Positions 1 to 39,360 of a stretch of 39,360 nt of DNA are shown one piece after another; position 1 is the first letter of the stretch; every line of letters begins with the position of its first letter. The notes beneath the pieces are model-generated. The model searched no databases. It worked only from the letters and a program-made list of their open reading frames with translations, and was not told the DNA's origin. The stretch is from an uncultured Deefgea sp. (GTDB lineage: Bacteria; Pseudomonadota; Gammaproteobacteria; Burkholderiales; Chitinibacteraceae). The translations under genes and the position numbers were made by a program. The stretch spans positions 1-39,360 of the forward strand of contig NZ_CAMTIA010000026.1 in assembly GCF_947072475.1 (NCBI RefSeq), written 5' to 3'.

Positions 1-410
1 CGATTGCTAGCAGAAACTTAAGCGTCACGGTGGTGGAGCGGCTGAGCCCTTACGTTAATAGTTCTGGCGGGATGAATCTAGAGGTTAGTAAACCAATGGC
101 AGGTGGTGGTGGGACGGTGTGCTGCGCCTCGATTTTTCCGATTTTAGTGCCTTACAAAATGACAGTTCAATGGACACGAGATGGTGAAAAATGGTGTGAA
201 ATTGAAGCAATGCTTTCAGGGCCTATTCCGGCTAAACCAGAAAATTTGAATGTCCATTTTTATCAGGATGGGCATGTAGAGATCGATGTGACTGATGATT
301 ATGTCGAGCCACGCTTGAAGTTAGAACGATTTAATGAGGCTCAACGTCATGAAAATGGCAATGTAGTTAACGACGAGAAATTTGCGAGGTGTCAGATTGG
401 CCGCCCCTAA
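1..410 (+). CDS. DUF3304-type lipoprotein, 5'-incomplete copy (copy 1 of tandem array)
   Basis: The reading frame is open from base 3 to the stop at 408-410, so the gene begins outside the window or is a chimera. From about base 57 (NSSGGMNLEV) to the end it is closely similar to the next two genes, sharing the CCAS segment, the KMTVQWTRDGEKWC segment, the HFYQDGH segment and the C-terminal NDEKFARCQIGRP. The stretch before base 57 does not resemble the matching part of the other copies, which read HGYNYTDTAI there. No signal peptide is visible. By family it should be a periplasmic, lipid-anchored immunity-type protein against a T6SS lipase. That role is inferred from the linked Tle1 gene. 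Whether this copy is functional cannot be judged from the window. Confidence 0.6.
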   Translation, partial: IASRNLSVTVVERLSPYVNSSGGMNLEVSKPMAGGGGTVCCASIFPILVPYKMTVQWTRDGEKWCEIEAMLSGPIPAKPENLNVHFYQDGHVEIDVTDDYVEPRLKLERFNEAQRHENGNVVNDEKFARCQIGRP

Positions 411-432
411 ACTCAGATTGCAAGGCAGGACG

Positions 433-984
433 ATGAATCTATTGACGGCAGCCTTGCTACTGCTGGCCGCAGGCCTATTTCAAGGCTGTGATCCCAGTTG
501 GGAATTGCAGAGCCCTAAAAGTACACCCACCACTGTGGCTGCATCTGGCGTTGAGGTGCGTACTCAGGTGAATGGTTTGGGAGTTCATGGGTATAACTAT
601 ACCGATACGGCTATTTATTATTTTTCTGTTGGCGTTTCTGGCGGTATGAATTTAGAAGTTAGTGAACAGGGCGATTCTGGTAGCGGTACAGTTTGTTGCG
701 CCTCGGTTTCTCCCATTCTTATTCCCTACAAAATGACGGTACAGTGGACGCGGGATGGTGAGAAATGGTGTGAGTTAGAGGCGACACTCACTGGGCCAAT
801 TCCGGCAAAGCCCGAATATTTAAATGTCCATTTTTATCAAGATGGGCATATCGAGTTAAGTGTCAGCGAAGGAAGTGAAAACCGTTTTCCTAGACTTGAA
901 CGATTTACTTATGCTCGACGCTATAAAGACGGCAATGTAGTTAACGACGAAAAATTCGCGAGGTGTCAGATTGGCCGCCCCTAA
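433..984 (+). CDS. DUF3304 lipoprotein, putative T6SS Tle1 immunity (copy 2)
   Basis: 183 residues from ATG 433, which has GGCAGG a few bases upstream. Upstream in-frame starts such as TTG 382 would add residues in front of a clear lipoprotein signal. Residues 1-18 are hydrophobic and end in the lipobox LFQGC, with Cys19 as the lipid anchor. The mature part carries the DUF3304 pattern: GYNYTD, then GGMNLEV, a CC pair, a basic WTRDGEKWC stretch and HFYQDGH. It is separated from copy 3 by 22 bp, so the copies are probably cotranscribed. Family knowledge: DUF3304 lipoproteins are commonly found beside T6SS phospholipases of the Tle1 (DUF2235) type. Immunity function is inference from the neighbouring Tle1 genes. 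Confidence 0.75.
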   Translation: MNLLTAALLLLAAGLFQGCDPSWELQSPKSTPTTVAASGVEVRTQVNGLGVHGYNYTDTAIYYFSVGVSGGMNLEVSEQGDSGSGTVCCASVSPILIPYKMTVQWTRDGEKWCELEATLTGPIPAKPEYLNVHFYQDGHIELSVSEGSENRFPRLERFTYARRYKDGNVVNDEKFARCQIGRP

Positions 985-1006
985 ACTCAGATTGCAAGGC
1001 AGGACG

Positions 1007-1558
1007 ATGAATATATTGACGGTAGCCTTGCTACTGCTGGCCGCAGGCCTATTTCAAGGCTGCGAGCCCAGTCGGGGATTGCAGAGCCCTAAAAGTACAA
1101 CCACCACTGCCGCAGCATCAGGTGTTGAGGAGCGTACTCAGGTGAATGGTTTGGGAATTCATGGGTATAACTATACCGATACCGCAATTGATCATTTTTC
1201 AGTTAATAGTTCTGGTGGTATGAATTTGGAAGTTAGTGAATTTGGAGATGCAGGTGGGGGAACTGTTTGCTGCGCGTCGTTCTCACCGATTCTCGTTCCT
1301 TACAAAATGACCGTTCAGTGGACGCGGGATGGAGAGAAATGGTGTGAGTTAGAGGCGACACTCACGGGGCCCATCCCGGCAAAGCCCGAATATTTAAATG
1401 TCCATTTTTATCAAGATGGGCATATCGAGTTAAGCGTCAGCGAAGGAAGTGAAAACCGTTTTCCAGACTTGATACGCTTTAGCCGAATACAACGTCATGA
1501 ACATGGCAATGTAGTTAACGATGAGAAATTTGCGAGGTGTCAGATTGGCCGCCCCTAA
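1007..1558 (+). CDS. DUF3304 lipoprotein, putative T6SS Tle1 immunity (copy 3)
   Basis: 183 residues, the same length as copy 2, with the same GGCAGG ribosome-binding stretch and the ATG at 1007. The signal peptide ends in LFQGC and the body is nearly the same. Differences from copy 2 cluster in three patches: DHFSVNSS against YYFSVGVS, EFGDAGGG against EQGDSGSG, and a run near the C terminus (DLIRFSRIQRHEH against RLERFTYARRYKD). The conserved core is otherwise almost unchanged. This pattern would fit divergence of partner specificity, but that is inference. The repeat unit breaks off just after its stop codon. Confidence 0.75.
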   Translation: MNILTVALLLLAAGLFQGCEPSRGLQSPKSTTTTAAASGVEERTQVNGLGIHGYNYTDTAIDHFSVNSSGGMNLEVSEFGDAGGGTVCCASFSPILVPYKMTVQWTRDGEKWCELEATLTGPIPAKPEYLNVHFYQDGHIELSVSEGSENRFPDLIRFSRIQRHEHGNVVNDEKFARCQIGRP

Positions 1559-1638
1559 AATGCAGCAAAAAGGCAATACTTTGCAATACAGCGCAGGCCT
1601 GAGCACGGCCAAACTTGCGACCTCATCTGTGAACCAAA

Positions 1639-1761
1639 GGGGTCATAGTCAATTGATTTTCAGCGGTTTTTTAATTCATGTTCGGTAAGCGTTGGGCTTC
1701 GCCTGTAGGCCAAGTGGTGCGGTAGAGAGTGGAAATAAAGAAATCAATTGACTCTGGCCCC
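1639..1761. mobile_element. Small inverted-repeat element, REP/RAYT-like remnant
   Basis: The ends at 1639-1659 and 1741-1761 are inverted repeats that match at 19 of 21 positions, beginning GGGGTCATAGTCAATTG and, on the other strand, GGGGCCAGAGTCAATTG. About 80 bp lies between, with no transposase. GGGGTCAGAGTC-like ends are familiar to me from repeats flanking REP-associated (Y1-type) transposases. That assignment is from memory and uncertain. The element sits at the broken 5' edge of the DUF4123 frame. The bases between copy 3 and this element hold only a short frame starting at ATG 1560 that runs into the element. Confidence 0.5.
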
Positions 1762-1766
1762 ATTGA

Positions 1767-2318
1767 ATTGGTCAGCGTTTAGATCTGGAAGGTGAGGTCA
1801 GTCTGTTTACGCCGTTGCCACTGCAAATCTTGGCTGAGGTCGCGCCGGTATTGATGCCATTAAATCGGCAAGGAGATTTAACGGTACAACTATCCAATTT
1901 ATTGGCGCATTGCAGCGCTCGGCCCATGCTGAGCTTTATCGCTCTTGAGACGCCAGTAGAGCATTTGGTTCATGCATGGCGCAATGTGCATTTGGTCAAA
2001 ACCAGCGACGATGAGCAATACTTGCTGCGCCTCGCCGATACGCTGAACGATTTGCTGGATCTGGCACAGGCCGATGCGATTTGGGATTACCTGCTGCATG
2101 ATGAGCCAAGTCTATTGCTCGCTATCTCGCGCGCGCAAACGGCGCATAACTGGCAGCTGATTAGTCAATACGCCAAGGCGCAAGGCTTTGACTATGGCTT
2201 GCTGATTGCGATGTGCCGCGATGCTATCGCGCAGAGCGACGCACCAATGACGGCAGCACAAATTTCCGCGTTGGCTCTGCCGTATCAGCAGGATGAACTA
2301 GAGGGTGCTGAAGTTTAG
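1767..2318 (+). pseudogene. 5'-truncated DUF4123 (T6SS effector adaptor) gene
   Basis: The frame is open from 1767 (preceded by a TGA) to 2318, with no ATG and no ribosome-binding site near its beginning. A TTG at 1815 is the first usable start. The translation LDLEGEVSLF, then AEVAPVLMPL, then a TPVEHLVHAWRN stretch followed by YLLRLADTLNDLL, resembles the second half of DUF4123 domains, where an APxL segment and a final RxxDxRxL-like segment are typical. A helical tail of about 60 residues follows. DUF4123 proteins load effectors onto VgrG. The N-terminal third of the domain is missing exactly where the inverted-repeat element lies, so I call it a disrupted adaptor. The family assignment is by pattern only. 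Confidence 0.55.
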
Positions 2319-2371
2319 TTCAAGCAGAATGAATTGTTTAATTGGTATATCTCTACAAGCTAAGGTCAATA

Positions 2372-3079
2372 ATGCATACAGTAATATCCCCATGGGGTGT
2401 ATTTAAAAAATGGCTGCACGTCATTGCGTTGGCACTGGCATGTGTCGGGCTCAGTGGCTGTGAGCGTTTTCAAAGTGGGGTTGCACCAGATCCAAATGCA
2501 CCTGTTGGCGCTTATGTCGATGTGATCAATTACAACTACGACCGCACGTATCAATACACCATGAGTGATTTAACCCAGCCAAATGCCCCCGAAATTGGTG
2601 GCGGGATTGTGGATTTACTAGCCTCGGGCGGTAGCGCCAATTGCTGTATCAGTCTGCCCAAGGTATGGCGCCCAGGCTTAAAGGTGCGGCTTGATTGGGG
2701 CGAGGCCGATTATAAGAAGGAAATTGCGCGGCATAGCCAAGAATTTGAAATTCCAAAATATGATCAGCCTGGGAATATGTATCTAACCTATCTGCCTGAA
2801 GGCAAGGTAGAGCTGATCGTCTCTAAAGTCGAGCCGGGGCACCCGAACTGGCCGGGCAGTATCAAACAAACGCCATGGGATTATTGCGTGGCTCAGCATG
2901 GGAGGAAGGATTGTAAGGAGGTGTTGCCGAAAACGGGGCTAAGTTTGAATGAAATGAAAGGTTTCTGCCACTTGGATGGATTAGAACCAGGACAGTGCGA
3001 GCGCCTCATTGCAAAATGCATTTCCGATTATGAAGATGCTGAGATGTGCAATAAATTAGTTTGGGAGAAGAGTGAATGA
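2372..3079 (+). CDS. DUF3304 lipoprotein, putative Tle1 immunity of module 1
   Basis: 235 residues from ATG 2372, with TAAGGT eight bases upstream. An earlier in-frame TTG at 2342 lacks such a site. The N terminus has a basic stretch and a hydrophobic run ending in the lipobox GLSGC. The mature protein has the DUF3304 core (AYVDVINYNYDRTYQYT, EIGGGI, SANCCISLPK, VELIVSKVEPGHP). It adds a Cys-rich C-terminal part of about 70 residues (DYC, DCKE, FCHL, QCERL, KCIS, MCNK) that the shorter copies at the window start lack. Its stop overlaps the next gene's start as ATGA, which indicates translational coupling to the truncated lipase gene. Confidence 0.75.
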   Translation: MHTVISPWGVFKKWLHVIALALACVGLSGCERFQSGVAPDPNAPVGAYVDVINYNYDRTYQYTMSDLTQPNAPEIGGGIVDLLASGGSANCCISLPKVWRPGLKVRLDWGEADYKKEIARHSQEFEIPKYDQPGNMYLTYLPEGKVELIVSKVEPGHPNWPGSIKQTPWDYCVAQHGRKDCKEVLPKTGLSLNEMKGFCHLDGLEPGQCERLIAKCISDYEDAEMCNKLVWEKSE

Positions 3080-3594
3080 GTGCACTTCTAGCAGAAAAAT
3101 GTAGAGACCAACCACTCGAACTTGTAGGTAAAGAAAAAATAATTGCAGAAACTAATTCACAATTGCCATCATCTAGCAGCTGCCAACGCGATGCCTTTCT
3201 CGGTCTGTTTTTCGACGGCACGAACAATAACAAATACCGCGACTTGCCCACAAACAGCGCCAGTAATGTGGCGCGTTTATTCGAGGCGTATATCGGCGGA
3301 GTCGCCACGCTAACGGCAACTTATGGCGGAAAACCTGATAAGCCACTTCTCGAGGGGGTAGCGGATGGGGTGTACAGTTTTTATCGCAAAATTTATATCC
3401 CCGGACTTGGGACGGGTTTTCCTGAGGTGAACGACCCCGGCGAGAATTTGAGCTGGTGGAGTAAGGTTAAGCAAAACAAAATGCCGACTTTGCAGGGTGA
3501 TAAAACGCGGGGGTTGGCGTCCTGCGTGATACAGGAAATTAGTCTGTTAAATAAAATAAACATAAGGTATGTCGATAAAGGTCAATACCAATAA
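3076..3594 (+). pseudogene. N-terminal fragment of Tle1 (DUF2235) phospholipase effector
   Basis: 172 residues whose first about 150 align with the N terminus of the intact lipase at 4322. Shared parts are MSALLAE-C, CQRDAFLGLFFDGTNNNKYRDL, NSASNVARLFEA, YIPGLGTGF and the DKTRGL/DKMRGL site. After about base 3515 it diverges into a short unrelated tail and stops. The nucleophile motif GFSRG, the catalytic Asp segment and the whole C-terminal domain are missing, so it cannot be an active lipase. It overlaps the upstream immunity gene by 4 bp and the downstream one by 1 bp (TAATG). It is a relic of a duplicated immunity-effector pair. A residual role as a short protein cannot be excluded. Confidence 0.8.
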
Positions 3595-4325
3595 TGTACT
3601 CAATCAAATACCTATTGATCATCACTATGAAAAGCATACTCTGTGCACTACTGGCGTTTGGGTGTTTATTGCTCAGCGCTTGCGATCAATCGCAAAGCGC
3701 GGCAGCGCCCGCACCGGACCCGAACGCGCAGGCTGGCGGTTATGTCGACGTGGTCAATTACAACCATTTGCGTAGTTATCGCTACACGCTGCGCGATTGG
3801 ACGAATAAAAACCAGCAGGAAATCGGCGGCGGCATCATCTGGCCGCTGTCCGCCGGAGGTAATGTCAATTGCTGCATTCAATTGCCTAAGCAATGGCACG
3901 CAGGCCTGAAGTTGCGGGTGGACTGGCAGGAAGACGATCAGATCACGCGCAAGATGGTCGGCAACAATCTGACCGTGCTCGATGTGCCGCAATACAGCGA
4001 GCCGGGCAATCTGTACATCAGCATGCTGCCTGATAGCCAAATCGAGCTGGTCGTCTCTAAAGTCGAACCCGGCCACCCAGAGTGGCCCGGCAAAATCAAA
4101 CAAACGCCGTGGGATTATTGTGTGGCGACTGCGGGGCGGAAGGCGTGTAAGGCGGCGATACCGAAGACTTTTAGCGTGGTTGAATCTAAAGGATTTTGTA
4201 CGTATTTGAAGCGAATTGGGGAAGATATGGCTCTCTGTGATTCTGCAATGAGAAGTTGTATGGAGGGATTTGAGGATCAAGAACTTTGTACCCAAACGTT
4301 ATGGGGAGAGGAGCGTCAAGAATGA
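3594..4325 (+). CDS. DUF3304 lipoprotein, putative Tle1 immunity of module 2
   Basis: 243 residues from ATG 3594. An internal ATG at 3627 gives a more typical signal peptide (MKSILCALLAFGCLLLSAC), so the start is uncertain. The lipobox is LLSAC. The DUF3304 core matches the module 1 protein: GYVDVVNYN, EIGGGI, NVNCCIQLPK, ELVVSKVEPGHP and KQTPWDYCV, then a Cys-rich tail. The sequence AAGGTCAATA precedes the start here as it does in module 1, so the leader was copied with the module. The stop overlaps the lipase start as ATGA. Binding of the Tle1 next door in the periplasm is inferred from coupling and family. Confidence 0.78.
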   Translation: MYSIKYLLIITMKSILCALLAFGCLLLSACDQSQSAAAPAPDPNAQAGGYVDVVNYNHLRSYRYTLRDWTNKNQQEIGGGIIWPLSAGGNVNCCIQLPKQWHAGLKLRVDWQEDDQITRKMVGNNLTVLDVPQYSEPGNLYISMLPDSQIELVVSKVEPGHPEWPGKIKQTPWDYCVATAGRKACKAAIPKTFSVVESKGFCTYLKRIGEDMALCDSAMRSCMEGFEDQELCTQTLWGEERQE

Positions 4326-6385
4326 GCGCATTACTAGCTGAGCGATGCCGTGAAGAACCGCTGGTGCTGACCGTGTCAGAACGTACGCTCCAAGAGAAAA
4401 ATAGCCAACCAATTCCTGCCCATGCGTGCCAGCGCGACGCTTTTCTAGGTCTCTTTTTCGACGGTACGAACAACAACAAATATCGCGATCTAAGTGGCCG
4501 CTTTACCAATAGCGCCAGCAATGTCGCGCGGCTGTTTGAAGCCTTTAGCGGCAACGTGGCCGAACTCAAGCCCACCTACGGCGGCAAGGCGGACAAGCCG
4601 CTGCTCGTTGGTGTGGCGGACGGCAATTACAACTTCCACCGCAAGGTCTATATCCCGGGTTTGGGTACTGGGTTTAGCGAGGTCAATGACTCAGGCGAAA
4701 ACCTGACAAAGGAAGAGCGGGGTCAACGCGGAGCACGTTACGCGGCAGGAGGCGACAAAATGCGCGGACTCAGCATGGCGCTGTATGGTGAGGATCGCAT
4801 TCGCTGGGGCTTACTACAGGTACTCGAACAGATACATAGGATGTTCAAAGGCAAGGAGCTCAATTCTGCACAACTAATCACCCATTGGTGCACACACTCG
4901 CAGGGTGATTCATTGGTCGTCGCGGCGCTAAAAATCAATGATGTCATGCGTAGCCTATTGCAACTGAGCGAGGCGTTGTCGGAAAGTTTTGACGATTTTT
5001 TTGTGCAATCGCTTAAATCTTTGGAAGCTGCATTAACCCCTAGCGATAGAAAAAAAGTCCGCACCTTGCGAATCTCGATATTTGGTTTTTCACGCGGCGC
5101 GGCCGAAGCCCGCGCATTTGCAAATCGGCTCCAGAAACTGGCTCCCAATCATTTAGGTGGCATGCCGTATCAGATCGATTTTCTCGGGATTTTTGATACC
5201 GTGGCATCGGTCGGACTGGCGAATCTGACGCCGAGATCGGACGGGCATATGGCGTGGGCGCACCCTGATGCGCTGAAAATTCCGAGTAGTGTACGTCGTT
5301 GTGTTCACCTCGTTGCCGCGCATGAAGTACGGCGTTGCTTTCCACTCGATGCACTCGGCAACTCAAGCAATCGGTGCTTGGAGGTTGTCTATCCCGGCGT
5401 ACATTCGGATGTTGGTGGCGGCTACCCACCACGGGACCAAGGTCGCTGCAAAGAGGATGCTGACAAAATTTCGCAAATCTCGCTGGCACACATGTACCGC
5501 GAAGCACGGATGATGGGCGTCCCGCTGGCGGCATCAACTGATATGCCACCAGCAGTTGCTGAGTTGTTTGCCGTAGCCCCTGATTTACGTACGACCTTTA
5601 ATGCTTATATCGAACGCACTCAATGTGGTCCACAAGACACGGCCAAACAGATTCAGCAGCAATACAGTCATTATCTGGCTTGGCGCAAGTATCGTTTGAA
5701 CGACATCATTCCCAAAACTTGGTTAAGAGGTGCCGATACCGAGATTCAGGATCTTTATGATGTAAAGCAGACGAACGAGATTTTGCAAAAAATAGAATTG
5801 GATGGGCAGCAGCGCTCGTTTCATAGCACTGGTTTAGCGATATGGAAAAAGGCCCAGCTTGACCCTAATAAAGACAAGGCGATTATTGACCTATTTGATT
5901 TATATGTTCATGACTCGCGCGCTTGGTTCAAACTGGCAGGTGATACTGACGATGAATGGTTTGGCGGTGGTAAAGCCGCAGATGGCAAGGCTCGGCCGAG
6001 CAAACGTGAAAAAGCACGCGTCGCGTTATTAAAAGAAAAAGAACGCCTAGAACGTCAAGTCACGGCCGACAAAGCCGCTAGTGCTCCTTCTGCTGATGGC
6101 GAAAATAGGCGGCTAATGAGAATTGCCTCAAGTACTGCCCGACTTGCTGCAATTGATAAAGAACTCAAAGACGGGGAAGGCCAGCCTTTGGTGAATGGCG
6201 GTGTTTCATCGCAAGAAAACGTCGATTTTACGAGTAGTAATCTATTAGGAATTTATGGCGCAGGGTATTTAACAATGCGTGATATCTATCCTGATAACGT
6301 GCCGGCCAAAGCTAGCAACTACATCAAACCCAAAACAGAGTCGACCAGCAGCGGCAGCTCCTACCCCGCCAAACTACAAGGCTAA
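4322..6385 (+). CDS. tle1: T6SS phospholipase effector, Tle1 family (DUF2235)
   Basis: 687 residues from ATG 4322, which overlaps the immunity stop. This start also matches the start of the truncated paralogue; an upstream GTG/ATG-like start at 4286 is rejected. Motifs: FFDGTNNN near residues 43-50, GFSRGAA with nucleophile Ser257, FDTVASVG, and PGVHSDVGGGYP with His361 and Asp363 as candidate triad members. A charged C-terminal part of about 230 residues follows, including a Lys/Glu/Arg-rich stretch and a final region ending in a Ser-rich tail. Tle1 enzymes are alpha/beta-hydrolases that cleave membrane phospholipids after delivery into a rival cell by the T6SS, usually via VgrG. No VgrG is in the window. 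The linked lipoproteins fit an effector-immunity pair. Confidence 0.88.
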   Translation: MSALLAERCREEPLVLTVSERTLQEKNSQPIPAHACQRDAFLGLFFDGTNNNKYRDLSGRFTNSASNVARLFEAFSGNVAELKPTYGGKADKPLLVGVADGNYNFHRKVYIPGLGTGFSEVNDSGENLTKEERGQRGARYAAGGDKMRGLSMALYGEDRIRWGLLQVLEQIHRMFKGKELNSAQLITHWCTHSQGDSLVVAALKINDVMRSLLQLSEALSESFDDFFVQSLKSLEAALTPSDRKKVRTLRISIFGFSRGAAEARAFANRLQKLAPNHLGGMPYQIDFLGIFDTVASVGLANLTPRSDGHMAWAHPDALKIPSSVRRCVHLVAAHEVRRCFPLDALGNSSNRCLEVVYPGVHSDVGGGYPPRDQGRCKEDADKISQISLAHMYREARMMGVPLAASTDMPPAVAELFAVAPDLRTTFNAYIERTQCGPQDTAKQIQQQYSHYLAWRKYRLNDIIPKTWLRGADTEIQDLYDVKQTNEILQKIELDGQQRSFHSTGLAIWKKAQLDPNKDKAIIDLFDLYVHDSRAWFKLAGDTDDEWFGGGKAADGKARPSKREKARVALLKEKERLERQVTADKAASAPSADGENRRLMRIASSTARLAAIDKELKDGEGQPLVNGGVSSQENVDFTSSNLLGIYGAGYLTMRDIYPDNVPAKASNYIKPKTESTSSGSSYPAKLQG

Positions 6386-6427
6386 TTGATGAATAAAGGC
6401 GAGCAGTGTGTAGCCTTTATTCATCAA
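6386..6427 (+). terminator. Strong stem-loop after tle1
   Basis: A perfect 15-bp stem (6386-6400 with 6413-6427; TTGATGAATAAAGGC and its complement) encloses a 12-nt loop and starts directly at the tle1 stop. The U tract is poor, so it may act as an RNA-stabilising or Rho-assisted end rather than a classical terminator. Confidence 0.55.
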
Positions 6428-6450
6428 GTCACGTTACAAATTTAAGCGTG

Positions 6451-6495
6451 GTATAGGCATGCAGAGCATAGGTCAACTTGTCTACATGCCTATAC
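6451..6495. terminator. Inverted repeat between convergent tle1 and tssA
   Basis: A perfect 11-bp inverted repeat (GTATAGGCATG at 6451-6461, complement at 6485-6495) is separated by 23 nt and lies just before the tssA stop. It is placed to separate the two convergent transcripts. No long U run is visible on either strand. Confidence 0.4.
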
Positions 6496-6499
6496 ACCA

Positions 6500-7621
6500 T
6501 TAATCCCGCCGAATATCCAACAATTCGTTCAATTGCCCCAGCGTTGAGTCGTCTTTGATCACTGAGCTTAGCCATTCTTCCAAACTCATTTCAGCCCATT
6601 TTGCTGCGCGTTCGGCCAGTAGCGCGACGGGGCTGTGTGGTTCGTGTTGGCGGAAGTAGCGGGCGACTTCTTGCAATTGGCGCACAGCGTCGGTGCGGCT
6701 TTGGATTGGGCCTGGCGCAGCGGCGCTGTTGGTGTAGCTTGGTTGTGGCGCAGGGTGTGTTGGTGCAGCGGTGTTAGGCATATTTTCAATCACTTTAGAG
6801 GCGATCGGGGCGGTGAGTAGGCTGCCGGTATTCGCGGCGGGGGCGGGTGTGGGCTCGCCCCATTGCAGGCGTAGTCGGTTAACGACGTCGAGGCAATCTT
6901 TGAGTGCGTTGCGTAGTTCGGCAAGACCGGGGGCGGCATTAGCAAAGCGTTGGTCAATGCGATGATCAAAGGCTTGGTAAGCGGTTTGAGCCGAGGTGAG
7001 CTGTTGCTGCAATTGGCTAAACCAAGCTGGACCGCTGAGATTGACGCTTTTGTTAAATACTTCGCCCGATAATTTGCCCTCCGCAATGGCGGCCTCTTTG
7101 GCTTGATCATCTTTAAGCCCTAGATTTTCTACGTCACGCGATTCTTGCCAGTGATGCCAGTGATAGCCGCCGTGATTGGGGTCGGTGATGGCGACTTCAC
7201 GTAATGCCATACCAAGCTGGGTATTGCACCATTCGAATTTGCCAATGCGCTCGTCCAGATCGTCTGGGTCGTATTCGGGGTAGCCTGTTTCCCAATATTG
7301 CTCAAGCATGCCGTCTAGTAGTTGCAATGCCCACTCTGCCCCTGCAAACCCGCGCGTTTTGACGAGCGCTTCTGCATACCAAACGGCAAGCTGCAGGTCT
7401 TTGCTTTGTTGGCTTAAGCCTTGCTCGCACAACTGAATGACTTTATTCCAATCCGCCGTTTTGAGTGTTTGTCCCCAATCACCTTGCGATAGTGTTGGAT
7501 CATCGGCGCGGCGTGCTTCGCGGATTTGATCAAATAGCGGTGAGTAGGCTAGATCTTGACCGGCGATGTGATCTGGGTGGATCGGGGCGAGTAGGGCGCT
7601 GAGCTTTTCAGGGTAAGTCAT
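6500..7621 (-). CDS. tssA: T6SS assembly/cap protein TssA (ImpA family)
   Basis: 373 residues from the ATG at 7621. The N-terminal ImpA domain is clear: AGQDLAYSPLFDQIREARRADDP near residues 19-42, the WNKVIQLCEQGL segment, the EALVKTRGFAGAEWALQLLDG segment and YWETGYPEYDPDD near 110-122. The middle is Pro/Ala-rich and low in complexity (about residues 255-305). A short C-terminal helical domain ends in the STLGQLNELLDI motif common to TssA proteins. TssA coordinates baseplate, tail tube and sheath assembly in the cytoplasm. It runs opposite to tle1 and diverges from tssF. The ribosome-binding site is weak (GAGTG about 12 nt upstream). Confidence 0.92.
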   Translation of the reverse strand: MTYPEKLSALLAPIHPDHIAGQDLAYSPLFDQIREARRADDPTLSQGDWGQTLKTADWNKVIQLCEQGLSQQSKDLQLAVWYAEALVKTRGFAGAEWALQLLDGMLEQYWETGYPEYDPDDLDERIGKFEWCNTQLGMALREVAITDPNHGGYHWHHWQESRDVENLGLKDDQAKEAAIAEGKLSGEVFNKSVNLSGPAWFSQLQQQLTSAQTAYQAFDHRIDQRFANAAPGLAELRNALKDCLDVVNRLRLQWGEPTPAPAANTGSLLTAPIASKVIENMPNTAAPTHPAPQPSYTNSAAAPGPIQSRTDAVRQLQEVARYFRQHEPHSPVALLAERAAKWAEMSLEEWLSSVIKDDSTLGQLNELLDIRRD

Positions 7622-7825
7622 ATTCGTTCAATCACTCTTTGCAACGGCGTAAAGTAGGTTGGCAGTAAAGGGTAGCAAGTCAGTTGCGTGAATTGTATTG
7701 CCACCGTAAATGTCTTTAATATTACTCGCTAACAAGTAATAATGTCAGCAGTACGAAAATTAATGGCGTGATTGTGTTGATTATTTTCGGCTTTTATCTC
7801 TGAAGTGTCTGGAAAACTGTGTCGC
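7622..7825. promoter_or_regulatory. Divergent promoter region between tssA and tssF
   Basis: About 200 bp, AT-rich toward the tssF side, separating two divergent T6SS transcription units. It should hold a promoter for each. I cannot point to a convincing -35/-10 pair or operator. Confidence 0.35.
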
Positions 7826-9685
7826 ATGTTAGATTCATTATTGCCGTATTACGAGCGCGAGCTTAGCTTGCTGCGTGAATTGTCGGGTGAGTTTGCTCGA
7901 CGTTATCCTAAGATTGCTGGGCGTTTGCAGTTAGAGGGGGATCAGTGTGAAGATCCGCATACTGAGCGTTTGATTGAATCGTTCGCCTTTTTGGCGTCGC
8001 GAATTCACAAAAAATTAGACGATGAATATCCTGAAATTGCCGCTAGTTTTTTAGATGTGCTGTATCCGCATTATTTGCGGCCCATTCCCTCGTCGAGCAT
8101 TGTGCAGTATGAATGCGACCCTGAACGTCCCGAAATCGCCAAGCGCTATACCATTGCGCGCGGACAAGCAGTGCATGCTCCGGCGATTCAAGGTGTAACG
8201 TGCAAATTTCGTTCGTGTTATCCCGTTGATTTGTATCCGTTGACGTTAAATCGCGCCAAAATTGAATTAAGCAGTAGTTCTCCTCATCTAAGACGTATTG
8301 CTCCAGATGCCGCCGCGATTCTCACCATCGAGCTCAATACCCATGCAGGCTTGCCGATCGCAGAGATTGATTTGCAGTCGCTTCGCTTTTTTTTGGATGG
8401 CGAGCCTGCGTTAATGCATTTGGTGTATGAGCTGCTGCTGGCCAATACCTTGCGAGTTCGTGTTGGCGACGGTAGTGAAGATCCGGCAATCACGCGTGAA
8501 TTACCCGCTTTAGCTTTGCAGCCGGTGGGGTTTGCGCGGGATGAAGGGATGCTCGAATACGATGAGCGATCTTTTTTGGGTTACCGTCTGCTCACTGAGT
8601 ACTTCAGCTTTCCAGATAAATTTTTGTTTATTGAATTGCAACAGTTGGCGCCCATTACCCGTGCTATTCGTGGCAATAAACTCATTATTCAGTGCTTGAT
8701 TGAGCGTTGGCCAGACACCGAGCGCCATGCGCGCTTATTGCAACATTTGCAAGCGTCGCACTTTAAATTGGGCTGCACGCCGATTGTGAATTTGTTTGTG
8801 CATCAGGGCGAGCCGATTCGGGTTACCCATCAAAAAGCCAGTTATCCCGTTGTGGCCGATGCGCGTAAGCAGCAAGCTTTTGAGGTGATGCAATTGCGCC
8901 GCGTGGTACGGATAGAAAAAACCGGTAGCCATGAAAGTAGTGATGAAGTGCTGCCGTTTTATGCGATACGTCATGGCGTTGATCAAGGCGGGCCTCAATT
9001 TTATTGGCATGCCAGCCGCGAAGCATCGCCAAGACCAGATGATAAAGGCACTGATTTAGAGCTGCATTTGGTGGATTTGGATTTTAATCCCGTTCGCCCA
9101 GCAGCAGAGGTGTTGAGTATCGAAATGCTGTGTAGTAATCGCGACCTACCGGACATGATTCCATTTGGTGGCAATCAATCAGGGGTGAATACGGATTTTT
9201 CTTTGCCGGGGCATTCGGTGGTGAAACGGGTTCGATTGCTGCGTAAACCCACAGCTAGTTTGCGCCCACCGCAAAAGCGCGGTTTGCAATGGCGTTTGGT
9301 GTCGCATTTGTCGCTCAATTATTTATCGCTGATTGAGTCGGGAAGAGGCGCTTTGCAGGAAATGCTGGTGCTGTATAACCAAACCGATTCGGCGGTCAAT
9401 ACTAAGCAAATTCAAGGCATCGCGGCGATTGCTAGTGCGCCTGCCGTGACGCGAGTACTGGGGCGTGATTTTGCCGGATTTGTTCGCGGTACAGAAATCA
9501 CGCTGACGCTGGATGAAGAGTATTACGTTGGCGGTAGCATTTATTTATTTGCCAGTGTTTTAGAGCGATTTTTTGCGCTGTATTGCGCCCCCAATAGTTT
9601 TACTCGCTTACGCGTTAATACCAAACAATACAATGGGGAGGTAGCAACATGGCCAGCTCGAGCCGGCGAAGCCCTCGTCATTTAG
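7826..9685 (+). CDS. tssF: T6SS baseplate protein TssF (VasA/ImpG family)
   Basis: 619 residues from ATG 7826, chosen because TssF proteins begin with the equivalent of MLDSLLPYYERELSLLREL. A GTG at 7805 would add seven residues, and neither start has a strong ribosome-binding site. Family features include FARRYPKIAGRL, DPHTERLIESFAFL, KLDDEYPEIAASFLDVLYPHYLRPIPS and, near the end, FVRGTEITLTLDEEYYVGGSIYLFASVLERFFALY. TssF pairs with TssG in the baseplate wedge. Its last 37 bp overlap tssG, so the two are translated together. tssE, which often precedes tssF, is absent here. Confidence 0.95.
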   Translation: MLDSLLPYYERELSLLRELSGEFARRYPKIAGRLQLEGDQCEDPHTERLIESFAFLASRIHKKLDDEYPEIAASFLDVLYPHYLRPIPSSSIVQYECDPERPEIAKRYTIARGQAVHAPAIQGVTCKFRSCYPVDLYPLTLNRAKIELSSSSPHLRRIAPDAAAILTIELNTHAGLPIAEIDLQSLRFFLDGEPALMHLVYELLLANTLRVRVGDGSEDPAITRELPALALQPVGFARDEGMLEYDERSFLGYRLLTEYFSFPDKFLFIELQQLAPITRAIRGNKLIIQCLIERWPDTERHARLLQHLQASHFKLGCTPIVNLFVHQGEPIRVTHQKASYPVVADARKQQAFEVMQLRRVVRIEKTGSHESSDEVLPFYAIRHGVDQGGPQFYWHASREASPRPDDKGTDLELHLVDLDFNPVRPAAEVLSIEMLCSNRDLPDMIPFGGNQSGVNTDFSLPGHSVVKRVRLLRKPTASLRPPQKRGLQWRLVSHLSLNYLSLIESGRGALQEMLVLYNQTDSAVNTKQIQGIAAIASAPAVTRVLGRDFAGFVRGTEITLTLDEEYYVGGSIYLFASVLERFFALYCAPNSFTRLRVNTKQYNGEVATWPARAGEALVI

Positions 9686-10668
9686 ACAACGAAATTCACG
9701 CCGATCCTAGTCAATATCGTTTTTTTCAAGCGGTACGGATTCTGAATCTAAGTGCAAAAAAGCGTAAAGAAAAACGTAACCCCTTACCTGAGAAACTGCG
9801 CTTTCGCACTTTGGCCAATTTAGCGTTTCCGGCTAGCGAGATGACGCGTTACCGCGCTTTAGAGACGCAAGATGGTGTGCTCAATGAGTTAGAAGTCGCC
9901 TTTATGGGCTTGACTGGACCGAGTGGCGTGTTGCCAACCAGCTATACCGAGCTGCTGATTGAGCGCCGTCAGCAGTTTCGAGACCCAACTTTACATGCAT
10001 TTTTAGATATTTTTAGCCATCGCTCGATTGCGCTTTTTTATGGAGCATGGAAGAAATACCGTTTTTGGCTTCAAGTTGAAAATGGTGAGCAAGATGGTTT
10101 TAGTCGAAATTTGCTTGATTTGGGTGGCATGGGCTTGGGGGCTTTGCGGGCGCAAATGGGCCAAGATTTTTTGCAAAATGAAAGCTTATTTATCTATTTT
10201 GCCGGGTTGTTGAGTCAAAAACCGATGTCTAGCCAAGCAATAACGACTTTAATCGAAGGGTTTTTTGGCTTTCGCGCTGAGCTGGTGCAGTTTGCTGGGC
10301 AATGGATGAATTTGCCTGAGTCTGAGCAAACGCAATTGGGCGGTGCATTTTGTGAGTTGGGCGTGTCGGCCTTTGCGGGGGATCGGGTGTGGGATCGTCA
10401 AACGAAAGTCAATTTGCGTTTGGGGCCGTTGCGTTTGGCTCAGTTTAATGCTTTGCAGCCCGATAATGCCGGCGCACAAGCGCTGCGCGCATTACTTAAG
10501 TTTTGTTTGGGTCATGGGCTGGCCTGTGATGTGACCTTGATCCTTGATCGACGTGATGTACCGAGTCTTAAGCTAGTGAGTGATCAACAAATTCGTTTGG
10601 GTGGCAGCTGCTGGATGGGCGAGTTGGCGCAAGATCCAAGTGATATGGCGTATTGTTTGCTGGCTTAA
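9649..10668 (+). CDS. tssG: T6SS baseplate protein TssG (VasB/ImpH family)
   Basis: 339 residues starting at ATG 9649 with a strong GGGGAGG site inside the end of tssF. Typical TssG segments are RFFQAVRIL, the FMGLTGPSGVLPTSYTELL stretch near residue 85, FLDIFSHRSIALFY, and FFGFRAELVQF in the middle. The protein completes the TssF2-TssG baseplate wedge on the cytoplasmic side of the envelope. No further tss gene follows, and the next gene is a metabolic one with its own leader. Confidence 0.94.
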   Translation: MASSSRRSPRHLDNEIHADPSQYRFFQAVRILNLSAKKRKEKRNPLPEKLRFRTLANLAFPASEMTRYRALETQDGVLNELEVAFMGLTGPSGVLPTSYTELLIERRQQFRDPTLHAFLDIFSHRSIALFYGAWKKYRFWLQVENGEQDGFSRNLLDLGGMGLGALRAQMGQDFLQNESLFIYFAGLLSQKPMSSQAITTLIEGFFGFRAELVQFAGQWMNLPESEQTQLGGAFCELGVSAFAGDRVWDRQTKVNLRLGPLRLAQFNALQPDNAGAQALRALLKFCLGHGLACDVTLILDRRDVPSLKLVSDQQIRLGGSCWMGELAQDPSDMAYCLLA

Positions 10669-10874
10669 GTCGCTTGGGGGGGGGCTGGGTGTGGTCATGG
10701 GTTATGGCGGCATGGAATGCTGAGCGCTGATGCCGATGGTTGATGCTGGGTTGGCAGAGCAGGTTGGGCGATCGTGTTGCTTTTGTTTATGATTTAAGCT
10801 CTTGGTTTCATGGGGTATACCGCTAGCTACTTTTTCAATGTTAAGCTAGGCGTATATACCTTGAGGTTTTGATT

Positions 10875-11330
10875 ATGCATGACGGTCCAAAGCATCAAAT
10901 CAGCATGACGGTGTTAATGACGCCGGATATGGCTAATTTTTCGGGCAAGGTGCACGGTGGTGCTTTATTAAAGCAGCTCGATCAAGTCGCTTATGTGTGT
11001 GCCAGTCGCTATGCGGGCGCGTATGCGGTGACTTTGTCGGTGGATCAGGTGATTTTTAAGCAGCCGATTCATGTGGGTGAGTTAGTGCATTTTTTAGCCA
11101 GTGTGAACTACACCGGTCGCACTTCGATGGAAATTGGCATTCGGGTGGTGGCAGAGAACATTTGCGAGCAGACCGAGCGCCATACCAATAGTTGTTATTT
11201 TACGATGGTGGCAATGAATGCCGAGGGGCAATCGCTGGCGATCGAGCCTTTAACTCCGGCCGATGATGAGGCGATGACGCGCTGGGAACAAGCCAAAGCA
11301 CGTCGTGACGTGCGCTTGTTGAAAAAATAA
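10875..11330 (+). CDS. Acyl-CoA thioesterase (hotdog fold, YciA-like)
   Basis: 151 residues from ATG 10875 with TGAGG nine bases upstream; a TTG two codons earlier is less likely. One hotdog domain spans residues 7-120: the ANFSGKVHGGALLKQLDQVAY segment contains the conserved HGG loop and the Asp used by this family, and TLSVDQVIFKQPIHVGELVHF forms the central strands. It would hydrolyse acyl-CoA to free acid and CoA in the cytoplasm. Substrate preference cannot be read from the sequence. The 200 bp before it separate it from tssG and include a G-rich run near 10677; a stem-loop terminator follows. Confidence 0.85.
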   Translation: MHDGPKHQISMTVLMTPDMANFSGKVHGGALLKQLDQVAYVCASRYAGAYAVTLSVDQVIFKQPIHVGELVHFLASVNYTGRTSMEIGIRVVAENICEQTERHTNSCYFTMVAMNAEGQSLAIEPLTPADDEAMTRWEQAKARRDVRLLKK

Positions 11331-11475
11331 GTCGTGTTTTAGACATTTAACATTGTTTTTGCCATCAAATCGGTGCGATTTTTGCTTGAAACAAGGCATG
11401 AAACGCGCCACATCGTCATGCGATGGCTGCGCTGCGTAAAGCAGACGCGGGCTAAACGTAAAGAGTCTAAGCCGT

Positions 11476-11514
11476 AATGCCGTTCACTTAAGCCAAGTGA
11501 GCGGCATTTTTTTC
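11476..11514 (+). terminator. Rho-independent terminator / element end after the thioesterase gene
   Basis: AATGCCGTTCACTT pairs with AAGTGAGCGGCATT around the loop AAGCC, followed by seven T. An almost identical hairpin closes the last operon of the window at 39307. The left arm overlaps the terminal repeat of the element at 11482-11639. Confidence 0.8.
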
Positions 11515-11639
11515 CTCTATTTCATTGCTGGTGTCGCTTTTGACGCAAAGGTACAGAGAAAATCAATCGAAAAGCCCTGAATTTCCTCCGCGCCTCTGCG
11601 CCTCTGCGTCAGGTTTTCAGGGCTTGTCGTTAAGTGAAC
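11482..11639. mobile_element. MITE-like element with GTTCACTTAA termini (copy 1)
   Basis: The 10-bp ends GTTCACTTAA (11482-11491) and TTAAGTGAAC (11630-11639) are perfect inverted repeats. The interior holds the CGCCTCTGCGCCTCTGCGTC repeat near 11590-11609 and an inner inverted repeat AAGCCCTGAA/TTCAGGGCTT. There is no coding potential for a transposase. A related copy lies at 30064-30267. Confidence 0.55.
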
Positions 11640-11650
11640 TGTATTTGAGT

Positions 11651-12559
11651 CTAGGCCGAGATGGACTGCTGTTTCAGCAATTGCCGGATGGCCAGATTGG
11701 GATGGCGCGTGGCCAAATCAAAAGCACTGCATTGTTCTCGATTTAATAGGCGGGTATTTGCTTGATGGTGAATTAATACTTGGCATACGTGCACATACCC
11801 TTGCGCAATAGCCTTGTGCAGTGCCGTGTCTCCAGCGGCATCTTGGGTGTTGAGCGCAACGCCAGCATCCATCAATTGCATTAAAGCATCACGCTGCCCA
11901 CGTGCGGCAGCTTGGATGAGTGGGGTTTTTCCGGCGTGGCTACTGAGATTGGCATTAGCGCCATGCTCGAGTAAGAGCCGAATCACTTCGGCGTGCCCAT
12001 TGGCGGCGGCCCAGTGAATTGCGGTATAGCCGCCGCTATCGGCCAGATCGGTTTGGGCTTGATTGGCTAGTAGTAGGCCAACGCAGGCCAGATGCCCAAA
12101 CGATGCTGCCCAAATGAGTGGCGTCTTTTGGTGGTGATCGCGCGCGTCGATTTTCATTCCGGCTTTTAAAAACAACACTAGCTTTAACGTCTCGCCGCGC
12201 TCAGCCGCCGCAAAGAAGCTTTCTAAATTAAAGGCAATGCCGCAGGCGTTTAAGTGATTGCGTGCTTGCTTCACATGCTCCCACACGTCTGGCGCATCGG
12301 CGTCGCTAAACCCTTGTTTTTTTTGTTCGCACGCTTGAATTAAACGAAAGATTTCTGAAATCACAACAGCAGAAAAACCTTGGCGATTGCCGCGTTGATC
12401 GATGAATAAAGAGCGTAAGTAATCTTCAAATTCAGCGCTACCCGATGCTGCAGCAATTAAATCGTGCAAATGCGGGTGTAGTTGTGCCAAATGATGCGGG
12501 TAGTCTGATTCTTGTCCGTTAAGTAATTCAAGCAATTGCGGGTTCACAGCGTAGTCCAT
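11651..12559 (-). CDS. Ankyrin-repeat protein
   Basis: 302 residues with no signal peptide. Residues 1-110 form a helical region with no family I recognise. From about 112 to 275 there are five ankyrin repeats, recognisable from KTPLIWAASFGHLACVGLLL, YTAIHWAAANGHAEVIRLLL with EHGANAN, KTPLIQAAARG, and DTALHKAIAQGYVHVCQVLI. Ankyrin repeats bind other proteins, and the partner is unknown. It is a separate transcript, followed on its own strand only by the repeat element and the convergent thioesterase gene. No strong ribosome-binding site precedes the ATG at 12559. A cytoplasmic location is inferred. Confidence 0.85.
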   Translation of the reverse strand: MDYAVNPQLLELLNGQESDYPHHLAQLHPHLHDLIAAASGSAEFEDYLRSLFIDQRGNRQGFSAVVISEIFRLIQACEQKKQGFSDADAPDVWEHVKQARNHLNACGIAFNLESFFAAAERGETLKLVLFLKAGMKIDARDHHQKTPLIWAASFGHLACVGLLLANQAQTDLADSGGYTAIHWAAANGHAEVIRLLLEHGANANLSSHAGKTPLIQAAARGQRDALMQLMDAGVALNTQDAAGDTALHKAIAQGYVHVCQVLIHHQANTRLLNREQCSAFDLATRHPNLAIRQLLKQQSISA

Positions 12560-12640
12560 TGAGCGAGCGTGCCATGCGGGTGGCGAAATAAACCCGCTAT
12601 TTTAACGGTTTCAGCAGCCATCGTCACACAATACATCGAT

Positions 12641-14287
12641 CTAGTTGGCAGAGTAAGGTGGCGTTGGGTTTGCGTTGGTGGGCTGCCCTAAAGCGGGGTT
12701 GATCTGTTGTGCCGGCGGTTGTGGTGTTAAGCAGTGGGGGCTGCCATAGATGCAAAAGCCATTGCGCCCAGAGCGCTTCACTTGGTACATGGCTTGATCG
12801 GCTTTGTTAATCAGCATATTGCTGTTAGTGCCATGCTGTGGTGCTAGTGCGATGCCGATGCTGGCACCAACGCGATCAAACAGCGCATTACCGATCTCTA
12901 TGGGTAAATTAAGGCTCACAATCAGCGCTTGTACCATCGCTCTAAGTTGTGAGACGTCTTCAAAATAGGCCGCAATCATAAATTCATCGCCGCCTAAGCG
13001 GGCGATTAAATCTTCGTCACGGGTGAAATGTTGCTTCATACGGCTGGCGCATTCTTGTAGCACTTTGTCGCCAGCTTCATGGCCATACGTATCATTGATG
13101 TATTTAAAACGGTCTAAATCAATCATAAAGATCGCTAGCTGATTTTTACTGGCAATGGTGTTGCTGAGTAAATGCGCTAAGATTTTTTCGCTGGCATGGC
13201 GATTATGTAAACCGGTGAGGTGGTCATAATCGGCGCTGCGGCGCATTTGTTCTTCGCGTTTTTTTCGGTCGCTAATGTCATAAATTAAACACTGGTAATA
13301 GGGCATATGGGCGTCGTTATAACTGGCAGAAATAATCACGTGTAGCCAATCATTACACGTTTGCAGATCGTTCGCCGTGGCTTGATTGCGCTCTAAGCTG
13401 GCATAGATTTGCCCCCAAAAACGATAGGGTTGGGCAAATAGGCGGTCTATCCATTGCCCGCTGATTTTGGCTTGGGCATGAATGCTTTCGCCAAGTAATT
13501 TAGCAAACGCTGGGTTGGCTAAGATGAGCCGACCCGATTCATCCAGTAAACCAATGCCGACATTGGCACTTTCAAAAATGCCTCTAAATTGCTGTTCCAG
13601 TTTACTAATTTGCGAGCGAAGTTCGCGCTCGGCATGAATGACGTCGCTCACCATATTGAGTAGATAGTTTATGTGGTGCGTGAGTTGAATTAATTCATCA
13701 TATTCTTTATTGCTTAACTGAGGCAATCGATCATCGGTGGCTAGTTTTATGGTTTGTAATCGACTTGATAATTGAGTGAGTGGCCGACTTAATTTAAAAA
13801 AAACCACGATGTAAACCACCAAGCCAATTAATAAAGACAGAATAAATAAGGAAACCGCCGTGTCGATTGAGCGAGTTTGGGCACGCTGGTCCATTTCGGA
13901 AGTATTTATTTCTAAGGTTAAGTAACCGGCGATATTACGTTCATCCAGTGGCTCATACAGCGGTAATCTTAATGCGGAATCATTGGATTTTTTCCCCGCC
14001 GCGATCTGTAAATCATTGTGACCATTAATATTGGCGTGGCGAATCAGCGGGGTAAGAATCAAACTATTAACCACATCGCTGGCGATTTGTTGGTTGCCGC
14101 TAAATGCCGCGACGGCGGCAGTTTTTTCAACTGCGGCCATGAGGTTTTTTATATCTAAATAGCTGTGTTTGATTTCATTGGCGTAATTGATTTTATAAAT
14201 AATAAAAGAAGCCAGCGACGCCACTAAAATCGCACACAGTGCGATGGTCACAGAAAGTTTGTAATGAATGGTTTGTCGAAAAGCCAT
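12641..14287 (-). CDS. Membrane diguanylate cyclase (CHASE8-like sensor, HAMP, PAS, GGDEF)
   Basis: 548 residues. TM1 is about 11-33 and TM2 about 143-164. Between them is a 110-residue periplasmic sensor resembling the CHASE8 type (NLMAAVEKTAAVAAFSGNQQIASDV). A HAMP segment follows TM2, then a coiled coil near 218-235, a PAS domain about 236-345, and a GGDEF domain about 352-515. The active-site GGDEF is residues 432-436, and an inhibitory-site motif RDED (423-426) lies five residues before it. It should make cyclic di-GMP from two GTP, with product feedback. Seven bp separate it from the upstream periplasmic binding protein gene, so it is read as the output of a three-gene operon that senses a periplasmic ligand. 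Confidence 0.9.
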   Translation of the reverse strand: MAFRQTIHYKLSVTIALCAILVASLASFIIYKINYANEIKHSYLDIKNLMAAVEKTAAVAAFSGNQQIASDVVNSLILTPLIRHANINGHNDLQIAAGKKSNDSALRLPLYEPLDERNIAGYLTLEINTSEMDQRAQTRSIDTAVSLFILSLLIGLVVYIVVFFKLSRPLTQLSSRLQTIKLATDDRLPQLSNKEYDELIQLTHHINYLLNMVSDVIHAERELRSQISKLEQQFRGIFESANVGIGLLDESGRLILANPAFAKLLGESIHAQAKISGQWIDRLFAQPYRFWGQIYASLERNQATANDLQTCNDWLHVIISASYNDAHMPYYQCLIYDISDRKKREEQMRRSADYDHLTGLHNRHASEKILAHLLSNTIASKNQLAIFMIDLDRFKYINDTYGHEAGDKVLQECASRMKQHFTRDEDLIARLGGDEFMIAAYFEDVSQLRAMVQALIVSLNLPIEIGNALFDRVGASIGIALAPQHGTNSNMLINKADQAMYQVKRSGRNGFCIYGSPHCLTPQPPAQQINPALGQPTNANPTPPYSAN

Positions 14288-14295
14288 ATTGATGT

Positions 14296-14712
14296 TTATT
14301 CCAATTTAAGCACGACTTTTACCCCGCTATTGCTGGGCAAGGTATTGGCCTCGATAAAGCCAATTTGATCTGGATTAAGGCTAATACTTTTAATGACTGA
14401 AGCTGGATCAGCTAGCCGCCGAGGTGGTTTTTGTTGACCGGCAAATTGCAATCTAGCCCAGTATGCGTCAATTTTAACCAAAGGCTTGCCAGTGAGCGCA
14501 AAGTAAAAACGGCGTCGCAATTCATCTGAATTGATTTCAATAGGTTGTAGCGGCGTGTTGTTGCCCAATAGTCGGCCTAAATAGACGTCACTGACTTGTT
14601 GTGGGGTTAAGGTTGAAACGTTACTTTGCTGATGGGTGATCACCCAAAGTTCGGCGTTGGCTGAATTTATACACAGGGCCAGTAGTGTGATGAGTAGGCT
14701 GTTTTTCATCAT
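14296..14712 (-). CDS. Small PstS-like periplasmic protein of a cyclase operon
   Basis: 138 residues, or 137 from the second ATG of a tandem ATGATG. Residues 1-20 form a signal peptide cleaved after SANA. The mature part resembles a single lobe of phosphate-binding PstS-like proteins: LTPQQVSDVYLGR near 34-46, LRRRFYFALTGKP near 63-77, and PDQIGFIEA near the end. No ABC transporter gene is nearby. The gene lies between a porin and a diguanylate cyclase whose sensor faces the periplasm. That suggests a ligand-binding partner that modulates the cyclase, which is an inference from gene order. Confidence 0.75.
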   Translation of the reverse strand: MMKNSLLITLLALCINSANAELWVITHQQSNVSTLTPQQVSDVYLGRLLGNNTPLQPIEINSDELRRRFYFALTGKPLVKIDAYWARLQFAGQQKPPRRLADPASVIKSISLNPDQIGFIEANTLPSNSGVKVVLKLE

Positions 14713-14718
14713 GTCGGC

Positions 14719-15999
14719 CTAAAATAAACCGTCAAATGAAAGGCTAAATACATTGGCTTTTAATGGCCCGGCCTGAGCATTGCCATCATCCCATAAGCCT
14801 TTGCCGCCATCGGCCGCGTGAATTCGATCGTATTGAAATTTGAGCGCCATTCTGGGGCGAAAATCCCAGCGAATGCCAATCGAGTAGGTCTGTTGATCGG
14901 TGTATAAACTGCCCAGAAACTGGTTTGCGCCAGCGGCTAAAGCTTGGCTTGCTGCAGCCAGCGGGGGCGGTAATGGGCCTTGCGGTAATGGCGCACGATA
15001 GCGGGCATTTTTCGACTTGGCTTGGCTGAGTGTGATATAGGGTTGAAAGGCGTCTATCCGATAGGCCGCGCTAATATATGCCCCTTCCATGTGACCATAT
15101 ATGACGGTTTCCGATTGCACGCGCCCCCATTCACCTTGCAACCACCAAGGGCCATTGTCATAACTAGCACCCAGTAATAAAAACTTGAGGCGACCGTCTA
15201 TTTTTAAATCTTGCTGGATTTGCGTCGCACTGGGCCAAAATGGGCTGAGTTGACCAAGCCCACTAGAAAGCAAATCGGTGCCTGGCACCTTGCCTTGTAA
15301 GTTAATTTGCCCAATTGAGGTGCGTAAATGAAAGTGCTCATCGCTCCATTCGAGTGAAGCGCTGGCTAAGTCATCACCATGCACTCGAAAATCACCCACA
15401 GCGCTGCGTAGCGTTGAACTAATTCGACCCATATTTCCTTTGAGCCTGATTTCGCCATCGCCCAATTGCTGGCGATATTGAATATCGGCACCGTTGTATT
15501 GAAAAAACGGGATTAAGCCATAAAAATCTTGCACTGGCCGCACCCAAGGATAGGTGTAACCCACGTTGCGAAAATCAGACAACATAAACATATCCACGCT
15601 GAGCCGGCCTGCACGGATGCTCCAATTTTCATTCGGGCGATAGCGCAAAAAAGCCCAGTCGACGGCATCTCCATTCGCGTAATCAACCCCGTCGCGGGCG
15701 GTCACTTGTAAGGCGGCACTCCATTGCGGGGTAAAATCGGCGAGTAGCTGCACACCAACGCGGCTATCGGTGATCGCTGAGGTACGGTCGTGATGGGTAT
15801 TGGATTGCGATAGGTCGCGAATATACTGGCTGGCGCTGTCATTGTGGTTAATGCCTAAGGTATAAAAACCACTGATGCTTAATCGGTCTGCAGGTTTTAC
15901 TTCGTCAATCTGAAGGTGAGGGTCTAATTCAATTTCTTCGGCAGCCGTGGCCGTGGCGGTGTACAGCATCAATATACTGAGGCATATAAAGAATTTCAC
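14719..15999 (-). CDS. Outer-membrane porin-like beta-barrel protein
   Basis: About 426 residues from the GTG at 15999, which gives VKFFICLSILMLYTATATAA as signal peptide and has CAAGG upstream. A longer form from GTG 16029 is possible. The mature protein has alternating hydrophobic strands with many Tyr/Trp and Gly/Asp turns (ISGFYTLGINHN, LQVTARDGVDYANGD, WSIRAGRLSVDMFM, YSIGIRWDFRPRMALKFQYD) and ends in a terminal Phe (SFDGLF), a beta-barrel assembly signature. It likely forms a barrel in the outer membrane. The substrate is unknown. It is the first gene of the porin / PstS-like / cyclase operon. Confidence 0.8.
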   Translation of the reverse strand: MKFFICLSILMLYTATATAAEEIELDPHLQIDEVKPADRLSISGFYTLGINHNDSASQYIRDLSQSNTHHDRTSAITDSRVGVQLLADFTPQWSAALQVTARDGVDYANGDAVDWAFLRYRPNENWSIRAGRLSVDMFMLSDFRNVGYTYPWVRPVQDFYGLIPFFQYNGADIQYRQQLGDGEIRLKGNMGRISSTLRSAVGDFRVHGDDLASASLEWSDEHFHLRTSIGQINLQGKVPGTDLLSSGLGQLSPFWPSATQIQQDLKIDGRLKFLLLGASYDNGPWWLQGEWGRVQSETVIYGHMEGAYISAAYRIDAFQPYITLSQAKSKNARYRAPLPQGPLPPPLAAASQALAAGANQFLGSLYTDQQTYSIGIRWDFRPRMALKFQYDRIHAADGGKGLWDDGNAQAGPLKANVFSLSFDGLF

Positions 16000-16105
16000 A
16001 GCACAGCCTTGGTGAATGAGTTCGGGCACCCTTTAATTTGGCTGAGGATTGGTCTGTTTTCAAGGTAAGCATTTATTTGTTTTGGTGACAGCAATGCTTG
16101 GACGT

Positions 16106-16136
16106 AAAAAAACCGACGTTCGCAAACGCCGGTTTT
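16106..16136 (-). terminator. Rho-independent terminator of groESL
   Basis: On the minus strand ACCGGCGTT pairs with AACGTCGGT around the loop TGCG and is followed by six or more T. It lies about 30 bp past the groEL stop. Confidence 0.85.
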
Positions 16137-16165
16137 GATCTTTTCTTGCCAAGGCAAGGCGGGTA

Positions 16166-17809
<1,644 letters not shown>

Positions 17810-17828
17810 TTATTCTCCAATCATTATG

Positions 17829-17871
17829 TAGGGTGGATTAGCGCTGGCAAAGCCAGCGCGTAATCCGCCGA
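17829..17871. repeat. REP-like stem-loop between groES and groEL
   Basis: GCGCTGGC (17841-17848) and GCCAGCGC (17852-17859) form a perfect 8-bp stem with loop AAA. It is extended by GGATTA/TAATCC with one bulged base. The GGCGGATTACG...TAATCCACCC style is a common dispersed bacterial repeat. Its position could adjust the groES:groEL transcript ratio. Confidence 0.65.
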
Positions 17872-17892
17872 ATTTTCGGAATTACTTAAGTC

Positions 17893-18177
17893 TTATTCAA
17901 CAATCGCAAAGATTTCTTCTTCGCGAACAACGATGAGTTCTTCGCCGTCGATTTTTACGCTTTGTGCGTATTTGCCGAGCAATACTTTGTCGCCAACTTT
18001 AACTGTCAGCGCTTGAACGCTACCGTTTTCCAATACTTTGCCAGCACCAACAGCAACCACTTCACCCATGTCTGGTTTTTCAGCAGCGCTACCAGCGAGC
18101 AAAATGCCTGATGCAGTTTTAGCTTCAGCTTCAACACGTTTGATGACCACACGGTCGTGCAATGGACGAATTTTCAT
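17893..18177 (-). CDS. groS: Co-chaperonin GroES (10 kDa)
   Basis: 94 residues starting [14 protein letters not shown] at ATG 18177, with an upstream CAGGAG ribosome-binding site. A longer in-frame reading from 18249 would run through the CIRCE region and is rejected. The mobile-loop segment ([23 protein letters not shown]) and the roof and body strands are normal. It caps the GroEL ring. It is the first gene of the groESL operon. Confidence 0.97.
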
Positions 18178-18242
18178 GGGTTTAAAACTCCTGAGTATTG
18201 AACAGTCGTTAGAGGTATAAATTTGTTTGTACAAGCAGGTGT

Positions 18243-18269
18243 TTAGCACTCTACTTGCCTGAGTGCTAA
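18243..18269. promoter_or_regulatory. CIRCE operator (HrcA-binding site)
   Basis: TTAGCACTC, nine bases, then GAGTGCTAA: a perfect match to the CIRCE consensus, about 65 bp upstream of the groES start. This implies repression of groESL by HrcA, which is not encoded in the window. Confidence 0.95.
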
Positions 18270-18273
18270 ATGG

Positions 18274-18299
18274 TAAGGGCGAGGCCCACCTTTTTCAAG
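18274..18299 (-). promoter_or_regulatory. Candidate sigma-32-type heat-shock promoter of groESL
   Basis: On the minus strand CTTGAAA (18293-18299) is followed after 13 bases by CCCTTA (18274-18279), a reasonable match to the sigma-32 consensus. It lies just upstream of CIRCE. This suggests dual control by sigma-32 and HrcA. It was identified by eye only. Confidence 0.5.
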
Positions 18300-18384
18300 A
18301 GCGGGCGCGGTTTTTTTTATTGTGTCACGTTGGGCAGCACGCTATTGGGGGTATGGGGCTGAGCCGTAAAAAAATCAATGCAAG

Positions 18385-18434
18385 CCACGCTATACGTTAA
18401 GTCATTTTCCATTCAAAATAGCGTGGTGTTTTTT
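18385..18434 (+). promoter_or_regulatory. Stem-loop with U tract in the leader of the thioredoxin gene
   Basis: CCACGCTAT (18385-18393) pairs with ATAGCGTGG (18418-18426) over a 24-nt loop, followed by TGTTTTTTA. It ends about 50 bp before the thioredoxin start. It could be a terminator for upstream plus-strand transcription or an attenuator. Confidence 0.35.
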
Positions 18435-18484
18435 AGTTAAAATGCCAAATGCTCAGTACTTTGGTCAAATGAAGGATGCTGTAA

Positions 18485-18985
18485 ATGAAACTCGGTTTCA
18501 AAATTGCGCTCACTGCGGTATTGATTGGCGCGGCGGCGCTGGTATTTAATACCTTTAACGCAGCAGAAAAAATGCCGCTCAAGCAAACCATGACGACCAT
18601 GGCGGGCAAGCCGATTCAAATTGCCGATTATCAAGGCAAGGTGGTGCTGGTTAATTTTTGGGCCACCAGCTGCACCGGTTGTATCGCCGAAATGCCCGGA
18701 TTGGTGGCAGCGCAAAATAAATTGGGCAAAGACAAATTGATCACCATCGCCGTGGCGATGAGTTATGACAACCCGACGTATATTCAAAACTATTTGGCCA
18801 AAACGCCGCTGCCTTTTGAAATGGTGTACGACCAAAGTGGCGAGATTGCGCGCGCTTTTGGTGAGGTGCAATTAACGCCAACGTCGTTTTTACTCGACCC
18901 GAAAGGGCGTTTGATTAAAAAAATCGTCGGAGAGCTTAGCGAGCAGCAATTGATTGATATCGTGAATCAGGCGCATGGCAGCTAG
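18485..18985 (+). CDS. TlpA/ResA-type thioredoxin-fold protein
   Basis: 166 residues. Residues 5-23 are a hydrophobic signal or anchor segment (FKIALTAVLIGAAALVFN), so the domain faces the periplasm. The thioredoxin core has FWATSCTGCIAEM with redox pair Cys63-Cys66, and the cis-Pro loop LTPTSFLLDPKG near residue 138. Members of this family reduce disulfides in periplasmic proteins, for example during cytochrome c maturation. The specific partner is unknown because no cytochrome genes are near. A clear stem-loop terminator follows, so it is transcribed alone. Confidence 0.88.
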   Translation: MKLGFKIALTAVLIGAAALVFNTFNAAEKMPLKQTMTTMAGKPIQIADYQGKVVLVNFWATSCTGCIAEMPGLVAAQNKLGKDKLITIAVAMSYDNPTYIQNYLAKTPLPFEMVYDQSGEIARAFGEVQLTPTSFLLDPKGRLIKKIVGELSEQQLIDIVNQAHGS

Positions 18986-19007
18986 TTGGCCAAGTGGTGC
19001 GAGATGT

Positions 19008-19038
19008 AAAAAATGGCGCGAAGTTCGCGCCATTTTTA
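19008..19038 (+). terminator. Rho-independent terminator of the thioredoxin gene
   Basis: AAATGGCGCGAA pairs with TTCGCGCCATTT around a single-base turn region, with T's following. It lies about 25 bp after the stop. Confidence 0.85.
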
Positions 19039-19082
19039 TTGCTGCCAAACGTTAACAGGCTCCGCGTTGTGCAGGTTACGAG

Positions 19083-19250
19083 CTGATGGTGGTAAGAGTA
19101 TCGCGGCATTCCCTCTCCCTTGATGGGAGAGGGTTAGGGTGATACAACAAAGTGCCGCTCAACACCCCCATCCCAGCCTTCCCCCATCAAGGGGGAAGGG
19201 GCTACAGTCGATTTATTCAAACGCGTGCAATTTAAAAATCAACACCAAAT
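19083..19250. repeat. Dispersed hairpin-rich repeat, copy A
   Basis: It holds two perfect hairpins: CCCTCTCCC/GGGAGAGGG with loop TTGAT at 19111-19133, and CCTTCCCCC/GGGGGAAGG with loop ATCAA at 19177-19199. The sequence from GTATCGCGGCAT to the GTGCAATTT stretch recurs at 27659-27815. It lies in the gap between the thioredoxin terminator and the threonine aldolase stop; nothing coding is seen there. Confidence 0.8.
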
Positions 19251-19304
19251 CCAAAAAATACTCAGATCATTGGGTATATTGATCTAATCTATTTTCAATA
19301 TAGT

Positions 19305-20333
19305 TTAGCGAGCAATACCCGCTTTAATTGCTTGGCTGACGCGGGCGAGGTCGGTCTCTTCAATTTGCCAGTGTGTCACCAAACGCATTGCGCCGTGTTC
19401 CGGTGGGTTGGCTTTAATATTGGCATTGGCCAAGCTTTGCATCAGCTGGTCGACATCAATCTCGCGGCTAAAGTTAAACCACACCATATTGATTTGCACC
19501 GAATCCAGATCGATGACAATGCCGTCAATTTTTGCCAATTGCGCGGCTAATAATTTGGCGTGGCGATGATCGTCTGCTAAGCGCGCAGTCATTGCATTGA
19601 GTGCCAATAAACCGGGCGCGGCCAATACGCCCACTTGGCGCATGCCACCGCCGAGCAATTTGCGTTTTTTGCGCGCTTTGGCAATCAGCGCGTGGCTGCC
19701 GGCCAAGATCGAGCCGACCGGTGCGGCCAAGCCTTTGCTCAGGCAACACATCACGCTATCGCAATACTGGGTGATTTCTTTGACATCGACTTGTAAAGCG
19801 CTGGCGGCATTAAATACCCGCGCGCCATCTAAATGCACTGGCACGCCTTCGGCTTGCGCTACTTGCCAAATTTGCTGCATGGTTTCTAGCGCAATCACCC
19901 GGCCATTGGAATGGGCATTTTCAACGCAAATTAACGCGGTTTTCGGTTCGTGAATATCCACGCCATGGCGAATTTTTTTGCGGATTTTTTCGGCGTTCAT
20001 CGTCCCTAAGTCGCTATCGATGGTTCTAAGCTGCACGCCACTAATTAAGGCGGCGCCGCCAACTTCATGCCAAACGATATGGCTATCATCGCCAACAATG
20101 ACTTCGTCGCCCGGTTGGCAGTAGCTCAAAATCGCCAATTGATTGCCAAAAGTGCCGGTCGGCACGAATAAGGCCGCTTCTTTGCCTAAGCGCTCAGCCG
20201 CAGCCGTTTCAAGGGCGATCACCGTCGGGTCGTCGCCATACACATCGTCACCGACAATGGCCTCGGCCATGGCGGTGCGCATGGCGGCAGTAGGATGGGT
20301 GACGGTATCGCTGCGCAAGTCGAGTATTTTCAT
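19305..20333 (-). CDS. ltaE: Low-specificity L-threonine aldolase
   Basis: 342 residues beginning [15 protein letters not shown], the family's signature N terminus. Other features are [34 protein letters not shown] and the PLP-binding [10 protein letters not shown] with Lys200. The enzyme cleaves L-threonine or allo-threonine to glycine and acetaldehyde, with PLP as cofactor, in the cytoplasm. It diverges from bioA across a 338-bp gap and is followed by the hairpin repeat. It appears to be a single-gene transcript. Confidence 0.93.
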
Positions 20334-20671
20334 CAGAAAGGCCAGTGTGAAACAAGGGAGTGCCTCAGTCTAAAGTTCGCTGCGCGCTGGCGTCAATCAT
20401 TCTGACGATGCTTTGGGGTCTGAATAATTACATTTTCTGAGGGGTTGTTGACGACATTGGCTTGGCTAACCACGTATGCGCTGATTGTGGCTTGAGGCAA
20501 GGCCACGTAAGCAGGGCGCTGTTTGCTGCGGAGCATACGCTGAGTAAGGACTCGGGTTGACGGCTTGCGCCTAAAGCAAATCGTCCTCGCGGTGGGGGCA
20601 TGCCAACAGAGCTTGAGGCGGGGCAGGGGTGATGCTGTTAAAATGCCCAAATTGAAATTTTAGGTTTTCTT
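20334..20671. other. Intergenic region between ltaE and bioA
   Basis: 338 bp that should contain the two divergent promoters. A minus-strand frame (20393-20650, 85 codons) crosses it but has no ribosome-binding site and no family resemblance. I see no biotin-operator palindrome and no other structure I can support. Confidence 0.4.
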
Positions 20672-22003
20672 ATGACTGAGCAAATACTTCCCCAGCACGC
20701 CAATCAAGCCTTATTAGATCGCAGTTTGGCGGCGGTTTGGCATCCGTGCACGCAAATGAAGCGCCATGAAACTTTGCCGCTGATTCCTATTGCCCGTGGC
20801 GATGGCGTTTGGTTGTATGACGCCGATGGCACGCGCTATCTGGATGCGGTATCGAGCTGGTGGGTGAATTTATTTGGCCATAATCAAGCACAAATTAAGG
20901 CGGCGATTACGCAGCAAATGGATCAGCTTGAGCATGTCATGTTGGCGGGCTTTACCCATGAACCGGTGGTGGCGTTGTCCGAGCAATTGGCCGAGTTGAC
21001 GGGACTTGGCCATGCTTTTTACGGCTCGGATGGCGCGTCGGCTACCGAAATCTCACTCAAAATGGCGGCGCATTATTGGCGTAATTTAGGGCTGCCGGCC
21101 AAAAACCGCTTTGTGTATTTGCAAGACAGCTACCACGGCGAAACGATGGGTGCATTATCGGTGACCGATGTGCCGATTTTTCGTCAAGCCTACTCGCCCT
21201 TGGTGCGCGAGAATTTTGCCGTACAAAGCCCAGATGCTCGGCAAGCTCAGCCCGGCCAAACTGCGCGCGACGTGGCCTTGTGGGCGATTGAAGACTTGGC
21301 CCGCGTGTTGGCCGCGCAGCATCATGAGATTGCTGCCTTGATTGTTGAGCCTTTGATTCAGGGCGCGGCGGGCATGGCGATGTACGATCCGATCTATTTA
21401 CAACAAGCGCGCGCGCTGTGCGATCAATATCAGGTGTTATTGATTGCCGATGAAATTGCCGTTGGCTTTGGCCGCACCGGCACGATGTTTGCCTGCGAGC
21501 AAGCGCAGATTAAACCCGATTTGATTTGTCTTTCTAAGGGTATTACTGGGGGGTATTTGCCGCTAGCGGCCGTACTTTGTACTGATTCGGTCTATACTGC
21601 CTTTTATGCTGATGAAACGGCCAAAGCTTTTTTGCACTCGCATTCGTATACTGGCAATCCATTGGCCTGCGCTGCCGCGTTGGCGACGTTGGCGATTTTT
21701 CGCGATCAAGACGTGATTGCGCAAAATCAGCGTAAGGCCGCCGAGTTTAATCGCATTTTTGCGCCACTGGCTACGCATCCACGCGTTCGGCATTGGCGAA
21801 ATTGTGGCATGATTTGGGCTTTCGAAATTGCTGACGCTCCGGCGCAATTTGCCACGCTTTGCTTTACAGAAGCCTTAAAAGAAGGCTTGTTATTGCGACC
21901 GATTGGTCATACGGTTTATTTTATGCCGCCGTATATTATGACGGCAGAAGACGCTCAATTTCTGCTAGCAGGCACGCTCAAAGCCTTGGCGCGCTGCTGG
22001 TAA
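20672..22003 (+). CDS. bioA: Adenosylmethionine-8-amino-7-oxononanoate aminotransferase (biotin synthesis)
   Basis: 443 residues. BioA-specific features are the HPCTQM segment near residues 24-29, DAVSSWWVNLFGH (58-70), FYGSDGASATEISLKMA and QDSYHGETMGALS. The PLP lysine is Lys289 in LSKGITGGYLPLA. The enzyme moves an amino group from S-adenosylmethionine to KAPA to give DAPA, the antepenultimate step of biotin synthesis. No other bio gene is in the window, so the pathway is scattered. The next gene starts 19 bp downstream and may be cotranscribed. Confidence 0.95.
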   Translation: MTEQILPQHANQALLDRSLAAVWHPCTQMKRHETLPLIPIARGDGVWLYDADGTRYLDAVSSWWVNLFGHNQAQIKAAITQQMDQLEHVMLAGFTHEPVVALSEQLAELTGLGHAFYGSDGASATEISLKMAAHYWRNLGLPAKNRFVYLQDSYHGETMGALSVTDVPIFRQAYSPLVRENFAVQSPDARQAQPGQTARDVALWAIEDLARVLAAQHHEIAALIVEPLIQGAAGMAMYDPIYLQQARALCDQYQVLLIADEIAVGFGRTGTMFACEQAQIKPDLICLSKGITGGYLPLAAVLCTDSVYTAFYADETAKAFLHSHSYTGNPLACAAALATLAIFRDQDVIAQNQRKAAEFNRIFAPLATHPRVRHWRNCGMIWAFEIADAPAQFATLCFTEALKEGLLLRPIGHTVYFMPPYIMTAEDAQFLLAGTLKALARCW

Positions 22004-22021
22004 TCACCGAGCATATTGTTT

Positions 22022-23581
22022 ATGTCTTTATTCTTGACCTTGCCAGACCCAGACCCTAAATTAGCCCGCGCTGTAGAAACCAATCCGCAGCAGCTACGGC
22101 AATGGTTGATTGCTTTGCCAGCCGGCGCGCAAGAAGCTGGCCGGATGCTGCTCGACGCCTTGTCGACGTTAAATCGCATCAAGCTTGAGCCCGAAGAGCG
22201 GATTAAATTACTGCAAGAATATCAAAATTCTTTGGAAATGCTGACCGGCGCTTTTGAATCGGCCTATGCCTCACCCGGCTTGCCGATGAAAGACTCAGCC
22301 CGGCAAGCGGCACAATTGGCGCTGAATTTATGGGGCGAAATGGCGCTAGGTTGGAAGCTAGCGCTGATGGATAAGGTGGAAAAAAAATTCACTTTTTTCA
22401 CTTCGTCCAAAATGCTGCCGGTGTTATTGCAAGCGGTGATGTATTGCTTTTGGCGGGTTTACCAAGTGTGTAGCCGTTTGTTTCAACCGATGCCCAGTGG
22501 CATGTGGGCGGAGATTCATCAGGTATTTCGTTACGCGGCAGAAAATCGCTTTTTAGATGAGCGCAAAACCGATAATCCCAAAGAAAAATCGGCCCGACCG
22601 CTGGCCACTTTGTATAAGCAAATCCTGTTACTGGCCTTGGCCGATCCGCAGCGATTTTCTGGTGCTGAGCTGGATAAAATCATCGAAATTATCGAAAGCT
22701 ATGCGATGTATGCGCACTTTCAACCGGTGAGTAAATTAAATTCCAGCGCAGGGTTTTTTTTGGTCGAGCTAGAGCTGGATCAGCCGCCGCATTTTGTGGG
22801 CAATCGCTCGCTGGAGCAATTGCCAGGCCAGTCGATTTTGGTAGATACCATTGAGCTAGCCAAAAAACTGCATAAAGCCGAAATGAATGTCGAAGCCAAA
22901 GTGCCGCTGGCCAATGATAGGCAAAAAGTACAAATGTGGTTAGAAATCTTGCGGCGAGTGATTCGGCAATGGAGTATTTCGCCGCAGCGGTTGTATCAAC
23001 GGATTCCAGCGCAAAGCCTGGTCGAAGTGGCGCTGGGGTTTCAGGCCACCGTACAGCAATTGAACGACGGTTTGCCGCTGACCAATCAACCGGCAGATCT
23101 GACTGAACAATTGGCCGCAATCAATGATTTAGAGCGCAGTGTAATGCCGTGGCAAGTGGTCAATGAAAGCCCGGGCGGTTATGCCATTTTGGCGCGTGAT
23201 TTGCCCAGTGAGCAGGCTAAACCCGGTGAAATTGTCGCGATTCGGGCCAATGGCGGCCAGAGTTGGATGGTGGCGTCGATTCGTTGGCTGCAACAACGCC
23301 ATGACGGGGCGACGGAAATGGGCTTGCAAGTAATGAGCGCCAAGGCCCAACCGGTGTTGATGCGGCCACTGCAAAGTGCCGTGGCCAATCAAGTGGCGAT
23401 ATTGCTGCCGGCTATTGCGGTGCTACAGCAAGCGCAGCGCATTATTGCGATTAAGGGCAGCTATACCCCGCTGCGTGAATTTATGCTGCTGACTACTGAG
23501 GGCGTCAGCATTAAAATCCGCAGCGCAAAATTGATTGAGCAGCAGATGGGTTATGACTTGTTTGAATATACCAGTGCTTGA
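22022..23581 (+). CDS. Large protein with C-terminal PilZ-like domain, function unknown
   Basis: 519 residues from ATG 22022; a TTG two codons earlier is less likely. There is no signal peptide. Residues 1-350 are mostly helical with no recognised domain (EPEERIKLLQEYQNSLEML, MYCFWRVYQVCSRLFQPM and similar). Residues about 370-450 look like an atypical PilZ domain: PWQVVNESPGGYAI carries an NxSxxG-like motif, followed by GEIVAIR and SIRWLQQRHDGATEMGLQVM, the beta-barrel pattern of that fold. PilZ domains bind cyclic di-GMP. A clean RxxxR motif is not obvious before the NES motif, so binding is uncertain. It probably shares a transcript with bioA, with no obvious link in function. Confidence 0.6.
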   Translation: MSLFLTLPDPDPKLARAVETNPQQLRQWLIALPAGAQEAGRMLLDALSTLNRIKLEPEERIKLLQEYQNSLEMLTGAFESAYASPGLPMKDSARQAAQLALNLWGEMALGWKLALMDKVEKKFTFFTSSKMLPVLLQAVMYCFWRVYQVCSRLFQPMPSGMWAEIHQVFRYAAENRFLDERKTDNPKEKSARPLATLYKQILLLALADPQRFSGAELDKIIEIIESYAMYAHFQPVSKLNSSAGFFLVELELDQPPHFVGNRSLEQLPGQSILVDTIELAKKLHKAEMNVEAKVPLANDRQKVQMWLEILRRVIRQWSISPQRLYQRIPAQSLVEVALGFQATVQQLNDGLPLTNQPADLTEQLAAINDLERSVMPWQVVNESPGGYAILARDLPSEQAKPGEIVAIRANGGQSWMVASIRWLQQRHDGATEMGLQVMSAKAQPVLMRPLQSAVANQVAILLPAIAVLQQAQRIIAIKGSYTPLREFMLLTTEGVSIKIRSAKLIEQQMGYDLFEYTSA

Positions 23582-23618
23582 TCGGGGCGATGTTTAGATT
23601 ACGTGTTAATGGTTTTAA

Positions 23619-23694
23619 GTGCCTGCGGCACGGCTGTTTACAGTCGCAGTCCGCGACTGGGACCCTCTTTCTTTGACTCGCCAAAGAAAGAGGG
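23619..23694. repeat. Cluster of three stem-loops
   Basis: Three adjacent hairpins: GTGCC/GGCAC (23619-23631), CAGTCGC/GCGACTG (23641-23659), and a 12-bp stem CCCTCTTTCTTT/AAAGAAAGAGGG (23663-23694). They fill the start of the 313-bp gap between two convergent genes. The rest of the gap (to 23894) shows nothing I can name. This looks like a REP/BIME-type cluster that may also end the bioA transcript. Confidence 0.65.
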
Positions 23695-23894
23695 GGAAAG
23701 AAAGGCGACCCGAGCGCGCCCAGCTCCGCTGTGCCCTCGATCGTCGTGAGCCAAACGATATAGCTGTTTGTCTCACTCCTCACTCGGTGCGCTTAGACGG
23801 GTTTTAAAGCCCAAGCCCGACGAGCGCGGCACAGCATCAACATCCAATCTGAACAAAGCCAAAATAATTCAATGTATATCGATGTAGGCTTTGA

Positions 23895-24854
23895 TTATTC
23901 AGGCTTAGGGCCAGATACCTCGGTGTTGTTGTCTGGTATTTTGGCTCTCGGGTGGGCTTTGTCGTAGCTTTGGGCTAAATGCTGGAAGTCTAAATGCGTG
24001 TAAACCTGCGTGGTGGCGATGCTGGCGTGGCCGAGTAATTCTTGCACTGCGCGCAAATCACTCGACGATTGCAATAAATGGCTGGCGCAGCTGTGGCGTA
24101 GTTTGTGCGGGTAGAGCGGCTCGGTTAGACCGAGTTTTTCTTGCCACTGCCGTAGTCGCAATTGCACCGCGCGCGGCGTGAGCGGCGTGCCTTTATTGCT
24201 AACAAAAACGGTTTGCGTATTTGGGTGCGCCAATTGGGTGCGAATCAATAGCCAGCGACGAATCGCTTCTACGGCCATTTTGCCGATCGGCACTAGCCGC
24301 GTTTTATTGCCTTTACCGGTCACCGTGGCCATGCCGTGCAATAGATCGAGCTCGATCAGTTTAAGTGACACCAGCTCGCTGACCCGCAGCCCCGAAGAAT
24401 AGGCGAGTTCAAAAATGGCTTTGTCGCGTGAGGCCAGCGGGTCTTCGTCGGGCATATGCTCTAAAAAACCCACCACATCATCGACATTCATTGCCGCTGG
24501 CAAGGCTGGGCGATGCTTGGGTGCTTTGACGCCTTCAATCGGATTACTCGACCAATGAAAGTCACGGCACATCAGCCGATAAAACGCCCGCCAAGCCGAC
24601 AAGGTGCGCGCAATGGATCGTCCCGATAAACCACGGCTGGCCAATTGCCGCACAAAACCGCGCACATCTAGCGGGCTGAGCGAGGCTAAATCGCGCACGC
24701 CAACGCAGTCGGCCAATAGCTGTAAATCATGCTGGTAGGCTTGGTGCGTATGGGGGCTGGCGGCTTTTTCGCCGTGTAAATAGCGAAAAAAATGCGCGAA
24801 ATGCTGCGCCGTTGCTTCTGGCACAACTTGGCTTGGGCGGCGAATCGGCTTCAA
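23895..24854 (-). CDS. xerC: Tyrosine recombinase XerC
   Basis: 319 residues. An N-terminal SAM-like core-binding domain spans about 15-105 and the catalytic domain about 115-300. Catalytic residues are Arg157 (SSGLRVSEL), Lys181 (GKGNKTR), His250 and Arg253 (PHKLRHS), His276 (LLGHAS) and Tyr285 (TTQVYTHLD), all present. With XerD it resolves chromosome dimers at dif. The start overlaps the DUF484 gene by 4 bp, the classic dapF-DUF484-xerC arrangement, which favours XerC over XerD or a phage integrase. Confidence 0.92.
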   Translation of the reverse strand: MKPIRRPSQVVPEATAQHFAHFFRYLHGEKAASPHTHQAYQHDLQLLADCVGVRDLASLSPLDVRGFVRQLASRGLSGRSIARTLSAWRAFYRLMCRDFHWSSNPIEGVKAPKHRPALPAAMNVDDVVGFLEHMPDEDPLASRDKAIFELAYSSGLRVSELVSLKLIELDLLHGMATVTGKGNKTRLVPIGKMAVEAIRRWLLIRTQLAHPNTQTVFVSNKGTPLTPRAVQLRLRQWQEKLGLTEPLYPHKLRHSCASHLLQSSSDLRAVQELLGHASIATTQVYTHLDFQHLAQSYDKAHPRAKIPDNNTEVSGPKPE

Positions 24855-25555
24855 GTGAGCTCGGCCTCGGTTTCTAAGATGGGCTCGGCATTCAGTATTG
24901 GGGTTAGCGGCACCACGCGGCGAATGACGGCTGAAACCAATTCAGCTAAACGTTGTAAGTACAGCGTGCCCATTTCCGGATAAAAGCGCTCTGGATCGGG
25001 GCTGGCCAACACCAAAATCCCAAACGGCAGCTCGCCAGTACGCAGCGCGCATTGGACAAAAGACTTCAGATCGCCCGTTTCTAGCGCAAACCAATTTAAT
25101 ACGTCATCGGTCACGTATGGCCCGCAATACGGGCTGCTTAGATTGTCGACCAGCTTGTGAATGCTGTCCTCAACTGGGGTGAATTCCAATAGATTGGAGT
25201 CAATATTGGGCAGCCATAAGCGCAGTGCCAAATGCGGTACCGCAAAGCGCGCTTTGAGGTGGTATTCCAAAGTACCGATGATGCTTGGCAAGTCTTCGGC
25301 TTTCATTAAATCTACGGTGAGCTGGTGCAGCATGTCCGAGATATGGTCGTTTTCGATGCCAAACTGTAACAATTCGCCCAGACGTGCTTCGAGTAAGCGA
25401 TTTTTATCGCGCAGCGTGAGGAGTTGTCGCTCAGCCAATGAAACGGCCTGACCGCGATGAGGGTGCGGCACATAGATTTCAGCGAGATCATCGGCAAACG
25501 CATCAAAAAATTCTGGATTTTGTTGTAACCACTGTACGACTTCATTGGCTTGCAT
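24851..25555 (-). CDS. DUF484 family protein
   Basis: 234 residues. The N terminus has the typical VVQWLQQNPEFFDAFADDLAEIYVPHPHRGQAVSLAERQL segment (residues 6-45), followed by a coiled-coil stretch and a GAF-like domain to about residue 215 (SFVQCALRTGELPFGILVLASPDPERFYPEMGTLYLQRLAEL). The family's biochemical role is not established. The location between dapF and xerC is conserved in many proteobacteria, and it overlaps xerC by 4 bp. Confidence 0.9.
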   Translation of the reverse strand: MQANEVVQWLQQNPEFFDAFADDLAEIYVPHPHRGQAVSLAERQLLTLRDKNRLLEARLGELLQFGIENDHISDMLHQLTVDLMKAEDLPSIIGTLEYHLKARFAVPHLALRLWLPNIDSNLLEFTPVEDSIHKLVDNLSSPYCGPYVTDDVLNWFALETGDLKSFVQCALRTGELPFGILVLASPDPERFYPEMGTLYLQRLAELVSAVIRRVVPLTPILNAEPILETEAELT

Positions 25556-25570
25556 ATGGATATCCTTAGG

Positions 25571-26401
25571 TTAAACCTCAATCGTGCCGGTAAAGACGGT
25601 GACAGCCGGACCGGTCATCATCACGGGGTGCGCGTCGCCCGCCCAGCTAATGGTTAAATCGCCCCCTCGGGTATGCACAATCACCGTGGCGTCGAGTAAA
25701 CCTCGGCGTATCCCCGCGACAACCGCAGCGCAGGCGCCGGTGCCACAAGCGAGGGTTTCGCCTGCTGCGCGCTCATACACCCGCAAGCGAATTTCATTGC
25801 GGCTTAAAATCTGCATAAAGCCAGCATTCACTTTTTGCGGAAATCGCGGGTGATTTTCAATCAAAGCGCCATGCAGCGCCACTGGCGCGGTATCGACCGA
25901 TTCAACCACTTGCACCGCATGTGGGTTGCCCATCGAGACCACCGAAATATCATAAACTTGGCCATCGACAATCAGCGGATCAATCATTGCTTCATTGGGG
26001 GCAATAAACGGGATGTCTGCTGGGGCAAAGCGTGGCGCGCCCATATTGACGGTGACATTCCCATCGAGCTCGAGGCGCGGGTAGATCACGCCTTTGGCGG
26101 TTTCTACGGCGATTTCGGTTTTGTCGGTCAGGCCCTGCTCAACGACAAAGCGCGCAAAGCAGCGTGAACCATTGCCGCATTGCTCAACTTCGGAACCATC
26201 GCAATTAAAAATGCGATAGCGAAAATCGATGCCGGGTGTAGCGCTGCTTTCGACCAGCAGCAGTTGATCAAAACCAATGCCAAATTGCCGATGACCGAGC
26301 TGCGCAATTTGCTGGTGACTGAGGGCTACGGTTTGGCGCACGCCGTCGATCACCATAAAGTCATTCCCGAGGCCGTGCATTTTGCTGAAGTTGAGTTTCA
26401 T
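25571..26401 (-). CDS. dapF: Diaminopimelate epimerase
   Basis: 276 residues, the normal length. It starts [15 protein letters not shown]. The two catalytic cysteines are Cys75 (EQCGNGSRC) and Cys219 (LACGTGACA), and [10 protein letters not shown] is also present. It interconverts LL- and meso-diaminopimelate for lysine and peptidoglycan synthesis in the cytoplasm. It is the first gene of the dapF-DUF484-xerC operon, with 15 bp to the next gene. The 145 bp upstream, before the CoA-binding protein gene, show no gene. Confidence 0.96.
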
Positions 26402-26546
26402 GATTTTGGCGATATTTTAAGGTGTGCTAAGGCTACGCTGAGCCTGCCTATCAGTGCAAGCTTGTTGAAATAGAATAATGAAAAATGCGGCCAAATTAGC
26501 GATTGAGCGTATTGGCATCGCCATTAAAGGCGTTGCGCCGCTTATT

Positions 26547-26978
26547 TTAAAGCATTCTTTCGGGAAATAAGCGCTGGTATTCGGTCATTAAACAACGATC
26601 CATCACGATGCACAGCCCCGCAGCTTGAGCGCGTAAGGCGGCGGCTTCATCATCAATCCCTTTTTGCAACCAGATCAGTTTGATGCCCAAAGCAATCGCT
26701 TGATCAACAACGTCGCTAACGATTTCGCTGCGAACAAACACATCCACACAATCGATCGGCGTGGTGACGTCGCTTAATTGTCGATGCACCGCTGCGCCTA
26801 AAATTTGCGCCTGTGGTTTGGCGGTGATCGGAATGATGGCAAAACCCCAAGTTTGCATCCGCTGGCTAACGATATAACTGGCCCGCTGCGGTTTGTCCGA
26901 CAGCCCAACGACGGCAATGGTGCGCGTCATCTGCAGCAAGGTTTTAATTTGGGCGTCGGGTGGGTTTTGAAAGCGCAT
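26547..26978 (-). CDS. CoA-binding domain protein (YccU-like)
   Basis: 143 residues from ATG 26978, preceded by GAGAGG at good spacing. A start four codons earlier is possible. It is a single Rossmann-type CoA-binding domain: TIAVVGLSDKPQRASYIVSQRMQ near residues 20-40, VDVFVRSEIVSDVVDQAI, KLIWLQKGI and the Cys-containing GLCIVMDRCLMTEY at the end. It is related to the N-terminal domain of succinyl-CoA synthetase alpha subunits. The ligand and role are not known for the family. It starts 15 bp after the RidA gene, so the two are likely cotranscribed. Confidence 0.85.
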   Translation of the reverse strand: MRFQNPPDAQIKTLLQMTRTIAVVGLSDKPQRASYIVSQRMQTWGFAIIPITAKPQAQILGAAVHRQLSDVTTPIDCVDVFVRSEIVSDVVDQAIALGIKLIWLQKGIDDEAAALRAQAAGLCIVMDRCLMTEYQRLFPERML

Positions 26979-26992
26979 CGTGCCTCTCAATC

Positions 26993-27376
26993 TTAGTGGT
27001 TTAACACCATCACGGCATCGGCTTCAACCAATGCGCCTTTAGGCAGTGCCGCAGCTTGGACTGCCGCGCGCGCTGGAAACGGTGCGCTAAAGTATTCGCT
27101 CATAATGGCATTGAGTTGGGCAAAGTTGGCCAAATCGACGACAAAAACGCCCAGTTTTACGATGTCGGATAAATCGCCGCCGGCTGCTTGGCAAACGGCG
27201 CGTAGATTTTGAAATACGCGGTGCGCTTGCGCTTCAAAACCATCGAGCAAGACGCCTGACGCAGGATCAAGCCCAATTTGGCCAGATAAATACACCGTGT
27301 CGCCCACTTTAATGGCTTGCGAATACGTGCCTACAGCGGCGGGGGCTTGCTCGGAATGAATAATCGATTTGCTCAT
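26993..27376 (-). CDS. ridA: RidA/YjgF family reactive-intermediate deaminase
   Basis: 127 residues from ATG 27376, with GGAGTG upstream; three codons earlier there is a weaker start. Family residues are [20 protein letters not shown] (about 16-35), [15 protein letters not shown], and the active-site Arg in the [19 protein letters not shown] segment. RidA hydrolyses reactive enamine/imine products of PLP enzymes, protecting other PLP enzymes. The gene name is assigned by family; paralogues exist in many genomes. It is the first gene of a pair with the CoA-binding protein. Confidence 0.88.
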
Positions 27377-27385
27377 TTGGAGCAC

Positions 27386-27867
27386 TCCTAGAGAGGGGAA
27401 ATCGCCAGCAGTAGTGGCGGCGATGATATTAAGCGGGTTTTGTTTGTAGAGTTTACTGCAATTTGACTTGATTTTGACAGTGTTCTGGCTAGTAAAAACT
27501 TTGAGCCGACATGAAAATCGGCTTAAGGTTTTGCTGGCTGCACTGGTTTAACGATGAATCAAGTAGGCTATATATAGACGAGGTATCGCTCTGCTCAGTA
27601 GTTAATACTTTGTTTGTAGCTAAATACCCTATGGTTTAAGGCCAGGTTCAGATTGGGTGTTGATGGTGCGTATCGCGGCATCGATGGGTGAGGGCGAGGG
27701 TGATACAACAAAGTGCACAACACCCCCATCCCAGCCTTCCCCCATCAAGGGGGAAGGGGCTGCAGTCGATCTGTTTAAACGTGTGCAATTTCAAATATCC
27801 ACACTCAATCTGAACATTGCCGGTGAAGTCGCTTCAATCGCCAAGCCAGTGAGCCAATCTTATCGCC
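27386..27867. repeat. Intergenic region containing dispersed hairpin repeat, copy B (27659-27815)
   Basis: The gap between ridA and amtB is about 480 bp. Its right part (27659-27815) repeats the sequence at 19083-19250, with the same CCTTCCCCC/GGGGGAAGG hairpin at 27735-27757. The first hairpin of copy A is shortened here. The left part (27386-27658) shows nothing beyond the expected ridA promoter. Confidence 0.8.
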
Positions 27868-29079
27868 TTAATTGTTTTTATCAAAAAAATACGCCCGCTC
27901 GCCGTGTAAGGCTTCGTCTAGGCCTTCTTCTTCCTCGGCAACGCTAACGCGTGGTTTGTGGATTAATTTCATAATCACCCAAGTAATGGCAAAGGAATAC
28001 ACCGCCACTAACACCACGGCAATCAATTGAATAATGAATTGATGTAAGCCGCCGTTGATATCGTCAATCGCACGGTTGGCTAAAATCCCCACTAACAGTG
28101 ACCCCGTCACACCGCCAACGCCGTGCGCGCGAAAGACTTCGAGCGCGTCGTCGTATTTAAAGCGCGATTGCAAGGTTTTGGCAAAGTAGCACGCCGTTGC
28201 GCCAATCGCGCCAATCAGCACCGCAGCCCAAGGCTCGACATAACCTGCCGTTGGTGTAATGGTGGCTAAACCCGCGACGCCACCGACTAAGACGCCAGAA
28301 AAACTCGGTTTGTCTTCAAAGCGCCAAGCGAGCATGAGCCAGACCACCATCGCCACCGCGCCGGCTACCGCCGTGTTGACAAAAGCATACGCGGCCAAAG
28401 CATTGGCGGCATACGCGCCACCGGCATTAAAGCCAAACCAGCCAAACCACAGTAAACCCGCACCCACCGCTACCAGCGGTAAGCTGCTGGCTTCTGGCTG
28501 GTCATCGGGCGCAATATCGCGGTTTCCTAAAAACATCACCGTGGCCAAGGCGGCAAACCCAGCTGATGTGTGCACGACAATCCCGCCAGCAAAGTCGATC
28601 ACGCCCAGTTTGGCCAAAAAGCCACCCCCCCAAATCCAGTGCGCTACGGGCACATACACTAGCAGCATCCACAGTACGATAAATTTGAGATACGCCTTAA
28701 AATCAAAGCGCTCGGCAAACGCGCCAGTAATCAGCGCTGGCGTGATGATGGCAAACATCATTTGATAAGCAAAAAACATAATAAACGGTATCGATGGTGC
28801 GTAATGCGGATGGGGCATCGCGCCAATGCCGCTAAAGCCAAAGTAAGTTAAATCACCAATCACGCCGCCGATATCGGGGCCAAAAGCCAAACTAAAACCA
28901 CCAAAAATCCACACAATCGAAATCACGCCCATTGAGATGAAATTTTGCATCATGATCGACAGCATGCTGCGGCTGCGGGTGAGCCCGCCATAAAACATCG
29001 CCAGCCCCGGCGTCATCAAGCACACCATCGCCGTACATAAAATGATAAAGGCGGTATCGCCGGTATTAATAAGGTACAT
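27868..29079 (-). CDS. amtB: Ammonium transporter (Amt family)
   Basis: 403 residues with about 11 membrane segments. The N terminus starts directly with a short periplasmic part (MYLINTGDTAF), so no long signal peptide is present. Conserved features are the pore twin histidines His170 (IVVHTSAG) and His319 (RAHGVGGVTG), the NAGG segment near 218, and GLTRSRS near 32-38. It conducts ammonium/ammonia across the inner membrane. The cytoplasmic tail is acidic (AEEEEGLDE). No glnK gene is adjacent in the window, which is unusual because amtB and glnK are often paired. It has its own leader of nearly 300 bp. Confidence 0.95.
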   Translation of the reverse strand: MYLINTGDTAFIILCTAMVCLMTPGLAMFYGGLTRSRSMLSIMMQNFISMGVISIVWIFGGFSLAFGPDIGGVIGDLTYFGFSGIGAMPHPHYAPSIPFIMFFAYQMMFAIITPALITGAFAERFDFKAYLKFIVLWMLLVYVPVAHWIWGGGFLAKLGVIDFAGGIVVHTSAGFAALATVMFLGNRDIAPDDQPEASSLPLVAVGAGLLWFGWFGFNAGGAYAANALAAYAFVNTAVAGAVAMVVWLMLAWRFEDKPSFSGVLVGGVAGLATITPTAGYVEPWAAVLIGAIGATACYFAKTLQSRFKYDDALEVFRAHGVGGVTGSLLVGILANRAIDDINGGLHQFIIQLIAVVLVAVYSFAITWVIMKLIHKPRVSVAEEEEGLDEALHGERAYFFDKNN

Positions 29080-29310
29080 GCTGCTCTCCTATTTACGATT
29101 GATTCGCTGGGCAACAACGGCGCCACGCTTGGCCACTGCCTTGAAGCGTCAGCGAATGACGGCCGCTTAATTATGGTATAGCGCACTTGAAACTGCTGAC
29201 TTAGTCAGATTGTAATCTTCAAGATTGCTTGGGGACATAATAAGCCAGTGTAAATAGTGCAATTAATTGTTTATTGCTTTTGTAGCTTGTAATTAAATGC
29301 TGAGCAGGAT

Positions 29311-29346
29311 GAAAAAAACGCCATGGCGTAGGTGCGATGGCGTTTT
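29311..29346 (-). terminator. Rho-independent terminator after the flavin reductase gene
   Basis: On the minus strand AACGCCAT pairs with ATGGCGTT over a 12-nt loop and is followed by a run of T. It lies about 30 bp past the stop of the flavin reductase gene. It is the main feature of the gap between that gene and amtB. Confidence 0.75.
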
Positions 29347-29377
29347 GTGGGATGCTGGTTTGCAACGAGATGGCGAT

Positions 29378-29944
29378 TTAGGGACGTTTATTGGCGTTGA
29401 TCGCATACGGCTCGGGGTGAACGCGGCCATTGTGTAGCAGATCATCGGCGGTATAAATATGCACGATTTCAATCAGCAATAAATCGGCGGCAATCGGTTG
29501 GCCGACTTCGATATGCTGCATTAAACGCCCTTCGAGGGCGACGGCGCAGTTTTCGATGCGCGGGGTTTTGACCGCTTGTGAGGCGGCAAACATTAAACCG
29601 AGTGCATCAATCTGCGCTTGGCTGGGCGGGGTGCTTGAACCCGTGGCGTGCACTGCCGGCGCATGATCGTGTGATGGAATATGAATAACGCAATCGCCAC
29701 CATTGAGTAGATTTTGCGCCGTGTCTTTTTGCTCGTTCAGCCCGCTTTGATCTTGGCGGCGATTGACGCTGAGCGACACAATCAGCGGCTCGCTACTGAC
29801 AATATTAAAATAAGAAAATGGCGCGATATTGATGCTGCCATTGGCATTGGTGCTCGTCACCCAAGCAATCGGCCGTGGCACCACGCAGTCGGTAATCAGA
29901 TTGTATTTTTCACTTGGCGAAAGCGCCGTAACAGGCCATTCCAT
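29378..29944 (-). CDS. Flavin reductase-like FMN-binding protein
   Basis: 188 residues with the split-barrel fold of the flavin reductase/flavoredoxin group. Evidence is VPRPIAWVTSTNANGSINIAPFSYFNIVSSEPLIVSLSV near residues 22-60 (the FMN-binding strand-turn-strand) and the DCVIHIPSHDHAPAVHATGS segment. It lacks a DNA-binding or oxygenase partner nearby, so the substrate is unknown. It is read as a single-gene unit ending at the 29311 terminator. Confidence 0.85.
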   Translation of the reverse strand: MEWPVTALSPSEKYNLITDCVVPRPIAWVTSTNANGSINIAPFSYFNIVSSEPLIVSLSVNRRQDQSGLNEQKDTAQNLLNGGDCVIHIPSHDHAPAVHATGSSTPPSQAQIDALGLMFAASQAVKTPRIENCAVALEGRLMQHIEVGQPIAADLLLIEIVHIYTADDLLHNGRVHPEPYAINANKRP

Positions 29945-30063
29945 TGTGTAATCCAGAGGTATATGGCGCTAGCCATTGATTATTAATTGTTAGGTGAATA
30001 TACCCAGATGTTCAGCCACAGGCAATTGGCTTAAGCCGCAAATCAAGCTGAGCTCGCGGTGGT

Positions 30064-30267
30064 GTTCACTTAAAAAAGCTTTTTGACGCAGAGGCGCAGA
30101 GACGCGGAGAAAAACAAAGTAAAACCAGAGTAAAACAAGAACAAGTCGCCGCTTCACGCTCCGTGCCTAATCGTGGTTTGAGTCCTGAATTGGTTTTTCT
30201 CTGCGCCTCTGCGTCTCTGCGTTGGCTTTTCAATGTCTCTGCGTCGGCGGTTTTCGCTGAAGTGAAC
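30064..30267. mobile_element. MITE-like element with GTTCACTTAA-type termini (copy 2)
   Basis: The left end GTTCACTTAA (30064-30073) and right end TGAAGTGAAC (30258-30267) are inverted repeats with nine of ten matches. Just inside lie oppositely oriented runs of GACGCAGAGGCGCAGAGACG (30085-30104) and TCTGCGCCTCTGCGTCTCTG (about 30200-30219). No transposase is encoded. It is the same family as the element at 11482-11639. Confidence 0.6.
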
Positions 30268-30314
30268 ACAGCCCGTCGCATCGCTATGCGGTGCATTGTA
30301 CTGCGCCTTGCCGC

Positions 30315-31499
30315 TTAATCTGGCAAAAATCGTTCCATCAGCACATTTAAAAAGCGCTGGCCCTTGAGCGTTGGGCGTACATGGTGCAAATCTCGCTCGA
30401 GTAAGCCCTCAGTACAGGCGCGCTCAATTTCGTAAACAATTTTACTCATTGGCAAACCGGTGCGCTCGCTAAACAGCGCAATCGGAAAACCACCAGTTAA
30501 GCGCAGCGTGTTGAGCATAAATTCAAACGGCAGCGCGGATTTTTCGATGATTTCTTCGCTTTGAATCGCCGAGCCCATCGCCATTTTGGCCAGATATTCA
30601 GTGGGCTGCTTAAAGCGCGCTTGGCGAATGATTTTATCGTGAAAACTGATTTTGCCATGCGCCCCAGCGCCAATGCCAAGGTAATCACCAAATTGCCAGT
30701 AATTTAAATTATGTTGGCTGCGGTGATCTTTGCTTGGGTGTTGCTTATAAAAAGCACTGGTTTCATAGTGGCCAAACCCAGCTTGCGCGAGCTTGGCCTC
30801 GATCATTTCTTGCATATCGGCGGCCAAATCGTCATCAGGCAATGCTGGCGGATAGCGGTGAAACAGCGTATTGGGTTCGAGCGTTAAATGGTAGGCGCTC
30901 AAATGCGTTGAGCCGCAGGCAATCGCTTGGTCGATATCGGCCTCGGCCTCGGCGAGCGTTTGCTTAGGCAGGGCATACATTAAATCGAGATTAAAATTAT
31001 CAAAGTGCTGCGCGGCGATCTCAATGGCGCGCAGGGCTTCGTCGCGATTATGGATGCGGCCTAAAGCACTTAAGTGCGTGGCATTAAAGCTTTGAATGCC
31101 GATGGATAAGCGATTAATCCCCGCAGCGCGGTAGCCAGCAAATTTTTCGATTTCAAACGTGCCCGGATTGGCTTCTAGGGTAATCTCGGCGTCGGGGTTG
31201 AGTTTGATGCGCGCGCGAATCGCCTCGAGCAAGCGATCCATACTGGCGGCCGAAAACAAACTCGGCGTGCCGCCGCCCATAAAAATACTCGATACCGATC
31301 GGCCCCAAACTTGCGGCAGATTGCTTTCTAAATCGGCAATCAGCGCATCGATATAGCGCTGCTCTGGAATGCCGTCTTTGACCGCGTGCGAATTAAAATC
31401 GCAATACGGGCATTTGCGCACGCACCAAGGAAAGTGAATATAAAGTGCCAACGGGGGCAGGGCGGTTAGGCCCGATTGCGAGAAAGAAACGGTTTGCAT
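30315..31499 (-). CDS. hemW: HemW-like radical SAM protein (heme chaperone)
   Basis: 394 residues from ATG 31499; a TTG nine codons earlier is possible. The radical-SAM motif CVRKCPYCDF gives Cys26, Cys30 and Cys33. It is followed by FMGGGTPSLF, TLEANPGTFE, RLSIGIQSFN, NLDLMYALP and the C-terminal HemW domain (ALPFEFMLNTLRLTGGFPI). Formerly annotated as an oxygen-independent coproporphyrinogen oxidase, the HemN-type extra residues are absent, which fits HemW. The family binds heme and delivers it to respiratory enzymes. It is the last gene of a minus-strand group that begins at dusA, and hemW next to rdgB is common. Confidence 0.92.
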   Translation of the reverse strand: MQTVSFSQSGLTALPPLALYIHFPWCVRKCPYCDFNSHAVKDGIPEQRYIDALIADLESNLPQVWGRSVSSIFMGGGTPSLFSAASMDRLLEAIRARIKLNPDAEITLEANPGTFEIEKFAGYRAAGINRLSIGIQSFNATHLSALGRIHNRDEALRAIEIAAQHFDNFNLDLMYALPKQTLAEAEADIDQAIACGSTHLSAYHLTLEPNTLFHRYPPALPDDDLAADMQEMIEAKLAQAGFGHYETSAFYKQHPSKDHRSQHNLNYWQFGDYLGIGAGAHGKISFHDKIIRQARFKQPTEYLAKMAMGSAIQSEEIIEKSALPFEFMLNTLRLTGGFPIALFSERTGLPMSKIVYEIERACTEGLLERDLHHVRPTLKGQRFLNVLMERFLPD

Positions 31500-31613
31500 A
31501 GGGCCTAACAAATTAGGGCTGAGCAAGGCCAGCCCTAAGGTAAGAAATAAAACGAAGGTTTAGACGTCAATCAACCGCTTTGGTGGCCGTAGCCTCAAAA
31601 CGGTTGTAGGGGC

Positions 31614-32138
31614 TTATTTTGCTTTTTGGCTATTGGCAAAATTGAGCATGTCATTGAGGGTTTTAAAGTCAGGTGACCCTTTTTTGATGTCCATCTCGCC
31701 CGCCGCTAAATACGTAAAGTAGCGTTGGCAAGCTTGGGTTGGGCCATCTTTTTTGGTCATGTCTTCAATGATTTTATTCGATTGGTCGTTATTGGCTTTG
31801 AGTAATTCGCCGCTCACTTTTTTGGCTTCGTCGGCACCGGCGGATTCTTTTACGAAATCAAGAAAGGCGGTCACATAACCATAATGCATACCAAGGTAGG
31901 CTTTATTGCGTTCGATATAGCCTTTGGTGGCCGAATTGATCAGCCCTTCGGTTTGTTCGATTTTGCAGTTTTTGGCCATTTTTTGCATCACCACCAAAGA
32001 CGTGCTTAAGTTGCCGGCGGCTTTGTTGCGCTCGGCGGTGAATGGCGATGCGACTTCGGGTTTAGAGGTGTCTGCAGCTTTGGCGGCAAAGCAAGACAGC
32101 GGCAACATCAGGGCAAGGGCAAGTAATGTTTTTTGCAA
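31614..32138 (-). CDS. Exported protein of unknown function
   Basis: About 174 residues from TTG 32138, which has AAGG at suitable spacing. ATGs at 32168 and 32171 would lengthen it by 10-11 residues. The N terminus is a signal peptide (QKTLLALALMLPLSCFA). The mature protein is Lys-rich and mostly helical, with two cysteines (NCKIEQ and ACQRYF) that could pair. No family is recognised. It lies between the small 73-residue protein gene and hemW on the same strand, with short gaps, so it is probably in the same transcript. It is likely periplasmic. Confidence 0.7.
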   Translation of the reverse strand: MQKTLLALALMLPLSCFAAKAADTSKPEVASPFTAERNKAAGNLSTSLVVMQKMAKNCKIEQTEGLINSATKGYIERNKAYLGMHYGYVTAFLDFVKESAGADEAKKVSGELLKANNDQSNKIIEDMTKKDGPTQACQRYFTYLAAGEMDIKKGSPDFKTLNDMLNFANSQKAK

Positions 32139-32220
32139 TTTAAACGACCTTATTAAAAATGTAATCATCAAGACAGTAACTGGCTAATCCTGCTTCAAGC
32201 CGGATCTTAGCTGGCATCAC

Positions 32221-32442
32221 TTATTTTTGATAGGGATTATGCACACTCTGCACGAGGCGCTGTAGTACGTCACGCATTTGGGCTTCGGACACTTCCATCA
32301 ATACGCCATCTTCAAATAAGTCTTGCGCCATTTGGAGTAGCTCATCGAGGTTTTCGTTCATTACTTTAACTTTTTCGGTGCACGATACCACGCTGCCATC
32401 GTCTCTTACCCAGCGGGCCCAACGACTTTCATCCTGACTCAC
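32221..32442 (-). CDS. Small conserved protein in the rdgB operon (73 residues)
   Basis: The ATG overlaps the rdgB stop (ATGA, 4 bp), indicating coupled translation. The sequence WARWVRDDGSVVSCTEKVKVMNENLDEL, then AQDLFEDGVLMEVSEAQMR, looks like a folded, soluble small protein. I recall similar small proteins next to rdgB in other betaproteobacteria, but I cannot name a family. Function is unknown. There is no membrane segment or signal peptide. Confidence 0.8.
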   Translation of the reverse strand: MSQDESRWARWVRDDGSVVSCTEKVKVMNENLDELLQMAQDLFEDGVLMEVSEAQMRDVLQRLVQSVHNPYQK

Positions 32443-33038
32443 AGCCCAGTTTCCTTCAGTTGTTCAATTAATTTGATGAGCGCTTTGGCGCGATGCGAAA
32501 TCAGTGCTTTCTCGTTGGCCGTCATTTGCGCCACGGTTTTCGCAAAATCAGCGCGCCAAAACAGCGGATCATAGCCAAAACCACCGTCACCCAATGGCGT
32601 AGTTAAGATTTCGCCAATGCAAATACCATCGGCAATCAATGGCTGAGGATCGTGACTGCTACGCACTAATACCAAGGCGGCATAATACCAAGCGCGGCGA
32701 TCGGCGTGCGATGCCATTTGCTCAATCAATTTATTATTATTGCGCGCGTCTGATTTGGGCTCGCCCGCATAGCGTGCCGAATACACCCCCGGCGCGCCAC
32801 CCAGCGCATGCACGCACAAGCCAGAATCATCGGCCAGCGCTGGTAAACCCGTTTCCCGCGCTGCATGCCGTGCTTTGGCCAGCGCATTTTCAACAAAAGT
32901 ATCAAAGGGCTCGGGGCATTCACTCACGCCAAGCTCGCCTTGCGGGATGACTTCTAAATCAAAGTCAGCCAATAAATGGTTGAATTCTTTGACTTTACCA
33001 GCGTTATTGCTGGCTAACACAATGCGTTGCTTTGCCAT
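32439..33038 (-). CDS. rdgB: Non-canonical purine NTP pyrophosphatase (RdgB/HAM1)
   Basis: 199 residues, the family length. Signature segments are VLASNNAGKVKEF (residues 7-19), ENALAKARHAA, LADDSGLCVHALGGAPGVYSARYAG (about 67-91, with the metal-binding DDSG) and FGYDPLF near the end. The enzyme hydrolyses dITP, ITP and XTP to monophosphates, keeping them out of DNA. The stop overlaps the next gene. The start directly follows the aspartic-protease-like gene. Confidence 0.96.
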   Translation of the reverse strand: MAKQRIVLASNNAGKVKEFNHLLADFDLEVIPQGELGVSECPEPFDTFVENALAKARHAARETGLPALADDSGLCVHALGGAPGVYSARYAGEPKSDARNNNKLIEQMASHADRRAWYYAALVLVRSSHDPQPLIADGICIGEILTTPLGDGGFGYDPLFWRADFAKTVAQMTANEKALISHRAKALIKLIEQLKETGL

Positions 33039-33698
33039 TTAATAGGCCTTTTTACTTAAAATCATCAGTTCTTGTTCGCGCTTCATTTGAAAGCGGTTGA
33101 GCGTGCTCATGCCGATTAAAATTGGGCTGTTGTCGTTACTATCGCGCACCACCAAATCGAGATTATACAGCGTTACATTGCCGATTCTGGCTTTGGGCAA
33201 CACAATCAGCCACGAGCGAATCACGCCATTGGCGGTGTGGGAGCGCATCGGCTGGCCGTTTTGATAGTTCAGCTTCAGCTGGTTGGCCACATTGGCCGAC
33301 ATCGACAAATGCGTAGCGCCGGTATCAATCACCCCAGTCTGGCTTTGGCCATTAATCGCCACCTCGGCGAGGTAATGCCCACCTTGGCTGGGTGAGAGCA
33401 CCACGCTACTGTCGCCATCGCTTGGCGTGGCCGCCGAAATCACATAGCCCTCGCCTAAACCCAAACGCCGTTGCCGGCCATTACTGGCCTCAATCACCGC
33501 CGAATCGGCAGCAATCGAAATCACCTTAATTCCGCCCACAGTTTGGCCGATTTGCAAGGTTTTCTTTTGCCCATTCAACTGAAAAATCGCCTTGCTGCCC
33601 ATTGTGGCTAAAAGTGTCATTTCATCGGCCATGGCCAACGGTGGTAATGCCAATAACAAGCCAGCACAGAGTGCCGTGAGGGGGCGAATGGGCAGCAT
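33039..33698 (-). CDS. Retropepsin-like aspartic protease (clan AA, TIGR02281-like)
   Basis: 219 residues from ATG 33698, with AGGATT upstream. The first 24 residues form a signal peptide (LTALCAGLLLALPPLAMA). The active-site motif VIDTGATHLSMS gives catalytic Asp125, followed by the flap-like region and a second hydrophobic-Gly stretch (NSPILIGMSTLNRF). The domain is one half of a pepsin-like fold and would need to dimerise. A conserved beta segment (residues 25-75) precedes it. It is exported to the periplasm; the substrate is unknown. It lies between dusA and rdgB. The 3' end of dusA lies immediately upstream of its start. Confidence 0.85.
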   Translation of the reverse strand: MLPIRPLTALCAGLLLALPPLAMADEMTLLATMGSKAIFQLNGQKKTLQIGQTVGGIKVISIAADSAVIEASNGRQRRLGLGEGYVISAATPSDGDSSVVLSPSQGGHYLAEVAINGQSQTGVIDTGATHLSMSANVANQLKLNYQNGQPMRSHTANGVIRSWLIVLPKARIGNVTLYNLDLVVRDSNDNSPILIGMSTLNRFQMKREQELMILSKKAY

Positions 33699-33702
33699 AG
33701 TT

Positions 33703-34734
33703 TTAATCCTGACGAGATTCGACAATATTAAGCGCTTCTTCAATCAAGCGCCAATCGGCGTTTTTAAGCAAAGCCGCATCCGACAACATCCGCCGCCAAT
33801 GCCGAGCACCGGGCCGGCCTTGGTACAAACCTAAAATATGCCGCGCCACATAGCGTAACGGCGTGCCTGCCGCGAGCTCAGCATCGACAAAACCGCGTAA
33901 GTCTTCCATCACCGCGCGGCGCGTGGTTTCAACGTGCGGCGCACCATAAATCGCCGCATCCACTTCGCTTAAAATCCACGGATTATGATAAGCCTCGCGC
34001 CCGAGCATTACGCCATCCACATGCTGCAAATGCATTTGGCTATCGGCAATGGTGGTGATGCCGCCATTAATAATGATCTCTAGCGCGGGGAAGTCTTGCT
34101 TGAGCTGATAGGCATAAGCATATTTAAGCGGCGGAATATCGCGGTTTTCTTTCGGGCTAAGGCCTTTTAAAATCGCATTTCTGGCGTGCACAATAAATGT
34201 GCTGCAACCGGCATCGGCCACATGGCCGACAAAATCGCGAACAAAGCTGTAATCCTCAATCTGATCAATGCCGATCCGGTGCTTCACCGTAACGTCGATA
34301 CTGCACGCATCGCGCATGGCTTTAACCGCATCGCTCACTAAATCAGGTTCCAGCATCAAGCAAGCGCCAAACGAGCCCGACTGCACTCGCTCGCTAGGGC
34401 AACCCACATTCAAATTGACCTCGTTATAACCCCATTGCTCGGCCACCTTGGCGCAATGCGCCAAATCAGCCGCATTCGAGCCGCCCAATTGCAGGGCGAT
34501 CGGGTTTTCTGACGGATCAAACCGCAAATGCCGCATCGGATCGCCATGAATAATCGCCCCGGTATTTACCATCTCGGTATACAGCCAAGTGTGCTGGCTC
34601 AATTCGCGAGCGAATCGACGGTAAAAGCGGTCTGTCCAATCGAGCATCGGCGCGATGCAGAAGCGCCGAGACGGTGTAACCGTTGAGTTTGCTAGGTTTA
34701 AGTCTTGATTTGTCTGGGTTTCTATATTCGGCAT
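33703..34734 (-). CDS. dusA: tRNA-dihydrouridine synthase A
   Basis: 343 residues. Motifs: RFCIAPMLDWTDRFYRRFAR (residues 24-43), LNVGCPSERVQSGSFGACLM with catalytic Cys112, VKHRIGID, IVHARNAIL, IIINGGITT and GVMLGREAY. It reduces uridine to dihydrouridine at positions 20/20a of tRNA with FMN. The first 22 residues are not conserved, and no strong ribosome-binding site precedes the ATG. This fits a 5' end replaced by an integrated island: an integrase gene lies head to head only 101 bp away. Downstream genes on the same strand form a likely operon. Confidence 0.95.
   Translation of the reverse strand: MPNIETQTNQDLNLANSTVTPSRRFCIAPMLDWTDRFYRRFARELSQHTWLYTEMVNTGAIIHGDPMRHLRFDPSENPIALQLGGSNAADLAHCAKVAEQWGYNEVNLNVGCPSERVQSGSFGACLMLEPDLVSDAVKAMRDACSIDVTVKHRIGIDQIEDYSFVRDFVGHVADAGCSTFIVHARNAILKGLSPKENRDIPPLKYAYAYQLKQDFPALEIIINGGITTIADSQMHLQHVDGVMLGREAYHNPWILSEVDAAIYGAPHVETTRRAVMEDLRGFVDAELAAGTPLRYVARHILGLYQGRPGARHWRRMLSDAALLKNADWRLIEEALNIVESRQD
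34621..34650. other. Candidate attachment core (attL/attR) inside dusA 5' end
   Basis: The codons for MLDWTDRF (residues 30-37 of DusA) are the region where dusA-specific integrases are known to recombine. The exact crossover cannot be placed without the second copy, which must lie beyond the window. Confidence 0.4.
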
Positions 34735-34778
34735 GGCTACAGTGTTCTGCGGGTTGTCGGGGTATTGTGTTGCTTCTG

Positions 34779-34825
34779 GTGCTATTTAAGTGCTATTTTC
34801 AAGCGCTAAAAATCACGAATAGCAC
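34779..34825. repeat. Repeated GTGCTATT boxes upstream of the integrase gene
   Basis: GTGCTATT occurs at 34779-34786 and 34790-34797, and its complement AATAGCAC at 34818-34825, all within the 101-bp gap before the integrase start. They could be integrase arm-binding sites or an operator. Confidence 0.45.
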
Positions 34826-34835
34826 TGGGGTAAAT

Positions 34836-35957
34836 ATGGCTTCTATTTTACGCGTTGAAAACAAAGATGGCTCAATTTCTTTTCAAGCCCAAGTACGGCT
34901 AAGGCGTGGTGGAAAAATCGTTTTTAATGAGAGCCGAAATTTTAAGGTGCAGGGTGTTGGCGCTCGTGCCGAAGCTTTGGCCAAGCGACTCTGCGAAGAT
35001 TGGGCCGAAGCGCTCACGGAGAAAATGCAGAGTGATACCGAGCTCTATAAACGCAAACAGAGAGGCGTTACCGTAGCCAAGTTGATCGAGCGCTATATTG
35101 CATTCGTCGAGCAAGATAAAAAAATCGGTGATTCTAAACGAAGCGTGTTGGGGATCTTGATGCGCTCAAATTTGGGTGCCCTGGCATTGTCGGACCTAAA
35201 TACTGCAGCGGTTATTGGTCATTGCCGAGATCGCCGTGCGCAAGGCGCGAAACCGCAAACGATTATCCAGGATGTGATTTACCTCGGTGGTGTACTGAAA
35301 TGCGCTAAACCCTATTTTAATATAGTGGTCGATTTAGAAGAATTTGAACAAGCCAAGGTGCAGGTGCGATCACTTGGGTTGACCAGTAAATCTGCTGAGC
35401 GCGATCGCCGCTTGCAGCCGAGTGAATTGAGCGCCTTTTTAGCCGCTGCTCAAGCCACCGCACACAAAGGCTTCATCCCCATCGCCGATATCGTGCGCTT
35501 TGCGATTGCCACCGGCATGCGCCAAGGCGAAATCGTTGGGCTACGTTGGGCCGATTTAAACGAGAAAGATCGCACCATCCTCATCCGCAATCGCAAAGAC
35601 CCACAAGAAAAGCTGGGCAACAATCAAACTGTTCCCTTATTAGGTGAGTCATTTTCAATTGTTAAATCGCAAGAAAGAGCTGACGAACGGATATTCCCGT
35701 ACCATGCTGACAGTGTAAGGGCGCGTTTTGAGCGGCTGTGTGTGTTGGCAGGAATTACAGATTTAACCTTTCACGATCTGCGCCATGAAGGCATTAGCCG
35801 ACTATTTGAGCAGGGCTACCAGATTCAAGAAGTGGCCTTGGTATCGGGGCATAAGAGCTGGAAAAACTTGGCGAGGTATACGCAGCTAAGGGCGGTGGAT
35901 TTGCATCGGGAAGTGGCGGAGCCTGTGGTATTGAGCGGGCGGAGTGATCGGCGATAA
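34836..35957 (+). CDS. int: Tyrosine recombinase of the dusA-associated integrase type
   Basis: 373 residues from ATG 34836, with a GGGG site. Longer readings would run into dusA. An N-terminal DNA-binding part (VENKDGSISFQAQVRLRRGG) is followed by a core-binding domain (about 76-165) and the catalytic domain (190-355). Catalytic residues are Arg229 (GMRQGEIVGLRW), Lys254, His313 and Arg316 (FHDLRHEG), His339 (SGHKS) and Tyr348 (LARYTQL). It would insert and excise the island at the dusA site, and the head-to-head placement with dusA supports this. Integrase genes of this type mark prophages and genomic islands. No excisionase gene is seen in the window. Confidence 0.9.
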   Translation: MASILRVENKDGSISFQAQVRLRRGGKIVFNESRNFKVQGVGARAEALAKRLCEDWAEALTEKMQSDTELYKRKQRGVTVAKLIERYIAFVEQDKKIGDSKRSVLGILMRSNLGALALSDLNTAAVIGHCRDRRAQGAKPQTIIQDVIYLGGVLKCAKPYFNIVVDLEEFEQAKVQVRSLGLTSKSAERDRRLQPSELSAFLAAAQATAHKGFIPIADIVRFAIATGMRQGEIVGLRWADLNEKDRTILIRNRKDPQEKLGNNQTVPLLGESFSIVKSQERADERIFPYHADSVRARFERLCVLAGITDLTFHDLRHEGISRLFEQGYQIQEVALVSGHKSWKNLARYTQLRAVDLHREVAEPVVLSGRSDRR

Positions 35958-36029
35958 ATAATTCAAACGCCGAATGAACTTTCAAAATGACAATGTCGAC
36001 TTAAGTTCAAAGTGGTTGATCACAATTTA

Positions 36030-36046
36030 TGGTAAAACACTTACCA
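36030..36046. promoter_or_regulatory. Inverted repeat upstream of the HEPN-like gene
   Basis: TGGTAA, five bases, TTACCA: a perfect inverted repeat 17 bp before the start codon, in an AT-rich leader that also has an AGGGG ribosome-binding site. It is a possible operator for a repressor of the three-gene operon. Confidence 0.4.
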
Positions 36047-36063
36047 AAAGCTAGGGGAAAAAC

Positions 36064-36447
36064 ATGGATGATTATAAAAGTGCTGCTGTACGGCATTTTT
36101 CTGACGCTAAGTATTTATTTGATTCAGGTAAGACTGATAATGCAGGGCATCTGATTGGTTTTGCTGCAGAGTGCGCAATAAAATATAAAATTACTACTCT
36201 AAGGCCAGGTCAAAATGCGCCGCATGGGCACTTTCCGGACATTGTTGGTGCTGCAAAAAGACACTTAGCTGGTCGTAATCCAGCTGCATTCGGTATGTTG
36301 CAGCATTTGAATGCTGGTGGGTTGGATGGATGGAATGTTAATCGCCGTTATAACCAAACTGGCGTTACAACTAGTGAAGAGCTGGCATCGTGGTTTCAAT
36401 TTGCACAGCGGCTACTGGCAACTACAGGTATTAAGGAACGTGGGTAA
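36064..36447 (+). CDS. HEPN-like small protein, first gene of an island operon
   Basis: 127 residues from ATG 36064, with AGGGG nine bases upstream. The N terminus (residues 3-42: YKSAAVRHFSDAKYLFDSGK, then DNAGHLIGFAAECAIKYKI) looks like the first helices of a HEPN domain, with a short C-terminal helix (WFQFAQRLLATTGI). The RNase motif of HEPN nucleases (Arg, four to six residues, His) is not visible, so it may be a non-catalytic HEPN. It is followed four bases later by the ATPase gene, a tight operon. Base composition is AT-richer than the neighbouring core genes. Function is unknown. Confidence 0.6.
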   Translation: MDDYKSAAVRHFSDAKYLFDSGKTDNAGHLIGFAAECAIKYKITTLRPGQNAPHGHFPDIVGAAKRHLAGRNPAAFGMLQHLNAGGLDGWNVNRRYNQTGVTTSEELASWFQFAQRLLATTGIKERG

Positions 36448-36450
36448 ATT

Positions 36451-37827
36451 ATGACAGTGTATTTTGATGACTCTCTTCGAGTTTTTGTTGCATTAGTTCA
36501 AGAGGAATGGGGCGCAAGTTTTATCTCAAACAATCTTTTTTTGAGAGATATAAATGGGCGATTGACGTTTATTATTCTGAATAATTCTAAAGATAGTGCA
36601 GAGCGAATTTCTCTTGCGGCTAAAGCTGAAGCCATTCTTGGCTCATATGTTGATAGTGATGGATTTTCAGTTGCTACACCTGAAGAGTTGTTTGATGATC
36701 GTCTTAATATTGATGCTGCACTCAAAGTAAAATTAACGATTGCACAGAATGAAGTCGAGGTGAATCTTATTGATCGACGTATGGTTGGTGCGGATTGGCT
36801 TCGTGCACCTGCCCCAAGTGCTAGAAACCCTTTGCGCTTTGTATTTGCGAGTATTAAAGGTGGTGTGGGGCGATCTACTGCTTTGTGTGTTTTAGCCGCT
36901 CATCTTGCTGCGAATGGGCTCCGTGTTTTAACTGTTGATATGGACTTAGAGGCTCCTGGCCTTGGTAATCTGCTTTTACCTGAAGGTACTTTACCAAAAT
37001 TTGGGTTGCTTGATTATTTGGTTGAGCAAGGGATAAATCCTGAGTTAGAAGATTCATTTTTCAGCGATATGATTGCATCCTCATGGTTAGGTGGCGGTGT
37101 TGGTCGAGTTGATGTGATTCCTGCTATTGGTCAGTTAAGCCTTGAGAATCCTGAAAATGTACTAGCTAAGATTGCAAGAGCATATATGGATGGTGGCATA
37201 AACGAAAATAGTAATGTCGCATATAGTTTTAGCGACCACATTAGCAAACTAATTGATATATTTGCTAAGCCATATGATTATGATGTGGTTTTGGTTGACG
37301 CAAGAGCCGGATTGCATGAAACAAGTGCTGCAGCAATTATTGGATTGGGTGCGGAGATACTTTTTTTTGGTGTCGATCAACCTCAAACCTTTTCTGGATA
37401 CGAACTCTTATTTGCACATTTAGCTAACCTTAATATTGATGATAATGACGATTGGCGTAATAGAATACGTTTTATTCATGCAAAGGCCTTAGCTGACTCA
37501 AGGAAACGTTCAGAGTTTATTCAAAAAATAGAACAATTAGCGGAGAGAACTATTTACCCTCAAGTAGCATCTAGTGTGATTGTCGACCTAAATTCTCTAA
37601 GTAGTTCTTTTGAGGTTGAATGGGATGAAAATTCTGATATCTCTGAGTCAGTAATTAATGATTTGAACAGCATTTCTGTTATTGCTATTGCTAATGATGA
37701 TCGTTTTAATACATTCGATCCAATTGTTGATCGTGACTCTCTTGGCGAGTCTGTTTATCAGGCAACATATGGTGATTTTGTTTCGGAAATAATGAATTCT
37801 ATTGCTTTGAATCGAATGGGGAATTAA
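36451..37827 (+). CDS. MinD/ParA-type ATPase with KGGVGRST loop and novel N-terminal domain
   Basis: 458 residues. Residues 1-128 form an unfamiliar N-terminal domain (MTVYFDDSLRVFVALVQEEWG and on). From 129 a deviant Walker A fold begins: SIKGGVGRST (134-143), where the usual second Lys is Arg, then TVDMDLEAPGLG (161-172), and Walker B-like VVLVDARAGLHE (279-290). The FFGVDQPQTFSGYELL segment follows. Such ATPases switch on ATP-driven dimerisation. Here the partition partner (ParB, parS) is absent, which argues against plasmid partition. I recall that databases have a KGGVGR-motif variant ATPase family. It lies between the HEPN-like and P-loop genes, with gaps of 3 and 2 bp. Confidence 0.8.
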   Translation: MTVYFDDSLRVFVALVQEEWGASFISNNLFLRDINGRLTFIILNNSKDSAERISLAAKAEAILGSYVDSDGFSVATPEELFDDRLNIDAALKVKLTIAQNEVEVNLIDRRMVGADWLRAPAPSARNPLRFVFASIKGGVGRSTALCVLAAHLAANGLRVLTVDMDLEAPGLGNLLLPEGTLPKFGLLDYLVEQGINPELEDSFFSDMIASSWLGGGVGRVDVIPAIGQLSLENPENVLAKIARAYMDGGINENSNVAYSFSDHISKLIDIFAKPYDYDVVLVDARAGLHETSAAAIIGLGAEILFFGVDQPQTFSGYELLFAHLANLNIDDNDDWRNRIRFIHAKALADSRKRSEFIQKIEQLAERTIYPQVASSVIVDLNSLSSSFEVEWDENSDISESVINDLNSISVIAIANDDRFNTFDPIVDRDSLGESVYQATYGDFVSEIMNSIALNRMGN

Positions 37828-37829
37828 AA

Positions 37830-39296
37830 GTGGATCATTCTTTAGGATTTAATGCTATAAGGCAATCTCTGTCCAAAATTCCCTCTGATCATGATGCCAC
37901 AGGTGAACATCGCCCTACAGTAAATGAAATTTACACTCCGGAACTTCATGCTTCTGCATTAGATCTTAATACGCCTGTGGTAGTAGGTGCTCGAGGAGCT
38001 GGAAAGAGTTTCTGGGCTGGAGTGCTTGAGCAAGATGATACCAGAGCTGTCGCTGCAAAATCATATCCTCATCTTGGTTTGGATAGGCTTGTTGTAAGGG
38101 CTGGATACACTGGATTTGCAACAGAGGGTGTTGTGTCGCCTAAAACTATTGATGCTAGAGTACCCAATGGCGAAGAGGAAAACTTAGCGTTTGATTTTTG
38201 GCAAGCAGTTATTATTCGTGCTGCAAGATCTGTTTTTGCAGATGAAAATTCATCTGTTAAGCAAATTATGCAAGAGTTTAGCGATCCTGAAGATGCTCAG
38301 CTCGAATTTAAAATTCTTGATAAAAAAATTGCAGAGTCAGATAAAATATTGCTTGTTAGCTTTGATGCTTTGGATACTTTGTCTAAAGATTGGAAGCGCT
38401 CCACTTTATTATTAGACGCTTTGTTTGAAGTTATATGGTCATTAAGAGTACGTCGAGCTATTCGCGCAAAGATTTTTATTCGACCAGAACAGCTAAACGA
38501 TGAGAGTTTACGCTTTATAGAAATGCCAAAGTTACGGAGTTCGTGTGTTGAGTTGAGTTGGTCCCAAGTTGAATTGTATGGGCTTTTATTTTGGCGGCTT
38601 ATCCAAACATCAAGTTTAACAACTACCAAGGCCATTAATGATTTGGCGCTTTTAGCTGGCGTACCTAAATTTGATGGAAAGGTTAATAGCCTTCGTAACT
38701 GGCCTTTAATTCGTGCTAAAGACTCACAGCAGTTTGTAATGGAGCAAATGGCTGGGCCTTACATGGGGCGAAGCAGTAAAAAAGGCGGCACTTATGATTG
38801 GCCATATAATCATCTTGCTGATGCAAAAGGAAAAGTTACTCCAAGGAGCTTTATAAAGCTTTTTGTCGAGGCAGCAAAGCATGAACCAATGGTTGAGGGA
38901 CAAGTCATTTCTGCTGAGGGGATTCGACATGGTCTTCGTGAAGCGTCGAAAGTTAGGGTTGAGCAGCTTGTGATTGAATATAAGTGGATTAAACGGGCCT
39001 TAGCTCCCTTAGCTGGTCTTACTGTGCCATGTACAGTGGATGCAATTTACGAAAGATGGAGTGTGAGTAATACAATAAATATTATATTAGCTGCGTCAGA
39101 GAACGAAGATAGTGGGTTTATGCCACCTTTTCCTATTAAAACTAGGAGATCTCATGATGAATTACTCATTGAGGCAATGGAAAAAATTGGTGTATTTTCA
39201 TTTCGTGTAGATGGGCGTATAGATATACCAGACCTTTTCCGAGTTGCTGCACGTATGCTTAAAAAAGGTGGTACTACTCCAACTAAAAGTAAGTAA
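37830..39296 (+). CDS. P-loop ATPase, last gene of the island operon, function unknown
   Basis: 488 residues from GTG 37830, with GGGG upstream and two bases after the previous stop. Walker A is GARGAGKS (residues 53-60). A Walker B-like segment, ILLVSFDALD, lies near 173-182, and a sensor-like KIFIRPEQLND near 214-224. The C-terminal half (about 300-488) is helical, without a recognised nuclease, protease or membrane motif. A winged-helix-like final region with FRVDGRIDIPDLFRVAARMLKKGG is a guess. It resembles STAND/AAA-type ATPases by layout only. A hairpin terminator follows 10 bp after the stop, so the operon ends here. Confidence 0.7.
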   Translation: MDHSLGFNAIRQSLSKIPSDHDATGEHRPTVNEIYTPELHASALDLNTPVVVGARGAGKSFWAGVLEQDDTRAVAAKSYPHLGLDRLVVRAGYTGFATEGVVSPKTIDARVPNGEEENLAFDFWQAVIIRAARSVFADENSSVKQIMQEFSDPEDAQLEFKILDKKIAESDKILLVSFDALDTLSKDWKRSTLLLDALFEVIWSLRVRRAIRAKIFIRPEQLNDESLRFIEMPKLRSSCVELSWSQVELYGLLFWRLIQTSSLTTTKAINDLALLAGVPKFDGKVNSLRNWPLIRAKDSQQFVMEQMAGPYMGRSSKKGGTYDWPYNHLADAKGKVTPRSFIKLFVEAAKHEPMVEGQVISAEGIRHGLREASKVRVEQLVIEYKWIKRALAPLAGLTVPCTVDAIYERWSVSNTINIILAASENEDSGFMPPFPIKTRRSHDELLIEAMEKIGVFSFRVDGRIDIPDLFRVAARMLKKGGTTPTKSK

Positions 39297-39306
39297 CTAT
39301 AGGTAT

Positions 39307-39343
39307 AATGCCGTTCACTTAAGCCAAGTGAACGGCATTTTTT
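39307..39343 (+). terminator. Rho-independent terminator closing the three-gene operon
   Basis: AATGCCGTTCACTT pairs with AAGTGAACGGCATT around AAGCC, followed by T's. It is identical, apart from one base in the stem, to the hairpin at 11476. It contains the GTTCACTTAA end of the MITE-like family, so another element copy may start here and run past the window. Confidence 0.8.
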
Positions 39344-39360
39344 ATCTCCGTTACTTCGTA

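What the first reader, a model, noticed from the sequence alone, without database searches (positions are those of the whole stretch)
36064..39296. Unrecognised three-gene operon: HEPN-like protein, KGGVGR ATPase, P-loop ATPase
The genes are packed with 2-4 bp gaps, are AT-richer than the core genes, lie directly behind a dusA integrase and end in one terminator. The mix of a HEPN-like protein and two NTPases is typical of anti-phage systems, yet I cannot match it to a named one. Seen directly: operon layout and NTPase motifs. Inference: a defence role.
Basis: partly seen in the sequence, partly recalled or inferred. Interest (0 to 1): 0.82.

Follow-up and report, generated by a model that had tools for sequence, protein, structure and literature searches.

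The report
Prophage-borne HEPN–ATPase defence trio (PDC-M28)
Next to the integrase of what looks like an integrated phage, this bacterium carries a three-gene unit already listed by computer surveys as a candidate anti-virus system (PDC-M28); it looks like a sensor, a switch and an RNA-cutting effector, but I found no report that anyone has tested it.

Summary
The three genes at 36064-39296 are real, co-directional, nearly contiguous (gaps 3 and 2 bp), AT-rich, and followed by a terminator. They are not unrecognised: all three match PADLOC-DB's candidate system PDC-M28 (A 3e-22, B 1e-93, C 1.5e-115). My searches found no experimental report. Order A-B-C is conserved in close relatives and the proteins co-diverge (r 0.80-0.90). 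In 3 of 13 plasmid trio loci the cassette sits inside a BREX-2 operon. A is a HEPN domain lacking Rx4-6H but keeping the alternative site E36xxxK40...H56...R95Y96 in 74 of 74 aligned sequences. B is a MinD/ParA-type ATPase with arginine for the P-loop lysine (KGGVGR, 74 of 74). C is a STAND/ORC-type AAA+ ATPase resembling BrxC, RdrA and NLR cores. Two loci carry a HEPN gene plus a single B::C fusion. The trio lies beside the integrase at attL of a dusA-inserted element; the 27-bp attR copy, with phage lysis and tail genes, is on another contig. Likeliest mechanism: C senses, B gates, HEPN cuts RNA (abortive infection). Membership near certain, defence likely, mechanism inferred. Against: six Streptomycetaceae plasmid C homologues stand alone; no island-enrichment statistic was obtained.

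The parts
36064..36447 (+). gene A: HEPN-fold protein, PDC-M28A, 127 aa; proposed RNase effector with the non-canonical E36/K40/H56/R95/Y96 site
36451..37827 (+). gene B: KGGVGR-variant MinD/ParA-type ATPase, PDC-M28B, 458 aa; proposed nucleotide switch or gate
   Evidence: PADLOC PDLC04559 1.1e-93; NCBIfam NF047398 180.5 bits, cut-off 90; K136-GGVG-R141 in 74 of 74 aligned sequences, window included
37830..39296 (+). gene C: STAND/ORC-Cdc6-type AAA+ ATPase, PDC-M28C, 488 aa; proposed sensor and assembly platform
39307..39339 (+). intrinsic-terminator-like stem after gene C
   Evidence: 14-pair stem with T tail; pattern scan only, 4 terminator-like sites found in the region against a shuffle mean of 2.8
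34836..35957 (+). tyrosine integrase next to dusA; mobility gene of the element, not part of the trio
   Evidence: Phage_integrase 3.4e-23 on ORF 34683-35957; start at ATG 34836 chosen by eye
34639..34665 (.). attL: 27 bp inside the 5' end of dusA, repeated exactly on contig C37 (C37:19117-19143)
33703..34734 (-). dusA, the insertion target; flank of the element, not part of the trio
   Evidence: best matches in 6 same-genus genomes are 86-98% identical

Best explanation
A divergent, probably prophage-borne copy of the candidate defence system PDC-M28. C, a STAND/ORC-type AAA+ ATPase, senses an infection cue and assembles with ATP. B, a MinD/ParA-type ATPase with a K-to-R P-loop, couples C to A and holds A off at rest. 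A, a HEPN protein with the alternative histidine site, is released or activated and cleaves RNA, stopping the phage by abortive infection. Shown here: family membership, conserved order, co-divergence, B::C fusions beside a HEPN gene, invariant motifs, predicted folds of A and C, BREX-2 embedding at 3 loci, dusA insertion. Inferred: anti-phage activity, who senses, that A is an active RNase, that B restrains A.
For: PADLOC hits for all three. 87 of 89 C homologues with at least 2.3 kb upstream have A and B matches; A-B and B-C junctions lie within 30 nt in 83 of 84 and 94 of 95. Co-divergence r 0.85, 0.90, 0.80 for A-B, B-C, A-C over 66 loci, maxima of 1000 permutations at most 0.11. HEPN-like gene plus one B::C fusion protein in L143 and L172. 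Trio inside BREX-2 in L016, L018 and L168. HEPN alternative-site layout as described for AbiV and AF0298 in PMC3710099 (passages), and AF0298 (2hsb) among the best fold matches. C resembles BrxC, RdrA and NLR cores. Ten IMG/VR contigs carry A, B and C. Absent from 6 of 6 same-genus genomes searched.
Against: No experiment. The canonical HEPN Rx4-6H motif is absent here and present in 3 of 74 aligned sequences, so RNase activity is uncertain. The neighbour tallies of 266 proteins list some defence families, in one to three proteins each per tally, and the same neighbours include much ordinary metabolism; there was no control, so island enrichment is not shown. Remote C relatives occur alone. 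L090 has C without A or B, and L059 a C fragment without them. L004, L041 and L075 have a shortened single frame matching both A and B, and L034, L037, L044 and L088 have B in two frames: decay or assembly error.
Confidence: 0.5

Rival explanations
1. Toxin-antitoxin-like module: HEPN A is the toxin and the ParA-like B (with C) its antitoxin, mainly stabilising the element.
For: PMC3710099 (passages) proposes a HEPN (MAE_18760 family) plus ParA/Soj ATPase dyad as a TA system; the trio sits on plasmids and in a probable prophage.
Against: Pfam's only hits for gene A are HEPN PF05168 and AbiV, both below cut-off; I did not check by call how the MAE_18760 family is held in Pfam. A large conserved STAND-type ATPase is unusual for a TA pair (general knowledge). 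BREX-2 embedding suggests immunity rather than retention.
Confidence: 0.2
2. Defence system in which A is not an RNase but a nucleotide- or RNA-binding subunit, and the B/C ATPases act on invading DNA.
For: Canonical Rx4-6H missing (3 of 74). A's best fold matches include the sacsin HEPN. C's matches include ORC/Cdc6 and the transposition ATPases TnsC and MuB.
Against: Five polar residues of the alternative site are invariant in 74 of 74. No nuclease family passes a cut-off in B or C; the only listed hint is a weak match of B to ZorD (E 0.057, 9 bits).
Confidence: 0.2
3. A partition or replication module: ParA-like B and ORC/Cdc6-like C serve plasmid or prophage maintenance.
For: B matches MinD/ParA families; C folds like ORC/Cdc6 initiators; found on plasmids.
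Against: P-loop lysine of B is arginine in 74 of 74; named replication genes are separate on L013 and L015; the cassette sits inside BREX-2 at 3 loci; some trio loci lie on megabase genome contigs, for example L074 and L078.
Confidence: 0.07

Closest known systems
PDC-M28 (PADLOC-DB v2.0.0 phage defence candidate)
   Same: All three proteins match M28A, M28B and M28C over nearly full length, in the order A-B-C.
   Different: The window copy is a divergent member: C scores 384 bits against 502-696 for the eight other strong class-wide hits. Probably prophage-borne, not inside BREX-2.
HEPN-T / AbiV-type HEPN with alternative histidine (PF05168, AF0298, AbiV)
   Different: Pfam scores are below the curated cut-offs; partners B and C.
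HEPN (MAE_18760) + ParA/Soj dyad of Anantharaman et al. 2013
   Same: A HEPN protein encoded next to a ParA-type ATPase (PMC3710099).
   Different: Here a third STAND-type ATPase and a KGGVGR P-loop; that the HEPN families differ is suggested by the Pfam hits only.
BrxC (BREX), RdrA (RADAR), NLR/CED-4 STAND ATPases
   Same: Predicted fold of C.
   Different: No PglZ/PglX in the operon (RADAR's deaminase and the NLR repeat domain are recalled, not searched for); the core AAA+ fold is shared very widely.

Membership tests
PDC-M28 | matches to the M28A, M28B and M28C profiles | tested here: met
   3.2e-22, 1.1e-93, 1.5e-115
PDC-M28 | three adjacent genes in order A-B-C, co-directional | tested here: met
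   window coordinates; same order in relatives
PDC-M28 | embedded in a known defence system in some genomes | tested here: met
   inside BREX-2 in L016, L018, L168, 3 of 13 plasmid trio loci; not so in the window
PDC-M28 | anti-phage activity | not testable with these tools
   PDCs called putative and not experimentally validated (PMC10855318 passages); validation pending for most PDCs of the core defensome (PMC12988326 passages)
HEPN superfamily | HEPN helical fold | tested here: met
Canonical HEPN RNase | Rx4-6H catalytic motif | tested here: not met
   absent in window A; R95 with H at +5 to +7 in 3 of 74
HEPN with alternative site (AbiV/AF0298 type) | conserved R without its H, plus a conserved H in the helix 2-3 insert and ExxxK in helix 2 | tested here: met
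   E36, K40, H56, R95 in 74 of 74; helices 24-46, 59-68, 92-96; 3D distances not measured
KGGVGR-variant AAA ATPase (NF047398) | score above the curated cut-off of 90 bits | tested here: met
   180.5 bits
Sll1717 P-loop ATPase (NF047389) | score above the curated cut-off of 75 bits | tested here: not met
   69.6 bits
BREX | PglZ phosphatase in the genome | tested here: not met
   own genome: one match at 20.2 bits, below the cut-off of 25
MNT-HEPN toxin-antitoxin | adjacent minimal nucleotidyltransferase gene | tested here: inconclusive
   no such Pfam hit among the trio or the integrase; the contig ends after the terminator, so the downstream neighbour is unseen
dusA-specific genomic island (Farrugia et al. 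2015) | integrase beside dusA, att direct repeats flanking the island | tested here: met
   27-bp identical repeats at window 34639-34665 and C37:19117-19143; sibling synteny; the two ends lie on different contigs

The most novel reading that the evidence does not exclude
PDC-M28 represents a wider class of immune machines built on a 'KGGVGR switch plus STAND/ORC ATPase' core, in which a MinD/ParA-like protein with a lysine-to-arginine P-loop gates an NLR-like sensor and the effector is exchangeable: HEPN in the trio and in the B::C fusions, ORC-like or NACHT-WD40 partners in other KGGVGR proteins. The HEPN effector would use the alternative histidine site, making it a test case for the RNase mechanism suggested in 2013 for HEPN proteins without Rx4-6H.
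Probability: 0.3. Interest if true: 0.65.

Novelty: new member of a known kind. Interest (0 to 1): 0.45.

Why it matters
The trio is spread over many bacterial phyla (record titles) though uncommon (strong C hits in 8 of 369 class genomes), tightly co-inherited and catalogued, yet I found no mechanism or experiment for it. The analysis gives a concrete, falsifiable division of labour with residues to mutate (H56, R95 in A; R141 in B; K59 in C). It also supplies a natural test of whether HEPN proteins lacking Rx4-6H are RNases, and of how a MinD/ParA-type P-loop with arginine works.

Tried and rejected
Rejected: 'unrecognised operon' (PADLOC PDC-M28); BREX membership (no PglZ above cut-off in the genome); canonical HEPN RNase (motif absent). 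Rfam found nothing in the window at gathering thresholds. No hit to C among phage records nor to the trio DNA among E. coli genomes; a scan of IMG/VR with the single protein confirmed no relative, with the alignment it gave 10 distinct loci.

Led nowhere: PglZ in the genomes behind 43 loci (41 genomes, 13 with a match over the cut-off) could not be tied to trio positions because contig numbers differ from record names. The neighbour tallies show only the 25 commonest families of each set, had no control, and used a home-made gene caller; proteins over 900 aa, at contig ends or with X were left out, which biases against large defence genes. The first chromosome-flank probe was uninformative (464-aa gene, weak or partial matches in 2 of 6 siblings); the 217-aa gene worked in 4 of 6, of which G411 gave the close spacing; in G410, G412 and G413 it lies far from dusA. 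A palindrome upstream of A (36030) is noted but was not compared with relatives in detail. Paper searches for 'PDC-M28', 'KGGVGR' and 'Sll1717' gave 0 papers each; the tool says that no bioRxiv preprints are held, and the preprint that I take to define the PDCs was not read. Distances in the models were not measured. DefenseFinder models were not available.

Sampling and dropped rows: the 80 genome loci are the best of 266 relatives, not a random draw. Of 111 C matches (L001, a copy of the window, left out), 89 entered the co-occurrence count (1 window, 8 plasmid, 70 genome, 10 viral); 18 were left out for short upstream sequence (17 of these show B, A or both in what is there; L039 shows neither in 243 bp) and 4 for low score (L009, L010, L011, L059). 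Of 21 plasmid records 20 were inspected; H19, cut at the record start, was not. The motif alignments (74, 74, 82 rows, window included) hold the window and L021-L110 only; near-duplicates were removed, and I also left out broken or partial rows. Of these, A rows L063 and L088 keep E, K, H and RY, while L075 lacks RY, its frame being a short A+B hybrid; B rows L040 and L041 keep KGGVGR and L063 lacks it because its frame starts late. Calothrix B (L019) reads KGGAGR. In one search the script's start choice gives 9 nt for the window's A-B gap, where the ORF list gives 3.
Full report
What was checked. Upstream is a tyrosine integrase ORF beside dusA.

What it is. All three proteins match PADLOC-DB's candidate system PDC-M28: A 3.2e-22, B 1.1e-93, C 1.5e-115. 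B also passes the NCBIfam model for KGGVGR-variant ATPases (180.5 bits, cut-off 90), while C falls just below the Sll1717 model (69.6 of 75). PADLOC's PDC systems are described as putative and found by 'guilt-by-embedding' (PMC10855318, passages; PMC12988326, passages with abstract). The preprint behind them (doi 10.1101/2024.01.29.577857) was seen only as a citation. Full-text searches for PDC-M28, KGGVGR and Sll1717 returned no paper.

Conservation of the trio. In an even draw of 369 class genomes, 11 have a C match at 12 places; nine places are strong (380 bits or more, in 8 genomes) and three weak. Of the nine strong places, eight have B directly upstream; the ninth (L004) has a shortened frame matching both A and B. 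Five of the strong genomes were fetched with wider flanks: four show A, B and C (L148-L151) and one (L147) is cut by the contig start within B. In the wider set, 87 of 89 C homologues with at least 2.3 kb upstream have A and B matches. Of the two others, L064 has A in a longer frame outside my cut-off and L090 has C alone. The 87 include L041 and L075, where one shortened frame matches both A and B, and four loci with B in two frames. A-B and B-C junctions lie within 30 nt in 83 of 84 and 94 of 95 cases, most often a 4-nt overlap (37 and 32 cases). Distances co-vary: r 0.85 (A-B), 0.90 (B-C), 0.80 (A-C) over 66 loci; the maxima of 1000 permutations were at most 0.11.

Plasmids. Among 21 plasmid records with a C match, 20 were inspected and searched with my profiles: 13 carry the trio; one (Nostoc, L172) a HEPN-like gene plus a B::C fusion beside hsdR; six, all Streptomycetaceae, carry C alone. 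Five of these six were checked for the P-loop: G-x-x-G-x-G-K without the arginine that is invariant (R55) in 82 of 82 aligned trio-type C proteins. In 3 of the 13 trio loci the cassette lies inside a BREX-2 operon: Thiodictyon, Streptomyces NBC_01334, Sphaerotilus.

Wider relatives. In 274 class genomes the KGGVGR domain passes its cut-off at 13 places in 12 genomes: seven are trio B genes, one is a B::C fusion next to a HEPN-like gene (L143), five are other proteins. These five include a fusion to an ORC-CDC6-like ATPase (PF24389, 3.2e-79) and a 1642-aa protein that by eye carries NACHT and WD40 regions. Of the three weak C places, one is that B::C fusion and two (L152, L153) show no A or B in the 8.8 and 11 kb fetched.

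The ATPases. In B the P-loop reads KGGVGR[ST]: the first lysine, typical of MinD/ParA, is kept, but the P-loop lysine is arginine in 74 of 74. That this slows hydrolysis or makes it a binding switch is my inference from general knowledge. C has an intact Walker A (GxRGxGK, K59 82 of 82) and Walker B (D179 82 of 82). Its confident model (pLDDT 93.9) resembles ORC/Cdc6, archaeal STAND-type ATPases, CED-4 and plant NLRs, RdrA and BrxC.

The element. A 27-bp stretch of the dusA 5' end (34639-34665) is repeated exactly on contig C37 (19117-19143). In same-genus genome G411, dusA and a gene found on the low side of C37 (217 aa) lie about 8.7 kb apart, matching the 8.3 kb from the C37 repeat to that gene; this rests on one sibling. 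So C37 below 19.1 kb is most likely the old chromosome flank and C37 19.1-29.0 kb the island. The island side holds endolysin, holin, tail-fibre, DNA methyltransferase, HNH and PemK-type toxin genes. The trio thus most likely lies in a dusA-inserted prophage or prophage remnant, next to the integrase; the sequence between the two contigs is not known. Farrugia et al. 2015 report that about half of such islands (48 of 94) are prophages (PMC4482086, passages). The trio's C is absent from 6 of 6 same-genus genomes; among 61 relatives (own genome included) 5 have a match, two of them strong: the own genome and G444. Matches to the first residues of DusA far from dusA in G410 and G412 suggest other elements there.

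Mechanism. Best reading: C senses, B gates, A cleaves RNA, stopping the phage by abortive infection. Membership in PDC-M28 I hold at about 0.97, a defence role at about 0.85, and the stated division of labour at about 0.5. Rivals are a TA-like module, a defence system with a non-catalytic HEPN, and a maintenance module.

Verdict. A good observation, already catalogued as a candidate, with no experimental report found in my searches. The interest lies in the conserved three-part logic and the non-canonical HEPN and P-loop sites.

Noticed in passing
   Followed up: no
L144:5079-7919 (G047): KGGVGR ATPase fused to an ORC-CDC6-like ATPase (PF24389, 3.2e-79), a possible one-protein version of B plus a C-like partner.
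   Followed up: partly
L143:4306-7394 and L172:2869-5984: Two-gene versions: a HEPN-like gene followed by a single protein that joins B and C; the Nostoc one lies beside hsdR.
   Followed up: partly
L070 (Pseudomonas lopnurensis): Two diverged copies of the trio face each other about 1.5 kb apart.
   Followed up: no
window 36030-36046: Palindrome TGGTAA-N5-TTACCA just upstream of gene A, a possible operator.
   Followed up: no
L162-L166, L173 (Streptomycetaceae plasmids): Stand-alone C-like ATPases without A or B; the five checked (L162-L166) have a different P-loop.
   Followed up: partly
L156:14503-14889 and 15743-16759: Two integrase reading frames with nearly the same start lie on the island side of attR, the first one much shorter.
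   Followed up: no
G410:C1:2562456-2562560 and G412:C1:3348203-3348259: Short matches to the start of DusA far from dusA in sibling genomes suggest that dusA is a repeated insertion site in this genus.
   Followed up: no
L004, L041, L075: One shortened frame matches both A and B, as if the middle of the two genes were missing; deletion or assembly error.
   Followed up: no
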